The position numbers were made by a program, and so were the translations under genes. From Hondaea fermentalgiana (lineage: Eukaryota > Sar > Bigyra > Thraustochytrida > Thraustochytriidae), in assembly GCA_014084085.1 (NCBI GenBank), contig NPFB01000110.1:54979-118978 (forward strand): 64,000 bases of DNA. The letters are read 5' to 3'. The notes under the pieces were generated by a model, which saw nothing but the letters and a program-made list of their open reading frames with translations, was not told the DNA's origin and made no database searches. This document shows positions 1 through 64,000 of this stretch, in pieces. The number at the start of each line of letters is the position of its first letter. The stretch's first letter is position 1.

Positions 1-1026
1 CTCGTCAGCGACGGTTGGGACGTACGAGGCCTGTACGCGACCCTCAAATATAGCCTTGAAGTCGGTGGCACTGAACCATTTGCTACGTGTGATGTCAAGC
101 ACGCCGTTCTTGAGGCATCCGATACGCTTGGTGAGATCAGCTTGCAGAAGCTTTTTGATAAGCGCCGTGGCGTTTGGATCCATGTACGTGGGGTAATCCA
201 CGACACCATGCAAAATGCGCTGGTAAATCCCAATGGATGACTCTGCGTAAAAGGGAGGGCAACCAACCAACATTTCATAAATGAGCACTCCGAGCGCCCA
301 CCAGTCAACGGGGCAACCGTGACCCTTGCTTTGAATGATTTCTGGGGCAAGGTACTCTGGCGTACCGCAGAGCGTAAAAGTGCGATCCTTGATCTTCTTG
401 GCGAAACCAAAGTCGGCAATTTTGAGGTAGCCGGTACGCGTGATGAGCAGATTTTCCGGCTTGAGGTCCCGGTATGCAATGCCAAGATGGTGTAAATAGC
501 CAAACGCTAGGACGACTTGACTCGCGAAGAAATTAGCCTCCGAGTTTTGTACGCTTACCTCGTTACGCAAGTAAGTAAAGAGCTCGCCGCCCGGTACATA
601 TTCGAGTACCATAAAAATGCGTGATTCATCCTGGAAAAAGGTCGTCATGTTCACGATAAAGGGATGATCAAGCTCGTTCAGCAGCAAGACTTCATTTTTC
701 ACATGTTCCACCTGTTTGAGTCGGAGAATTTCCGTCTTTTTCAGAGTTTTCATTGCGTAGACGCGGCTGACCTTTGACTCATCTTCCTCGTGGCCAGTGT
801 ACTCGACAAGGCGCACTCGACCAAAGGTACCTGTGCCGAGCGTTGTTCCATCAACAAAGTCGGATGCCTTGGCGCCAATGAGCTTGCTTCCCTGGTGCTG
901 CGTGTATCCATCAACGCCAAGCGATGAAGCGGCTTGGCTGCCCTGGGTGATGCTGAAGCCATCAACACCTGTGCCTCCTGCGCCGCTGCCTCGCGAGGAG
1001 CCAAGGACCTTGCGAATCGACTGCAT
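1..1026 (-). CDS. PKA-type AGC serine/threonine kinase catalytic subunit (3' end cut by window edge)
   Basis: Reading the minus strand from ATG 1026 gives 342 uninterrupted codons that run off the window, so the C-terminus is missing. A short Gly/Ser-rich N-terminus leads into a complete kinase core. The glycine loop is GTGTFGRV, the VAIK lysine lies in YAMKTLKK, the catalytic loop is YRDLKPENLL and the DFG motif is DFGFAKK. The activation loop TFTLCGTPEYLAPE matches the PKA/PRKX subfamily, with its phosphorylatable Thr before LCGTPE. The C-lobe stretch ending KWFSATDFKAIFEGRV also follows the PKA pattern. Known role of the family: cAMP-dependent phosphorylation of Ser/Thr in R-R-x-S/T contexts, held inactive by a regulatory subunit. 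The AGC tail with its terminal hydrophobic motif lies outside the window. PKG or another AGC kinase is less likely because no cyclic-nucleotide domain precedes the kinase. Confidence 0.93.
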   Translation of the reverse strand, partial: MQSIRKVLGSSRGSGAGGTGVDGFSITQGSQAASSLGVDGYTQHQGSKLIGAKASDFVDGTTLGTGTFGRVRLVEYTGHEEDESKVSRVYAMKTLKKTEILRLKQVEHVKNEVLLLNELDHPFIVNMTTFFQDESRIFMVLEYVPGGELFTYLRNEVSVQNSEANFFASQVVLAFGYLHHLGIAYRDLKPENLLITRTGYLKIADFGFAKKIKDRTFTLCGTPEYLAPEIIQSKGHGCPVDWWALGVLIYEMLVGCPPFYAESSIGIYQRILHGVVDYPTYMDPNATALIKKLLQADLTKRIGCLKNGVLDITRSKWFSATDFKAIFEGRVQASYVPTVADE

Positions 1027-2662
1027 GCTCAAGGCTTGAATGTGTCGACAACCTTATGCGCCGAGAGACTGCGGCGCGTCGCGATCGATAGGTTGTGTAC
1101 GCCCTCTTGGTGCGCGCAGGCGTAGCAGCCGCAAAGGCGCTCACGCAGCCGCGTGAAGCGAGTCAGGACCCCTCGGTGCCCGGGACCAAGCGCTGTAAGA
1201 CTGCTTTGCCCGCGGTCTGCCCCTTGGCAACCAACCCTCACCATGCGCAATGATTGCCCAGGATCTCAATGTCAATCGAGGTGTGTGCTTGCGGCGCGGT
1301 GCCGCGCTGAGAGCTTGTAGTTCCCGTACAGAGCACTCACCTTTTGTTGTACAGTAACCCGAGTCCAATTTGTCCACTTTTGGAATCTGAACTCCGCGCT
1401 GAGAAGCTACAGCAAAGTCACTTGGGCCGCTTGCTCCATTGGGCACCGTGTATCGAGCTATTTCGAACGGAATTATCCCGTCTTTAGCTTGCTTGGGCTT
1501 ATTTCTCTCCCCCTTTCCGATGCTACGTTGGTCGCACGCACATGCAATGCCACTGTAGGCTTTTTCTCCGCATCCAAGGCTTGGTTTTCTTTTTTTTAAA
1601 CACTCTTACTTTTGCAGCCATTTCTGCCTCACTATCAACACGAATGACTTTGTTGTAACAATAAGACGAGGCCTACGCTTTCCCCTCCCCTCCCCACCTC
1701 CTCCCCCTCTTTCTCACGAAATTGCCATGCGCTCGCAAGTGGTGCGTGTGGCTCGCACGAGAAGGCGGCTGGACCCCCGCCGCCAGAGGCATTGGTGGTA
1801 GATGTGGCCCGGACAAGCGATCCGACCTGGACTACCGCGCTTCCCTGCTCCCCCATGGACTCTCTCTAATGAGCCTATTATCCACTCACCAACCAACCGC
1901 CCGCCTCTGTAGCAGTAACGTACACCGGCGGCTGGCAGCTGCGACTCGAACTCGGAGCCAAAGGTGCTCAACGGATGGGTGTGCGAAAGCTGGGGGTGCG
2001 CGCAGGGGGTGCGCGGTCGGCCCCGATTTCGGGGCCAAACGGAACGTTTGAGCTCTTCATCCATCATCTCCAGGCGGAAGCGACTCACAGTCAGTCGAAG
2101 AGTGACGAGGCAGGTCCGCTTCGCGCTGAGACGGACGACGGCGCGGCGCTCGCTCCGGCCGCAAGCGTCCTCGTCTCTGCGCAACGAGCCGCGACGGAGT
2201 CTTGGGATTTCACTTGGTCTTCGCGAGGCCGTCGTTTCGTCTCGTCGCGAATCGTTTCGTCTTCAGCTCATCGTCCCGCGCGTTATCGTCGTTGCGTACT
2301 ACTGCCGCGAGCAACTGACCATACAGAGCGCCAAGAGGGAAGCTAGCGTTTTGAAGAATTGGAAAAAGCAGAGAGCGAGTGATTTCGTTCGCTCTCGGCG
2401 TCGAATTTTGCCTCCCGTCTTTGCGGACCGAGAGGGCCACGAATTGGTCGCCGTGGGTTGGGTTTCATTCTGACTTTCCCGGTCCATTCACCACGAAACA
2501 TCACGCCTTGCTTTTTCCTTGCTTTGGTTTTCACTTTGATTTGGTCACGGGATCGATCACATCCGGCCTATATCAACACCAACCTTGTTCGGATCGAAAC
2601 GCTGCAATATTTTACAGGGCATTTCTTGGGTGTCCAGAGTGTGAATCTTTGTGGACTGCAAG
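1027..2662. other. Divergent intergenic region, no gene recognised
   Basis: About 1.6 kb lies between the start codons of the minus-strand kinase and the plus-strand zinc-finger gene, so it should hold both promoters and 5' UTRs. Pyrimidine-rich stretches lie near 1677-1715 and 2500-2530. Several open frames exist on both strands, but they have skewed composition and match no family I know. I see no clear TATA box. Confidence 0.6.
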
Positions 2663-3142
2663 ATGAGTGGATATGCGAGCAGATATGCAGATCGAAACGC
2701 GACAGCGGCTCGCGACTGGGCGGCAGAGCGACAGGCCAAGATCGAGCGCGCAAAGCGCCTTCGCGAGGAAAGAAAACGAGGCACCGTCACCGAAGACTGC
2801 ACATTTGCACCACAACGCTTCAACAATGTCGAACCGAGCGTTGGCTCGAGTCGCATGGGCCCAGCGTCAGAGTACTCTCAGGATTACATTAGCAACTTTC
2901 ATTACGCCCCGGCGCATGAATCGCCGCGGGACGAAACAAGCGTACCTCTGTATGCACTCAATCGTAAAATGAGCGCAGGAAGTGTGAGCAGCAAAGGTAG
3001 CGTCGATAGCTTTGGTCTTAATCATGCACCAGCGCCCCGAATGGGCCGCATGAGCCATGCCGGCCATGCCATCGTCTCGCAACACCATCCGCACCAAATG
3101 CAGGACCAACATGCAAATCAACATCAGCAACAACACCAACAT

Positions 3143-3185
<43 letters not shown>

Positions 3186-5221
3186 GTCAATATCAATCAA
3201 GATACCAGCATCGCGACTACCAACCCCAGTTACAAACTCACTCGAACCAGCATCACCAGCACTATCAGCAACAATACGACCAATATCAGAATCCTTCCCA
3301 GTACGCTCCTTCGATTCAAACGGGAGGGACCGAGTATGAGCGCAAGAGCTCGTCTCCGCGGTTTGATGCTCTTGCCAGCGAGGTGCACCGCCATGGGCAT
3401 CAAGGGCCGGCTTCTGAGTCAAGGAACGGCAATGACCTGTCGAGCAACTATGCTTCTCAGAACATGAACAACGGAAACAACTGGGGCGCGAGCAGGAACG
3501 AGAATACCTTTTCTGACCTTTCGTACGAATTTGCGTCAACCTCATCTCCTCACATGGGCAATCAGCGTCAACGCAGCCGTAATCAACTCGAACATGACAC
3601 GGAGGCAAGCTCGCATCATCATTCCCATCATGGTTATGAACCTAGTGAGGCGCATGCGCAGCATTACCACAAGACGCAGCAACCCCCCTCCTCGGCCTCA
3701 TCTGCGTCCTCTTCGAACTCGATCGAGCCGTCGCAGAGCGCAGAGCAATATCTAGGTGGCGCAAGTCGCTTGGTGCTACTGAAAAATAAGCTAGCAAGTC
3801 CAAGTGCAACGCGTCGCCGTCCTTCTTCGCGAACGACAAGCGGTGGACCACTGTCCTCTCGCGCACGTATGGCAGCTACAATCCCCGCGACCTCAGCGCC
3901 ACGAAGCACGGATGTTTGTACACGCCAATCAGGGTGCACGTGCTCGCAGTGCGGCGCTCACGCGGACCTGCACAACACTGCGGGCGCAACAAGTCATTTT
4001 CAGGGGGACAAGCCCGAGTCGCAAAACCATCCTCGAGGGAATTCGAAGAAGAAGGCCACCACAAGACCTCCATGGAACGACGATTTTGCTGCAGCAACGC
4101 CACCGGAACCTGAAGTCGACCTGGATCAGCATGACACGTTCGTAGGAAGAGGAGGAGGAGGAGCAACTGCAGCAGAAACGATGGAAACGCGCGAACCTCG
4201 AGCCAGACCTGCACGCAGGTCTGCGAGCCGGCGCCGTGCAGAATGGCGAGGTCCGCTTGATGATACTCCGGAGAGTCGCGATAGCCCGGAGCCACAAAGT
4301 GCGCGAAAGCAGCCCAGTCATGAGCAAATTTCCGTGAACGAGATGCGCCGTGAGCTGCGTGGTGATGGCGCCGACTTTATCCAGCAAATGCACAATCAAA
4401 AGCCGAAAGCAAGTGCTGCAGCCAGTGCCTCACGCGGTGGACAGTACCCCATGCAGCGCGCAAATCCCCGGCAGCATCAACGTTCCGCCTACGAGCAACC
4501 TGAGGAAAGACGTATGCCTGCCCAGCAATCGCATCAGTCTGCCATGGATCAGTCTGCAGCGCAAGCGCCCTACCGTGGGATGTTCGTCCCGGGAAATAAC
4601 GACGAGCCTGTTTCCTTGGAGGAGATGCCTGCGGTGGCAAGCGGTAATGTTCCGACGGGCGAGGAGATTCCAGAGTACGCACCTTCAGAGCCACTTTACC
4701 CATGTCCGAGCTGTGGACGCAAATTTCGCAAGCCAACGCTTGAAAAGCATAGCAAGGTCTGCAAAAAGGTCTTTAAGCAAAAACGCGAGGCCTTTGACAC
4801 CACGCAGGCACGCCTCAAGGGTGTCATGCAGAACCCAGATGATGCTCGCGTCGTCAAGTCGGCGTTGAGCAAGGGTGCATCCCGCGCGGGTGCCGCGCGC
4901 GCCTCGTCGGGTGCCACGAAGAAGAGCGGCGGCAACAAGTGGAAGAAGCAATCGCAGGCGCTGCGCGAGGCGATGAAGTACAACAAGATTCTTGCCAAGG
5001 CGAAAGCCGATGGCAAGGATATTTCCTCCGTTCCGCCTCCGCCCACAAGTCAGGATGATAGTGATCTCGTGCCTTGCCCTCACTGTGGGCGTACTTTCAA
5101 CGAGAAAGCGGCGGAACGACACATTCCGCGATGCAAGGACACGAAAGCAAAGCCGACACGTCTGGTTCGGGGCGGAGGCAAGAATGCCGCAGCACGGCCG
5201 CGGGGCGGCATGCGAAGGTGA
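2663..5221 (+). CDS. Large Gln/His-rich protein with two C-terminal C2HC zinc fingers (ZC2HC1-like)
   Basis: The ATG at 2663 gives 852 aa; the same frame is open a little upstream but without an ATG. The N-terminus is a basic helical segment (AARDWAAERQAKIERAKRL). A low-complexity His/Gln region follows around residues 140-200, encoded by CAG/CAT runs near 3120-3185, and then a long disordered Ser/Arg-rich middle. Two CxxC-x11-HxxxC fingers close the protein: C681, C684, H696, C700 and C805, C808, H820, C824. The finger CPSCGRKF with HSKVC, and its spacing, match the C2HC finger of ZC2HC1/FAM164 proteins. These are common in flagellated eukaryotes and poorly characterised. The link to cilia or cytoskeleton is only inference. 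It converges on the SLC12 gene. Confidence 0.85.
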
Positions 5222-5329
5222 ATTGGATCGAAGAGCTCGCGTTTCACGCAACGCGGATCATCGCTCGCAGAGCAACACGTGCCCATCATATGCACCCGTT
5301 CCCTCTTTCCCTTCACGCCAAAGAGATGT

Positions 5330-5640
5330 TGAACAACCAATATCAGCCTGGATACTTTGACACAGACGCTTTTATTAGCGAAAATGGTGACGTCATCGCT
5401 GTCTGCGGCATTTCTGTACTTGATGGCTCCGGGTTCGACAAAGAAGAGCAAATTTCATATAAAACACATTTTTTCCACTCTTTCTCTCGAATCAAGCTTC
5501 AGTCTTCACATTTCAATACTGGGTGGAACCTGGACACGCAAGAACAGCGGGGGCAAGTCCTTGCGCGCGGGACCTCGCGCAAGGACGAGGTCCCGCACGG
5601 TTTCAATGTTAAATACCACATTTTCCGCATTGCATTGTGA
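5330..5640 (-). pseudogene. Degenerate tandem copy of the 3' end of the adjacent SLC12 gene
   Basis: The segment 5330-5640 aligns along its length with 5640-5880, which holds the 3' UTR and last ~40 codons of the SLC12 gene. Shared landmarks on the plus strand include TTTGAC.CAGACGCT, GGTGA.G.CAT, TATTCCACTC-like tails, GGAACCTGG.CACGC and AAGTCCTTGCG. Translated on the minus strand, the copy gives NIETVRDL then LPPLFL, against YIENLRVL then LPPVVL in the real C-terminus. The copy carries extra sequence, including a ~20 bp GC-rich insertion that forms hairpins. It has no helix-coding region and cannot make a transporter. It is best read as a partial local duplication that decayed. Confidence 0.7.
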
Positions 5641-5756
5641 GCAATCAATGTCAACCGAGAAATTTGACTCAGACGCTGGTAGTAGCGACGACGGTGATGC
5701 CATTGCCGCCTGCTCGCCCAAGAAAAGCACATTTATTCCACTCCTTCTCCCTCGGA

Positions 5757-8700
5757 TCAAATTTCAGTCGTCACGATTGGATCAATATTGGAACCTGGGC
5801 ACGCCAAAACAACGGGAGGAAGTCCTTGCGTGAGGACCCGCAGGTTTTCAATGTATATTGCCGCATTGCGCGTATTGATTCGCGAGTGACTTGGGGGCCG
5901 CGGAAGTGGTAAGAACACGACGCATCCTTTGTTCCCGCTGTGTTCCTGCACCATTGCATTGAGCTCAGCACAATGCTCGAGCTCCGTGAGGGGATGTGTG
6001 CGAGGATTCCGACGAACCCTGCGGAGCGCGCTGTGGCTGGAAGAGACTGGACCGAGATCTTCAAGCTGGTTCTGGGCGCTGTTGATCGCGGCGGAAGAAG
6101 AGTTACCAACGTCGGCAAAGTCATCATCTTCGGCAAGGGCTGTGTGTTCCTCGAAGAGCGCCGCGCCAACTGCGGGCAAAACAAGAATCTCGGCCTCAAC
6201 ACGAATCGCCCGGAGGAGCTTTCGAAGGGTTTCGTATGCCTGAAACGCGCTTCGTTTGGCCTCATCGGAACCTCTTGCGTGTGTCACGCTAGGGCATGCC
6301 GCAATGACGCGTAACTTGGTATGATCTTCCCAAATATTGCAGCGGTGAAGACCAAAAGCTAATTGCATCTGTAGCGCAAGAGTCCCGGATGGATCATTCC
6401 AATCGGATTCGTCCGTGGACCACAAATCGATGGTTGTCAACCGATCCAACTCGTCGTCCTCAAGGGTCTCTTCACGAATCGGTGTGCCCTGCAAGGATGA
6501 AGGGAACGAAAAGCTTTGCGCAGTTCGCACGCGTGCACCATTGTCGCTCTCATTCACATCATCGGCAGCCTCCTCGTCCAACTCGCTGCTTTCCCCAAGA
6601 TGGTACGGAACATCGACGGTATCATCGGGATGAGCACGTTGTGCCTCTTCGTTGGTTTCAATGTCGATGTCCAAGGCGCTGCCATCGTGCACCACGTCAT
6701 TGTTGATTTCAATTTCATCGTGTGCATCTTGTGCGCGTGCTCCTGGAAAACAAAGGCCAAGGGAAGATGCAGGCGAGGAACGAAATGGAAACCTACTCGA
6801 CCGACGGTGCCCTGCGGCGTCGCGACGTCGCTTACACTCCATGATGAGATTCTTGTCAAGCCGATCAAAGTGCTCGGCGACAAGAAGGTTCTTTTCGAGC
6901 ACGAGAATGTCTGCCAGGGTCTCGCAAAAGTTAACTTTGGCCTCCGCATCTGTCTCGGCCTCTGCATCCTCTGCAAAGGCGTCGACGAGATGATTGATTT
7001 CGTCGAGCATAGCGGAGGCTTTGGTGTCACTGAATGAGATGGAGGAGGTATACTGTGACGACAACGGTCGTGGCGATGAGGTGGGCGGCAAGTCCGAGTT
7101 TGTCGAGAACGTAGCGCCCTGTGCAGAAGGCGCCATTGTATTGTCAACAATTGCATTATTGCCTAAATGCTGCGCGGCTGCGGATGTGTGAGAAAAGCTC
7201 GCGGCTGCGGACGAAGAAGGAGATGGCCCCGAGCTTGACGTGCTTTGAAAAGCCTGAATGCAAACTGTGTTTGGGCGCAAACCGCCAAGGCCGGCGCTCA
7301 TGAGCAGACTGCGCATACCGCTAACGAGAGAGGGCGCGAGGACAACCTCGTGAAAAGCTTTTGCGCCAGTTTGCGCGAAAAAGTCTACCCAGAGCTGCTT
7401 AAGCCTCTCACACGCGAGAGCGAAGTCAGGCATCTCGGCGAGGACACCTTTTTCAGGCTGTCGCGCAATGAGAACGTTACCAACGACGTAAAGACCGCCT
7501 TTTTTGAGATTGTTGCAGAAGTTGAGCAAGGCAAATTGTCCTTTGGGGTAGCGCGGTAAGAAGAGTACAGAGGGCCGCCAAAACTTGGGATGGCTTCGAC
7601 GCAGGTCCAGACGCAGCAAGTACTTGCGAACCTGGTGGTAGATGAGAGCCTGTGAAACGTCGCCCCAGGGGGTCACAGGAGCAGTCACATGTACGTAATA
7701 AGCGAGACCAGCGAGCATGCAAAATGCGAGCATGCCTTGCTGCGGGGATGTAATGAAGATGATAAAGAGAGCGGATAGTGCGCCTGCGAGCGCCGTGTGC
7801 CATGAAAAGTAAGCGAAACGCGGACGAAAGTTTGGCGCGCTGGTCATGCGTAGGGCAAAGCACGCGAGATTGAGGAAAATGTAGACGAGCAGGACGCAGT
7901 CCGTGACGAGCGCAGCGATGGCGTCGAGGCGGCCGTACAAGAGACAAATTTGGGCGACAGCCCAACACAGCCCGAGGGCGACCTGCGGCTCGTCCTCCCG
8001 AGCCGACCCTTGCTTGAAGGGCGCGAGGAGAGGCAAGAGGCCATCCCGAGCCAGCGACTGGAGTAGGCGAGCTGATCCCTGTATGTTGCCAAGAGCGGAC
8101 GATAGCGAGCAAGTGAGGATACCGACGATGATGAAACCGGGGACGACGCATTCGTCTTTGAAGATGGTGCGATTCTCCTTGAGCGTCTGTCGGGGAAGCG
8201 TTAGCGCAAAGACACAGATGAGCAAAAGGTAGAGGGACACGGTGAAGGCGATCGCTCGCAAGGTCCCGGGGCCGATTGAGGCTGCCGGATCCCGAAGCTT
8301 GCCCGAGGACCCCGCGCCTGCAGTAATACCGGTGAACGCAGGGAAAATAATCACAAAAACGCTGAGAAATGACTGTCCTGCGTCCACGTTCGAGGTTGAT
8401 GTGGAAGGTTCGGGGACTGGGAGGGGAGACGAAAAGTTGAACCAAAAGTTCTCCATGAATCGCGACATTGAAGGTTTGGCTTCCCCCCCCGGCACAAAGA
8501 GTAAGCTGGCGATGCCGAGCACAACACTGGCCATCATGACTCCAGTAATAAGATTGGTGAGTTTACCCATGGCAGTGCCGACGGTGGACGCAGCAGCCGT
8601 GAGCACGAGCAGTGTAAGACTGGCAATGAGTGTGCTGAGGTGCGCGCGGTTTTCAACAAAGGTAGTGCAGTTTTCAGCATCCTCGTCGCAGAGGAAAGAA

Positions 8701-9333
8701 TTCACAAAGGTCTCGGCAAAAGCAATGAGGCTGAATGCGGTTGAAACGCTAAGCGAGAGCGAGAAAATGACGCCAACAGAGACGCCGAGTTCGGGGCCAA
8801 TGCTCCTAGAGATCATAAAGTACGCGCCTCCGCCCTTCATGGTCCCGTTGGTGGAGATGGCTGCGAGGCTTAGCGCTGTCATGACATTAACAAATGTGCC
8901 TGCGCAGAGCATGACAAAGACCCCGAAGAACCCTGCCTCACCGACGGCCCAGCTCATGCGCACAAAGAGAACGGCGCCGAGGATGGATGAGAGGCACGGG
9001 AAGAAGACCCCTTCGAGGGTCCCAAGACCATTTGCTCTGTACTGACTGCGACTCCGGATCCCGCGCAATCGGGCCCGCGACGCGGGACCCCGTCTCCTTG
9101 GTCCCGAGCTACTGTTGTTGCTACCATTGTGGTGACTGCTGTTGTAGTTGCTGTTGCTGTTGCTGATGCTGTGCCCGCTGCCGCTGCCGCTGGTGCTGGT
9201 GAGACTGCCGCTGTTGAAGCCGGCATCACTGGCGCCAGCACCAAGCAGAGGGGCCTCGTGCGAGCCAAGCGGCGTAAGCTGGTGCATGCCCGCTCCTCCT
9301 TCCAGCGCTCCCGGTTTGCGCCGGAGTCCTCTG

Positions 9334-9372
<39 letters not shown>

Positions 9373-9437
9373 CGCTTGCTTTCTTGCTTGATTGTTTGAC
9401 GCACGCATCTCTCACCGACTTTTGTCGATTTATACAT
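5757..9437 (-). CDS. SLC12-family cation-chloride cotransporter
   Basis: The most upstream ATG (9437) gives 1,226 aa; the next (9287) gives 1,176 aa. The extra N-terminus of the longer form is a KQAS repeat encoded by a GCTT microsatellite, so 9287 is a plausible true start. Family marks are clear. TM1 contains GTLEGVFFPCLSSILGAVLF, followed by FVRMSWAVGEAG and the KGGGAYFMISRSIGPELG segment of TM3. About 12 hydrophobic segments follow, then a long cytoplasmic C-terminus with acidic insertions (middle third of the protein). The protein ends in the SLC12 C-terminal fold. The family carries Cl- with K+ and/or Na+ across membranes for volume and ion balance. The sequence resembles the KCC/SLC12A9 side more than NKCC, but ion specificity cannot be read here. 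The 3' end is partly duplicated downstream. Confidence 0.93.
9334..9390. repeat. GCTT tetranucleotide microsatellite
   Basis: Some 12 near-perfect GCTT units lie at the 5' end of the SLC12 gene. If the ATG at 9437 is used, they encode a KQAS repeat; if 9287 is used, they are 5' UTR. Confidence 0.95.
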
Positions 9438-9901
9438 GAATCGAGCATGAAAGGCGAACAAGAGGGAAGGAAAGAGGGAGGAAGATAAGATGGGACGGCA
9501 CAACTCACCGCGGCTTTTTCCGGCACGACTTTACAGAAGAGACGAATTGAGGCGACAACGTGCGTGCAGAAGAAATGCACGCCTGACGAACACAAACGTC
9601 TCATGTTTGGCATGGCGGTCAAGGCGATCTATGGCGGTCAAGGCAATCTATCTATCCATCGGCTTCAAGCATTGGCTTCAAGCGAGTCAAAAATCATACA
9701 TGAGCTTTGCCATTATTTGTAACGAGCGAGCGACATCACAGGTATGGTGTCTTGTTGTGTGTGATGCCGACGCAAAGGGGTTGTGGCCAAGCCAAGACAT
9801 ATCGTGTATGGAACCACTGTCAGGTCGAGTCAGGAGCGCGAGAGACATCAATCACATTTGAGGCGCCCAAAGAGAAAGAGATTGCCCTCTTTGGACATGG
9901 T
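9438..9901. other. Intergenic region, nothing recognised
   Basis: This lies between the SLC12 5' end and the 3' end of the four-helix membrane protein, both on the minus strand. It is AT-richer than the genes. A short direct repeat of ATGGCGGTCAAGGC.ATCTAT lies at 9609-9654. No gene or clear promoter motif is visible. Confidence 0.5.
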
Positions 9902-10456
9902 TTAGGCCTTGGACATCATGGTATCGGTCTCCGAGACAGGAGCCTCTGAGGTGTTTGCGTTGTGTTGCTGGTTCAGGGGTTCGCCCTGGCGCTTGCCGTT
10001 GTCGACGTCTTCGCTCGCGCGGGTGAAGAGCGCGAGGCAGATGAGCCAGGCAGCAAAGGCGGCCGTAATGATCTGAAATGCAAAGCCATACCCATACTTT
10101 ACGCCGAGATAGTCGGCGAGGAACTCCTCGTCCCGCACGTGGACCACCACGAGACCAACTGCAGCCATCGAAGCGCCGACCACGCCGCAGTTGAGCACGG
10201 TCACGAGCACGTACACCTTGTTGATACAGCAGCACGCCAAGAAGGCGAGGCCGCTCGAGAGCACCGCGAGCGCGAGCGCCACCGCGCTGCTCTTCATGGC
10301 GGCGTCCAGCCAATCCTTCTCAATCGCATTGTCCCCCACCAGGCTCACCTCGACCCCCGTGTTATCGAACTCGATCCACACGCCGCCCAGCGCGACCGCC
10401 GCGAAAACCACGTTCAGGGCCGCCGCGCCCACGGTCAGCAGCGCCATGAACCCCAT
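9902..10456 (-). CDS. Small four-helix (claudin/PMP22-like topology) membrane protein
   Basis: 184 aa from ATG 10456. This start is chosen because the first helix begins right at the methionine (MGFMALLTVGAAALNVVF). The frame is open upstream, but only through GC-rich and CAG-repeat sequence that looks like 5' UTR. Four hydrophobic segments lie at about residues 2-26, 48-70, 75-100 and 118-142. A larger first loop carries a GGVW motif (compare the W-x(n)-GLW signature of claudin-like tetraspans), and a polar tail ends the protein. No N-terminal cleavage site is evident. The role is unknown; such proteins usually organise membranes or junctions. Two other proteins of the same size and topology lie at 14.4 and 15.3 kb. 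Confidence 0.75.
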   Translation of the reverse strand: MGFMALLTVGAAALNVVFAAVALGGVWIEFDNTGVEVSLVGDNAIEKDWLDAAMKSSAVALALAVLSSGLAFLACCCINKVYVLVTVLNCGVVGASMAAVGLVVVHVRDEEFLADYLGVKYGYGFAFQIITAAFAAWLICLALFTRASEDVDNGKRQGEPLNQQHNANTSEAPVSETDTMMSKA

Positions 10457-12723
10457 CACTGCCGCCGCCTTGCTCCTTGCTCGCCTCCTCGCCTGCTCGC
10501 CTGCCTCGCTGCTGCTGCTGCTGCTGCTGCTCGCTGTCGATGCGGGTCTGCCGCTGCGCCGAGGCGGGCTTCGTCGCTGCTGCTGCTGCTGCTGCACGCG
10601 CACTAGATGATGAATCGATGCGTCGATCGGATGTGGTAGTGCTATGGCGAAGTAGTTTGGTACTACAGCCTTTCTGACATGGTACCACTGGTCGTAGCGC
10701 CACTGCGACGAGTGCGCCCCGAGATTCCAGATTCCTTTCGCGTCCCGCGCTCGGCCGCGACGCGATGCGATGCGCCGCGCGACGCACGCGCCGGCCCCGC
10801 AGCCTCGCCTCCCTCGCCGCGGCCTCCCCGTGACGGCCGCCCGACGGACGCGAGGCGCGGGACGAGCGCTCTTGCCCGGCGCCGCTCTCCGGCGACGGGA
10901 GCACGCGCCTCGCAGCTGGCTCCAGCTGCAGCTGCAGGCAGGTCTGGGCCGGCTGCGCTCGGGGCTGGCTGCCGCGCTCTCGCGGCGTGCGGGGCCGAGA
11001 CGTGACGCGCGGCGTGCGACGCGACGCGAGCCTTGAGGCCATCTCGTTTCATCCCATCGCATCGTATCTCAACTCATCTCATCTCGACTCGTCTCAACCC
11101 GTCTCTTGTCGTGTCAAGTCAGGCCAGGCCGTCGCGCAGCCCTGGCCGCGCCGTCGCCAGCGCTGGCCCGGCGACGCAGCCCGTGCAGGCGCTCGGGCGC
11201 CCTTCCTTCGCGCCGCGCCGAGGGACGCGCGCTCGAAGCGAAACGAAGCACGCGACGCGCGAGGTGTCCACCAAGATTCGATCGAGCGAGCGATCGAGCA
11301 ATCGAAGCGTCACACTATTACCGCCAGGTTGCCTGGATGCTAGAAGGAGCTGCAGCGACGCGCTCCGCGTCGCAGTCGCGTTTCGAGAAAGAGCCGCGGG
11401 TCTATAGGGCCACGGCGGCCAGTCTGCAACCTCGCGGATCTCGCGGATCTCGGGCCCGGCTGCACGGGAATGATGAACGAGGGAGAGAGAGTGAGTGGGT
11501 GAGTGAGTGAAGGGACGCGCGCTGCATGGGACGAATCTTGGGGCGCGTGTGTCTGGCTCTGGCCCTGGCCGGATTGACAGTGAGTAGGAGAAGCTGGAGT
11601 GGACATGGCTTTCTGGGACGAGAGGGTGCCCGTGAGCGGGTTTCGCTTTGTTTGGATAGAAGCCGCTTGGGAAGGAGCGTCTCCAGGTCGCGGCGTTGAC
11701 GCGAAGCAGACGAAGGCTTGGAGTTCCCAAGAAACCAAGACTTTCCCCTCAGCTGCAGATGTGTCATCGCGCAAGGTACTCTTCCGCTGCTCAGAGCAGG
11801 CAAACGCTGAGTAACAATCTGACGCAGACCTGTATACGCATTCAGGCTGCCAATGCCACGGGGCGATCGCCTTAAAATTGACAGCACCCCTCGAGCTGGG
11901 TCAGGTGTCTGAGGATTCATCGACGATTGCACAGCATGTCCTCCTTGGGCTACAATGTCTGCCTTGACAAGAACTATGAGCAGCATTGTGGCTGTAGTCT
12001 CCCTCTACACATTCTGATGTCATGAGCAAGACATATCTTGACGTTGTGGGTTCATAAGTCAGAATAATGTCAAAGCGTCACTCTTCTTTCATGGTCTCGC
12101 CAGCGCTTGCTGTCACTGCTGGTAGCGTACCATGAATTGAGGCCTGCAGGCACGAGACCTTCTCGCCGATGTTGTGCTGTGACGGGTCACTTGCATCTTT
12201 TCCTTACTGATTTCTTTCATCCGCAGGATGCGGTGAATACCTTGATCTGGCATACGTTAATGTGATTGCTGCTCTCACAGTCGTCGAGCGAGAAAGGTAC
12301 CGCATTTACATAAGATAGTTGGCTTTGTAATTGAAGCCTCGCTTCGCATGAAACACAATTAATGTAAGCTGCTTTTGTCGCTTCTCTGTCAGACTTGGTC
12401 TCTTCTATCTGTCTCATTGTGAGACCAAACGGATTAGGAGCCAGCTATGCATGCGCTCAGAGGTTGGGTTCGAGAGAGATCTTTGAATGATGTTTTGTTA
12501 GAGTGAAAGCCAGACACCTTCGACTGGGATTCTCGCGGACGCACGACCGAGGCGCCCGGCGGTGATTTTCTTCAGCAACGGAAAAAGGCTCAATCAGTCA
12601 TCGGTGTCTCTCGTCTCATCAGAAAAGGCAAAAAAAAAAGTGTTGTTTGTTGATTTGTTGTGAAAGATTACGGACATACGCCATTCAGACAGACTCTCTC
12701 ACGAGCGAGTCGAGCCGCTCACG
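10457..12723. other. Long gene-free region with low-complexity sequence
   Basis: The first 600 bases are very GC-rich and contain CTG/CAG runs (10506-10530, 10574-10595). A TCATCTCATCTCGACTC-type repeat lies at 11053-11105. From about 11500 to 12720 the base composition is ordinary, with no frame resembling a known protein. This part probably includes the promoter of the fucosyltransferase. Long open frames in the GC-rich part are composition artefacts. Confidence 0.55.
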
Positions 12724-14049
12724 ATGCTGGCAGCGGCGCGAGGCAGACCTTGGATGCCCTCTTGCTCGCGCTCGCGCACATGGTCGTTCAGAGCGCTATC
12801 AGCCACTTTTGTGGTGGCGGCACTGGTGCTCGTCGCGACGGTCTTGGAGATTGAAGTCGCTAACGTGGCCGTGCTCGCGTCTTCAGGGGAGATTGTGGTG
12901 AGTGCGCTTGGGGCGCGGCCCAACACGCTCTTCACCTCCACGCAGAGAGAACTGTTAGACCTGCACTGGCACACCTCGTCCACGCGGACGAGAGCCCTTG
13001 TCAAATATCAGCTCGAGCGACGTGAGCAAAATGCGGCTCGCGACTGGGCTTCCAAGTCCAAGGTTTCTCTTGTAGTATGGAGCCAGGCAACACCCGTCTG
13101 GTTTGGAGACGTGCATAAAGGACATACGAATCCAAGCTGCAGAATATCGTGCGAGGTCTCCTTCGATCGCGATCAAGCCACAAGTGCCGATGCGCTTGTG
13201 ATGATGCTTGATCGACCCGAATCACCTCTGCCTTCGAATCACCCTCCATGGATTGGCATTACCTGGGAGAACCTCATGGGTCACCAACGATACAAGTCCT
13301 TCGGCTCTAAACTACGCCCTTCGACCAGTGTCGAGGCGCAATTAGACGCGAGTTTGATTCGGGGCTTGCGTCCAGATCTCCTTGTATCCCACGAGCTCGA
13401 TGCCGACATTCCCTTCCCGTACCCTCAAATTCGGACCTTTGTGGAACGATTCAAGACACAAGACCGAGTGGATGTATCTGCTCGTGTCCGGAATCAGCGG
13501 CGTGGAATCTATGTGCTCATTTCAAACGGGGATGCGCATATTCTCCCAGACCGGCTCAAGCTACTCAAGGCCGTGCAACGCGCAGGATTTCCTGTGGCGT
13601 CCTACGGAAAAGCCATGCTTGACCCATACCTGCGGCAAGAATTTCTCAAGCTAGACAATGCGGAAAATCGCGAGGGTGCGGGCCTCGAATTACAAGGCTC
13701 ATACCTCTTTAGCAATGCGATCGAAAACTCCTTTGGTGTGGACTACGTCACTGAAAAGCTCTATTTGGCGCTCACTGCGGGTGCAGTGCCACTGTATCTG
13801 GGGGCGCCAAATATTGTAGACTTTCTCCCGGACAGAGACGCGGTGATTCACGTCAACGACTTCGAGACACCAGATGATCTGGCTCGCTACCTTGATCAGC
13901 TCAGTGGAGATCTTGATTTGCTCATCGATCGCCATCATGCCTGGCGTTTCCGCGAGAAACTTCCACAGTTGCTGACGGACATTAGTCTTCTTGCCCCCTC
14001 GTCTCTCACTTGCGCCCTCTGCGAGGCAGCAGCAGACCTCCGCTCATGA
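12724..14049 (+). CDS. GT10-family alpha-fucosyltransferase (type II membrane protein)
   Basis: 441 aa from ATG 12724. A basic N-terminus is followed by one hydrophobic segment (residues ~24-45, ALSATFVVAALVLVATVL) that would act as a signal anchor, placing the catalytic part in the Golgi lumen. The C-terminal half shows the GT10 nucleotide-sugar domain: SNAIENSFGVDYVTEKLY, then LTAGAVPLYLGAPNI and DFLP (residues ~327-375). These are the conserved GDP-fucose-binding motifs of alpha-1,3/1,4-fucosyltransferases. A WENL-containing stretch at about residues 180-185 fits the acceptor-side domain. The protein should transfer fucose from GDP-fucose to glycans; linkage and acceptor are not determinable. 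A CT microsatellite begins 5 bp after the stop. Confidence 0.93.
   Translation: MLAAARGRPWMPSCSRSRTWSFRALSATFVVAALVLVATVLEIEVANVAVLASSGEIVVSALGARPNTLFTSTQRELLDLHWHTSSTRTRALVKYQLERREQNAARDWASKSKVSLVVWSQATPVWFGDVHKGHTNPSCRISCEVSFDRDQATSADALVMMLDRPESPLPSNHPPWIGITWENLMGHQRYKSFGSKLRPSTSVEAQLDASLIRGLRPDLLVSHELDADIPFPYPQIRTFVERFKTQDRVDVSARVRNQRRGIYVLISNGDAHILPDRLKLLKAVQRAGFPVASYGKAMLDPYLRQEFLKLDNAENREGAGLELQGSYLFSNAIENSFGVDYVTEKLYLALTAGAVPLYLGAPNIVDFLPDRDAVIHVNDFETPDDLARYLDQLSGDLDLLIDRHHAWRFREKLPQLLTDISLLAPSSLTCALCEAAADLRS

Positions 14050-14053
<4 letters not shown>

Positions 14054-14097
<44 letters not shown>
14054..14097. repeat. CT dinucleotide microsatellite
   Basis: About 22 CT units lie just downstream of the fucosyltransferase stop codon, in its presumed 3' UTR. 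Confidence 0.97.
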
Positions 14098-14100
<3 letters not shown>

Positions 14101-14414
14101 GACAATTGTCGTGCATGTGTACCACGGGACACTTGCGTTCGTCACATCAAGCGACTCACGAGGTTGAAAGCGCGATCCAGAGGAAGAACGGTTGTTGAAT
14201 CATTACAAAAAACGATTGGCGATTTCTTTATTGTAAAAAGAGATGATTCGATGGAATGTTTTCCAAGCTGCATCTCGTTGCGCGCTCATGGTATCCTGCT
14301 CAAACCGTTCTCGATCTTTGGAGTGATCAAAAGTTCAAGTGCATGTATTCACGCTTAGCTAGTTTTAATTATTAAAAATAGAGCCCTCGTTGTGTCAAGG
14401 TGCAAGGCAGGCGC

Positions 14415-14912
14415 TCATGGCGCCTTGCGATAATCATCCTCGACCTCGGACGTGTTGGAAGCCCCAACGCCGTACGTTCCTGCATTGTACCGTGCATCTG
14501 GAGTTGCCAATCGGGTGAAGAACATGGCAATCATGGAAGTCATTAGCGTCGCGACGGCCAAGACAAAGCCAATTCCAAAGGGCTTGTGGGTGAGTTTATG
14601 ACAAGTAGAGTTGAAAAGCGAGATTGCAACTGCAGAGAATAAAAGAACCAAGGCTTGAGCAAGAACTGTAAGCTGCCAGCCAAGCCTCTTGTTCTTATGG
14701 AAGCTGTAGACTGAAAGGACTGTGGCGAAACAACATGAAACAAACATGAGCACAATCAAGACCTTTGCAGCTCCAAGGCGACCATCGGCAACCGCGATTT
14801 GCCACAACGAAAACGAGTGCTCATCGATATCCACCCAGCTCGTCGCCATGGCCAACACCGAGAAGATAAAGAGCAGCAGATTGAGGCAAAGCGCTACCAG
14901 AGCGGCGTCCAT
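14415..14912 (-). CDS. Small four-helix membrane protein (claudin-like topology)
   Basis: 165 aa from ATG 14912; upstream codons are in frame but lack an ATG. Four hydrophobic stretches are visible: LVALCLNLLLFIFSVLAMAT, VLIVLMFVSCCFATVLSVY, LTVLAQALVLLFSAVAISLF and IGFVLAVATLMTSMIAMFF. Short polar loops separate them and an acidic/basic tail ends the chain. The first loop has WVDIDEHSFSLWQI, two Trp around a short spacer, as in many claudin-like proteins. I recognise no named family. It is divergently paired with another four-helix protein that starts 371 bp away, which suggests a shared promoter and related roles. Confidence 0.75.
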   Translation of the reverse strand: MDAALVALCLNLLLFIFSVLAMATSWVDIDEHSFSLWQIAVADGRLGAAKVLIVLMFVSCCFATVLSVYSFHKNKRLGWQLTVLAQALVLLFSAVAISLFNSTCHKLTHKPFGIGFVLAVATLMTSMIAMFFTRLATPDARYNAGTYGVGASNTSEVEDDYRKAP

Positions 14913-15283
14913 CTTTCCTTCTCTTTTGTGCACGTGCCCGGTCCCCGTGCCTCGGACAGGTTTCGCCTTTTGATGGCGTTGTTCGCTGACGTGAAGGATG
15001 GGTCAACGCCCAGCGCGAGCGACACCACGCAGGCTTTGCAGCGCGTCGTACGCCACGTCTCGCTTCTCTGGGCAGGCGGCACGCTTGCCCGTCGCCCGCC
15101 TGCCTGGGCGGCCAATGGAGGACTGCAGCTGCTGTCGATCTTCTTTCAAGTGGCGCATTGACGTTCGTTCTCTGACATACGTAGTAGGTAGGCTAGGACG
15201 GTGATCTCTTCTCTTCACTTTGTCAACGACGTGAAGAGGGCTCACATCATAGCGCGCACAGTCTCAGTCTCAGTCTCGCAACG
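14913..15283. promoter_or_regulatory. Putative bidirectional promoter between two four-helix membrane protein genes
   Basis: The 371 bp between two divergent start codons must contain both promoters. No TATA box is obvious. A short CAGTCT repeat lies at 15260-15276 just upstream of the plus-strand ATG. This is inferred from gene layout only. Confidence 0.35.
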
Positions 15284-15868
15284 ATGGCGCGGAGCGTCGC
15301 CGCGGCGGCCGTGGCCAGCGTCGTGGCGGGTCTGGCCGTTCTCTCCGTCACGGTGGGCCCTTGGCTCGAGCGTCCAGGCAGCGACAGCCAGCCGGAGGCC
15401 AGTTGGCACGTGCTGCAAGGCAGCAGAAGCAGCGATGGAAAGACGGCGGCGCACGCGATAGCCGCGAGAGTAACCAAAGCCTTCACGCTTGTGTACCTCG
15501 TGGCAGCCCTGGTTGCCTTTGCTCTCGCTATTGTCGCGCTTGTTCTTCCACTGAGGGTCTCCAAGTTAAATGCCACTCTACACACAATCGTAGGGTGCGC
15601 TGCTGTGGTTGCAGTCTCGATAGCCAAGGCTTCCGTGGAGGACCCTGGCGTTCACATTGCCCAGGGCTGGCGGATGGCTGTTTGCACAAGTATCATTGCC
15701 TTTATCGCTGCGTGCTTCGACATCAGTTTTACAGGGTCTTCTGATCGAAATCACCTGCACCAGCAGACCAACTATCAGGGTGCCTACGGCGCAGGAGTTC
15801 CCGTCCGACTTTCAAAGCCAGACACGGGCTTCGAGGATGCCAAATTACCCCTCGCATCCGAATCATAG
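15284..15868 (+). CDS. Small four-helix membrane protein
   Basis: 194 aa from ATG 15284. The first helix starts at residue 4 (VAAAAVASVVAGLAVLSVTV) and is followed by a loop with PWLERP. Helices 2 to 4 are AFTLVYLVAALVAFALAIVALV, LHTIVGCAAVVAVSIA and MAVCTSIIAFIAACFDISF. A ~45-residue polar C-terminal tail contains Tyr and Ser (NYQGAYGAG). Size and topology match the proteins at 9.9-10.5 kb and 14.4-14.9 kb, although sequence identity looks low by eye. Family and function are unknown; membrane-organising roles are inference. Confidence 0.72.
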   Translation: MARSVAAAAVASVVAGLAVLSVTVGPWLERPGSDSQPEASWHVLQGSRSSDGKTAAHAIAARVTKAFTLVYLVAALVAFALAIVALVLPLRVSKLNATLHTIVGCAAVVAVSIAKASVEDPGVHIAQGWRMAVCTSIIAFIAACFDISFTGSSDRNHLHQQTNYQGAYGAGVPVRLSKPDTGFEDAKLPLASES

Positions 15869-15980
15869 CATACCTCAAAATTCTCACACTCGCAGAGAAG
15901 CTGCCTGTCTATCTGTCTATACGTTGGATCATACATGTTTGTTTGTTTTTCTTCTTTTATGCTCTCGACTTTGCCCCTTT

Positions 15981-16663
15981 TCAATTCATGCCTCGAAAAC
16001 TGTCGATCGGATTGGATTTCATAAAATTTTGCACGTCCACGTCGGGCTGGCGCGCCAATGCATCTAAAAAATGCCAAAGTGCGCCGCCTTCACCAAAGTC
16101 CTCATCCTCGTCTTCGTTACCTGAACCAAACTCGGCATTTTCCTGAGATGGATCGAATGTCGTCACACGCACAGCATTCTCCGCGTTAAGAGCAGTCTTG
16201 GACTCTTCGTTGTCTAGAATAAGTGTATTGGCCGACGTGTAAACGTTCTCATATTTGGGGTTTAGCCAGATTCGTTCGAGCGGTTTAACGAAATTGGGCG
16301 TGTTGCGGTCGGTACGACCTTTGCGTCCGCATGCGGTCTGATCTAGGACCATGACGCAATCGTGTAGCAAATCAAACTTTGGCGCTGCAAATATGTGCTT
16401 GGCCACACCCTGTGCCACGGGTGCCGATGCAGATGTCCACAGAGCGAGTTCGTACCCGCGTTTATGTCGCGCCCAGTGCAAGAGCTCGCGCATGTGCGGA
16501 CGATCGTACACGTGAAATCCAAGCGGGTCCCGGTAATTTTCAGCGAGACCAGCGATTTTTGCTCGACTTCTTGCCACTAATACCCCATTTACGTCGAGGA
16601 CGAGCAGGCGAGTGGGCCAGCTGCGCTCTTCGTCACCCTCTTGGTCGAGGAAATTGAGGTTCA

Positions 16664-16698
<35 letters not shown>

Positions 16699-17201
16699 TC
16701 CTTCTTTTCTGTGTTCTTGTTTCCCTGCTTCTTGTCTGCTATTTCTTTCTTCTTCTCGTCGCCGGACTTGCTGTCTTCATTTTCTGTCTTGGCATCATTC
16801 TTCGCTTGTTCATCTTGATTACTTGAAGCTGCGTCGATCGATTCCGATTCCTTTCGCGTTTCTTCCCTCTTAGCAGATACTTGCCCATCTGATAGATCGC
16901 GACAAACGCCCTGTTCGTTTTCTGCATCTGGTTTTGCGCTTGTGGGATGGGTTGTGTTCGTGGCTTCGACGCCTTTTTTCTCCTCATGGGACGTTGAGGA
17001 TATGCCTCTTCTTGCTGGGCCGGTTCTTTGCCTTTTCGGCTTGATCTCTCCTCCGTCCGCGCGTAGCGCACCTTCTGCACCAGCATCGACGAACGTTTCC
17101 TCATCCCCATCTCTTGCGCGTTTCTGCACTGCCTCCGTAGCACTTGTCAAAGCCGACGTCGTGGAAGAAGCGGAGAAGGACGACGACGAAGTGTTGCCCA
17201 T
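15981..17201 (-). CDS. NIF/FCP1-like HAD phosphatase-family protein with myristoylation-type N-terminus
   Basis: 406 aa from ATG 17201, giving MGNTSSSS, which fits an N-myristoylation signal (Gly2, Ser6). A disordered Lys/Glu-rich half follows, with an 11-lysine run from a CTT/AAG microsatellite. The C-terminal ~200 residues form an FCP1/SCP-type HAD domain: LLVLDVNGVLV (motif I), ELALWTSAS (motif II), the K of NFVKPLERIW, and TLILDNEESK (motif III). Known members dephosphorylate phosphoserine, for example on the RNA polymerase II tail. Motif I here is D-V-N rather than D-x-D. The second Asp is the usual acid/base, so activity may be reduced; I recall the same Asn variant in some plant NIF-like proteins. 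If acylated, it would act at a membrane rather than in the nucleus. Confidence 0.82.
16665..16698. repeat. CTT trinucleotide microsatellite encoding a lysine run
   Basis: An uninterrupted CTT/AAG tract lies within the HAD-like gene. On the minus strand it codes for consecutive lysines just before the phosphatase domain. Confidence 0.95.
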
Positions 17202-17544
17202 GGCGAGGTACAAAGTCTGCACGACAGCGCCGCACAGGTTAGGGCCACTCTCTACACTTTTTGCGCTTGAGCAGGCACGCCTTTTCCCTTACGCCCAAAT
17301 CGCTTCGACCAGCGGCGGCCTCGGACGCGCACGTGCGATCGCAGAAGCTTTTCGCTTTGTATCTGTTTGTTGATGGGCGCTCCAACCACCAACTGGACTA
17401 TTATCTGCAGAACCCATTTTCGCCGCCCGGCGCCCTCGTGGGTTCCAACGGATCGTCGAGCAGATAGTAAGTACTTTATAGGCAGGCAGGCAGGCAAGCA
17501 GGCAGGCAGGCAGTCTAGGCCAAACTTCTTGCGTGGTGCGGACG
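17202..17544. promoter_or_regulatory. Intergenic region between divergent genes, with a GGCA microsatellite
   Basis: These 343 bp separate the HAD-like gene (-) from the unrecognised gene (+) and should carry both promoters. A GGCA tetranucleotide repeat occupies 17481-17513. No TATA box is seen. Confidence 0.4.
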
Positions 17545-19182
17545 ATGGCGCAGCGCCGCGTCGCGCTCGTGAGGCCCCGCCAGACATTCGAGCGATGGGC
17601 CTTCGACGAGAGCGCCTCGGGCAACTGCATTAATATTATCGGGTGGCTCCACGAAGGCGGCGTCAACGGAGCGCGACTGCAGCGAAGTTTCAACGTGCCC
17701 AACACGCTCATTTTCCACCAAGGGTCAATTGCGGCCTGGTTCTTTAGCTCGAAGCAAAATGGCGCCTTACTTTGTAAGCACCGAAGCCACCTCAATGTTG
17801 ACAACGTACTCCATAGCTTTCGCTCTGCCCTCAAGGCACGCTCTGGCTCGCGCTCCAGCAGAAAAATCGCGCTTCTCTTCCGTGGACCCAATGAACCACT
17901 TCGATACCTTAGCATGGGAGAGCTCCACATTTACTTGGAGCACAAATCAATCAGTGACTACCAAAGTGTCGCCTCCATCGTGCAGTTGACTGACGATCCC
18001 GCTGAAGAATGCGACATACTCAAGGTCTCCTGGATCAATGGTCACTGTTTGGTCGAGGCAAGAACGATATCAGAACTCGCCGTACAGACCAGTGGTGCGC
18101 ACATTGAAACCCGTATGCGTCCCTTGGACTCTTTTGTGAATGAATGCAATCCAATACACAGCATGAATTATAAGCTGGCGTATCGCGACGTTGACGAGAC
18201 ATGGGTCGGTGCTAAATTGCGTGAACGCTTGCGCATTCTTATGACGTCCTTTGTTCGCCACATTGAAGGGCTACAGCCCCGAAACATTAAGCGGCTCGTT
18301 TGCATGTTTCGACTTGGTTCTCAGAATCAACTTAGCTACCTCTTCCCCCTATCACTCGAGACAACAAGTCTCGAACCTTCGCGCGAACTCATTGAGGCGG
18401 TGGCCACAACGGACTATCAGCTAAAATGGGCTGCACATCGGCTTGCGGTTCGCAAGCCAATATCTGAGCAAATGTTCGAGTCTGTGAATGCAATGCGTCA
18501 GGGCGACGCTGATAGCGATTCTGGAGACGAAGAACAAAGGGAGTCAGACAGAGACGAAGCTAGCCGCAGTGGCACGCTCCCATGTCTTGTGCAGAAACAG
18601 AGCACCGGGTCTTCGTCCACTGCGCAAAAGACCGGTGGGTCACATCGTGCCAAGGATTCTGCCGCACTTGCCAGTGAAACTTTTGCAAAAACCGGCAAAG
18701 AGGGCACGACGAGGGAACCTCGAAGAGCTGAGCGGAAGAACAAGGCAAAGCAGCGTCACTGTCCTCGTCCTCCTAGCGACCCTCGGCCATCGCGAGGCTT
18801 TCAGAATCCTGTGCGGAAGCTGCTTCGGGCGTATGGGTCTTCTAGCTCGGCACGACGCCTCGAGTCTTGGCTCAAGCGAAAGCAAGAGCGCTCGAAGCGT
18901 CTTGAAAGATATCGTGCAAGTGGCGTTGGGCACCGCGCATTTCTTGAAAAGTTGCATAGCAAACTCAAGTCTGATCTCAAACGGCAAATGATCTGCGCCA
19001 TGGCTGAAAGTGCAGCTCGCGACATTTTAAAGGAAGCTTGCTCGCATGTATTGGCTAAGCGATCATCTCAACGCCATGTCTTGCAGGTCCCGAATCTCAC
19101 GGCTGAAGAGCAAGATGCACTTGAAAATGCTCTTCTTGGCATCGACAGTGCGAGGATGAAGTGTCTGGCCTTGCAGCTGTAA
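17545..19182 (+). CDS. Unrecognised protein, 545 aa
   Basis: The ATG at 17545 (MAQRRVALVRPRQTFERWAF) is chosen; in-frame codons upstream have no ATG. The first ~300 residues look globular, with well-spread hydrophobic residues and segments such as LRERLRILMTSFVRHIEGL and IKRLVCMFRLG. From about residue 320 the chain becomes acidic, then basic and Ser/Arg-rich, and ends in a charged helical region (FLEKLHSKLKSDLKRQM). No signal peptide or membrane segment is seen. I cannot assign a family. Sustained codon quality over 1.6 kb, with clean start and stop, supports a real gene. Confidence 0.7.
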   Translation: MAQRRVALVRPRQTFERWAFDESASGNCINIIGWLHEGGVNGARLQRSFNVPNTLIFHQGSIAAWFFSSKQNGALLCKHRSHLNVDNVLHSFRSALKARSGSRSSRKIALLFRGPNEPLRYLSMGELHIYLEHKSISDYQSVASIVQLTDDPAEECDILKVSWINGHCLVEARTISELAVQTSGAHIETRMRPLDSFVNECNPIHSMNYKLAYRDVDETWVGAKLRERLRILMTSFVRHIEGLQPRNIKRLVCMFRLGSQNQLSYLFPLSLETTSLEPSRELIEAVATTDYQLKWAAHRLAVRKPISEQMFESVNAMRQGDADSDSGDEEQRESDRDEASRSGTLPCLVQKQSTGSSSTAQKTGGSHRAKDSAALASETFAKTGKEGTTREPRRAERKNKAKQRHCPRPPSDPRPSRGFQNPVRKLLRAYGSSSSARRLESWLKRKQERSKRLERYRASGVGHRAFLEKLHSKLKSDLKRQMICAMAESAARDILKEACSHVLAKRSSQRHVLQVPNLTAEEQDALENALLGIDSARMKCLALQL

Positions 19183-19638
19183 GAACTATTTGGCCCAGGA
19201 TGTAGGGCCTAGTCCCGTTTATAGGACATGAAACAGTGCGCGAGCCTAATGGTCAGGGTTTCCTTTGATCGAAAAGAGACACGCAATTGCTCAAGGAAGG
19301 TGGCTGCTGATGACATTTGAAATATAGGACAGCAAATCATGCACAATTGTGGGCGATGCCGTTTGAAATGTTGAATTTCTACGTTGATGTGCTTGCAGCG
19401 TCTTTGACTCTTGTAAAAGTTTTCTATTTTGTTTGGAGTTGGAGGGGAGGGGGGGGGGGGTATGTATAAGAGATGAACAGAAACCCTCGGCAAGACTCGG
19501 AACGCGCAGAATCTCTTTAGAGAACATAAGAAGACATGATGAGTATCGAGAAGAAGCAACCCGCGAAGAGATAAGTAAAAGTAAAAGATGACATGGCCAT
19601 CCTCATTTTCTCACATCCTTTCTTACTTTCTCATTTGT
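19183..19638. other. Convergent 3' region with a poly-G run
   Basis: This lies between the 3' ends of the unrecognised gene and STN1. It contains GGAGGGGAGGGGGGGGGGG at about 19441-19460, a possible G-quadruplex. Otherwise it is AT-rich, as expected for 3' UTRs. No gene is seen. Confidence 0.6.
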
Positions 19639-20997
19639 TTATTTTTCACTTTCTGCAGGAGATACAAGACGAAATCGACGTCGCTTCGGCTCGTAAACAT
19701 CACCCGTGCCTTGTAAGCGCGAGAGCGCAGACTCGACCACCTCTTGCGCTACAAAACGGAGACGCTCGTCCTCATGCAGGGTCTTGATAAGGTCATACAT
19801 GGATACGCCTTCTTCGCGATCAAAGCGGTCAAGGACCAAAAGGATAGCAGGTATGACCAGAAAATCTTCTGAAACCAGCCCGTACAAGTCCTTGACGTGA
19901 TAAAGCTTGCCACTCTTTAAAAGGCGTTCGAGTGCACCATTGAGAAATTTTCGTGTCTCTTCAGGGCGGAAACCCGTCCGGCGCTGCGCCTCCCGCCAAA
20001 CTGAGTCTGCCTCGACAAAGTCGCGCAGCGTATAGAATGACTCATCTGCAAGTGTTTCACCGGCCCCCGCCTTGGCCTGGGAAGCGCGTTCGCGTTCCTG
20101 AACAAAGTGGATGAGAAGGTCGCCCAAGACCGTCTCTGTGCGTTCAGCAATCTCTGACACCGAGGTATCGCCCTGCGACCCTCTCTCGGGTCCTTGCGAT
20201 GATCTCGAAAAGTGTTGTTTCCATGAGGACAGAAACGAGGCGTCACACGGACGAGAGTACATGCTTTCCGTGAGGCTCTTGGCACGGGCAAAGTGTAAAA
20301 GCTCGGCGTTAGGATCAGATATGCACTCCATGGTCGTCACAATCAGCTCACGAGTCCACATGCCGTGGTCTGATGCCTTCTTGTTGATAATATTTTTGTT
20401 CTTGTTGGGAAGAGGAGATGCCTTCGTCGACGCACCGGTCGATAAGTCGCCATCCAAGTCATTAACAAATGTATCGAGACGAAGCTTTCCGAGAACGCGT
20501 ACGCGCGAGCCAAGCATTGGACGTAGATGTGGCATACTTGTCTGTACGCTTATGCGCAGCGTGCTCATAGTTGTAGTATTCTTGCGCCAGTCCACGCAGT
20601 CGATGACTCCTGTCCCATCATCAACGGCATATTTGACAACGTGTTCTCGCACATCAATCCGCACAATGATGCCAAGGATTTCTGCGCGTGAAATGGGGTG
20701 AAGATTTGCTAAAATATGATCGCAGCGCGTGTGCGCGTCGCGTTTAAGGGCATGGATTTGCGCAATCATGAGCACCACATGACACCAGAACAGCGGGTCG
20801 AGGCCCCAGTCATTTGCTTTGGCCAGGACTACCTTATTCATGGTTTCACGTTTTCCTCGCTTCGCTTCTACAGCACCATCTTCGTCATTGTCAACGGAAT
20901 CATTGGCCTCGAGGAGCACTTTTCTGTTCCGATGTTCTTGCTCGCTTTTAGAGGACTCACCGTCAGATCTTTGGCGTTTCAAAGAACCATCGGCCAT
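19639..20997 (-). CDS. STN1: CST complex subunit STN1 (OB-fold telomere/replication factor)
   Basis: 452 aa from ATG 20997. After a charged N-terminus, the chain shows the STN1 hallmark WGLDPLFWCHVVLMIAQI. An OB-fold follows with HPISRAEILGIIVRIDVRE and YAVDDGTGVIDCVDW, where the strand VDDGTGVIDC-W is the family signature (residues ~60-190). The C-terminal third is helical and basic and fits the winged-helix pair of STN1. STN1 with CTC1 and TEN1 binds single-stranded telomeric DNA, limits telomerase and recruits DNA polymerase alpha for C-strand fill-in. It also helps restart replication. Length is somewhat greater than human STN1 (about 370 aa), mostly through a Lys/Asn-rich insertion (NKNKNIINKK). 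It is divergent from an XRCC4-like gene 520 bp away. Confidence 0.88.
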   Translation of the reverse strand: MADGSLKRQRSDGESSKSEQEHRNRKVLLEANDSVDNDEDGAVEAKRGKRETMNKVVLAKANDWGLDPLFWCHVVLMIAQIHALKRDAHTRCDHILANLHPISRAEILGIIVRIDVREHVVKYAVDDGTGVIDCVDWRKNTTTMSTLRISVQTSMPHLRPMLGSRVRVLGKLRLDTFVNDLDGDLSTGASTKASPLPNKNKNIINKKASDHGMWTRELIVTTMECISDPNAELLHFARAKSLTESMYSRPCDASFLSSWKQHFSRSSQGPERGSQGDTSVSEIAERTETVLGDLLIHFVQERERASQAKAGAGETLADESFYTLRDFVEADSVWREAQRRTGFRPEETRKFLNGALERLLKSGKLYHVKDLYGLVSEDFLVIPAILLVLDRFDREEGVSMYDLIKTLHEDERLRFVAQEVVESALSRLQGTGDVYEPKRRRFRLVSPAESEK

Positions 20998-21517
20998 TGC
21001 TGACTAAATCCAGCTACGAACGCGCACGCGTGACTTTGTCATGCATTCGCTACGTTTGGTCCTTTTTATCGCTTGGCGTGCGCCGCCCTACGCACGCACG
21101 CCCGACGCATGCACGCACGCACGCACGCACGCACGCCCGACGCATGCACGCACGCACGCACGCACGCACGCACGTAGGCCGCGCCGCGCGCCGGCGCTCT
21201 TGCTTTTGCTTGTCCACTGGCATTGATTTCTTGCGCTCAGCGAATTCCGTTTCTTGGGTACCGTTCATGAAACCGCATAACCGAGACAATGCGCAAGGAG
21301 AAGAATACGAGTTTTGCATGTAACCATCAAGACCGTGTTGGTGCTAATCAACGACCACATGGCCTCCGAGCTTGACCTTGCCAGCCAGACTGCGAAGAAG
21401 GGCCGACGCGTAGGCGCGCGCGCGCGGTGGTGCTAGCGCGGCGGCGGCGGTGCCGCCGACGTGCGCACGGCGAAAGAGGGTTTGCGAAGAGGAGCGAAGG
21501 TTTTGCCGCGAAAGACG
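20998..21517. promoter_or_regulatory. Shared 5' region of STN1 and XRCC4-like genes, with an ACGC tandem repeat
   Basis: These 520 bp separate two divergent start codons. ACGC tetranucleotides, interrupted by CCGACGCATGC, fill 21091-21175 in two similar blocks. The side next to the XRCC4-like gene is GC-rich (GGCGGCGGCGGTGCCGCCG near 21440). No TATA box is seen. Promoter assignment rests on layout only. Confidence 0.4.
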
Positions 21518-23308
21518 ATGATCTCTAAACTCGAGGTGCTGCTCTCAAAAGCGCGCGACGCACGGACTCGACCTTACTACTTTGCTGTTCGCCCGCTCCC
21601 TGCTGCGGCGAGCGCCAGTGCATCAAGACTCGCAGAAAGAGACGCAACCGGCGCTGATCATGCTGCGCTGCACCGCGTCAAGGTCAGCTTTACGGATGGC
21701 GCAGATGAGTTCTGGGAAGGCGTCTTGGAAAAAGACCATGAGCAGGAGGGCGTCCAGGACCCGGAGGAGGCAACTTCCTTCGTACAGCGCAATCTGGACC
21801 GCTTCGACCCATGCGCAAAGATCCCGCTCCGCTACAAACTGGTCAAGGATCGAAATACGGAAAACTTTACTCTTGATGTGTCCAAGGTGTCTCAAGAAGG
21901 CGTCGCGCACCGCCGTGCGCGCGTGCCCCTCGTGCGCGTGTCAGACCCCGCGGAGGTTTCGAAAGCGCGGAGGTTATTTTTGGACGCCGTCAGCGTGGAG
22001 CATGCAGCGAGGCGTGCCGCTGCTGCCGAACATGCCGAGGAGATGGGGAAACTACGTTCAAACTATGAGATGGCGCTGCGGAATCTGAATGACCTCGCGG
22101 ATGTTGCCCAGCGGCAGCGCGAGGATCTGGTCCAAAGATTTGCGCAGGTTCTCAACTACAAGAAAGAGGCAATGCGCAAGGCTTTGGCTTCAGGGTTGGG
22201 CTTTGGCGGCGATGCTCATGAATTCGATGATCACGAAAGCCAGGATGCTCATTCTGAAGCTCTCCGTCACAGTCCAGGCGGCAACGAAGACGAAAATGAT
22301 GAGGATGAGGATGACGATGACGATGACGATGGCGACGGCAAGGTACCAAGCAGCAAAGATCCCCAAGAAAGTTATCAGACAACCTTTGCCAACGCATACG
22401 AAACAACAGCAACACAGGTGTCTCCGTCGCAGAGGCGATCACACGCCTCGCCTCTTCAACGAAATGCCCGCAAGGCTAGCCTGATGGAGCCAACGGACTC
22501 TCAATCGCCGTCCAAACAGGCCACAAGACGAACGACTCCAAACCGCGTCAAACGAAGAGTACCATCATCTTCCGCGGCGCTGACGACGCTGACGGGCACT
22601 TTGTCGGAAACGATGTCGGGAACGCAGATGGAGTCTGCGTCGCTCATGCCCTCTTCGCAAACGGTGGAGAGCATGCCACCTTGCTTTACGGAAACAACGT
22701 CTGACAAGGACCCACAGCAGAAACGATACTTTGTCTTGGCGCCCGCGAAAACAACGCGAGAACAAATTTGTATCGGGAAAGTCCGCGATTGGCGCAACAA
22801 GCGCGTTGTGGCGACAGTGTGGCGAAAGTGGCTCGAGAACAATCCGAAAAGTGTCGATCTGGATGACGTGGATCCATACATTCAAGAAGCGGTACGCCAG
22901 AGCGACACCGAGCGGGGCCAAGGTCTGCGCCGCACAATTTCGACACGCGGGAGTTCGCTTCGTCGCAAACGGTCCTTTCCCACGCACAAGGTGTCAGAGG
23001 GAACAAACGCGGCGACGAATGCCGCAGGATGTGCAGTAAAGAGGCCCAGGGGGGGCTCTGCGAACACTTCGGACCCGAAAACGGACAGCGCTTCGTCCTT
23101 TGCTGAACGCGACACCGCCGTGTCCAAGCAAGCTGCGCAAGCAGCGCAGGCCACGCAAGCAACGCAAGCGCAGGGTGGTGAGCATACTAGCCGTACTACT
23201 AAAGTCGGAGGTGCCAAGACATCGCTCCTTCTCTTCGCAACCTCGCAAGACGAGGACGAGGACGGCAGCGACGGGGAGGCTGGTGGCGCCTTTGGCTGGC
23301 AAATCTAG
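21518..23308 (+). CDS. XRCC4: XRCC4-like non-homologous end-joining factor
   Basis: 596 aa from ATG 21518 (MISKLEVLLSKARD); the frame is open for 19 codons upstream without an ATG. The N-terminal ~140 residues fit the XRCC4 head, with WEGVLEKD and RYKLVKDRNTENFTL strands. A coiled coil follows (residues ~165-225), containing EEMGKLRSNYEMALRNLNDL and RFAQVLNYKKEAMRKAL. The R-F-x-x-V-L-N-x-K-K element is typical of XRCC4. A long acidic and then Ser/Thr/Arg-rich tail follows. Known role: XRCC4 forms a homodimer, binds DNA ligase IV through the coiled coil, and with XLF aligns broken ends. The C-terminal tail is longer than in animals, and a conserved-looking basic segment (GKVRDWRNKRVVATVWRKW) lies near residue 430. 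XLF or PAXX is the main alternative. Confidence 0.77.
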   Translation: MISKLEVLLSKARDARTRPYYFAVRPLPAAASASASRLAERDATGADHAALHRVKVSFTDGADEFWEGVLEKDHEQEGVQDPEEATSFVQRNLDRFDPCAKIPLRYKLVKDRNTENFTLDVSKVSQEGVAHRRARVPLVRVSDPAEVSKARRLFLDAVSVEHAARRAAAAEHAEEMGKLRSNYEMALRNLNDLADVAQRQREDLVQRFAQVLNYKKEAMRKALASGLGFGGDAHEFDDHESQDAHSEALRHSPGGNEDENDEDEDDDDDDDGDGKVPSSKDPQESYQTTFANAYETTATQVSPSQRRSHASPLQRNARKASLMEPTDSQSPSKQATRRTTPNRVKRRVPSSSAALTTLTGTLSETMSGTQMESASLMPSSQTVESMPPCFTETTSDKDPQQKRYFVLAPAKTTREQICIGKVRDWRNKRVVATVWRKWLENNPKSVDLDDVDPYIQEAVRQSDTERGQGLRRTISTRGSSLRRKRSFPTHKVSEGTNAATNAAGCAVKRPRGGSANTSDPKTDSASSFAERDTAVSKQAAQAAQATQATQAQGGEHTSRTTKVGGAKTSLLLFATSQDEDEDGSDGEAGGAFGWQI

Positions 23309-23768
23309 TTCACGGCCCATTCTTCAAAAGAACCACTAATTCATCACAAATTTGCATTTTGCCAGCGAGGCTTGCCTAGTTCATACTCCACGCCAACGCG
23401 AATACATCCAAAATGGTCGTCTTCTCCGTGCCGTGCCGTTTCTCGGTGTACCCCATGGATTATTCATTGATGGTCCAACCTCGACGACATTGACACTGCT
23501 TGGCTTGTCAATCACCCCAATCACCAAAAATCCCTGTAAAAAAAAAGTAAAACCAACGAAAACCAAAAAAAAAAGAGCTGCGGCAGCGCAGTAGGTCTCG
23601 TGCCGTGCAACGCCGCTCTGCGGCCGCGCTGGCAACAGAGAGCTTGCGAGCGGCACAGCCTCTGGATCGCAGGCAACAGGCGCAAGCTTCGATCTCTGGT
23701 CGGCTTAGCTTAGTTTCGCTCATAATAGTCTCAGCACTGGCAGGGCCAGTTGAAGAAGGATAGATAGG
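23309..23768. other. Intergenic region, nothing recognised
   Basis: 460 bp between two plus-strand genes, with short A-runs near 23535-23575. It presumably holds the 3' UTR of the XRCC4-like gene and the promoter of the next gene. Confidence 0.5.
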
Positions 23769-25709
23769 ATGGACGCCGACATGATGGACGCGGACAGCGA
23801 CAACAACTACAACAATACGACGGGAGCCAAGCGCGCGGCGCCTGCCAGCGCGCTCGAAGACGAAGGCACCTCGCAAGGTGAAAACAGCGTCCCGAGAAGC
23901 GACGATGCGGACAGAACAGGTGCGCTTCGCGCAGAGACGGCGCCGCCGTCTCCAGCACCCTCTCCTGCGCCTTCGACAGCGTCCTTGGCAGCAGCCTCGA
24001 CAACGTCTTTGGCAGCTCAATCCACGCAAGACGACGATCCGGGTGAGGTGGAGGCAAAGCGGAGACGCGGAGACCCCGTCGTGCTTGCTCGTACTGACTC
24101 ACAGGGCGGCGACCAGGACCTGATGATTATGGGCCAACCTCCAGTTATGGATGCAGGAGGGGGCAATCGTTCACCAGGCAGCAGCACGAGCAGTCGCGCA
24201 GGTGCAAATCTCGATCGTGGGGCTGATGGCAAAAGTGCACAAGGTGCAAACGCCGAGCCTACTGACGAGCTTTTGCAAGAGGTGGCCAATCAATTCTCAA
24301 CCTTGCTAGATCGCGTCGAAATGCGCTGGCTGCTTGGGATCAAGACGATGATGGCGTCTCTGCGCACTCTTTTGGAGCGCGCCCGCAGCGGCGGACGCCG
24401 GGTAATTCGCGTGGATGACTTGCGCTCTACTTGCTTCGAGACTCATTTTGGGACGGTCCTCCGCCTGCTCATGGCGATTGGGTGGCGGCCTTCCATGTCA
24501 AACATGCATGAAATCGAATTTGATGGGCAGCCCGCACGACTTCACGACGGAAGAAGCGCCGTAGACGCTGCGCTCGGTATTGTGGGGTGGATCGAAGACT
24601 GCGTGCGGCTGCGTACCGAGCCCGAGACGAGCTCTCTTTTTGCATCTTCTGCGACCAGCATGACGATGCGCGTGTACATTGACAAGCGTAGGCGGTCCGT
24701 CATATTTCATTTGCCCAGTTCTGCCACGGTGCAGAATCTCTTTGACGCAGTAATTGCCAAGAACCCAGTGGCCTTGCAACGCAAAAGGTTTGTTCTGTCC
24801 ATGGCAGCTTTTCAGCCCGCGCATCTCCGGCGCAGTGCGGACGGAGCTCGCACGCTACGGGACGCTGGTGCGCACAACGGAACGGTTTTGGTCGCTCAGG
24901 AGCCTGTGCGTATGCAGCACGATCCTAATGCCTCGGACGCAGGGCAACCTTTGTCAGAGGTGCTTCAGTTACGCGTGCCGGAGAGGCTCGCAGAAGATCG
25001 TTTCATGATGCAACATGAGGACGTGGCTGAGCAGGTGCGCGTGTATGTCGCGCGTGGGCTGCCCGTGAGCCAAGAAGCCATCAAGCAAATGAGCCCTGTG
25101 CGACAGCCTCACGCTCCAGTTATTCTCGTGCGGAACTATTGCAGAGACGGCGGTCGGGCCATCTTTGAAGCCATTTACGCATCAACGCACCTTTGCAGGA
25201 TGGCGCCGCTACTTCAAATTGGCGATGGTCTGCGCATGAGTTTCCCCGCGTTTTCGATGCCACTGCACGCCGACTCGTGGACAGCTCACTTTGATGCCTC
25301 ATTGGCAGCGGCGTACGAAGCGCTCGAGCGCAGCGCGAGCGCTTCAGCCGAAGATAAAAACGCTGGCAAACGCATGCTCGAGGAGTGTGGGTCCGCCCCC
25401 ACGGCTGGGCGAGAGGCTCAATTACAGTGCTTTGTGCACGGTTGCGCGGAGGAGCCGCGACCGGTGCTTAACAATTCGTGCAAGACGCTTATTAGCGTGG
25501 GCGAGGACGCTATTGTAATCATCAATGGGGCGCCTGTCGTCATGAGGAGTGGCGACGCGCTTGTCTTTCGAGGAACGCCCGCGCACCCTATTCATCATGG
25601 CGTTGCTGAGGTTGCAATTGGCACGCAGCCTGAGTGGGCGTCCATATATCCCTTCATGTACGGAGCTCGTTTCGTCGTGGACCTCGCACAGTTTCCGCAA
25701 GCTGCCTAA
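23769..25709 (+). CDS. PUB-UBX domain protein with a C-terminal AlkB-like (2OG oxygenase fold) domain
   Basis: 646 aa from ATG 23769. The first ~160 residues are disordered. Residues ~180-285 resemble a PUB domain (SLRTLLERARS, then RRVIRVDDL and LRLLMAIGWRP). Residues ~295-378 resemble a UBX/ubiquitin-like fold: MTMRVYIDKRRRSVIFHLP, SATVQNLFDAV, FVLSMAAFQP and the final ARTLRDAGAHNGTVLV. PUB plus UBX is the layout of UBXN6-type adaptors of the AAA ATPase p97/VCP. From ~545 the chain looks AlkB-like: CFVHGCAEEPR, KTLISVGEDAIVII, MRSGDALVFRGTP and HHGV. In AlkB enzymes iron is held by H-x-D and a distal His. Here H557 and H609/H610 remain, but the Asp position reads Cys, so catalysis is doubtful. 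The whole is one uninterrupted frame. Confidence 0.7.
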   Translation: MDADMMDADSDNNYNNTTGAKRAAPASALEDEGTSQGENSVPRSDDADRTGALRAETAPPSPAPSPAPSTASLAAASTTSLAAQSTQDDDPGEVEAKRRRGDPVVLARTDSQGGDQDLMIMGQPPVMDAGGGNRSPGSSTSSRAGANLDRGADGKSAQGANAEPTDELLQEVANQFSTLLDRVEMRWLLGIKTMMASLRTLLERARSGGRRVIRVDDLRSTCFETHFGTVLRLLMAIGWRPSMSNMHEIEFDGQPARLHDGRSAVDAALGIVGWIEDCVRLRTEPETSSLFASSATSMTMRVYIDKRRRSVIFHLPSSATVQNLFDAVIAKNPVALQRKRFVLSMAAFQPAHLRRSADGARTLRDAGAHNGTVLVAQEPVRMQHDPNASDAGQPLSEVLQLRVPERLAEDRFMMQHEDVAEQVRVYVARGLPVSQEAIKQMSPVRQPHAPVILVRNYCRDGGRAIFEAIYASTHLCRMAPLLQIGDGLRMSFPAFSMPLHADSWTAHFDASLAAAYEALERSASASAEDKNAGKRMLEECGSAPTAGREAQLQCFVHGCAEEPRPVLNNSCKTLISVGEDAIVIINGAPVVMRSGDALVFRGTPAHPIHHGVAEVAIGTQPEWASIYPFMYGARFVVDLAQFPQAA

Positions 25710-25948
25710 TAATAAGCTTCTTTTTGTGTGTACGTGTGCGTGTGTCTTTGTGTATGGAGTGGGTTTGGGGGTTCAATTCCATCCAAAGCTTTCGTGTAAT
25801 GCGTTATCCGATCGATGGTTGGAGGAGGAGAAAACAGAAGAAAAGGAAGAGACCCAAAAAGTATAACGTGGTCGACAAAATCTTTCGTTTGGCAGAGCTG
25901 CAGCCCGTAAATTGAACATCAAAAGCTCTTTAAATACCTAATCGTAAG

Positions 25949-27847
25949 CTAAGGTGACTGGCTCGAAGTCTCGTTGCCGAAAAGGTTTGCAGCGTACTTG
26001 CGCACATACATGTCCGCAGACTCCACCTTATCCCAGTCAATTGGAAGACGCGTGAATTCGCGCCGCGCGAGCGGAGTGTCCAGAAGGGGCGGCTCGTCCA
26101 GCACAACTTTCACAGTAGCTTCGCGACCGAGCTCCTTGACACCTTCGGCCAAGCGAGTCGTCCAAGCACGCACGGCTTGCATTGATTTAATATAGGCTTG
26201 CTCCTTTTCGGTGCCACTCACACGAGCGGTAAAGTCGGGCTTGCCCGCATCGGAACCGACGACGACAATATACTTGAGCAGGTCCTTGACGGAGGAAGCA
26301 CCATCTGCGAGCTCTGTAGTCTCGGGGCGCCCGGTGACGTCGATCTTGAAGGCGTCCGGACCGAGGGTGCGTGGGGTGTCCTCAGTCGAACGCAAAAGAT
26401 CACTACGCTCGCTGGGATGAAAGCGGAGGAACCTTAACGGCGCATCGATTTGCTGTGCTAGGCACTTTGTGACCTTGACCTTGCTTGCAAGATTTTGCTC
26501 GAGCAGCAGCGAAGGAGACTCTTGCAGAGCAGCGCCATCGTCCCAGGCAAAGGTGCCCGCAGCGAGAATAAGAGCGTCAAGCGCCGGAACACGAGACCGC
26601 ATGGCTACGGTGAGTCTCGCGACCTCGGGCCACGACGAACAGTCCGCTTCAGTCGTAAAGACGGCAGGCTCGACCTTGGAAGACGTGCAGGACTTTTGCA
26701 AAGGCTCGACTGCGCGGACCAGGGCCGCAGCTGCGTCCAAGCGCCCGGAGTCACGAGCTACCATCACGACAGACCATCCTCGCGTGCGCATCTCCTTTGC
26801 CCATGCAAGACCGATACCGGACGAAGCGCCCGTAACAAGAGCGACGCGCGGTTTTTGTTCATGAAAGAGCCAGCTGGCGGCCTTGTCTCGATATGAGTCA
26901 ATGTCAATCTTGGCGTTTCGTAGTTTTTGCTTCGTGGCAGCATTGAGTCGATTAGGCACGTTAAGGTCGAGCGCATAGTCCCAGCTCATGGAGCCGCGAT
27001 GATCCCGAATAATGTTGCACACCTGATCGACGGTGAGCACCTTTTTCCCATCGTGACGCTCTCGCTGCGAAAAGTATTCCGTCATGGGGAGTTTGGCGGT
27101 GGGAAAGCCGAGGTGGGATGCCTTTGCCTGGGCAGCGCCCTTTTGTTTGTTGCGATCGATCAGACCACCAATAATGTACGCTTTGGTTGGATCGAATGCG
27201 GTAATTGTCTCTGTGGCGTCTGCGGACAGATAGACGGCATTTCCCGGGGTGTAGAGCTCGTGAAAGGGTTCGCTACGTATCGAAAAGTCTCCGATTTCTG
27301 CCCATGATGCACCGCCTCCCTGACGCTCAGCAAGCTCCTTTTGCAGCTCAGACGACATTCCTGCAAGCACAAGGCAGCTTGGTCGCCATGTCGCCCGATT
27401 TTGTCCGTAGGTACCGCTGATCTGATGGTACAAGCTCCGGCGAAGGTCACGAGGCATGTCCCCGGCAAATTCCATGTCCACGACGATGGTCGGGTTTGAC
27501 TGCGCAAGCTTGGGCACAGCCTGTTTGGCATCTTTGCGGAGCGCTTGGTCGGCGCTTCGCGGATTGCTGCCCCGTGCAATAGCTTCTGCTTTGTTACGCT
27601 TGGGCGCTTGCCTGGGTTGATCGGGCGTCTTCGCCCTCTTGCGCCGTGCGATTTCCGTCCGCACGAGAGCAGCTACCTTGCGCTTGAGCGCGTTTTTGGA
27701 CTCCTTGTCGGCATACTGCTCCAGAAGCGCTTTGTTTTTTTCCTCCACAAAGGCCCGCACGGCGGCGTACTCTTCGCGACGCCGCTGTTCGGCCTCGTCC
27801 ACTGGCTGGTGGTGGCGGTCCTGCTCTTCGCCGCCACTACCGTCCAT
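25949..27847 (-). CDS. Fusion of TRM10-type tRNA (guanine-9) methyltransferase with a short-chain dehydrogenase/reductase domain
   Basis: 632 aa from ATG 27847 in strong context (ACCATGG). A basic helical N-terminus (~1-110) is as in TRM10 proteins. A SPOUT-fold TRM10 domain spans ~118-305: IVVDMEF, YLSADATETI, YIIGGLIDRNKQKG with the family Asp at 231, FPTAKLPMTEYF, and VLTVDQVCNIIRDH. After a ~25-residue linker comes an SDR Rossmann domain (~333-620) with RVALVTGASSGIG at 334-346. TRM10 methylates N1 of purine 9 in tRNA using S-adenosylmethionine. The SDR half is degenerate at the catalytic site. The NNAG motif reads LAAG, and in YIKSM (552-556) the usual Lys of YxxxK is Met. It may therefore be structural rather than enzymatic. 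Human TRMT10C works with an SDR (HSD17B10) in mitochondrial RNase P; here both are one chain. No clear mitochondrial presequence is visible. Confidence 0.9.
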   Translation of the reverse strand: MDGSGGEEQDRHHQPVDEAEQRRREEYAAVRAFVEEKNKALLEQYADKESKNALKRKVAALVRTEIARRKRAKTPDQPRQAPKRNKAEAIARGSNPRSADQALRKDAKQAVPKLAQSNPTIVVDMEFAGDMPRDLRRSLYHQISGTYGQNRATWRPSCLVLAGMSSELQKELAERQGGGASWAEIGDFSIRSEPFHELYTPGNAVYLSADATETITAFDPTKAYIIGGLIDRNKQKGAAQAKASHLGFPTAKLPMTEYFSQRERHDGKKVLTVDQVCNIIRDHRGSMSWDYALDLNVPNRLNAATKQKLRNAKIDIDSYRDKAASWLFHEQKPRVALVTGASSGIGLAWAKEMRTRGWSVVMVARDSGRLDAAAALVRAVEPLQKSCTSSKVEPAVFTTEADCSSWPEVARLTVAMRSRVPALDALILAAGTFAWDDGAALQESPSLLLEQNLASKVKVTKCLAQQIDAPLRFLRFHPSERSDLLRSTEDTPRTLGPDAFKIDVTGRPETTELADGASSVKDLLKYIVVVGSDAGKPDFTARVSGTEKEQAYIKSMQAVRAWTTRLAEGVKELGREATVKVVLDEPPLLDTPLARREFTRLPIDWDKVESADMYVRKYAANLFGNETSSQSP

Positions 27848-28284
27848 GGTGATGCCGCCGAGGTTCCTAATGCGCGAAGCGCCTGCCCGGGCTCGGGCCT
27901 TCCGTGCGGCGAGCCCTAGCGTGGTGCAAGTACTCTCTTCGCGCGCTTCGCAAGCTTTGCTCTCGAGGTTTGCTGTGCCCAGCGAGCGCCGCGGGTATAC
28001 AACTCATCCTTATCGCCCGACTGTATCGCCTGGTATACTATACGTAAAGAACGCGTGGCCAAAGGTCGCCAAAGGCCAAGATAGCCCAAGACCAAGACCA
28101 AGGCCAAGACCAAGAAAGGTCAGACCGGCCAAGACCAGGCAAGACCAAGGCCAAGACCAGGAGCAAGGCACGATCAGCAACACCGGCCCGGGCACGCACG
28201 TCGAGGGCGCTGGGCTCCTTTACAGGAAAGAATCTGACGACGTGTAAAAGAGACGGCGCGGAGACTGGCGACGACGGTGGTCCA
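27848..28284. promoter_or_regulatory. Divergent promoter region with a CCAAGA-type imperfect repeat
   Basis: These 437 bp separate TRM10-SDR (-) from the helicase-like gene (+). Positions 28057-28168 are an imperfect tandem array of AAGACCA and AGGCCA hexa/heptamers. No TATA box is evident. Confidence 0.45.
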
Positions 28285-30492
28285 ATGGAGCTCCCCGACG
28301 ACCAAGACGTGAGCGAGGGCCTCGTGTTACTCGCGCCTGGCGGCAAGGACAAGGAAAGGAAGCATAAAAAGAGCAAAAAGGACAAAAAGGATAAAAAGGA
28401 TAGGAGGAAACACAAACATCGTCGTGGCAAACATGAAGCCAACGACAGCAGCGACGATGCTCTCGACCAGCGCGGTGGCAAGAAGCGCGCACGCAATGAT
28501 GCCAGGTCCACCGAATATAAAGGGACGCGTCTAAGACCTGAGGACCTGGTGAACGTGCTGAGTAGCTTTGCGGCGGTCGTAGGTCTCGGAGCTCGGGATC
28601 ATGCGTGCAAGTTATTCCTCCGTGCTGTAATGCGTGACCCTGCGCAACAAGGACGCACCGTGGCGTGCACGTGGCCGGAACCCCTTCAAGCGCGAAACGC
28701 TGCATTCGATTTGCAGTGTGCCGCGTACGTTGAGCCCTTTGAGCGACGAAAGCTGGACAAGTATGGGAACTCCCGGGTGACGGCCTTTAATGCATGCATG
28801 TTGATCCAGGAGACATTCCGCGACCCGCTTCTGCAGCGATTCTCGCTTGTTGTCATTGATGATTTTCAACAGCGAGACGTGCACGCAGATATCTTGCTCA
28901 GTCTTCTTGTCAAGATCCAGGCGAGGAGGCCAGAGCTGCGAATTCTCGTCTTTGCGTGCACAGAAGCAAGCGCCGAGGTCGCGGCCTCATACCTTCGTCA
29001 AACGCTAGCGTCGAGAAGTGGGCTTCTCGACGTGCGGCCGCCAAGACTCGATCGAACTTTCCAGCAGCGTCTCATGTACCTGCAAACTGCGACTTTGGAC
29101 TATCTACGCGAGTGCGTGGATCTTGTGGTGTTGTTGCACACGGAGCAATCAATGTCTGCAGGTAACATCCTCGTGTTTCTACCCTCGAACCGAAGCGTCA
29201 ATGCGTTTATAGAACAAATGAACCATCAGCAAGGGTGTTCCAATCTCGACGTGGTTCCTTGGAGTTTGGGTTTCCAACGCGGCGTCGCGCAAGGATACAG
29301 AAGTTGCACAGTTATATTCTCTGCACAAGAGTCTCTCTTCTTCCAGACAGCGACAGCGTCTCGAGAGGTCACCATGGTTGTGGACTCAATGCTTGCCGAG
29401 CGAAAGGTGGTGGATTGCGACACTGGTGTCGAGGATTACGGCGTTGTGGCGGTGATGCGCGAGGAGGCCGAACAGCGCGCGCAGTGCTCGCAGGATTTCG
29501 TTTTTCGCCTGTGCACTGAGCAAGCCGCCTCGGATCTCGTCATGGAAGAGGGGTCGCATACTGGGGCGGAAGTCACGCGAGCCAATCTCAGCACCTTGTG
29601 TCTGCAATTGAAGCGACTTCATGTGCGTGACCTGGTTCGCTTTCCGTATGTAACGGCGCCACCCGCTCGAGCCATGACGCGAGCCCTTGATGAGCTTCAT
29701 GCTCTTGAGGCCATTGACGACGATGGCGAATTAAGCACAATCGGTGCACGCATGGTGCGTTTTTTGCCCTTGAATCCAGCGTTGAGTCGGCTGCTGGTGC
29801 TTTCCCTGGAGTTTGGGTGCTCGGAGGAGGCTTTAACGATTGCTGCAATGCTTGAGACACTCGAGCACGCGAGTCTGTTCATGCGCGGTACGTCTGCCTT
29901 GTCATTGAAGGCAACTGACGCCGTGCGTGCTCTGGGCGCGCGGGAGGGTGATCTGGTCATGTACGTGAACATTTACAATAACTTTGTTATGGCCGCGAAC
30001 CGTACGACGTGGTGCGAGGCCATGGGGATCAAATTGCACACATTGAAACGGTGTCATTCGATTCGAAAGGTACTTGAGAAGGAATTGGTCCTACTTGCAC
30101 AAGAAGCAAAGGTTCAAGTGTTGTCGTGCTGCGAAGATACGAACTCGTTGGTGCGTTGCATTTGCGGGGCTTTCTTTCTCTGTGCGGCACGACTGGATGG
30201 GAGCGGCCAGAAATACGTGACGATCGACGGGCGGACCCAATTAAGTGTTCTTTCTTCCAACGTTTTCTATCAGCAGTGCGGAGTTCCTCCGCAGTGGATT
30301 GTTATGCCCCGATTGGCGCGAAATGTTGAGAATGTTACGCGAATTGAGCCCAGCATGCTTTTAGAGTCGGCACCGCACGTCTTTCGGGCGAGTAAACCCG
30401 TAAGCAGTCGGGATGGACAGGGTTCGTCATCGACTTCATCCTCCTCATCCGTCAACCGCATGCAGCGCCCAGCCTGGATGGTGATGCCCTAG
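28285..30492 (+). CDS. DEAH/RHA helicase-like protein with degenerate ATPase motifs (pseudohelicase)
   Basis: 735 aa from ATG 28285. A Lys-rich start (KDKERKHKKSKKDKKDKK) resembles nuclear localisation or RNA-binding tails. The body keeps the length and order of a DEAH/RHA helicase: RecA1, RecA2, winged helix, ratchet/HA2 and OB domain. HA2 is recognisable in LDELHALEAIDDDGELSTIGARMVRFLPLNP, and the OB region in LVMYVNIYNNF. Motif I reads GLGARDH (100-106) instead of the Lys-Thr P-loop. Motif II reads DDFQ (192-195) instead of DEAH. Motif III is ACTEA instead of SAT, and the arginine-finger motif VI is lost (REEAEQRAQCS). ATP hydrolysis is thus unlikely. A structural role in a spliceosome- or ribosome-biogenesis-type complex is inference. 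The frame is intact over 2.2 kb, so this is not a decaying pseudogene. Confidence 0.85.
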   Translation: MELPDDQDVSEGLVLLAPGGKDKERKHKKSKKDKKDKKDRRKHKHRRGKHEANDSSDDALDQRGGKKRARNDARSTEYKGTRLRPEDLVNVLSSFAAVVGLGARDHACKLFLRAVMRDPAQQGRTVACTWPEPLQARNAAFDLQCAAYVEPFERRKLDKYGNSRVTAFNACMLIQETFRDPLLQRFSLVVIDDFQQRDVHADILLSLLVKIQARRPELRILVFACTEASAEVAASYLRQTLASRSGLLDVRPPRLDRTFQQRLMYLQTATLDYLRECVDLVVLLHTEQSMSAGNILVFLPSNRSVNAFIEQMNHQQGCSNLDVVPWSLGFQRGVAQGYRSCTVIFSAQESLFFQTATASREVTMVVDSMLAERKVVDCDTGVEDYGVVAVMREEAEQRAQCSQDFVFRLCTEQAASDLVMEEGSHTGAEVTRANLSTLCLQLKRLHVRDLVRFPYVTAPPARAMTRALDELHALEAIDDDGELSTIGARMVRFLPLNPALSRLLVLSLEFGCSEEALTIAAMLETLEHASLFMRGTSALSLKATDAVRALGAREGDLVMYVNIYNNFVMAANRTTWCEAMGIKLHTLKRCHSIRKVLEKELVLLAQEAKVQVLSCCEDTNSLVRCICGAFFLCAARLDGSGQKYVTIDGRTQLSVLSSNVFYQQCGVPPQWIVMPRLARNVENVTRIEPSMLLESAPHVFRASKPVSSRDGQGSSSTSSSSSVNRMQRPAWMVMP

Positions 30493-30869
30493 TTGTTTCT
30501 TGATTTATCCCGTTTCGTGAGCTTTATTTGACAAACCAGAGGCGAAGAGCTTCACGGACGCAACGTGTGGGTTCGTCTTCTTGAAGAGCCCCACGCAAAG
30601 TACAGCATAGTATTCTCTATTCCAAGGCACGCAAGTAGCCAAATGAGGTCTTTCTCTACTTTTTTTTTTCTTTTTTTTTGCAAACAGTGAGACGAGGCAG
30701 CGCGATGATGCTTGCTGCAAGAGACGACTCCGTTTCATCAGAAGCCGATGTTCGGATGAGAACAAAGCCCCCCTCCCCCCTACCCTTCTTGTGATAGAGT
30801 TTGCAAACTTTTTACTTCTTCACCTTTCCTTTTCTCCAGCGGGTTGTTCTGTTCTTCTATTACTTTTCT
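30493..30869. other. Convergent 3' region
   Basis: This lies between the 3' ends of the helicase-like gene and the ankyrin gene. T-runs occur near 30660-30678 and pyrimidine tracts near 30770-30790. No gene is seen. Confidence 0.6.
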
Positions 30870-33248
30870 TCAGGAATTGGACGATTGACGCTTGAGCAAC
30901 GCAATCGTGGACTGCAGACTCATTTTCGACTTTCCAGGCGTTTGCTCTGCGCCTTTCAAAGATTGGGTCTCTCCGGCGGATAGGGTAGACTTGGTGATAG
31001 TGTTGGAGATTGGGGGGGGGACGTCGGCTGGGGTGGTCGTGGAGGGCACGCTAGAAGTTGCTTGTTTTCCTTTTGCGGCAAAAGGCAGCGAGCCTTGCGA
31101 AGACACTTGGGCCTCGGCGAGAGCAATGACCGAAAGGCCATTTTTGTTTTTCAGCGAAAAGTCGAAGCGGCGAGGAATGAGCATACGGGTGACTGTCTGG
31201 CAAAGCTCATCGGTGACATCGATGCGCGACACATGAAGCAACAGCTCATGCAAGACGGTGTTTCGCTTCGCGTTGACAGTATTGACGCGAAAAGGACCAT
31301 ACTTGGAAGGAAACGCGTCCAAGTAGGCTTCAATGGTGCGAATATAAATGGGGCCGTGGCGGATATACAAGTGCAAACCCGTGTCGCGGCCATTCTTTGA
31401 GAGCTTGTTGGGATCCACACCACACTCATTGATCAAGAAGCGGAAGAGCTGGTCTCGATTGCTACCCTTGGTGGCACGATGGAGGAGTGTTTCCCCATCT
31501 GCGCTCTCCAGTTCAAAATCGAAGCCGGCACGATGAAAAGCACGAAAGACGCGAAGATCGAGAACTCCAAACTTGACAAAGGAGTCCATGTAGGCGTGGA
31601 GAAAAGCACTTGGGTCGATTCCAGATAGTTTCTCGGAAAGATCACTAATCTCGGTCTTCCCAGAGTTTTTGGTTCGTAGACCTGCGAGAAACTCTCTGAG
31701 CTCTTCGCTATTTTCTCTTGGGTGGAGAGAGGCAAGACGCAACAAGTAGTTTGCCCGGCGATCAGTCTCGTCGCTCGACGCCGTGGAAGCAGTCTGTCCA
31801 ATAGAGCCCTCCTGCGGTCTGTCTGCGCTGTCTACTGTCTGCGCCAAGGCCTTTTCCGTGGCTGTGGGCTTGCTGGATTGCCGACCCACAGCTGTCGTTT
31901 TTGTTGCTGCTGCTGTTACTGCTGTTGTTTTGTCATGGCCTTGCGTATGATCATTGTCTTCGTCTCTATCCTCATTGAGCGCACCATCAGAGGCAGCTCT
32001 TGCGCTATTCTGCCTGCGCTTGGTGTGTCGATCTTTGGTGGCAGAGCCGGAGGACGTGGAGTGAGGACGTTTACGTTGTTTTGAGTGTCCCGGAGTGGCC
32101 GAGGAGTCCGATTGAGTGGTCAGGATCTGGGACGCATTCCCAGAAGCTGATCCACTGGAGCTGGCTGTTTGCACAAATGGGTCGCTATCGGCAGCTTTGG
32201 TATCGCGGCTCCCTTTGTTGCTGCTGGAACTGCCTTCCCCGTTGCTGTTTCCGCTCGAACTGTTAATGTTATTGTCGGATCCGCTCGAGCCCGATCCCTC
32301 GGCGCGCGCGTTTCCAGGACGTGCGTGGCCCCTACGACCGCGTCCCGACGAAAGTGTAGAGTACGACGAGAACGATGAAAGAGGCGAATTGGAGGATCGC
32401 GAGTTCGAGTCCTCGCCACGGCGTTTTCGAAATTTTTTGCGAAACCGGCGTTTCTTGAGCGCGGCAACGGCAGTCTGTACCTGGCGCACTTGGTCTGAGA
32501 GATTCTCGACTTTGCTGGCTTGCTCGTTGACGCGCGCGGAGGCTTGGTCAAAGAGAACGCCCATGCTGGAGAGCAAGGTGTTTGCCTGATCAATGAGAAA
32601 TTGTTGTTGTTTTGCTGAAGACGTGATCAGCTGGTACTGGCCGGAAGGCGTCTGCATTTGTTGTGGTTGCTGCATCTGATGCTGCATTTGTTGCTGCTGT
32701 GGGTGCGCAAGATGTTGTCCCGTGAGTTGAGGATATGATTGTTGTGAAGTAGTCGCTTGGGAAAACAAATTCTGAAGCATGGCCGGCGAGCCCGCATAAG
32801 GACCTGGAAAAGGTTGTCCACCAACACTAGTCTGGAAAATTTGCGGCTGTTGCTGACCAGAGTAATACTGAACCATGGGGGTTATGTTTTGCGAGCCCTG
32901 TTGGAATTGTTCCGGCGAAAGGACGGGAAAGAACACTTCTTGGTTGCCGATATCGGTTGAGTAGATGCGCTGCATTGGCATCTGCTGAGATGTTGACGAT
33001 GAAGTCGACGATGACGTTGATGGCAGAGTTCCTTGTCGCGGCGCATCTGAGGCTTGTTGTTGTTGCTGCTGCTGCTGCTGATGCCGCTGCTGTTGTTGCG
33101 GTTGTTGATTGTGCCTTTGCGCAGGGCCTTGGTTCTGTCCTTGGTTCTGTCCTTGGTCTACTTGGTACGGGCGAAATTGCTGCTGCTGCGGAAAATGCTG
33201 TTGCTGATCATTCTGGTTTTTGAATAGCAGCAATTCATTTTGATGTTG

Positions 33249-33284
<36 letters not shown>

Positions 33285-33371
33285 TGATTGCGGTTGCTGC
33301 TGCCGTTGCTGTTGACCTCCTTGCGCGCCGCCACTTTGCTGGCTGACGGGCCACGAGTAACCTGGCCACAT
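30870..33371 (-). CDS. Glutamine-rich protein with C-terminal ankyrin repeats
   Basis: 833 aa from ATG 33371 (MWPGYSWPVSQQ); codons upstream are open but lack an ATG and are very GC-rich. The first ~250 residues are Gln-rich, with runs from CAG/CAA microsatellites near 33055-33110 and 33245-33300. A short coiled coil (~270-330) and a basic stretch (KKRRFRKKFRKRR) follow. The middle is Ser/Asn-rich and disordered. The C-terminal ~250 residues contain ankyrin-like units, for example DGETLLHRATKGSNRDQLFRF, a GRDTGLHLYIRHG unit, a NTVLHELLLHVS unit and NKNGLSVIALAEAQ. These bind partner proteins in known families. A transcriptional-regulator-like layout (Gln-rich, basic patch, ankyrin) is suggestive only. 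No DNA-binding domain is recognised. Confidence 0.78.
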
Positions 33372-33961
33372 AGTCTCCTTTTCCTGTCTCCCTCTCCAAC
33401 CACCTGCGCCGAGCGTCGAGCAGGCGCGGACCCCCGTCCGCCGCCCGCCGCGCCGCGCGTAGCCGCCCCGCCAGCCGGCCAGACAGCCAGCCAGCCGCAA
33501 GCGAGCGAGCGAGCGGGCGCCGCGCCGCGCCGCGCGCTCGCAGCCTCGCCGCGTTGCCGCTCTGCGCCGCCCTGCCTGCCTGCCCGCCCACCGCCCTCTG
33601 CCAGACTCTGCAAGATAAGATGATCAGCTTGCGCCTGCTTCCTCTTTTCGCCACCCCTGAAATGCGCAGAGGCCGAAGCCAGGCCAGCCGCCCTGGCCGC
33701 CTGTGGGGCCGCCCTCTGCGAAGTATGCTCGTCGCCCTCCGTGGCGTGTCATCTCCAGACAGCCAGTCATCTCTCCCCCGCGCTCCTCTGCATCGGTGCG
33801 TGGCCTGCGCTGCGCTGGAGAGACGCGCTTTGTCGCTTCTGGCCGACCGAGCGAGCGATTCGCGGCGGGTCGATGATCTCCCCCTCTGTCTGTTCTTCAT
33901 ATCTGATTGTCAGTCTGCCTCCGCGCGAGCGGTGGCTCCTCGGCTGCGGGGATCAGGACCC

Positions 33962-34000
33962 TCACCGCAGTCCACCGTGGACTGCGGTAGACTGCGGTGA
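33962..34000. repeat. Overlapping inverted repeats next to the assembly gap
   Basis: CCGCAGTCCAC (33965-33975) and GTGGACTGCGG (33977-33987) form a near-perfect palindrome around one base. TCACCGCAGTC (33962-33972) can instead pair with GACTGCGGTGA (33990-34000). The array can extrude two alternative stems. Confidence 0.85.
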
Positions 34001-34039
34001 GCTGCGGCGCGGCGAGGCAGAGGCTGCCCAGGGGGGGGG

Positions 34040-34139
34040 NNNNNNNNNNNNNNNNNNNNNNNNNNNNNNNNNNNNNNNNNNNNNNNNNNNNNNNNNNNNN
34101 NNNNNNNNNNNNNNNNNNNNNNNNNNNNNNNNNNNNNNN
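34040..34139. other. Assembly gap (100 N)
   Basis: Exactly 100 N follow a poly-G run, the conventional size for a gap of unknown length. Sequence continuity across it is not shown. Confidence 0.99.
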
Positions 34140-37065
34140 CCCTCCCAGGTCTCAGGCCGCCGGGCCCCGCTGCCGGGCTCGGCGCGAGGCCCTGGGGCGC
34201 CGCGGAACGCAGGGGCCGCGCGCTCGGGCCCGGCGAGCGCCACAGAAACCCCCCCTTCCCCTACCCGCAGCCCTTTAGCTGTCTGTGCGGTCTGTGGGAA
34301 TTGCCCCGCAGCTGGCTGGCCAGCCGCCACCCCCCACCGCGTTTCTCAACTCGCATGGAGCGCACGAGCTTCCTCCCGGGGCTCACGATGGTCGCCTCGT
34401 CCGGCGAAGCGTACGATTCCTTCCGGTTCAACTTCGTGGAGCGCTTGTTTCTCGCGACGGGGAACAGATTGGCAAGCGCGAGCAGTGCAGCAGCGGCAGC
34501 AAGAAGAACTGCCGTGGAGGGCGGCCTGAAGGAGGAGCCAGGAAAAAGAACACGGCAATGGGGAGATAGATACTAAAGCAAGGATTAAAGATGAGATGGG
34601 AAAGCCACCACTGGCGCGCATTCCGTTGGCCGACCGAGACCAGAGGTCTTGGGCTGCAGAGATTAACGCAGGCCGAGGCGGAATTGGCTGGAATGGGTGG
34701 ACGGCCGACGTGATGCAGGCCTGGCGGATCGCCAACTCGGAAGCGAATCCGGGGCTTTCTTCGCGACTCTGGCTGCCCGAAATCCATAGGGTGCGAAGAC
34801 GGCATCGGTTTGTTACATGGCGCAAGGAGTAGTGGCACGGGACGGGCATGACTTGCGGTGGCGGCAAGAGCTCCTGCTTTCATCGTCGCAGCTGTTGTGT
34901 TATACAGCATCCTTTGGCCACAATGTTTGTTGCGTTTTGTTAGTTGATTTACAATGCCGTATTTCGCCAGTGACAGCGAGAAATTTTGCCAAAAGAGGGC
35001 CAATTTTTTTTTACCTGCAGCGGCGCAGTTGGCCACTGGTGGCTGTGCGAAAATATTGTTGGAGAAGGTCAATCATCACAATAGCGATCGCTCAACGAAC
35101 CCTGTGCACGCATCAGGACAAACAATCGATTGGTTGGTTGGCTGGCTGATTGGCTGACTGGCATTGGCTGGCTATTGGCTGGCTGACTGGCTGACTGGCT
35201 AAAATGCTTGTACGACGTTACCCTGAGCGCGCGTGCTCTGCTTGTCGGCTGGTTTGTTTAGTTGCTTTTTCGAGTCACTCACCGGCTGGAAGCGGAGAAT
35301 TTATCTCGTCAGCGCCTCATCGAAGAAAGAACTTGGCACGTTATTCCTAAGTTGACGGTAACTTCTTCAGAGAACAGAAGAATGAAATGAAGAAGAAATT
35401 CCGCTTTATGGCTAGCACGAAATGGGAAAGTGGATTGTAAGCTTCTCACGTTGCTGGGTCAACGCGTTCTTCCTGCATCTTGCCCCTTCGATATTTATTA
35501 TCAAATAACTGTCTCTCTCTAGAGCAGCTTCCCGCCTGACATTTGGTCTTTGGAAAGGTCCACTTCCTCAGATATTATTTGCCGGTTCCCTTCTTTCCGC
35601 TTTTAGAAAAGCTATCGTGAGCATGATGCGCTCAATGTATACATTTCTTCACGAGAGCCAAAAAGGTCGATCATGTGGTCTCTTTGAAATTCGATTACCA
35701 TTAAGCCCTTCGAGAACGGAACCGCTGCTCCAAGCTTATTTTATCAAACAGTCTTATTTATCAATGTATACATCCTTCAAAATAATGCTTACGGCTCCAA
35801 CTTCTTCTTCTGGACAAATCTCGCGTCTGCTCCTACAAAACCTTGTTTACTTTTCCTCCTAAAGAAGAGACCTTTCTGTAGTTTGTCCTCATCAGCCAGC
35901 CGGGAATGAGCCCACGTTCCAACTCTTTCCTCTTTTGGCATAACCTAAATTGACTGCCGGCATAATGGAGGCTGCCGGCGAAGTAAATGCTTCAAATTTA
36001 ATACGATGGTTTCCTTGCGCAAGAAAATGTCTCTGCTCTGACTGTACGACAGTGATACAGTCGTCCAATATACTTTGGCGTGCAAGGACTGCAACGATCT
36101 GCTCGCATGTATATATAAAGTTGATAAGAGAGATGTTCTGGACATCGACATCTCACTGTCAGCCATCTTTGTCTCACTCTTCGATCTCTCGTCTTGATGC
36201 TACGTGGAAGATGCCAGTAAAGCAGCCACCACCGTCCTCGTCGTCTCCACTGCTTGCGAAACGCAAGGTTGCATTTCCTGACCGGCGCTAAAGCGCGCTT
36301 CACCCATTTCCAGACTCTCGGCCGATCCTGGCGCCGATATCGGGATGCATTCTGCACTTTGGTAGTCTGGGAGGCTCCGCATTTTCTGATCTAGCTAGCA
36401 CCCGTCAGCAACAGGCGCCAAAGTCGCAGACGCCCGCCACCGGTGAATCGGTCGGTCGGTTGGTCAGCTGGTCCATCGGTCGGCTTGTCATGCGCGATCC
36501 CGGCTGCAGCGCGGCTACATTCACGACTTGCGATGATTGGCAGCGATGCGAGTGCCGCTGGCAGCCACCAGCAGCCTGTGTGTGTCGACAAAACGACTTC
36601 ATGACGACGCTGAGGATCCATCCTCTCGGCCGGGACAAAAATAACATCGAGGCCGAGGTTCAAAGGCCGAGTCGAGAAAGAGGCGTCGGCACGTTCGATC
36701 CACGAGACGCGGCAACGAGGACCGCAGCTTCAGCAGCATCCATGAGCACGGTGAACGTCAGACAGAAAAACTCTTCCCTCCACCCTTCGTACATTCATCG
36801 GTCCATGCATCCCTTCATTCATACATTCAGACCTCGCAGAAGAGCGTCATGGCCTCCGAACCCACCTCAACATGCATCCGCCGCCGAACGGCGTCCTACC
36901 TGCGGCCGTCCACGTGCTCGCTCCCAGGAAGGACGCCGCGTCCTCCGGCGCCTTCCTCGACCGCGACTCCCGGCGCGAGCAGGACACGCACGCCGCAGCC
37001 GCCACGCCACGTGCGGCGCGTGCACGTGTCGCTCGCCACCGTGGGTGGTCAGACAGAGCCTTCGC

Positions 37066-37066
<1 letters not shown>

Positions 37067-37104
<38 letters not shown>

Positions 37105-37105
37105 T
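37067..37105. repeat. CGTG tetranucleotide microsatellite
   Basis: About nine GTGC units in GC-rich, gene-free sequence upstream of the ROCO gene. Confidence 0.95.
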
Positions 37106-38280
37106 CGCGCTCCTTCTCCACGCCTGGCCGTCTGGCCTTGCGCAGCGACCACTGCATGCGGTGCAGGCTGGCTGGCGCTTGACGGCCCTCGCTTGCTCGG
37201 CCACGGTTGAAGGTACGCCTCCGAGCAGCAGTGCAGGCCTCGCAGCAGTGCAGGCCTCGCAGCGTCAAAGAGCGCGGCGCTAGAGCGCCTCGGCCTCTCG
37301 TGTAAACTCACGTCGCCCCGCCCCGCCCCGCCCATTCGAGCGACCGAACGTCCGCTCGCTCGCTCGGGACTTCAGCTTCGCGCGTGGCGGTCGTGTCTCG
37401 CCCCCGTCCCCGCCTCCGCCTCCGTCTGCGCCCGCTCCGCTGCCGCGCGTCGCGTGTGAGTTGTCGCAGCAGCAGCTTGGGTCGCGGCGTGCATCTGCGT
37501 CTTGCTCTTGCGATCAATCAATCGTCCCCGGGGGGCGGCTCGCCACCCTCGCGAGGCCCGCAGCGGGACAGCCTGATCGACCACTTCGCGGCCGCTGGGT
37601 GACGCGCCCTCCCGCGCAACGCCAAGAACGCGCAGCCGCGAGCGACCATGGCGAGCGCAGCCGCGCCGCGCCAGCCGCACTCGCGGTCGCGGCGAGCGCG
37701 AGCAACGAGCAGTATCTATCTCTCTGCCTGTGTCTGTGTCTCCCACCACCCTCTGCGAGAGTGTGCGCCCGTGCACGCGCCGCGCACTTTGGCTGCTTGG
37801 CGGCCGCTCCAAAATGCGTTGCGTAGCCCCGCGGTCCCGCCCCGGACCGCCTCGCAGCTCCGGCCGGAACGCGCGCGCACCCCGCGCGCCTCCGCGCGTG
37901 CCCGCGGCGGCCTGCTGCTGCAGCTGCTCCTGCTGCGTGCGACAGCGGCCGGGCGACGGCGGCGCGAGCGGCTGCGGCTGCGGCAGCGAAGGGGGCAGCT
38001 GCGCGCGGAGGAGGAGCGGCGAGGAGGAGCGACCGAGGTCGATGCGAGCGGCACGTGCAGCGACTCTTTCTTTCAGTTTCCCGTCTTCTTTCCTCTCGCC
38101 CTCTTTCTTTCCTTCTTTCTTTCTTTCTTTTACCCTTTCACTTTCTTTCTTTCTCCTTCACGGTCTTCCTGTTTCCTTGAGGGCTGCTATCTTTCGGCAA
38201 CTCGTGCGCGATCGATCGTCGCCGTCACCGCGAGCGCCATCACAGGCTGCGGCCGCGACGCAGGAAGTTGAGGCGAGACG

Positions 38281-38330
38281 GACGGCCGACCGACCGACCG
38301 GCCGACCGACCGACAGACCGAGCGAGCGAG
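38281..38330. repeat. CCGA/GCGA tetranucleotide repeat
   Basis: CCGA units grade into GCGA units about 250 bp before the ROCO start codon, probably in its promoter or 5' UTR. Confidence 0.9.
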
Positions 38331-38553
38331 AGTCTGACAGAGACGGGCAGCGCGCGAGCAGACCTGCAACTCGCGACGCGCGCCGGAGGGAGGCGGAGCT
38401 CGGACGCTCCGACGCAAGGCGCAGCGGGCGGTTGCGGCGCGTCTTCGCGAGAGGTGCTCCGAGGCGGAGCGGGACGCGCGCGGACGGGCGACGAGGGCGC
38501 TCGCGGCCGGCGCATAGCTTGACTGTACTAGATAGAGAGAGAGAGCGAGGACG

Positions 38554-41500
38554 ATGGGCTTCTTCTCTTCTGTCGACAGCCAGGTCGTCAAGGCGATCAA
38601 GAGCATCAAGACGGGCGCAAAGTATATCGTGTACGTAGCGTCGCGAGGCAAAGGCGAGTCAGCGTGTCGTCGTCTCCTGCGTGACTTTCTAATCTCGCCA
38701 ATCTGAACGACGGAAGGACTGACGGACTAACTGGCTGACCATAGCCTGGTGAACGAGAATGTTGGCGACTCGGGAGCCAAGGCGCTCGCAGGTGCGCTCG
38801 AAGGCAACAACACGCTGCTGGATCTCGAGTAAGTCTTCCCAGCAGCACGAGCATCTACCGATGACCACCTCGACTCACGTGCGTCTAACCTCTCTGCTTC
38901 TCTAGTCTTGGGCGAGACAACGTCGGCGCAGTGTAAGTTGACAAACCTTATTCTCGTCCACCCGCGCTTGTAGATAGCTCACACATCAAACCCCAACAGA
39001 ATCTTTCTCGACAGCATCGGCGCCTCCGGCACCAAGGCTCTGGCCAAGGCGCTCGAGACCAATTACACCTTGAGATCGCTCAGGTACGTTCACAACATTC
39101 TCTTGCAACGCACGACCGCAAACAATTAAAGAAGGCAAGCCCAAAAACTTACCATTTTCGCTTCGTCCTGTAGTCTTCACGGCAACATGATTGGCGCATC
39201 AGGTGCAAAGGCCATGGCGAACGCCTTAAAAACCAGCACATCTCTCCAAACGCTCGAGTAAGTGGCTCTTTTACATTCGCTTTTTATTCTTGCAACACAT
39301 ACTCACTCACATATACAACGCGAACTCTACGTAGTCTCGGGGCAACTGGACTCGGCGACGCTGATATCAAGCTCATTGCTGGCTCATTGCAGCAAAATGG
39401 AAGCCTTCACACACTCCTGTAAGTACATTTGCATCACTCCGCATCATCACATCGTGACTGACGTACCAACTTCACAATGCACATATGCAGCATCCAATCA
39501 AATGCAATCACGAACAAGGGCGCGACCTCGCTCGCGCAATCGATGGAAATGAACCTGGCGCTTCAAAAGATCAAGTAAGTCATGCTACAATCGCACCACA
39601 AAGAAAAATTAAAAAAGGGGGGCAACACCAAGTCTGACAATCGCACAGTCTCAGCGACAACCCGATCACGGACAATGCTCTCGTTGACCAAATCATGGCT
39701 GCCGCAAAGCGCAACAAGGAAAACCCAAGCATGAAGATCGACGCGAGGTGGCTCGAGGCGGTCAATGCCAGCATTCTTCAAGGCGATGAGCATGCCTGGG
39801 GGCGCGCCAAACTCATGATCGTGGGCCAAGGCGCCGCAGGAAAGACCTCGACCGTGCGTTCGCTTCTGGGTCTCGAACCTGTCGCAACGCACGAATCCAC
39901 TGAAGTCGCTGACGTGCATCGCACGCGTGCAATCGACTGGCAAGAAATTGCCGGCTATGATGGCGAGTTCGACATGCAAGTCCGCAAGGCCGCAAGACGC
40001 CGTCTCCGGCCCGACAAACCCCGCGTCAAAAGTCTGCCCCGCCGCGCATTGGACGCCTTGCGCCGCCGCACTTCGCGCGCGTCAACGGCGACCTCGGTAC
40101 TCACCTTGTCAGATTCCGAAGACGCCCCCGATGTCACGCCTCTCGTCCCACAAGACGAATTGGCACAGCGATTCGCGCTAACCGAGGCCGACCAGTTCGT
40201 TCTCCGCCAAGCCGCGGGCAGCGATGCCGACGCGCTCCAGTTTGATCTGAGCTTTACCATCTGGGACTATGGTGGCCAGGAAGTCTTTTATGCGCTGCAT
40301 CACATCTTCCTCACCGACAAGGGGATCTACCTCGTTGTCTTTGACATGCGCGAGCTTGCGGCTCTTTCCTCGCGCCCTAAGGCTCTGGCCAACCTTCGAT
40401 TTTGGCTCAACAGCATCAAACTCCATGCCCCAGAAGCCCCCATCCTCATCGTTGGCACCCATTTTGACAAGGTTCACGCTGGCGTTTTCCAAGCCGAAGG
40501 CTTCATCCAGGAAGCCTTGCCGCTCGCGGAATCGTATCCGCAGGTCGTACGCTCGGGTCCAGGTCGTTATATACACGCCATTGACAATATGTCTGCTTCG
40601 CCTGATCGCGCCGAGGCGCTTCGCACGGCCATTGCAGGCATCGCCGTCACGCAAGATTACGTCTTGCAGCAAGTTCCCCTCGCATGGCTCAAGGTTCACG
40701 AGGATCTACTGCACATGAACGAGCCCTACATCTTCTACGATCAGGTGGTCGAAATCGCTACCGCCTATGGCCGCTCAAGACGCGATGCGGACGCCATGCT
40801 TGCGTACTTTAACGGACTTGGCGTCGTCGTTCATCTCACAAGCTCGGAGACGTTGTCCCGGGTCGTGGTCGTCGATCCGCAGTGGCTTCTCGACAAGCTC
40901 TCACGTGTCATTGCTGACGACGTGCACGCGTCCCGCATTTCCGCATCCGTGGAACTTCAAGAAGCCGGGATCGTCGATGCCTTTCAACGGCTGCGACAAG
41001 AGGCCGTTGCGACACGTTCGTTGCTCGAATTTCTTTGGCACGGTGAGGAGGTCGACTACCTTGTGGCGTTCATGGATGCCAATCTGCTTTTGTGCAATTG
41101 GAACTTTGCTCCGGACGCTGAAGAGGACGAGTATCTCGTCTCGGGCCTCCTTTCCACGTCTATTCCTGATGTGGAAGTGGACGACTTCGAGCCCGGCCTC
41201 TCGTGCATCTTGGACTTTTCCGTCAGCTCTTTGCCCAATGGTGTCTTTCACCGTCTCGTCGCGCAATGTATTGCGTACGGGAGCCGTCCCGAAGTCCTGG
41301 GGGATGCAGAGCCGGTCGCCCCGAAGCTGGATCGAACCAAGGCGCTGCTCGCCTTTGGCCCAAACGAGTTTCTTATCCGCGCCGATGGCGACGTGCTCGA
41401 GGTCTCAATTTCTCAAAACGCAGAGCGTCCAGCCATGGTCGCTTGTGTCCTCCAAGACATGGTGAGCGAGCAAGAGGAAACTGTGTTTCCCAACCTTCCG

Positions 41501-42121
41501 TGTACCCTGCTTCTCGTTAGTCCCGTGACTGGGGCTGTCGTTTCGTATGCAGACGTCGCCAGCGCTTTCATGAGCGGAGAAGACATGGACGTTGTGGGCC
41601 GCAACGGAGAGGAGGACTCCTCTGCTAGCTTTGCGCCGTTTTTCGCCGAGGATCACGCTGATATCCCCGACTATTCTATTCCAGACTTGTGCGATGGCGA
41701 AACAACCCATGTCTTCCTCAGCTACGAGCCGACCCTGGGAGGAGAGCTTGCCGAAAACCTCAAGCTCAAGCTCGAGGACCGTGGTCTGACCGTTCTGCCA
41801 GCCGAGGGCGACGACGCAGATGCTCAGCTCGAAGCTATTTCGCATGCCCGCGCCTACATTCTCGTGCTTACCAAGGGCGTTTTTGCCCTCGGTGCAGTAA
41901 AGCAGCAGCTAAAGTGCGCGCTCGACGCCAACACACGAATTGTTGTCGTGCGCGAGGCTGATGCTGGCCGCGCGTCGTACGCGCCAACGTGCGATTATAT
42001 CGACACCGCACCAAGCTTCTTTCGAGATCAGTTCGCACCTTCAGAGTCTCTCGCGATGCAGCGAAAGCAGCATCGCGAGGAGGCCTTTTACGGCGAGCTC
42101 ATTCGCCGGAGTATTGGGTAG
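38554..42121 (+). CDS. LRR-ROC-COR protein with C-terminal TIR-like domain (ROCO family), eight exons
   Basis: Exons inferred by splice sites and frame: 38554-38630, 38745-38828, 38906-38932, 39000-39083, 39174-39257, 39335-39418, 39491-39574 and 39649-42121. Together they code 998 aa. All introns are GT-AG, 67-114 nt or so, and phase 2; intron 1 has a CTAAC branch-like site. The N-terminus MGFFSS fits myristoylation. Exons 2 and 4-7 are each 84 bp and encode one ribonuclease-inhibitor-type LRR (GASGAKAMANALKTSTSLQTL). The ROC GTPase domain has P-loop GQGAAGKTS (234-242), DYGGQE (381-386) and THFD (~445). A COR-like region follows. The C-terminus from ~860 (HVFLSYEPTLGG, ending in EADAGR) is TIR-like. 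No kinase domain is present. ROCO proteins are GTP-regulated dimers in signalling; LRRs sense ligands. Partner and ligand are unknown. Confidence 0.88.
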
Positions 42122-43010
42122 AACGTTGAAAATCCCAAGCGTCAAGTATTGTTCCTGTTTATTCTTTTTCCGTAATTTTCACTTGAGTTGTTCAACTTTA
42201 TCGTCGTGTTTTCAGGCCGCATCATTTGCTCATTTACTGTTAGGTAAATGCCACTCTCAAGAACAGTGACGGAAGGAATCATTGGCCTACCGAACCCTAT
42301 CCAAAAATGTTGACGGCCAAATTATAGACGCCCTACTAGGCCTACCACCATGCGATGCCGATTTTTTTCATTGATTTTTTTTTTCAAAGCGACACCTCAG
42401 CGTGTATTATTCAAACACCTGCACGCCTTTGTATTGTATAAAGAGGTTGATTGACGAGAGGCAGATAACCAGGCTGATAGGTTCGTTCTTTCCTGTCTGT
42501 CGAATTGATCGCTGGCACTGCACTGGACTTCATCCCACCCGAATCACTGTTCTTTATGCGTTCTTAAATTTCACCTTTAGAACGATTCCTATCCGTTGAA
42601 TGCTAAGGATTTCTACTACTACTATCTAGAAAGAACATTTCAACCGAGCAGTAGTACAGTACATTACATTGAGCTCGAAGCGGACTTGGAAAGCCACACT
42701 CGTGGTAGACGGACTACTAGTGAAGTTGCAGAGGAAAGGCCATAAAAATTCGGGCTTAATTTGCCCATGACAGCCTGAGGAAAAGATGCAATGAATGTCT
42801 TTTGCTTCTCGAACAACCAAAAGCAACGCCTGGTGTCCCAGCCATTGCCTCGAAAGGATTGCGAGACACACTCGCACACTTCAGCACGGCGTATGCGGGT
42901 CCGCATACGCTTGCGGGAGTAGTTCTTATTGATGGTTTGTCGCAACAGAGGCTGCCGTAGGTTTAGCCCGTCGAGGTAAACGTAAACAACCCAATTGAGC
43001 GACATAATCA
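42122..43010. other. Intergenic region, nothing recognised
   Basis: This AT-richer region between two plus-strand genes holds the ROCO 3' UTR and the promoter of the next gene. T-runs lie at 42361-42385. No gene is seen. Confidence 0.55.
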
Positions 43011-45194
43011 ATGCCGACCGCGAGCGAACGTGCGCGACGCGCAAAGCACCTCGAGACCTTTGAGGTATTTAATAAGGCCTTTACGCGATCAAAACCCGTA
43101 CGGCGCGCACTACGAGACGGATATTTAAGCGTAGAGCATCCTGCGCGAGCACTTCAATCACTTCGCGACGAGGAACTCGCCGTGTTACGTGGCCAAAAAC
43201 GCGAGGCAGAGGAAGCCAAAGTTAGCGGTGTACCTTCAGAGTTGCTCGAACTCGTCAGCAAACAACGCAAGGAAGATGGCAAGTGGCCAGTCGATGATAC
43301 GCGGCTCGAGGAAATCCTTGGCAGCGGGCATGGCGTGCCAGACCCTCCAGACGGGATCGTTCGCTGGAAATGGACACTTGCCCTCTGTGTTGCATATCTT
43401 CGCCGTCATGCGACTCATTTCGATCATGTACACGATGCACACGAGCGCGCCATGTTTTATCTGAGCGATCATACCCTGTTAGAAAAGGCAAAGGCGATGT
43501 TACCTCCAAAGGAACTCAAGGTAACCATCGACAAAGAGCTTGTGCGACAAGGCCGCTGGCGCGATGCTGTCGAGCAACTACTCAGCAGGCGCGGACACGA
43601 GGCCTTCATAAGTGTCGAAGATGCACTGCACGATCCATGTCCTGCAGAAGATCCGGGAGTTGTACAATCAATCGTTCGCCAGAACCGGTCTGATCAGCGC
43701 CAGCTCTCCAGCGAGACTATTCAACGAACTCTATTTCGCGCCACCACGCTCCATGAAATAGGCATGGCCAGGTTTCTGACATCCGAGGCGCCAGACTTTC
43801 GTAGTGGCCAAGACACCGCAGTGCTCAATGCCCATGCCCCACTCGCCGAGGCGCTTCCTCTTTATTCTACTCTTGCAGATCAGCTCTCAATCGACAACGA
43901 GCGCGACTTGCGCGCAATTCAGGCTGAAGAGGAGCAGCTTTCTCCAAGGCAAACGGAGAATGCTGAAACAAAAGAGACACAACCTCAAACACTCTTTGCT
44001 CGACCTCAAACGCCAAAGGTGACAGGCAATCCGCTTGTGGACGCTGACGAAGAACTTCGCGCGTCAATGCAAAGTCTTGTCGCATCAGGTGCAGAAAGCG
44101 AGGATGGTCTTGTGGACGCCTTGGTGCGTCACGAAGAGTCTTTGGCCAAGGAACTCGATCTTTTAAGACGGCGAGATCATCTCGGCGCGGTTGCAGCGGC
44201 CGCGAAGCTTCAGAAACAGTGGAGCAAACCTCTTCGGCAAAAGGCAGAGCTTCGTCGCCTTGGCCGAGCAACGCAACCGGTTCAGCGGCCCGAATGGTCC
44301 TTTCGTCATTTAGGAGCGCTTGGAAACCAGCGCACCGTTCCTCGTTCATCCAAGAAGCAAAAAGCAAAGGCGGATCGATCCAGAGCAAGCTTGCAGAGAG
44401 AGCTCGGCCTTGATGCCAAGGCAGAGCTAGCGAGTACCGTGCCATCTGCATCGACCGCGGCACATCATGGAGACGTGCCGCTCAATGTAAGACTCCATCA
44501 AGAAAGACTTCACGACCAAGTGCAGCGCAAGCTGCAAACAGCCATCAAGCGTGCCATTTTGTACACACGTCTCGTTGATGCCCTTAAGACAGTATCCCAG
44601 GCCAACGCACTTCGCTATCGCAACGCCGAGACACACGCAGCGCGAAATCACGCTTTTGATCAGACAACCAAGCTTGTTGTTGAGATTCGTCTTGCTACGT
44701 GCTCACTACTCGAAGGCATTACGCAATGGAGACAGGCGCGAAACGAGCTCACACAAAGCACTGACGCATCGCACGTTCCACAAATGTATCCCTTTATTTG
44801 GGACGGAGGCAATCTTATTGTGCGCATGCAGAGACGACTTGATTTCTTGCGCGAAAATAAAGAGCTGTCGCATTGGTACGGAGACGCCATGCCACTCGAG
44901 GAGAACCCCTTTATGCTTGCCGTACCGATCCGGGAACGTCCCGAGTCACCTCGACAGGCAACCCGTCGCGTGTTAGTGGACGGCAAGCAAGTTTTACGTG
45001 TTTCTGAGAAGCTTGCTGCGCTTCGCGAGCAGGATGTGGCTCGAATGAACGCAGCCTGGACTCGCGTCAGTGGCGGCCCGCTCTGGTGGCCACGCTGCAG
45101 CAATGACGAATGGATCCGGGTTCGCGCTGCTGAAAAAGTGATTCGTTCCGAAATGGAGAGGCACGATCAATTACGTGCAAAGCTTTGTGAATGA
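43011..45194 (+). CDS. Unrecognised helical/coiled-coil protein, 727 aa
   Basis: ATG 43011, MPTASERARRAKHLETF. The chain is rich in Glu, Lys, Arg, Gln and Leu throughout and is predicted by eye to be mostly helical. Stretches such as ALVRHEESLAKELDLLRRRDHLGAV... and the segment QRKLQTAIKRAILYTRLVDAL look like coiled coil or IQ-like basic amphipathic helix. A short part with WDGGNLIVRMQRRLDFLREN appears globular. No signal peptide, membrane segment, zinc site or nucleotide-binding motif is seen. I cannot assign a family; structural or cytoskeletal roles would be guesses. Clean start and stop and even codon use over 2.2 kb support a real gene. A G-run follows directly after the stop. Confidence 0.75.
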   Translation: MPTASERARRAKHLETFEVFNKAFTRSKPVRRALRDGYLSVEHPARALQSLRDEELAVLRGQKREAEEAKVSGVPSELLELVSKQRKEDGKWPVDDTRLEEILGSGHGVPDPPDGIVRWKWTLALCVAYLRRHATHFDHVHDAHERAMFYLSDHTLLEKAKAMLPPKELKVTIDKELVRQGRWRDAVEQLLSRRGHEAFISVEDALHDPCPAEDPGVVQSIVRQNRSDQRQLSSETIQRTLFRATTLHEIGMARFLTSEAPDFRSGQDTAVLNAHAPLAEALPLYSTLADQLSIDNERDLRAIQAEEEQLSPRQTENAETKETQPQTLFARPQTPKVTGNPLVDADEELRASMQSLVASGAESEDGLVDALVRHEESLAKELDLLRRRDHLGAVAAAAKLQKQWSKPLRQKAELRRLGRATQPVQRPEWSFRHLGALGNQRTVPRSSKKQKAKADRSRASLQRELGLDAKAELASTVPSASTAAHHGDVPLNVRLHQERLHDQVQRKLQTAIKRAILYTRLVDALKTVSQANALRYRNAETHAARNHAFDQTTKLVVEIRLATCSLLEGITQWRQARNELTQSTDASHVPQMYPFIWDGGNLIVRMQRRLDFLRENKELSHWYGDAMPLEENPFMLAVPIRERPESPRQATRRVLVDGKQVLRVSEKLAALREQDVARMNAAWTRVSGGPLWWPRCSNDEWIRVRAAEKVIRSEMERHDQLRAKLCE

Positions 45195-45457
45195 AAATGG
45201 GGGGGGGGGGGATGAAAAGTTATAGCCTAAAAGAAAGACTGCCTGCGGTCCGTCACGCCGCGCTTCATTTTCGATATCATCACATGAAAAACAAAATTGC
45301 CCAGAGGCTTCTTCTCATGGGGTTGGGTCCAGGGACGGGCCCCATTATCCCTTTGGGTGAGCAAGGTTCTTTCATTATTATAAAAAGGAAAATAATCAGT
45401 TGTTGAGTCAGATTGTCTTGCAGACAAAATCGCCTCGATGTGCTCCGGCGAGAAGCA

Positions 45458-48415
45458 CTAGATCTCGTCAACCAAAGGCGCCCGCGAAATGCCCATCGGC
45501 GAGGCATTTCCTGCCGATACATCACGTTCGCAAGCGCGCTGCAGCGCATCGTAGAGAGGCTGCGCAGCCTTGGGCCGAGGAATGCGGCAGGCCAAAATCT
45601 CCTTCGGGTCGTGAGGGCGACCGTAGAATCGCTCATTTACGTCAGCGCGTTCACGAATGACGGCGCCCTCGAGGCTGATGCCAACGAAGAGGCCCTTGGA
45701 CTGGGAGTATGTGTACGAGGGCGCAAAACGGGCTTCGGTACCTACGCTCACGTTAACCGAGGCCTCGCCCGTGCGCCCAAGCGGTCCGGCAGCCAGGCTC
45801 AATTGCGAGCCGAGGGCCACTTGATTCTTCCCGCTAAAGGCATCCACAGCGCTTTCGGTGTTGAGAATGATGACAAAGTCGGTAACCTCGCCTCCCATTT
45901 GCGCGCCCCATCCCAAGCCAGCAAGACCGATGGCAGTGGGGGCGGTCCACGAACCTTGTCGATCGCGTCCGACCACGATGCCGGTTCCGAATCGTGTCGT
46001 GACGACGAAGCCTACCTTGACCACGGTGAGGAATGCAATGCCTTTGGCTTGCTTGAGGAGCATGGCAGGAATATACTCGTCGCGAATCACCGACTGATGC
46101 GAGGTGCCGAAAAAGTTGTCCACGGCCGCAGCTGCCTTGAGAATCTCCGCCGACATGGAGAAGCTGACCGGAGACGAAATGTTGACGCGCGCCGCCAGCG
46201 GCCCGGCAAACGATGAAACGACCGACGCCGAACCCGTCTGCGCGCTTGCTTGCGGGCTCGCGGTGGGGGATGCGCTTCCACCACCGCCAATGCTGCTATA
46301 AGTGCTTGCAAAGTTGCTGGATGTATCGCTGCCACCGCCGCTGCTGCCATCGTTGCCAGGGCCGAGCTCGCGCGTGGCGTTGCTGATGGTCGCAGCCAGT
46401 TCATCCTGCATTGGGTCCAACGTCACACAGCATTTCTTGCATACTCGCTGTGGCTCGCGCACGCCAAACTGAGCGGGCAAAAGACGGAACTCGTTGCAGC
46501 ATGTTTTGCAGTAAATCTTGCCGTCCATTCGGCAATGATGACGTCTCCGGAAAAAGTCAAACTTGTTGTGGCACAACGTGCACTCGGACTTTGACGCGTC
46601 TGGCTCCCACGCAGGAGCTCCAGATGCTCCTGTGGTATCTACAGTTCCGCGACCGAACATGTACCACGGCTTGGCGGAATCGAACTGAAAGTGCAGAGAT
46701 GACGAGGGTGCCGTCGTTGAGGATGCCACCGACTCTGTGGCGGATTCGCGGCTTGGCGCAGATTCTGTCGCAGCCGTCATCGCCGATGTCGACACAGTCG
46801 CAGCTGTCGTCACGGTCGCCGTAGCACCAGTAACAGGTACCACTGGAGCTGCAAGAGGTGCCGCAAGCGGTGTCGCAAGAGGTGATGTTGAGTGCACAGA
46901 AGTTTTTGCTTCTGCTACGCTTTTGCCATTGTCGTCGTTTTCGGATTCTGTACACTTTGATTCCGACGCAAATGGCTGCGCTTCGTCCGATGCAGAGGTC
47001 TCAGTTGACTCATGGTCGTTGAAAAAACCCATTTGGACGTCAGGGTCCAGTGGTGCGTCCTTTGGTACGTCCTGCGTCTTGACGTCTTCCTGATCATTTT
47101 CGGCGGAAACAGCATTTGATTCATCGCGTGCTCGCGTCCCCGGGACGTCGTCGGGAGCGGGGGACGCGGGCAGCACGGGGGCCGCCTTTGCGTCCATGTC
47201 GGCGTCAGCATCGCCCTGGGCGCCGACGGAGTCGATGTCGCGATAGTCGTCGTGGCTGCGTTCCGAGGATCCCGTGGGTGAGTCTAGCTGCATAGTGACG
47301 AGGCCGTCTGCAAGGTCCTCTTCTTGACCGTCCCAGGCGTTCACACTGTTTTCTTCAATATCAATGCGAACCTTTGGGGACGCTCGCGGCGAGTTCCTCG
47401 GCGACGGCGAACCCGACGAAATCGCCTCATCTTGGGCATCATGGAACTGAGAAAAGTCGCCATCGTCGTTTGCATCGGCGGAGCTTTCGCTTGCATTGTC
47501 CGCTCCGCCTTTATTCATCGTATCCTCTTCGCTCACCTCGTTGTCCTCGTTCCCATTTTCATTCTCATTCTCATTTTCATTTTCATTCTCATTCTCGCCC
47601 TGGTCCAGGCCTGCTTCTTCGTCGCTCGCCGTGTTTTGGCAGGCCTGGGTAGCGAGGTCCTGAGCTCGATCTTTCCCGCCAATCTCTTCGTCGGCTTCGT
47701 CTTCTGCCTCTTCACCCCGGCCCTCCTCGGCTCGGTCTTGGGCTTCTTCCTCGTCTTGCCGGTTATCTTCTCTGCGGACATTTCCCGCGTTCTCGACGCC
47801 CTTCGCGGACCCGCTCTCCGGCTCCACCTCGCGGGCGTCCGGCTCGGGGCCGCGCTCCCGCTGCGCCTGGCCTTGCGCCTCCGCCGCCGCCTGGCCCTCC
47901 TGCTGCTGCTGCTGCTGCTCCCCGTCGCCGTCCTCGTCGCGGTCCTCGGCGGCGGCGTGGACGTCGGTCTCGCGCTGCGCCATGTCGCCCATCATCCCGC
48001 GCATCGCCCCGTCCTCGCTCCCGGCCGCGGCGCGCTCCATGGCTCGCGCGCGCGCGGCGCGGGCGCGGGCGCGTGCGCGGGCGCGTGCGCGTGCGCGGTC
48101 TGCCTCGCGGCGGCTCGCGCGGCCTCGCCGGCCTGGCCTTGGGAGGTTTCTTTCCCGCTCTGCCTTGCTTCGCTCTGCCTGCTTGCCTTCGAGGCCTCGC
48201 CGGCGCGGCGCGGGCCTGCTACGAGAGGCCAGGCCCGCGCAGCTTGGGTTGTAGTCGGCGGCCCCGCGCAGGGCCAACAGACAGCCAGACGCAGGTGGAG
48301 AGGCGGAGTTTCCGAGACCGGAGAGTGAGGTGGAGAAGTTGGGGATGGAGGTGGAGGTGGAGGTGGAGGTGGAGACGGAGGCGAGGACGGGAGAGGAGAG
48401 GAGGACGAACAGCAT
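45458..48415 (-). CDS. FYVE and SYLF (Ysc84-like) domain protein
   Basis: 985 aa from ATG 48415, in a GCCGCCATG context ~200 bp after a TATAAAAG; a later ATG at 48040 is an alternative start. The N-terminal ~550 residues are disordered and acidic, with Arg/Ala, Gln and Asn/Glu repeats. A FYVE zinc finger lies at ~605-665: CTLCHNKF, the RRHHCR lipid-binding core, CKTCC and VCKKC. It binds phosphatidylinositol 3-phosphate on endosomes. The C-terminal ~235 residues are a SYLF domain: KAAAAVDNFFG, IPAMLLKQAKGIAFLTVVKVGF, GTGIVVGRD, GAQMGGEVTDFVIILN and the final KGLFVGISLEGAVI. SYLF binds phosphoinositides and actin in yeast Ysc84. FYVE-SYLF proteins such as plant CFS1 act in endosome-autophagosome traffic. 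It is divergent from the LRR-NEL gene. Confidence 0.93.
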   Translation of the reverse strand: MLFVLLSSPVLASVSTSTSTSTSIPNFSTSLSGLGNSASPPASGCLLALRGAADYNPSCAGLASRSRPAPRRRGLEGKQAERSKAERERNLPRPGRRGRASRREADRARARARARARARAARARAMERAAAGSEDGAMRGMMGDMAQRETDVHAAAEDRDEDGDGEQQQQQQEGQAAAEAQGQAQRERGPEPDAREVEPESGSAKGVENAGNVRREDNRQDEEEAQDRAEEGRGEEAEDEADEEIGGKDRAQDLATQACQNTASDEEAGLDQGENENENENENENENGNEDNEVSEEDTMNKGGADNASESSADANDDGDFSQFHDAQDEAISSGSPSPRNSPRASPKVRIDIEENSVNAWDGQEEDLADGLVTMQLDSPTGSSERSHDDYRDIDSVGAQGDADADMDAKAAPVLPASPAPDDVPGTRARDESNAVSAENDQEDVKTQDVPKDAPLDPDVQMGFFNDHESTETSASDEAQPFASESKCTESENDDNGKSVAEAKTSVHSTSPLATPLAAPLAAPVVPVTGATATVTTAATVSTSAMTAATESAPSRESATESVASSTTAPSSSLHFQFDSAKPWYMFGRGTVDTTGASGAPAWEPDASKSECTLCHNKFDFFRRRHHCRMDGKIYCKTCCNEFRLLPAQFGVREPQRVCKKCCVTLDPMQDELAATISNATRELGPGNDGSSGGGSDTSSNFASTYSSIGGGGSASPTASPQASAQTGSASVVSSFAGPLAARVNISSPVSFSMSAEILKAAAAVDNFFGTSHQSVIRDEYIPAMLLKQAKGIAFLTVVKVGFVVTTRFGTGIVVGRDRQGSWTAPTAIGLAGLGWGAQMGGEVTDFVIILNTESAVDAFSGKNQVALGSQLSLAAGPLGRTGEASVNVSVGTEARFAPSYTYSQSKGLFVGISLEGAVIRERADVNERFYGRPHDPKEILACRIPRPKAAQPLYDALQRACERDVSAGNASPMGISRAPLVDEI

Positions 48416-48613
48416 GGCGGCGGCCGGGGGAACAACGTGGTGATGGGTGAACGAAATGACCCGGGGGAGCGGGAACTCCGAGGAGGTGATGGGAGACGAC
48501 GACTTGGAGCGGAAACTGTTTGCGGTGGGAGTGGAGAGAGGCACGATCGGGATAGATGTGTTGAGCGTGACAAGTTGCAGGGCTGATTGCAAGGTACGTG
48601 AGCTGCATTTGAT

Positions 48614-48621
48614 CTTTTATA
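48614..48621 (-). promoter_or_regulatory. TATA-box-like element upstream of the FYVE-SYLF gene
   Basis: On the minus strand this reads TATAAAAG, a consensus TATA box, within an AT-rich island. It lies 199 bp upstream of ATG 48415 and would place transcription start near 48585, making 48415 the first ATG of the mRNA. Confidence 0.4.
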
Positions 48622-49449
48622 AATATAAATGATGTGTATCACATGGGAGCGGGTGCAAGCTTGGAAAGGTTTCGGGTCGAGGCGGCCAGTGAAACTCGAG
48701 CGGTGGCGGTTGAACAAAATCTTGCTTCCATTGTCAAGGATCGCGCAAGAGTCATCTTTGACGAAAGAGAAGGATCTCAATTACAATCTCGAGCCTTGAG
48801 TTGCTCTCTCCAATTTGGGAAACGTCGCTCCTACGTGACGAAGATCACCGTTATGTGCATGTGCAAAGATGAAGATGGCCAAGGGAAAACATTTTCCACC
48901 TGGCTAAAAAATGTCCGCACAGCGTAAGAAGGGCCAACTTTGGTCCCCGCCCGCGACGCGGCGCGGTCTCCCACGTCAGCGCGGTCTTCCTCGTCCAAGC
49001 TCGCGCTCTGTCCTCCTCCCCTCCCTCCTCAGCTCCGTCCTCGTCCCATCGTTCCGCCTCCGTTCCGCCTCCGTTCCCCCCTTCGTAACATCGTCGTCCC
49101 GCATCGACGGTCCTCGCTCCCAAACACGCCTACGCACTCAAGCGAGCCAGCCAGCACGCGAGCAAACCGGGCGACCAGCCAGCGCGCGGGCCTCGCGCCT
49201 CGCGACGGGCCCTCCCCGCGCCCCGCGCGCCCTGCAGGGCGTCGCGGGCGCGGCAGCGCGAGGCCGGGCGCCGTGGTGTGCGCCGCGCTCGATCGCGGCA
49301 CGTGCAGGCGTGACAGAGAGAGGAGAAGAGCAACAGACACGAGCAACAAGCAGGCAGAGAGACTGACTGACTGACAGACAGGGAGAGCGCGCAGACCCCG
49401 AACGAGCGAGGGCGGCGGGCGGGCGGGCGTGCGAGCGGGCGCGGCGCGG

Positions 49450-49549
49450 NNNNNNNNNNNNNNNNNNNNNNNNNNNNNNNNNNNNNNNNNNNNNNNNNNN
49501 NNNNNNNNNNNNNNNNNNNNNNNNNNNNNNNNNNNNNNNNNNNNNNNNN
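49450..49549. other. Assembly gap (100 N)
   Basis: Exactly 100 N in GC-rich sequence ahead of the LRR-NEL gene; the true length is unknown. Confidence 0.99.
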
Positions 49550-49868
49550 GGGAGACCGAGCTTGCGCTCGCGGGCGAGCTCGGGGCGAGCCGGCGAAGGG
49601 GCTGGAAGGAGATTTGCGTCGAGCGAGCTTGAGTGAGTGAGGGAGCGATTGTTGATCGAACGACCCGCCGGCACGTGCACGCGACGCGACGCGAGGCGGC
49701 GCGGGGAGGGACGCGGAAGGGGGGGAGAGGAGGACCCGTGCGCGGGGCCGGGCGGGGACTGGGGAGAGGAGCTGCGCGCGACGCAACTCTTGCTGTTGCG
49801 CGGAGAGACGAGCTCGCGCGGGGAAGAAATTCGCTCCTGAGAGAAGGAAGGAGAAGTTGCAGGAAAAG

Positions 49869-52800
49869 ATGGTCGTTCGCAAGCTTATGTGCGCAGCGAA
49901 CCTGCTGCATCGTCGAGGCTCCCATGAGGAAGAGGGCTTCGATGGCAGTAGTCTTGGAAATCAGAGACTTCAAGTTGCCGTTCGCGAGGCTCGGACCTCG
50001 AGGACAAGATCCGCATCATCACGCAGATCGTCGGCTTCACGTCGGTCGCGAGCTTCGTCCTCACGTCGATCCTCCAGACTTCGGGGTGCAGACAGCACGC
50101 AGCATGTAGACGCTCTCGACCAGAATGACGTAGACGCTCTCGACCAAAATGATATGGATGATCGCAATGACGCGATCAACAACGAAGATGCCACTCAGGA
50201 GGCTAATCTTGCAGAAGAAGAAGAAGAAGAAGAAGAAGAAGAAGAAGATTTCCTGGAAGGTCTGGTGGAGGACCAAGACCAAAACGAAGAAGAAGAAGAA
50301 GAAGAAGAAGAAGAAGAAGAAGAAGACAATGATGTCGCGGAGGAGCTGGCAAACTTGGTCGACAGAAATGCGGCAAACGTCTCCGGAGAAACGATCGGAG
50401 ACTTGGAGGCGCAGATCCGAGCCCTTGCGGAAATCCAGAGCGCGCAGGCCGGAGAAGTGAGTAGTCTCGAGGAACAATTTGGCCTTCTCGAAGGGGGTCT
50501 AGACCCTGAGGAGATGGACCACCTTCTCGCCCTGAGTCTGGAGTACGAGATGGAACAGGCAATGAACCAAGAAAGACTTGCGCTCGACAACGAGCAAGAG
50601 TCCGAAAATCTCGACCTTGGCCTGCGCATGTCCAACGAGCTGCAAGTATACCTTGAAAATTGGGCAAGCAGCGTAGCGACGGGCGACCTTTACACGATGG
50701 AGCGGATCTTTCACGAATTTGGTCAGCAAAATGCGCGCCTGGTGGAGACGGAAGACGGCACGCAGTCAATCGCCGTTGAGGGCAATCTATCCTTCCAAGA
50801 TCTCACCATTCCTGCGCTTCCACCGCGGGTCATCATCAGCGGAAACCTCTCCTTTCGCTCCTGCTCGCTTCCCGACGACGACACAGCGCACTGGACATGC
50901 AGCCGTCTTACACTTGTAAATTGTCATGGGGATACGCGCACTCTCATGGAGAACATTGAGTCTGCGCACAAATCCGCGAGCGGCGTGCTCGGCCTTCAGG
51001 GCCTTGCGCTGGACGCTATGTCCTCGAGCGAGAAGCCTCTCTCGCTTGAACTTGACAATTGCCAAGATCTAACGCACTTGGAAATTGCAGGCGACGAAGC
51101 CGTCGTCATGAACAAACTTAAAGTTAAGAGCTGCCCCGCTTTGGTGGCCGGGCCGGCAAAGCTCAAGGTACTTCAAACCATGGAACTCTCGAATCTGCCA
51201 CGCTTAGAGTCCTTTGGGCGCTCTAACCTGCATCTTGGCGAGCTGACGCGCATCCATCGCTGTCCGTCTCTCAACACTCTCTGTGACGATGATCTTCTCA
51301 TCGCCGGCGTGCTCAGAATCGAAGATGGGAAAATTGAGCGTATCTGCGAGGGCGCTCTCCGCTATGTGCCGGCGATCGAGAACGATGCGGCGAGTCGAGG
51401 CGAGACCTCTCCGAGCGTGACCATCGAGTGCATTGAGACGGACACACCACTTGCGGCCCGCATCGATAGTCCTGAAATGGACGTGCATTTCGCTGGCAAC
51501 AAACTCCCAGCCAAACTCTGCGAAGGTTCCATCATCGTGCGTTCCTTCTCTGTGAGCGGGCCCTGGTCTTTTCACCAGCGACTCATGGAGCAATATGGCA
51601 CCGAAGCCGAGCAATCCGGGACAGGCCGAGGTTCGCGCAGATCGCACCGCGGCCCCAGCAGAGATGCTGGGCCTCTTGGCATCGTCGTAGACGAACTTGA
51701 ATCGGAGGAGCGTTTCCACGACGAGGATTCGGGGCGATCGTCGCGAGCTTCGCAACAAGCAGCAGCGCCAACACCGTCTCCGGAACCACTGGGGCTGCGC
51801 AACTGGCTCGACGATGTACAAGCAACCATGTCGATTCACGTGAAGCGCCTTCCCGTGAAGGATTTCCGCGGCAAACTTTCCTCGCCCTTGCTTCATTTGG
51901 AGAGCCTTCCGATGGAGGACTTTCCCGATTGGAAGTGCGAGGCGGAAAAGGGTTCACTCCAGTTGGTGAGCTGCCCGTTGCTGGAGGTGGTTTGGCGGGA
52001 TGACGCACCGTCGGTTCCAATTTCCATTAATGTAGAAGACTGCGCAGCCCTGGAGAGACTTTCGGACGAAGAAGTGCAACTGGGAAGCTTTCGCATCTCG
52101 CGAGCTCCACAGATGCAGCGGCTGGCGCGGTCCATCGTGTTTACCGGACAGGAGTCAATCTCCATTGTTGATTTGCCGTCGCTGACAAGGCTTTCCGACG
52201 ATCTGGCTTTCTTCAAAGATGATGTTACACCGCAACTGTTCTTGCGCAGTGTCGGTATCAAAAGCCTTTCGGATATCGAAGGCAGCGGGTTCACTCAGCT
52301 TCGTGTGGAATCCTGCGACGAGCTCGAGGATGCGAGTCTTCGGGGCTTGTGGCAGTCTGTGGAAATCGTATCTTGCGACAAGGTAGCACGCGTCGAGGTT
52401 GGCCTGACAACTCGCGGGGGTTCTGGCGAGCTCACACTGAAAAAGCTTCCTCTCTTGCGAGACATTAAGCTTCGCACGGGATGTCTCAGGCTCAACATAT
52501 CTGACTGTCCCGAGTTCGTTGGTGAGACGATCACAGGTGACCATGATAGCGATGCCGAAGACGACAGTGGGAGTTATAGTGGTTCGTCAATGAGAAAGCC
52601 TCTGGACATTGGTCTGCTGTCAGGTTTACGCTTTCTATCGTTGGCCGGAAGTTCAGGGCTCCGCACGATTCCCGGTCCCTTGCCGCATACTTTACGGAAC
52701 CTCGACCTCTCGAACTGCCCCAACCTGGTTCACATCCCAGACGATGTGTTCAACGCCGCTCCCGGACGTGTCATACTCCGATTAGATCGCTGCGCATCGT

Positions 52801-55800
52801 TGCAAGGCATTCCTCCAATTCACGTTGCGTCGCTGAGCGCCGAGGGCTGCGTGGGCCTGCGCGAGGTTGGCGCTGGGTTCCGGGCGGGTTTGGTGTCTCG
52901 CGTCCGTGAAGATGGCTACATTGTGCGACTTTCTAGCGCACTGGGCGATGTCAACTTTCGCGGATGCGTAGCTTTGGAAAAGTTCGAGATGAAGTTTGTC
53001 TTGGGTGATCTCGACCTTTCTGGAACTGCCGTACGGGAACTACAGGCGATGCGCGTCTTGGGAAACCTGAGTTGCACGCACATGGGCAACTTGGAGATTG
53101 TCCACGCGGGGTCTCTGGTTGGTCAACAACAGCCAGGAATTCGGCGTTTGCCAATCAATGCGGAGGTGCGCTTTCGGTATTGCCCTCGTCTGAAGTCGAT
53201 CTCCATGGAGCGTGTCTTTGGCATGCTTGACATTTCGCACTGCATGAGTCTTGAAGAGCTCGCGGGCCCGCGCATGGAGGTCGGCGTCGACTTGCCGCTG
53301 GTAACAACGTGGGACACCAAGCCACTGTTGGACTCCTCGTATGACATGCTCAAGCCCGGGATGCTGCGGCTGCGCAACTGTCCATCGCTCCGCAAGCTAC
53401 CGAGCCATTTGATTTGCAGAGGCGGACTTGATGTGCGCTATTGCATGGGCTTGGAAGATATGTCAGGAGTCAAGCTGGAAGTTGGTTTTCCGGCGCTCGG
53501 GTCTCTTAGTCGCTCGCGGCAGAACGACACTACCCGCGCGGAGGCGTTTGCGTCGACAACGATTATCGGGTGTCCAATGCTCGAGGCCCTTCCATCGCGA
53601 ATGGTCATTTACGGAGACTGCATCTTTGCCTTTCTCGATGGTCTCAAGGGTCTTCCCTCGGAGGCACTTTATTATGGCCATCTCATTGTGTCGTCGTGCC
53701 GTGGGTTCACAGCTGTTCCGTCGCGTATGCGCGTTCGAGATACTTTTGCAATTCATAGCTGTGAAACCTTTGAGGGCGTTCCGGCAGGATGGCACCATGA
53801 GAATCCTCCGGCGCTCCTGACGATTGCCGCGGCGCGTCGTCTTTTACGCAGACGCAAGAGCGTGCAGCAGGCGGAGAGACGTTTAGACCGTACAATTCCG
53901 TCGCAATGGCGTGCCAATTCAGCTCAGCTTGAGATGTGTTTGCTCGAGCATGCGGCCGAGCAGCTGCGGCAGCGGCAGCGTGCGTGGACGGCAAATTCAA
54001 AGCCGGTGGACTACCAATGGCTTCGAAGGAACACCTTTTTGGGCGGGCCGCGACGCTCGATCACTCGCATGCGGGACCGACGGCTTGGGTCGTCTTCAGG
54101 AGCCCGGTCGGCGCGAGAGGGGTCGTTTTCGTCGTCGGACGATCTGGACGTGGCAGATTCCTCTTCGATGGTCTTGCTTCCTCGCGAACAGGAGGAGTTG
54201 GCACGGCTTGAAGAGGAGACTCTGCGCGAGGAGGCCAACGCAAGCAGGAGTTATCACACAGAAGGAGGCAGCGACAACGCGGGACAAGACGAAGACGGTG
54301 GCGGTGGCAACGACGATGAAGTATACATGCGCGAGTTCACATCAGAATCCAACCTCTTTCGTGAGGACGACGAATCCAGTCAAGATCTTGCAGCGCAAGA
54401 CCTCGCAGACGAGGACTACGATTCAGACGACGCTGAAGAGCTTCGCGAAGACGACGAAGTCGCCACTACGGATCCGTGGAGCGGCAATGTTTCCAAGTGG
54501 GAGCGAACGCGGCTATTGCATCGAACTGTTATTTCCTTGTGCCCTGGCGTGAAGCGTATTCCCGAAGGCGTCGAGGCACAGTCCCTAGCCTTGGTGAATC
54601 TCACTGAGCTTGTGGATGTGAGTGAAGATCTCCGGGTCGAGGTCAATCTTTGGGTCAATTCGGCGCCGAAGCTAGAGCAATTCCCGGCGACGGTCATTGC
54701 ACGCCTCGCACAGTTTGGTGCCGAGGCGAGGCTCCAGATGGCGAGGTTCAACGAGTACTGCAGCTCGAATCCGGAAGCGGTCGTGCGACGGCCGTCGAAC
54801 TGGCTTGCACGCGTGCGAAGACGCACGGGTGTCCCTCCAGAGCGACCGATCACGTCGCGTGCTACGATGATGCTGAACGCGACGGGCATTGATGTGGAGG
54901 AGCTTCGTTCGATGCGCGAAGTGTCTCTGCAGGATGCCGGCGATGCGCTGGAGTGGGTCACGTGGATGGCTGACGATCTCTTTCAAGGTGACCTCGGGAC
55001 TTCAGATGCACTGTTTGATCGCGAGGAGGAGGAAGAGGAGGATTTGGCGGAGGATGACTGGGATGGGGGCGATGCAGATGCGCTCAACGGCAATGGCAAC
55101 GGGAGCCTGGGCGGCGAGTTCGAGGACTTTCGCACGGCCGTGTTGTTTTGGAAGGCTGCTGCAACGGGTCGCCCACCGCGTCTGATGCGCATGCTCTTTG
55201 AGACGGAAGACGACTATGAGGTGCTTTCTTGTCTTGACCGCGTCGTGGACGCGGCGTATCGGGGCAGCGTGCTGACATTTCTGGACATGCTGCGCAGATC
55301 GCGTGAGTACCGCAATCCTACGACACGACGCGGGCTTGCCGAGCGTGTCGTGGAGGTCCTGCATAATGTTTCTCAGGACGAGGAGGCTCGCGATGAGCTT
55401 TCTGCCCGCATGGCGGATGCGATTGACGCTTGTGAGGACAAACCGATTTGGGCGTTGAACCAGATGGAGGTGGTGGGGCTGATTGCACATGCACGGGGAG
55501 ATCGCGAGGCGTTGCGAGCGCTGGGGAGGCGCCTGGTGAATCTTGACATTGTGCACGAGGCGGCACGGAAACGCATCGAGCAACGAGGCGGTTTTCTTGA
55601 TGTCGACGATGTTTGCGTGTATTTGCAGTACGAGATCCAGTTCCGACTTCCGCTGAACCTCCCTGTATCATCACATTTCATGGTGTATGGCAGCACGATT
55701 CCCGGCGAAGAGGTCATTCGCGTGTCGCGTGCAGCCTTGAATTTGTCTGACGAAGACTTTGAGGCATGGCTTTCTCGATGGCCCGAGTGGACGCGTCAGG

Positions 55801-56084
55801 ATCGTTTTGAGTATGCTCGTTCTTTACAGTGGGAAGACCTGCCACGGAACGGGAAGCGTGTGAGCCTTGGTCGCTCGACCCTGCTTGGTGATGATATTCC
55901 AGATCCTGTTCGGTTGAGTGGGGCGACCTACTCGATGGAGGAATTGCTCACGCATTGGGTGCGCACAGGCATGGACTTTAGCAACGTTCGGCACTCGGTG
56001 CAAGAGATGGCCAAAGGTTTGTCGCGATGTGACATCGTGTTTGAGGATGACGAAGATGTGGTCGTACCAGTGAGCAAAAGATAA
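49869..56084 (+). CDS. Giant leucine-rich-repeat protein with C-terminal NEL-type (IpaH-family) E3 ubiquitin ligase domain
   Basis: 2,071 aa in one exon from ATG 49869 (MVVRKLMCAANLL). Order: Arg/Ser-rich start; acidic region with two poly-Glu runs (~115-155); an extended array of degenerate LRRs of the form L-x-x-C-P-x-L-x-x-L-P (~290-1315), for example LRLRNCPSLRKLPSHL and LDLSNCPNLVHIPDDVF; a basic helix; a second acidic region (~1440-1530); one more LRR-like stretch (~1550-1600). A NEL domain follows at ~1750-2010: SVLTFLDMLRRS, ADAIDACEDKPIWALNQME with catalytic Cys1855 in a C-E-D motif, LGRRLVNLDIVHEAARKRI, DVDDVCVYLQYEIQ and FEAWLSRWPEW. NEL enzymes take ubiquitin from E2 onto the Cys and pass it to substrates bound by the LRRs. 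The family is known from secreted bacterial effectors. Codon use looks like the neighbours, so any transfer is old. Confidence 0.88.
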   Translation: MVVRKLMCAANLLHRRGSHEEEGFDGSSLGNQRLQVAVREARTSRTRSASSRRSSASRRSRASSSRRSSRLRGADSTQHVDALDQNDVDALDQNDMDDRNDAINNEDATQEANLAEEEEEEEEEEEDFLEGLVEDQDQNEEEEEEEEEEEEEDNDVAEELANLVDRNAANVSGETIGDLEAQIRALAEIQSAQAGEVSSLEEQFGLLEGGLDPEEMDHLLALSLEYEMEQAMNQERLALDNEQESENLDLGLRMSNELQVYLENWASSVATGDLYTMERIFHEFGQQNARLVETEDGTQSIAVEGNLSFQDLTIPALPPRVIISGNLSFRSCSLPDDDTAHWTCSRLTLVNCHGDTRTLMENIESAHKSASGVLGLQGLALDAMSSSEKPLSLELDNCQDLTHLEIAGDEAVVMNKLKVKSCPALVAGPAKLKVLQTMELSNLPRLESFGRSNLHLGELTRIHRCPSLNTLCDDDLLIAGVLRIEDGKIERICEGALRYVPAIENDAASRGETSPSVTIECIETDTPLAARIDSPEMDVHFAGNKLPAKLCEGSIIVRSFSVSGPWSFHQRLMEQYGTEAEQSGTGRGSRRSHRGPSRDAGPLGIVVDELESEERFHDEDSGRSSRASQQAAAPTPSPEPLGLRNWLDDVQATMSIHVKRLPVKDFRGKLSSPLLHLESLPMEDFPDWKCEAEKGSLQLVSCPLLEVVWRDDAPSVPISINVEDCAALERLSDEEVQLGSFRISRAPQMQRLARSIVFTGQESISIVDLPSLTRLSDDLAFFKDDVTPQLFLRSVGIKSLSDIEGSGFTQLRVESCDELEDASLRGLWQSVEIVSCDKVARVEVGLTTRGGSGELTLKKLPLLRDIKLRTGCLRLNISDCPEFVGETITGDHDSDAEDDSGSYSGSSMRKPLDIGLLSGLRFLSLAGSSGLRTIPGPLPHTLRNLDLSNCPNLVHIPDDVFNAAPGRVILRLDRCASLQGIPPIHVASLSAEGCVGLREVGAGFRAGLVSRVREDGYIVRLSSALGDVNFRGCVALEKFEMKFVLGDLDLSGTAVRELQAMRVLGNLSCTHMGNLEIVHAGSLVGQQQPGIRRLPINAEVRFRYCPRLKSISMERVFGMLDISHCMSLEELAGPRMEVGVDLPLVTTWDTKPLLDSSYDMLKPGMLRLRNCPSLRKLPSHLICRGGLDVRYCMGLEDMSGVKLEVGFPALGSLSRSRQNDTTRAEAFASTTIIGCPMLEALPSRMVIYGDCIFAFLDGLKGLPSEALYYGHLIVSSCRGFTAVPSRMRVRDTFAIHSCETFEGVPAGWHHENPPALLTIAAARRLLRRRKSVQQAERRLDRTIPSQWRANSAQLEMCLLEHAAEQLRQRQRAWTANSKPVDYQWLRRNTFLGGPRRSITRMRDRRLGSSSGARSAREGSFSSSDDLDVADSSSMVLLPREQEELARLEEETLREEANASRSYHTEGGSDNAGQDEDGGGGNDDEVYMREFTSESNLFREDDESSQDLAAQDLADEDYDSDDAEELREDDEVATTDPWSGNVSKWERTRLLHRTVISLCPGVKRIPEGVEAQSLALVNLTELVDVSEDLRVEVNLWVNSAPKLEQFPATVIARLAQFGAEARLQMARFNEYCSSNPEAVVRRPSNWLARVRRRTGVPPERPITSRATMMLNATGIDVEELRSMREVSLQDAGDALEWVTWMADDLFQGDLGTSDALFDREEEEEEDLAEDDWDGGDADALNGNGNGSLGGEFEDFRTAVLFWKAAATGRPPRLMRMLFETEDDYEVLSCLDRVVDAAYRGSVLTFLDMLRRSREYRNPTTRRGLAERVVEVLHNVSQDEEARDELSARMADAIDACEDKPIWALNQMEVVGLIAHARGDREALRALGRRLVNLDIVHEAARKRIEQRGGFLDVDDVCVYLQYEIQFRLPLNLPVSSHFMVYGSTIPGEEVIRVSRAALNLSDEDFEAWLSRWPEWTRQDRFEYARSLQWEDLPRNGKRVSLGRSTLLGDDIPDPVRLSGATYSMEELLTHWVRTGMDFSNVRHSVQEMAKGLSRCDIVFEDDEDVVVPVSKR
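50213..50326. repeat. Two GAA microsatellites encoding poly-glutamate
   Basis: GAA tracts at 50213-50248 and 50286-50326 code for runs of 11-13 Glu in the N-terminal acidic region of the LRR-NEL protein. Such tracts change length easily, so alleles may differ. Confidence 0.95.
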
Positions 56085-56886
56085 TCTAATTTCAGGGGTC
56101 ACCCGAGCAGCTTTGCATCTTTGTCTTTTGTGAACGAAGACATTCGATGTGAAGCGAAGCTGTTGATAGCGTATATATGATGAAGAAATAATTGTTTTGA
56201 TGATGAGCAGGGCGCCCGCAAAAGCAAAATTTTGTTTGTGAACGAAGGCAATCGCTTACGTAAAGAAAAATATCGGGTCAAAACTGCGTTTTTTTGTCGG
56301 TTTCGCCGTCACTTTGCAGTATGCAGTGAAAATGGCTTTTTTGCCTCTCAAACTTCGCGTCTGATTGGAATTTGTTGGAGAACGCAGATCCATTGTGCAC
56401 GTTTCAATATTTCCGCCGTCGGTCAATCCAACTGTGCAGTTTTCAGAGTGCATAGACTCCCAAAGCCAAAAGCTAAACAATGGAGGAAGTGAAGGACATT
56501 GGAAAGCAAGGACAGATAAGCCTTAAGACGTCTGTAGTCGGGGTGAAGACCCCCAAAAGAGGACTTTTGCAACAGGGCGCAGTCCACGGTCTCCCATCGT
56601 TCAAGTCAAAAAACAAAATGATGCATGAAGCGCGACTTTGGCAAACAAGGGAGGCTTGCACCCAGAAGCAAGCGACAGAGAGAAAGAAAGAACGGAAGGA
56701 GACGTTTGGTCCGTATGCAAACAGAGGAAACAGATTTTGTAGGACTACGACTCTAGGAGAAGAATGACGCAGGCTGCATGCAGGAGCACAAGTGCATGGA
56801 CATTATTGTGAAATTGAGGAAGCCGCTTGTACAGCTCACACCGGTGGTGATATGCTTGTACGCTCCGGGATTTCAATCAGACTGAT
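56085..56886. other. Convergent intergenic region
   Basis: 800 bp between the 3' ends of LRR-NEL (+) and the NDK-like gene (-). One 95-codon frame starts at ATG 56480 (MEEVKDIGKQG). It is Lys-rich and shows no family resemblance, so I do not call it a gene. Confidence 0.5.
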
Positions 56887-57960
56887 TTAAAGTTTGGCAG
56901 CCTTGGAAGCCTGAACAGCGAGCTGGATGCCAGTGCTTGAGTCGATTTCCTCGAGAAGATCGAATGCGTGATCCGTTTCACCATTAATGTCAACAATTTC
57001 GTTGTTGAGCCAGGAGTCGAGGACGGACCGCTTGACGCCAGCCTCGAGAAGGGATTTTCCAAAGGCATCAGTTTCGACCTTGGCGCCCGTCCAGACCATG
57101 CGCTCCTTAAGACCCTCGAAGGGGCCAGCGCTGGCGTGGACGCCATTCTCGCTGACATTTGGTACCTTTCCAAGGTCCAGAGACTTGTACTCTGTGCACA
57201 TGGCAGCGCGGAGCGAACCAGGCGCAGCCTTTGTAGGGTCGGTGGCTCCGATGACTTTTGTCCGAAAATCCTTCCATGAGATTTGCTCCTCCGGGAAACG
57301 AACCACGTAATAGGTAACGCGAGCATCGGAAGAGGTGTACACGGCCCGCATGCTGGCGTAAAAAGGGTTCATGACGAAGCGGTCTTGGTCGGCAAAGTAG
57401 CCGACGTAGGTGCCGGGGGCGAGTTTGAGCTTGACAAGGTCAGCGCTTTGCCACATGCGGTCAATGTCGGCAAGAGAGATTTCGTCAAAGTCCTCCTCGA
57501 AGGTCTTGAGATTGACGAGTTTGCCATCCTCGATGGCTTCCTCCCACGACTCGCCAAAGGTTGATGTAAATGCGTCCTTTTTGTCGTCGCTGATGGGAAT
57601 GTCCGCGGGTGCAAGGCGCAAGGCGACCTTGGCGATGTGAGCGTAGTGTTCGTCAATGATGCCGCGCTTGTCGATTTCGCTGCCGGTGAGGTCACCCTCT
57701 GAGAGGATCTCAATGTTCTTTTCGGCGAGAAAGTCCTCTACAAAGACTTTGGCCTTGGGAGTGTCGGCGTGCGGCTTGATGAAGATAAGCGCCTCGTTGA
57801 ACCGCGTGGCGGTGCCGTCCTCTGCGACCTCTGTTTCGTGCGCGGCGGTCTTCATGACGGGTTCGGGGCCACCCTCCTCGGCGACACCCTCTGGGTCTTG
57901 TTCGTCAAGGTGCTTGGCCGTAAGCGCGCCGGCCTGGCCCTTGCTCACGACGCAGCCCAT
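56887..57960 (-). CDS. Nucleoside-diphosphate-kinase-like protein with acylation-type N-terminus
   Basis: 357 aa from ATG 57960, giving MGCVVSKG, a strong N-myristoylation (Gly2) plus palmitoylation (Cys3) signal. This makes 57960 the likely start although the frame is open upstream. NDK features: the first strand NEALIFIKPHA (55-65), VTYYVVRFPEEQISWKDFRTKVIG, then GATDPTKAAPGSLRAAM (238-254) and NGVHASAG (272-279). His275 stands where NDKs carry the phosphate-accepting His in N-x-V-H-G-S. NDKs move the gamma-phosphate between nucleoside tri- and diphosphates. The spacing between the first strand and GATDP is roughly double the usual (~175 residues), so an insert is present. The Gly after His is Ala. 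Activity is plausible but unproven; membrane location is inferred. Confidence 0.8.
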   Translation of the reverse strand: MGCVVSKGQAGALTAKHLDEQDPEGVAEEGGPEPVMKTAAHETEVAEDGTATRFNEALIFIKPHADTPKAKVFVEDFLAEKNIEILSEGDLTGSEIDKRGIIDEHYAHIAKVALRLAPADIPISDDKKDAFTSTFGESWEEAIEDGKLVNLKTFEEDFDEISLADIDRMWQSADLVKLKLAPGTYVGYFADQDRFVMNPFYASMRAVYTSSDARVTYYVVRFPEEQISWKDFRTKVIGATDPTKAAPGSLRAAMCTEYKSLDLGKVPNVSENGVHASAGPFEGLKERMVWTGAKVETDAFGKSLLEAGVKRSVLDSWLNNEIVDINGETDHAFDLLEEIDSSTGIQLAVQASKAAKL

Positions 57961-58545
57961 TGGGGACGGAGATGAACGAACGGAGGTGACGCGGCTCGGT
58001 CCAGGAAGGAAGACGATATGGATGGGGCTGCGCGCGCGTGCGCGGGCCGCGAGTGAGGTTGCTCTGCTCGGTCGGCCCCTGTGCTGCGAGAGGCGTCGCG
58101 GAGAGGGTAGGGAAGGAGGAGGGAAGGTCGGGCCGGAGGATGTACGAACGTGAGTACGTGCGTGTGAGGGCTCAAACTGGTTTGCTTGCCGGGCCGCAAT
58201 TCCTGGATGCATGCACGCTGCACTGGGCGTAAGGTACGCCAGCAAGCAATAAAGGGTGCACACGCGCCAGACCAACACGTGCCAAGCCGAACACATCACT
58301 AGTTTGGAGAACTAGTATCACGAACGCAACTAGAACTACTATGGTACTAGTATCATCTAGTTTTGCACTGTTCTACGTGGGGATACACGTCCGACGCGCG
58401 GGGTAAACAAGGTCTCATCTAGACCTGTTTTCCCGTAGATAATAAGTTCAATTGAAATGCTCGCGGCAGCTGTCGCTCGACTCGACCTCGACAGTGACAG
58501 CGACTCGCGCGGCGGCAGGCCGCTTCCGTCACGTGGTCAAGGTCC

Positions 58546-58571
58546 GCCCTTGCGCGCGCGCGCGCAAGGGC
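58546..58571. repeat. Perfect 26-bp palindrome with alternating GC core
   Basis: GCCCTTGCGCGCG is followed directly by its reverse complement. The alternating purine-pyrimidine core could also adopt Z-DNA. Confidence 0.9.
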
Positions 58572-59395
58572 AGCAGGATCCGCGAGGGAGCTTCATGGCG
58601 CGCGCGCGCGTGCGCGAAGTCCGTGCAGCCGGCAGCGGGGAGCTCGCTGTCTCTGGCTGGCTGAGCTCGCCGTGTCAGCGCGCAGTCGACTTGTTAGGCG
58701 GCAAGAGCCGGAGAGCAGGGTCAGCGCAAGCTCGCGCCGCAAAAGCCGGAGCGCTCTCGCGGCGTACAGCCGTTGTGGGGGCGGTACAAGCTGTAAAGGA
58801 AGCTGCTTGCTTTCGTTTGATGCAGGTTCGCCGAAACACTGGCTTTTTCCTGATTCCAACTTGGAGCAGTCTAGCTTTGGGGACATTGCAAGCCACGATG
58901 CTACAGGTTCTGCCTGCGAGCGCCTGCCGCTGACTGCCGTGCACGGCTTCGCGAGGCGAGGCGCAAGGCGCGCGCGCGCGCGGCGGCTCGAGTGGTCTGT
59001 CTGCCCAGGACGCGCGCGGCTTCTGGGCCGTCCGTTTGGATTTTTTTTGCGGCCGATCGCGCTTCCGACTGCTAATGGATCGATCGATCGATTGGATGGT
59101 GGTTGGTGTCCGGGGGCCAGAACTCGCCGTCTTCCCGAGTAGTTCTGTGCCACTGGCCACTGTTGCTGCACTGACAGAGGCATTTCGTTACGGCTGGTTC
59201 CCGCACTCGCCTTGGTGGTTGCTTCCCCTGTGCAAGCTAGCCGGCTCAGCGCACTAGGCACGAGTGGCGACTGTGGCGCTGCAAGCGGCAACTTCGCATC
59301 AAAACTGAAAGCAGAGAAAAGAACCAGCAACTACCAAAATTAACTGCCTGGCTAGCTGAAATTATATTTTTCTTTCACAGCACCCACCTCCAGGA

Positions 59396-59456
59396 AAATG
59401 AAAATGAAAAAGAAAAAGAAAAAGAAAAAGAAAAAGAAAAAGAAAAAGAAAAGAAA
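59396..59456. repeat. AAAAG-type A/G-rich microsatellite
   Basis: A purine-only run of AAAAAG hexamers in gene-free sequence. Confidence 0.93.
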
Positions 59457-59568
59457 CCAAGTAAAATAAAATCAAATAAAATCAAACGAAATCGAGGTGC
59501 TGAGAGCGAGCGCTTCGCTCGGACGTCCGTATGCCGGCCGGTCGATTGCAGGAAGCTCCCGCGGTATA

Positions 59569-59594
59569 TCGCGCGCGCGCGCGCGCGCGCGCGC
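59569..59594. repeat. GC dinucleotide repeat
   Basis: An uninterrupted CG/GC alternation, potentially Z-forming. Confidence 0.95.
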
Positions 59595-60713
59595 TTCAAG
59601 GCCAATACCAAAGAATGGGCCGAATCGTGATTTTTCCAGCGCGCACGCAAGTCTTACCTACCCCTTCCGATCCATTCCACCAATGCATTGCACGGATCTA
59701 GCTAGGCCTATTCTAACAGACAGTATACCATGGATAGTAAAAACTTTTCACCTCCGTATTTTCTCTCTCTCTCTACTACAATGAAAGTTTTTTTCTCCAC
59801 TTTCAAAAAAGATGAATATTATTTTTTTCAAAGGAGTTATAATATTTTGTCATGTCCGCTTTTCGCGTGCGCCGCGCGCGCCGTGGCGCCAATTCCAAGA
59901 AGATACGAGGAGAGGCAATCAATTTCATCTCGGCTCCACCTTATTTGGCTTGATCCCTTCCCGAGCGCTTGCTCATCGACCGCCTCGCGCGCAAGCGCCT
60001 CTGCCGGGGCCGCACGACGGACGGCTCCGGCTCTTGCGGCCGGCCAGTACTAGTTCCAGATAGATCCCCCTTTCGTTCAAGACGCACAGAAGGCCCGAGC
60101 CCCCCGCAGCGGTAGCTTTTGCGCGCAAGCGGTATTTTCCCCTGCGGGGTCAACTGAGGGTCCAGAGAGTTTAGGCTGTGGGAAATCGACCACAATTCTG
60201 AAACGAGACCCGACCAGACCCAGCAGACGTGTGCGGAGCTGTGGGGAGGGAATGAAAGCTCCGGGGTTGATCTTCGTTTTACACATTCGTGCCGCGGCAG
60301 CGCAGCGCCAACCATGGCAACTCGAACCAAGGCAGCGGACGAAAGCCTCGACAGCCTGGTGAATAGACGGACGCATGGACGAATGGATGGATCGACGAAC
60401 CGACCGGTGGACGCAGGTCGCTGTCGCCAGGACACGACGCGCGGCAGGGCAGGGCATGGCCCCGAACGTGCGACGCGAAAGCGCCTGGCGCGCTCGTTTT
60501 ACGCGTCCGTCGTGTTCGCTGTCCGTCTGTACGAGGCCTGTGGCAGCTGGCATGGCTGCTCGTTGCGCGTACTGGATCGATGGGAGGATACGCGGGAGGG
60601 AGGGTGTGCGCAAGGTGTTGTTCTTGCTGTCGCTTGGTTGCTGTCGCTTGCTTCGCCTGGCCAGCCAGCACCCCAAAGCGGGCCAGGAGGCAAAACGAGC
60701 GAGACGCGACTCG

Positions 60714-60774
60714 CTCGACTTGACTCGACTCGACTCGACTCGACTTGATGCGACTCGGCACGATTCGACTCGGG
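60714..60774. repeat. CGACT pentanucleotide repeat
   Basis: Tandem CGACT units with a few substitutions. Confidence 0.9.
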
Positions 60775-60798
60775 CCAGTCACCCTCCGACCCAACCAC

Positions 60799-60862
60799 AC
60801 AGGCAGGCAGGCAGGCAGGGAGGCAGGCAGGCAGGGAGGCCGGCAGCCAGCCAGCCAGAATC
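60799..60862. repeat. CAGG/CAGC tetranucleotide repeat
   Basis: CAGG units grade into CAGC units, in the same low-complexity region. Confidence 0.9.
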
Positions 60863-61389
60863 CTGGAATGGCCTGTGCACGTACGTGAATGTATACGCGT
60901 GTTGCGCTCCCTGCCTTCTTTATCAAGTTGCTCCCGGCATTGCTACCCCGCGTTCTTTGCTTGCTGCGGCCGGCCCACGCGATCGAGTCCCGTCGTGCGG
61001 CTTCGCCTGGGCCTCGCCCGATCTTGCTTGGCCTCTTTCTTGTCTTTTCCGGGGCGTAGAAAGCAGGCAGGGAGGGAGGGTTGCAAGGGAGGGCTTTTAC
61101 TGACGGTTGAAAGCGAGTTCTCTTTCGTCCGTGTCGTGAACGCGTGTCAGTCAGCCAGGAGGCTACGATGACTGACTGGCGCGCTGCAGGTTTGCTCGGC
61201 GCGCTGGCGCTGGCTGGCTGGTTGTCTGGCTGCAGCAAATAGTTGGTTTTTGGTTGTTTGGTTGATTGATTGGACTTGTTTTATTGTTTGTTTGTTTATT
61301 TGTTTGTTGGTTGGTTGGTTGGTTGACGCATCCAACGTGCCAGCTGCGCCATGTCATGTCACGACGGAGGAGGGTCGAAAAGGCCATGA

Positions 61390-61390
<1 letters not shown>

Positions 61391-61448
<58 letters not shown>
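61391..61448. repeat. CTG trinucleotide repeat
   Basis: About 19 CTG units with one TTG interruption, outside any recognised gene. Confidence 0.95.
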
Positions 61449-61450
<2 letters not shown>

Positions 61451-63308
61451 CTGCCTGTTTCGTACCACGAAGCGCTGCGTGTGATTTCAACGAGCATAAG
61501 CATCATCACGCCCACCTGCACCGGTGATCACGTGGGGGAGACAAGGCGCTGGAACCGCGCGATGGTAGGCTGTGCGTGGAATCACGGACGCACGGAGCCT
61601 CGGTTGCGCCCGCGTCGACTCGAGCCTTTGAAAAAGAAAAATCGAGCCTTTGCCATTTTTTTTGTTTTTGTAGGCCTACATCGTGGCTTCTCGGGCCCAA
61701 CTTCGACGACCCTTAAGCGAGCTTGGCAAGCACGAGCTAGAAAGAGCAAGCACACGACGGCCCACCGATCGAAGTTGTCTGCGCGTCGCTGCCGCAGACG
61801 AGCGCATAATTTTCACCTTTTCCATGGCTTCTAAAAAGATCTTCACTCGTCAAAATTTCAGTGCTGCGACACATTCTTTCGCTGCCCAGGCGCACGTGAA
61901 GCGCGGTCAGAGCAGCAGCCAGCCGCGCAGAGCGTCCACCCGACTGCATAGATCGAGCCCGGCGCGCCAGCAAGGGGTGGGCGTTGGCTGCAGGGCAGGG
62001 AGCCGGACCAAGCGCTTCAACGAGATTTTCGCACACCTGCATCCACCAGTGGCGGTTCGTGGTTCAGAGCGCGGCGGGCGGTCCTTCAATCATTTCCTTC
62101 AAATCGTTCGTCCAACCGTTCACCCCCTCGGATTTCCATTCGCCACGGCAGTAAACTTGTTGTTTGCAGATGCTTGCTCGTGCCGCCAGCCGGGTGCGGG
62201 CGCAGCGCGGTCTGCCTCACTAGATTGATCGATCGGATCGAGTCCTCTCGAGCAAGCTTTAGCTTTCTTCGATCGCTTCTGCTGGTCACCAGCTGCGGTT
62301 CATTGGGGCAGCTAACGACGCAAGCCGCCGCGGCGCCGTGTCGTGACGGTGACGTTTCCTCTTCCTCGGGCGACGGACTCGCTCGTGCGGAACCGGCGTC
62401 GAACAAGCGAGCACTAACGCTCGACGGTGAGGCGGTCGGGCAACCAGCAGCAGCAGCAGCAAGCAGGCAAGCAAGCAGGCAAGCAAGCAGTCGGGTCGCA
62501 GTCGGTCGGCGCGGGAGGCGCAGCAAACAATCTCGGATTCCGAGTAGCCCGGCGCGCTTTTCTCGAGACGAATTTCGCAAACGCCAGCAGCCAGCAGGCC
62601 GTCTGCACTGCGCGCACCCACTCGCTCTACGCTGCCGCCGCGACCAGGCCCGCGGGGCGCTTATGGGGCTCGCCCATCTCGGCCCTCCCTCGCGTGCCGG
62701 GGGGTGCAGGCAGTTAGTTGCAGGCAGCACAGCGAGCGGGCCAGGTGAAAGAAAGAAAGAAAGAAAGAAGGAAAGAACGAAAGGCGCGGGTCAATCAATC
62801 ATGTCAAACAAATTCACAAAAATCAACTCACAAAAATCAATGCAAATCGGTTCAAACCAATTCAAAGCAATTCAAATCAGAACAAATCAAATCTTCGGAG
62901 CCATCCTCGATGCACGAAAGATGCACAGAAACACACACAGCGGGCCAAGGTCTCCGCGAGCTTTCTCAAGCGAAGCGAGCCTTCTTGAGAAAGCTGGCGC
63001 CCGGCAGCTTCGCAGCTAGCTCGCTGCAGCTGGCGAGGCCGCGCGGCTTTGCTCGCGACGCCTTCGCCTGCCTGCAGCTGCAGCTGCCTGCCTCTCTGCC
63101 TGGCACAGGCCGCAGCCGCTGCGCTCGAACGCGCAGAACGAACGGGCAGAGGAATGCGTGGCGGCCGTGCCGTGCTGTGCTGTGCTGCGCTGCGCACGTT
63201 CGCGACGACGTCGACGCGTGCGGCTTCGCGGTGCGGGTGCGGGTGCCGGAGCGGAACGGGCCCGCGCAGGGCAGGGCGTCATGACGCAGGCTTCGGAAAT
63301 GGAGCAGG

Positions 63309-63346
63309 GCCAAGGCAAGGCAAGGCAAGGCAAGGCAAGGCAAGGC
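63309..63346. repeat. GGCAA pentanucleotide repeat
   Basis: Seven tandem GGCAA units. Confidence 0.95.
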
Positions 63347-63940
63347 GATGGAGCAAGGAAAGCAACATCTGCCATGGCTGCAGCGCCCGGCCCCAAGAAA
63401 GCGTGCAAACAACTCGTGGCGACACGCCGAACGAGCAAACCAGGAAAGGAACAAGGCAGGGAAGAAGAACGGAAGCGGCGTCGTGATCTCGTCCCCCGCG
63501 CCTCTGCAGGCGTCCCGGGAGGGGCGGGAGGCGGCGGAGGGGTCCCGGGGAGGCGGCGCGAGTTACTTTACCTCATCCCTCGCGATCGAGTCTCGCGGGC
63601 CGAAGAACGGTGGCGGTGCCGGTGCCCGGCCGGTGCCGGTGCCAGGTAGGGCGAAGTAACAGGAGGCAGCGGGGCAGGGGGGGAGAGGGGGAGAGAAAGA
63701 AACAGAGAAGGAAACGGAGGGCAAGTGAAGGGGGCAGGCAGTGTGGCCCCGTCCGAAACGCGGAGCGCCGGAAACAGGTGTGGGGCCGCCCCGTGCAAGC
63801 GAGTGCGCTCGCGGCCTGGCTCGGCGCGGCCCGCGTCTGCGTCGACTCCTCCTTTCTTTCCTTGCTTTCTTACTCCAAACTTCTTTATTTCTCTGGCTGA
63901 TCTATTCATTGCTGCACTGCTGGGCTTCTGCGTGGCATCG

Positions 63941-63947
<7 letters not shown>

Positions 63948-64000
<53 letters not shown>
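63948..64000. repeat. CTGT tetranucleotide microsatellite running off the window
   Basis: Perfect CTGT units fill the last ~53 bases and continue past the window edge. Confidence 0.97.

What the first reader, a model, noticed from the sequence alone, without database searches (positions are those of the whole stretch)
49869..56084. NEL-type (IpaH-family) E3 ubiquitin ligase domain on a giant LRR protein in a eukaryotic genome
Seen: a single 6.2-kb frame with degenerate LRRs and a C-terminal region that carries the NEL landmarks in order, including the C-E-D catalytic motif at Cys1855, LGRRL, the VDDV-YL helix and the WLSRWPEW segment. Known: NEL ligases are described from bacterial type III effectors of pathogens and symbionts, where LRRs select the substrate. 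Inference: this is either an old bacterial acquisition or a eukaryotic branch of the fold, now under host codon use and 3-4 times the length of the bacterial proteins. It would be a host-encoded ligase of a class thought of as an anti-host tool.
Basis: partly seen in the sequence, partly recalled or inferred. Interest (0 to 1): 0.92.

Follow-up and report, generated by a model that had tools for sequence, protein, structure and literature searches.

The report
Protist's own NEL/U-box-like ubiquitin ligases
A marine protist carries at least thirteen genes of its own for a type of ubiquitin-attaching enzyme so far described as a tool of bacteria, and in the protist the part that grips the ubiquitin carrier seems to have been exchanged for a module that looks eukaryotic.

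Summary
Window 49869-56084 (+) is one open frame of 2071 aa. Its C-terminus matches Pfam NEL (88.6 bits, cut-off 24), with the catalytic C-x-D at Cys1855; its predicted structure matches solved NEL domains first. The genome is that of Hondaea fermentalgiana, a thraustochytrid (three sister NEL frames equal its NCBI proteins letter for letter). It holds 13 NEL places on 12 contigs, none with stops. Relatives include thraustochytrid transcripts. In a tree of 82 NEL cores, the 47 rows of this type form one side of a branch (100/99); C-x-D is invariant in all 82.

Beyond the finding: homology to bacterial NELs stops after W-x-E-W, where bacterial NELs continue into a helical E2-ubiquitin-binding 'thumb'. 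The protist proteins mostly carry a conserved ~57-residue module there that resembles a degenerate U-box by profile-profile comparison (0 of 300 shuffles in each of two controls) and, with modest scores, by structure. No single member passes Pfam's U-box model (0 of 33).

Most likely: a host-encoded transthiolation ligase family with a swapped E2-docking module. Activity and E2 binding are inferred.

The parts
49869..56084 (+). Whole frame, 2071 aa from the first ATG (an upstream TTG lies at 49857); true start not fixed
50616..54668 (+). Degenerate leucine-rich repeats with acidic and Ser/Arg-rich inserts (about residues 250-1600); presumed substrate-binding part
   Evidence: 24 LRR core motifs against mean 6.2, max 14 of 1000 shuffles; PF23952 below its cut-off
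55269..55796 (+). NEL catalytic core, Pfam match at residues 1801-1976
   Evidence: PF14496, 88.6 bits, cut-off 24; structure match
55431..55433 (+). Cys1855, predicted nucleophile of C-x-D
   Evidence: invariant in 82 of 82 aligned rows; in register with C-E-D of IpaH9.8
55437..55439 (+). Asp1857 of C-x-D
   Evidence: invariant in 82 of 82 aligned rows
55605..55607 (+). Asp1913, counterpart of IpaH9.8 Asp397
   Evidence: D in 46, E in 1 of 47 rows of this type
55872..56042 (+). C-terminal U-box-like module, residues 2002-2058, in the place of the bacterial E2-binding thumb
   Evidence: against:

Best explanation
This is one member of a host-encoded family of cysteine-based E3 ubiquitin ligases in thraustochytrids. 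Shown here: a NEL catalytic core homologous to the IpaH/SspH/NopM core, an invariant Cys-x-Asp, long variable N-terminal modules (here degenerate LRRs), and a C-terminal module, conserved in most members, that is not the bacterial thumb and resembles a U-box. Inferred: the N-terminal module binds a substrate of the protist's own cell. The C-terminal U-box-like module docks a charged E2 enzyme. Ubiquitin passes from the E2 to Cys1855 and then to a lysine of the substrate. The protein would thus combine RING/U-box-type E2 docking with a catalytic cysteine, as RBR ligases do (recalled), but on a NEL core. Inferred history: one acquisition from bacteria, replacement of the thumb, then duplication with exchange of N-terminal modules before the sampled relatives split.
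For: NEL core. Catalytic residues. Thirteen places without stops; E2s present (24 UBC matches, 23 over the cut-off). Constraint: in 10 of 10 pairs (nine sister pairs of the tree, one near pair) both NEL core and C-terminal stretch are more conserved than the N-terminus. Transcripts of relatives: three MMETSP entries and one EukProt entry from MMETSP0198, Thraustochytrium sp. LLF1b. C-terminal module. Thumb missing: homology to the 15 bacterial NEL representatives ends just after W-x-E-W, and bacterial C-termini match U-box at probability 0.06-0.42 and the protist C-terminus at 0.09-0.22, with one group at 8.28. SspH1 has its E2-UbBD there (residues 623-697; PMC12506513, passages). Single branch.
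Confidence: 0.7

Rival explanations
1. It is a NEL ligase of the ordinary bacterial mechanism: the C-terminal module is a strongly diverged thumb or an unrelated small domain, and the U-box resemblance is a chance likeness.
For: Single-sequence U-box searches fail; structural scores are modest; one bacterial C-terminal group shows a weak resemblance to the protist module; some members keep the module poorly.
Against: Profile-profile score 25.25 against maxima of 19.5 and 14.9 in 300 + 300 shuffles; of 11 windows along the NEL alignment only the two at the module score above 20, the other nine 7.1-16.8. Of the first 21 Foldseek rows 17 are entries of U-box proteins or their complexes and four are spliceosome entries. 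Bacterial thumbs are two long helices and a short one (PMC12506513), whereas the model has strands around a helix.
Confidence: 0.22
2. The family has lost ligase activity and now serves as a binding scaffold (pseudoligases).
For: No enzymatic evidence; the U-box-like module lacks typical E2-contact positions (recalled).
Against: Cys and Asp of C-x-D are kept in 47 of 47 rows of this type although the 12 other own NELs are only 36-54% identical to the window's; the Asp1913 counterpart is acidic in 47 of 47.
Confidence: 0.08
3. The direction is reversed: the fold arose in eukaryotes and bacteria took it as effectors.
For: The root is unknown; the protist-type branch is diverse and separate; described bacterial NELs act inside eukaryotic cells (PMC9320238).
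Against: Many eukaryotes were not searched.
Confidence: 0.15
4. Bacterial contamination or a chimeric contig.
For: A 100-N gap lies about 320 bases upstream of the frame.
Against: No N between the frame and the downstream NDK-like gene; 13 places on 12 contigs; exact matches to Hondaea records; transcripts of relatives in a Thraustochytrium; the protist motifs found no relative in GTDB genomes.
Confidence: 0.01

Closest known systems
Bacterial NEL effectors (IpaH, SspH1/2, SlrP, NopM; PF14496)
   Same: Homologous catalytic core, C-x-D nucleophile, Asp1913 counterpart, LRR-before-NEL layout
   Different: Encoded by a eukaryote in at least 13 copies; lacks the helical E2-UbBD thumb and mostly carries a U-box-like module there; lacks a loop of several residues after the catalytic motif; varied N-terminal modules (SPRY, SAM, Arm)
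   Same: NEL core at the C-terminus of a very long frame
   Different: On the other side of the branch in the tree; C-termini show no U-box match
U-box E3 ligases (UBE4B, Prp19, CHIP; PF04564)
   Same: The C-terminal module resembles the U-box in profile and predicted fold
   Different: Below Pfam detection; typical second E2 loop not kept (recalled positions); attached to a cysteine-based core
RBR ligases (Parkin, HOIP type; recalled)
   Same: Would work alike: an E2-docking RING-type module plus a catalytic cysteine
   Different: No RBR domain matched in the Pfam scan of the window protein; resemblance of mechanism only, inferred

Membership tests
NEL domain family (PF14496) | Profile match over the curated cut-off | tested here: met
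   88.6 bits against 24; 13 of 13 own places over the cut-off
NEL domain family (PF14496) | Catalytic Cys in C-x-D | tested here: met
   Cys1855; kept in 82 of 82 aligned rows
NEL domain family (PF14496) | NEL catalytic fold | tested here: met
NEL domain family (PF14496) | Ubiquitin ligase activity through a thioester | not testable with these tools
   Needs purified protein
Bacterial NEL effectors (IpaH/SspH type) | N-terminal LRR domain | tested here: met
   Degenerate LRRs by motif count; Pfam LRR models below cut-off
Bacterial NEL effectors (IpaH/SspH type) | C-terminal helical E2-Ub-binding thumb | tested here: not met
   No profile match between bacterial and protist C-termini (probability 0.22; 0.09-8.28); model is strands around a helix. 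So not filed as a member of this effector type
Bacterial NEL effectors (IpaH/SspH type) | Bacterial gene, secreted by a type III system | tested here: not met
   Thraustochytrid contig
U-box (PF04564), for residues 2002-2058 only | Pfam match over the cut-off | tested here: not met
   0 of 33 members match U-box at E up to 1; so not filed as a U-box protein
U-box (PF04564), for residues 2002-2058 only | Profile resemblance beyond chance | tested here: met
   hhalign probability 63.9, score 25.25; 0 of 300 and 0 of 300 shuffles reach the score
U-box (PF04564), for residues 2002-2058 only | U-box fold | tested here: inconclusive
U-box (PF04564), for residues 2002-2058 only | E2-contact residues | tested here: inconclusive
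   Alignment: loop 1 hydrophobic kept, loop 2 Pro not kept; contact positions are recalled, not from a call

The most novel reading that the evidence does not exclude
Thraustochytrids own a hybrid class of E3 ligase in which a NEL catalytic cysteine core, known from bacterial effectors, is served by a U-box-like E2-docking module in place of the bacterial thumb. The class radiated into at least 13 paralogues with different substrate-binding modules and acts in the protist's own physiology.
Probability: 0.55. Interest if true: 0.93.

Novelty: new variant of a known kind. Interest (0 to 1): 0.85.

Why it matters
[quoted passage not shown] Here a marine eukaryote carries a duplicated family of them with conserved catalytic residues. 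If the module swap is right, it is a natural experiment on how a cysteine-based ligase obtains its E2: the same catalytic core with two unrelated docking modules. It would make the role of the thumb directly testable by comparison, and it would add a cysteine-based E3 class to the host side of the ubiquitin system. The family may have gone unnoticed because public Hondaea records name members tubulin, ryanodine receptor, importin, LSm1 or disease-resistance protein.

Tried and rejected
Contamination was considered and rejected. Codon use as evidence: rejected as uninformative; the gene scores -1.199, seven window genes -1.09 to -1.24, three bacterial NEL genes (Serratia, Bradyrhizobium, Sinorhizobium) -1.20 to -1.28, and the gene's own antisense -1.162. 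A donor search with the protist NEL alignment in GTDB genomes gave 79 pattern matches and no relative; in IMG/VR 3 pattern matches and no relative. tblastn of one paralogue found 156 plasmid records, all under 60% identity, the 40 listed ones at most 30.3%, and one phage record. The search of 398 bacterial genomes with the C-terminal alignment found nothing, but without a positive control this shows nothing. Rooting the tree was not possible. dN/dS was not attempted, because no orthologous DNA was in hand.

Rows dropped before counts: the tree used 34 of the proteins P0002-P0043 plus the 13 own frames (P0001, P0009 and seven Hondaea records left out because they repeat own frames), none of P0044-P0054, 15 of 83 bacterial loci L022-L104 (80% identity filter; itself kept the best 80 of 231, all rhizobia) and 20 of the 32 loci L114-L145 (fragments, repeats, weak ones and three undetected left out). 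Alignment A5 holds 33 of the 47 C-terminal segments; left out were some near-repeats and also the members in which the module is poorly kept (L013, P0041, P0043) or the gene model looks wrong (P0014), so A5 leans towards members that keep it; two further proteins had no motif. In one search the two 'big_pseudo' lines are a stale file and are void; one search replaces them. L012 was read for 2831 aa of an open frame of 3546.

Papers: PMC9320238 (passages and section 14), PMC12506513 and PMC7145615 (passages), PMC7029713, PMC12221091 and PMC12258536 (passages around search terms); the rest only in search listings. PMC7145615 reports a NEL-like domain in algal NLR genes; I did not test it. That eukaryotic NEL families are not in print rests on these nine searches of open-licence papers alone.
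Full report

Where it lies. The window is part of a 36.0-Mb assembly of 238 contigs. Three NEL frames of this assembly are letter for letter the NCBI proteins of Hondaea fermentalgiana (P0004, P0016, P0024), a thraustochytrid. Neighbouring frames carry FYVE and Ysc84, SLC12, Roc-COR and helicase-associated domains. The 18S search did not complete.

A family. The genome has 13 NEL places on 12 contigs, all over the cut-off, none with stops. In the 12 others, Pfam at E up to 0.01 finds SPRY plus LRR (two: L010, L014), SAM (one: L012), an Arm repeat (one: L011), LRR_EndoS-like matches (five, including L012 and L014, one of the five over its cut-off), and nothing but NEL in five (L009, L013, L015, L017, L019). 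One public Hondaea NEL protein, P0027, is at most 40% identical to anything in the held assembly, whose 13 NEL places its search found again, so the species probably has at least 14. Public relatives include metagenome proteins without organism names, three MMETSP transcripts and a protein of Thraustochytrium sp. LLF1b. The nearest is P0002, 75% identical over the NEL query. Hondaea records of the same genes are named tubulin, ryanodine receptor, importin, LSm1 and disease resistance protein. No record identical to the window protein was listed, which covers lengths of about 1140-3620 aa.

Constraint. Cys and the Asp two residues on are kept in 47 of 47 rows of the protist type (13 own, 34 public) and 35 of 35 bacterial rows; the counterpart of Asp397 of IpaH9.8 is D in 46 and E in 1 of 47. 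In 10 of 10 pairs (nine sister pairs of the tree and one near pair) the NEL core (46-76% identity) and the C-terminal stretch (56-84%) are better conserved than the N-terminus (31-53%).

Relation to bacterial NELs. Of 398 Pseudomonadota genomes, 9 hold a NEL match, with open frames up to 2430 aa. In a tree of 82 NEL cores over 274 columns, the 47 rows of the protist type are one side of a branch with support 100/99 and length about 2.3; the program warns that long branches meet there, and the root is not known. In the 17 rows printed, those of the protist type lack a loop of several residues that the bacterial rows have, and the distance from the cysteine to the Asp1913 counterpart is 53-61 in 46 of 47 protist-type rows (76 in one) against 60-88 in the 35 bacterial rows. 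Patterns built on the protist motifs found no NEL in GTDB genomes.

How it most likely works. Shown: core, catalytic residues, module, family, conservation. From established knowledge: NEL cores take ubiquitin from an E2 on the cysteine and pass it to lysine (PMC9320238 section 14), and U-boxes dock E2s (recalled). Inferred: the U-box-like module docks E2-ubiquitin where the bacterial thumb would, the N-terminal module chooses a substrate in the protist's own cell, and Cys1855 carries the ubiquitin. E2 genes are present (24 UBC matches, 23 over the cut-off). It would work like an RBR ligase without being one.

Membership and novelty. It belongs to the NEL catalytic-domain family. It is not filed as a bacterial-type NEL effector, because the thumb is absent. 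It is not filed as a U-box protein, because the Pfam test fails. I rate it a new variant of a known kind. I found no paper on eukaryotic NEL families in nine searches of open-licence papers; one paper (PMC7145615, passages) mentions a NEL-like domain in algal NLR genes.

Noticed in passing
window 39695-42121 (+): Frame with Roc, COR-A and a weak TIR match (TIR below its cut-off): a possible Roc-COR-TIR protein.
   Followed up: no
G000:C172:621582-622136 (-) and 626339-626866 (+); L019 and L009: Two NEL domains lie 4.2 kb apart on opposite strands and fall in one starred clade of six rows in the tree: a probable local duplication.
   Followed up: partly
P0027: A Hondaea record named disease resistance protein RPP5 is a further NEL protein that the held assembly lacks (best match 40%); a stretch may be missing or withheld.
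   Followed up: partly
P0006, P0013, P0020, P0022, P0050: NCBI proteins on 5-11 kb contigs, one of them named Durusdinium trenchii, carry NEL domains of the protist type and names such as ipaH7.8, SspH1, importin or COP9 subunit. This may be thraustochytrid DNA in a coral-symbiont assembly.
   Followed up: no
P0007, P0008, P0014: Public Hondaea gene models appear to fuse NEL genes with neighbours or misname them (tubulin, ryanodine receptor, LSm1).
   Followed up: partly
window 49450-49549: A gap of 100 N lies about 320 bases upstream of the frame, so the 5' end and promoter cannot be judged.
   Followed up: partly
L012 / G000:C221 and P0003: SAM + LRR-like + NEL protein with an open frame of 3546 aa, and a sister protein of 3458 aa with SAM-type Pfam hits.
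   Followed up: partly
G000:C30:55169-55981 (-): An open frame of 716 aa matches the LRR part of a NEL paralogue without a NEL match: an LRR-only relative.
   Followed up: no
P0051: A 389-aa protein with PF14284 matched the family profile at E 3e-10 with 21% of the query covered; not explained.
   Followed up: no
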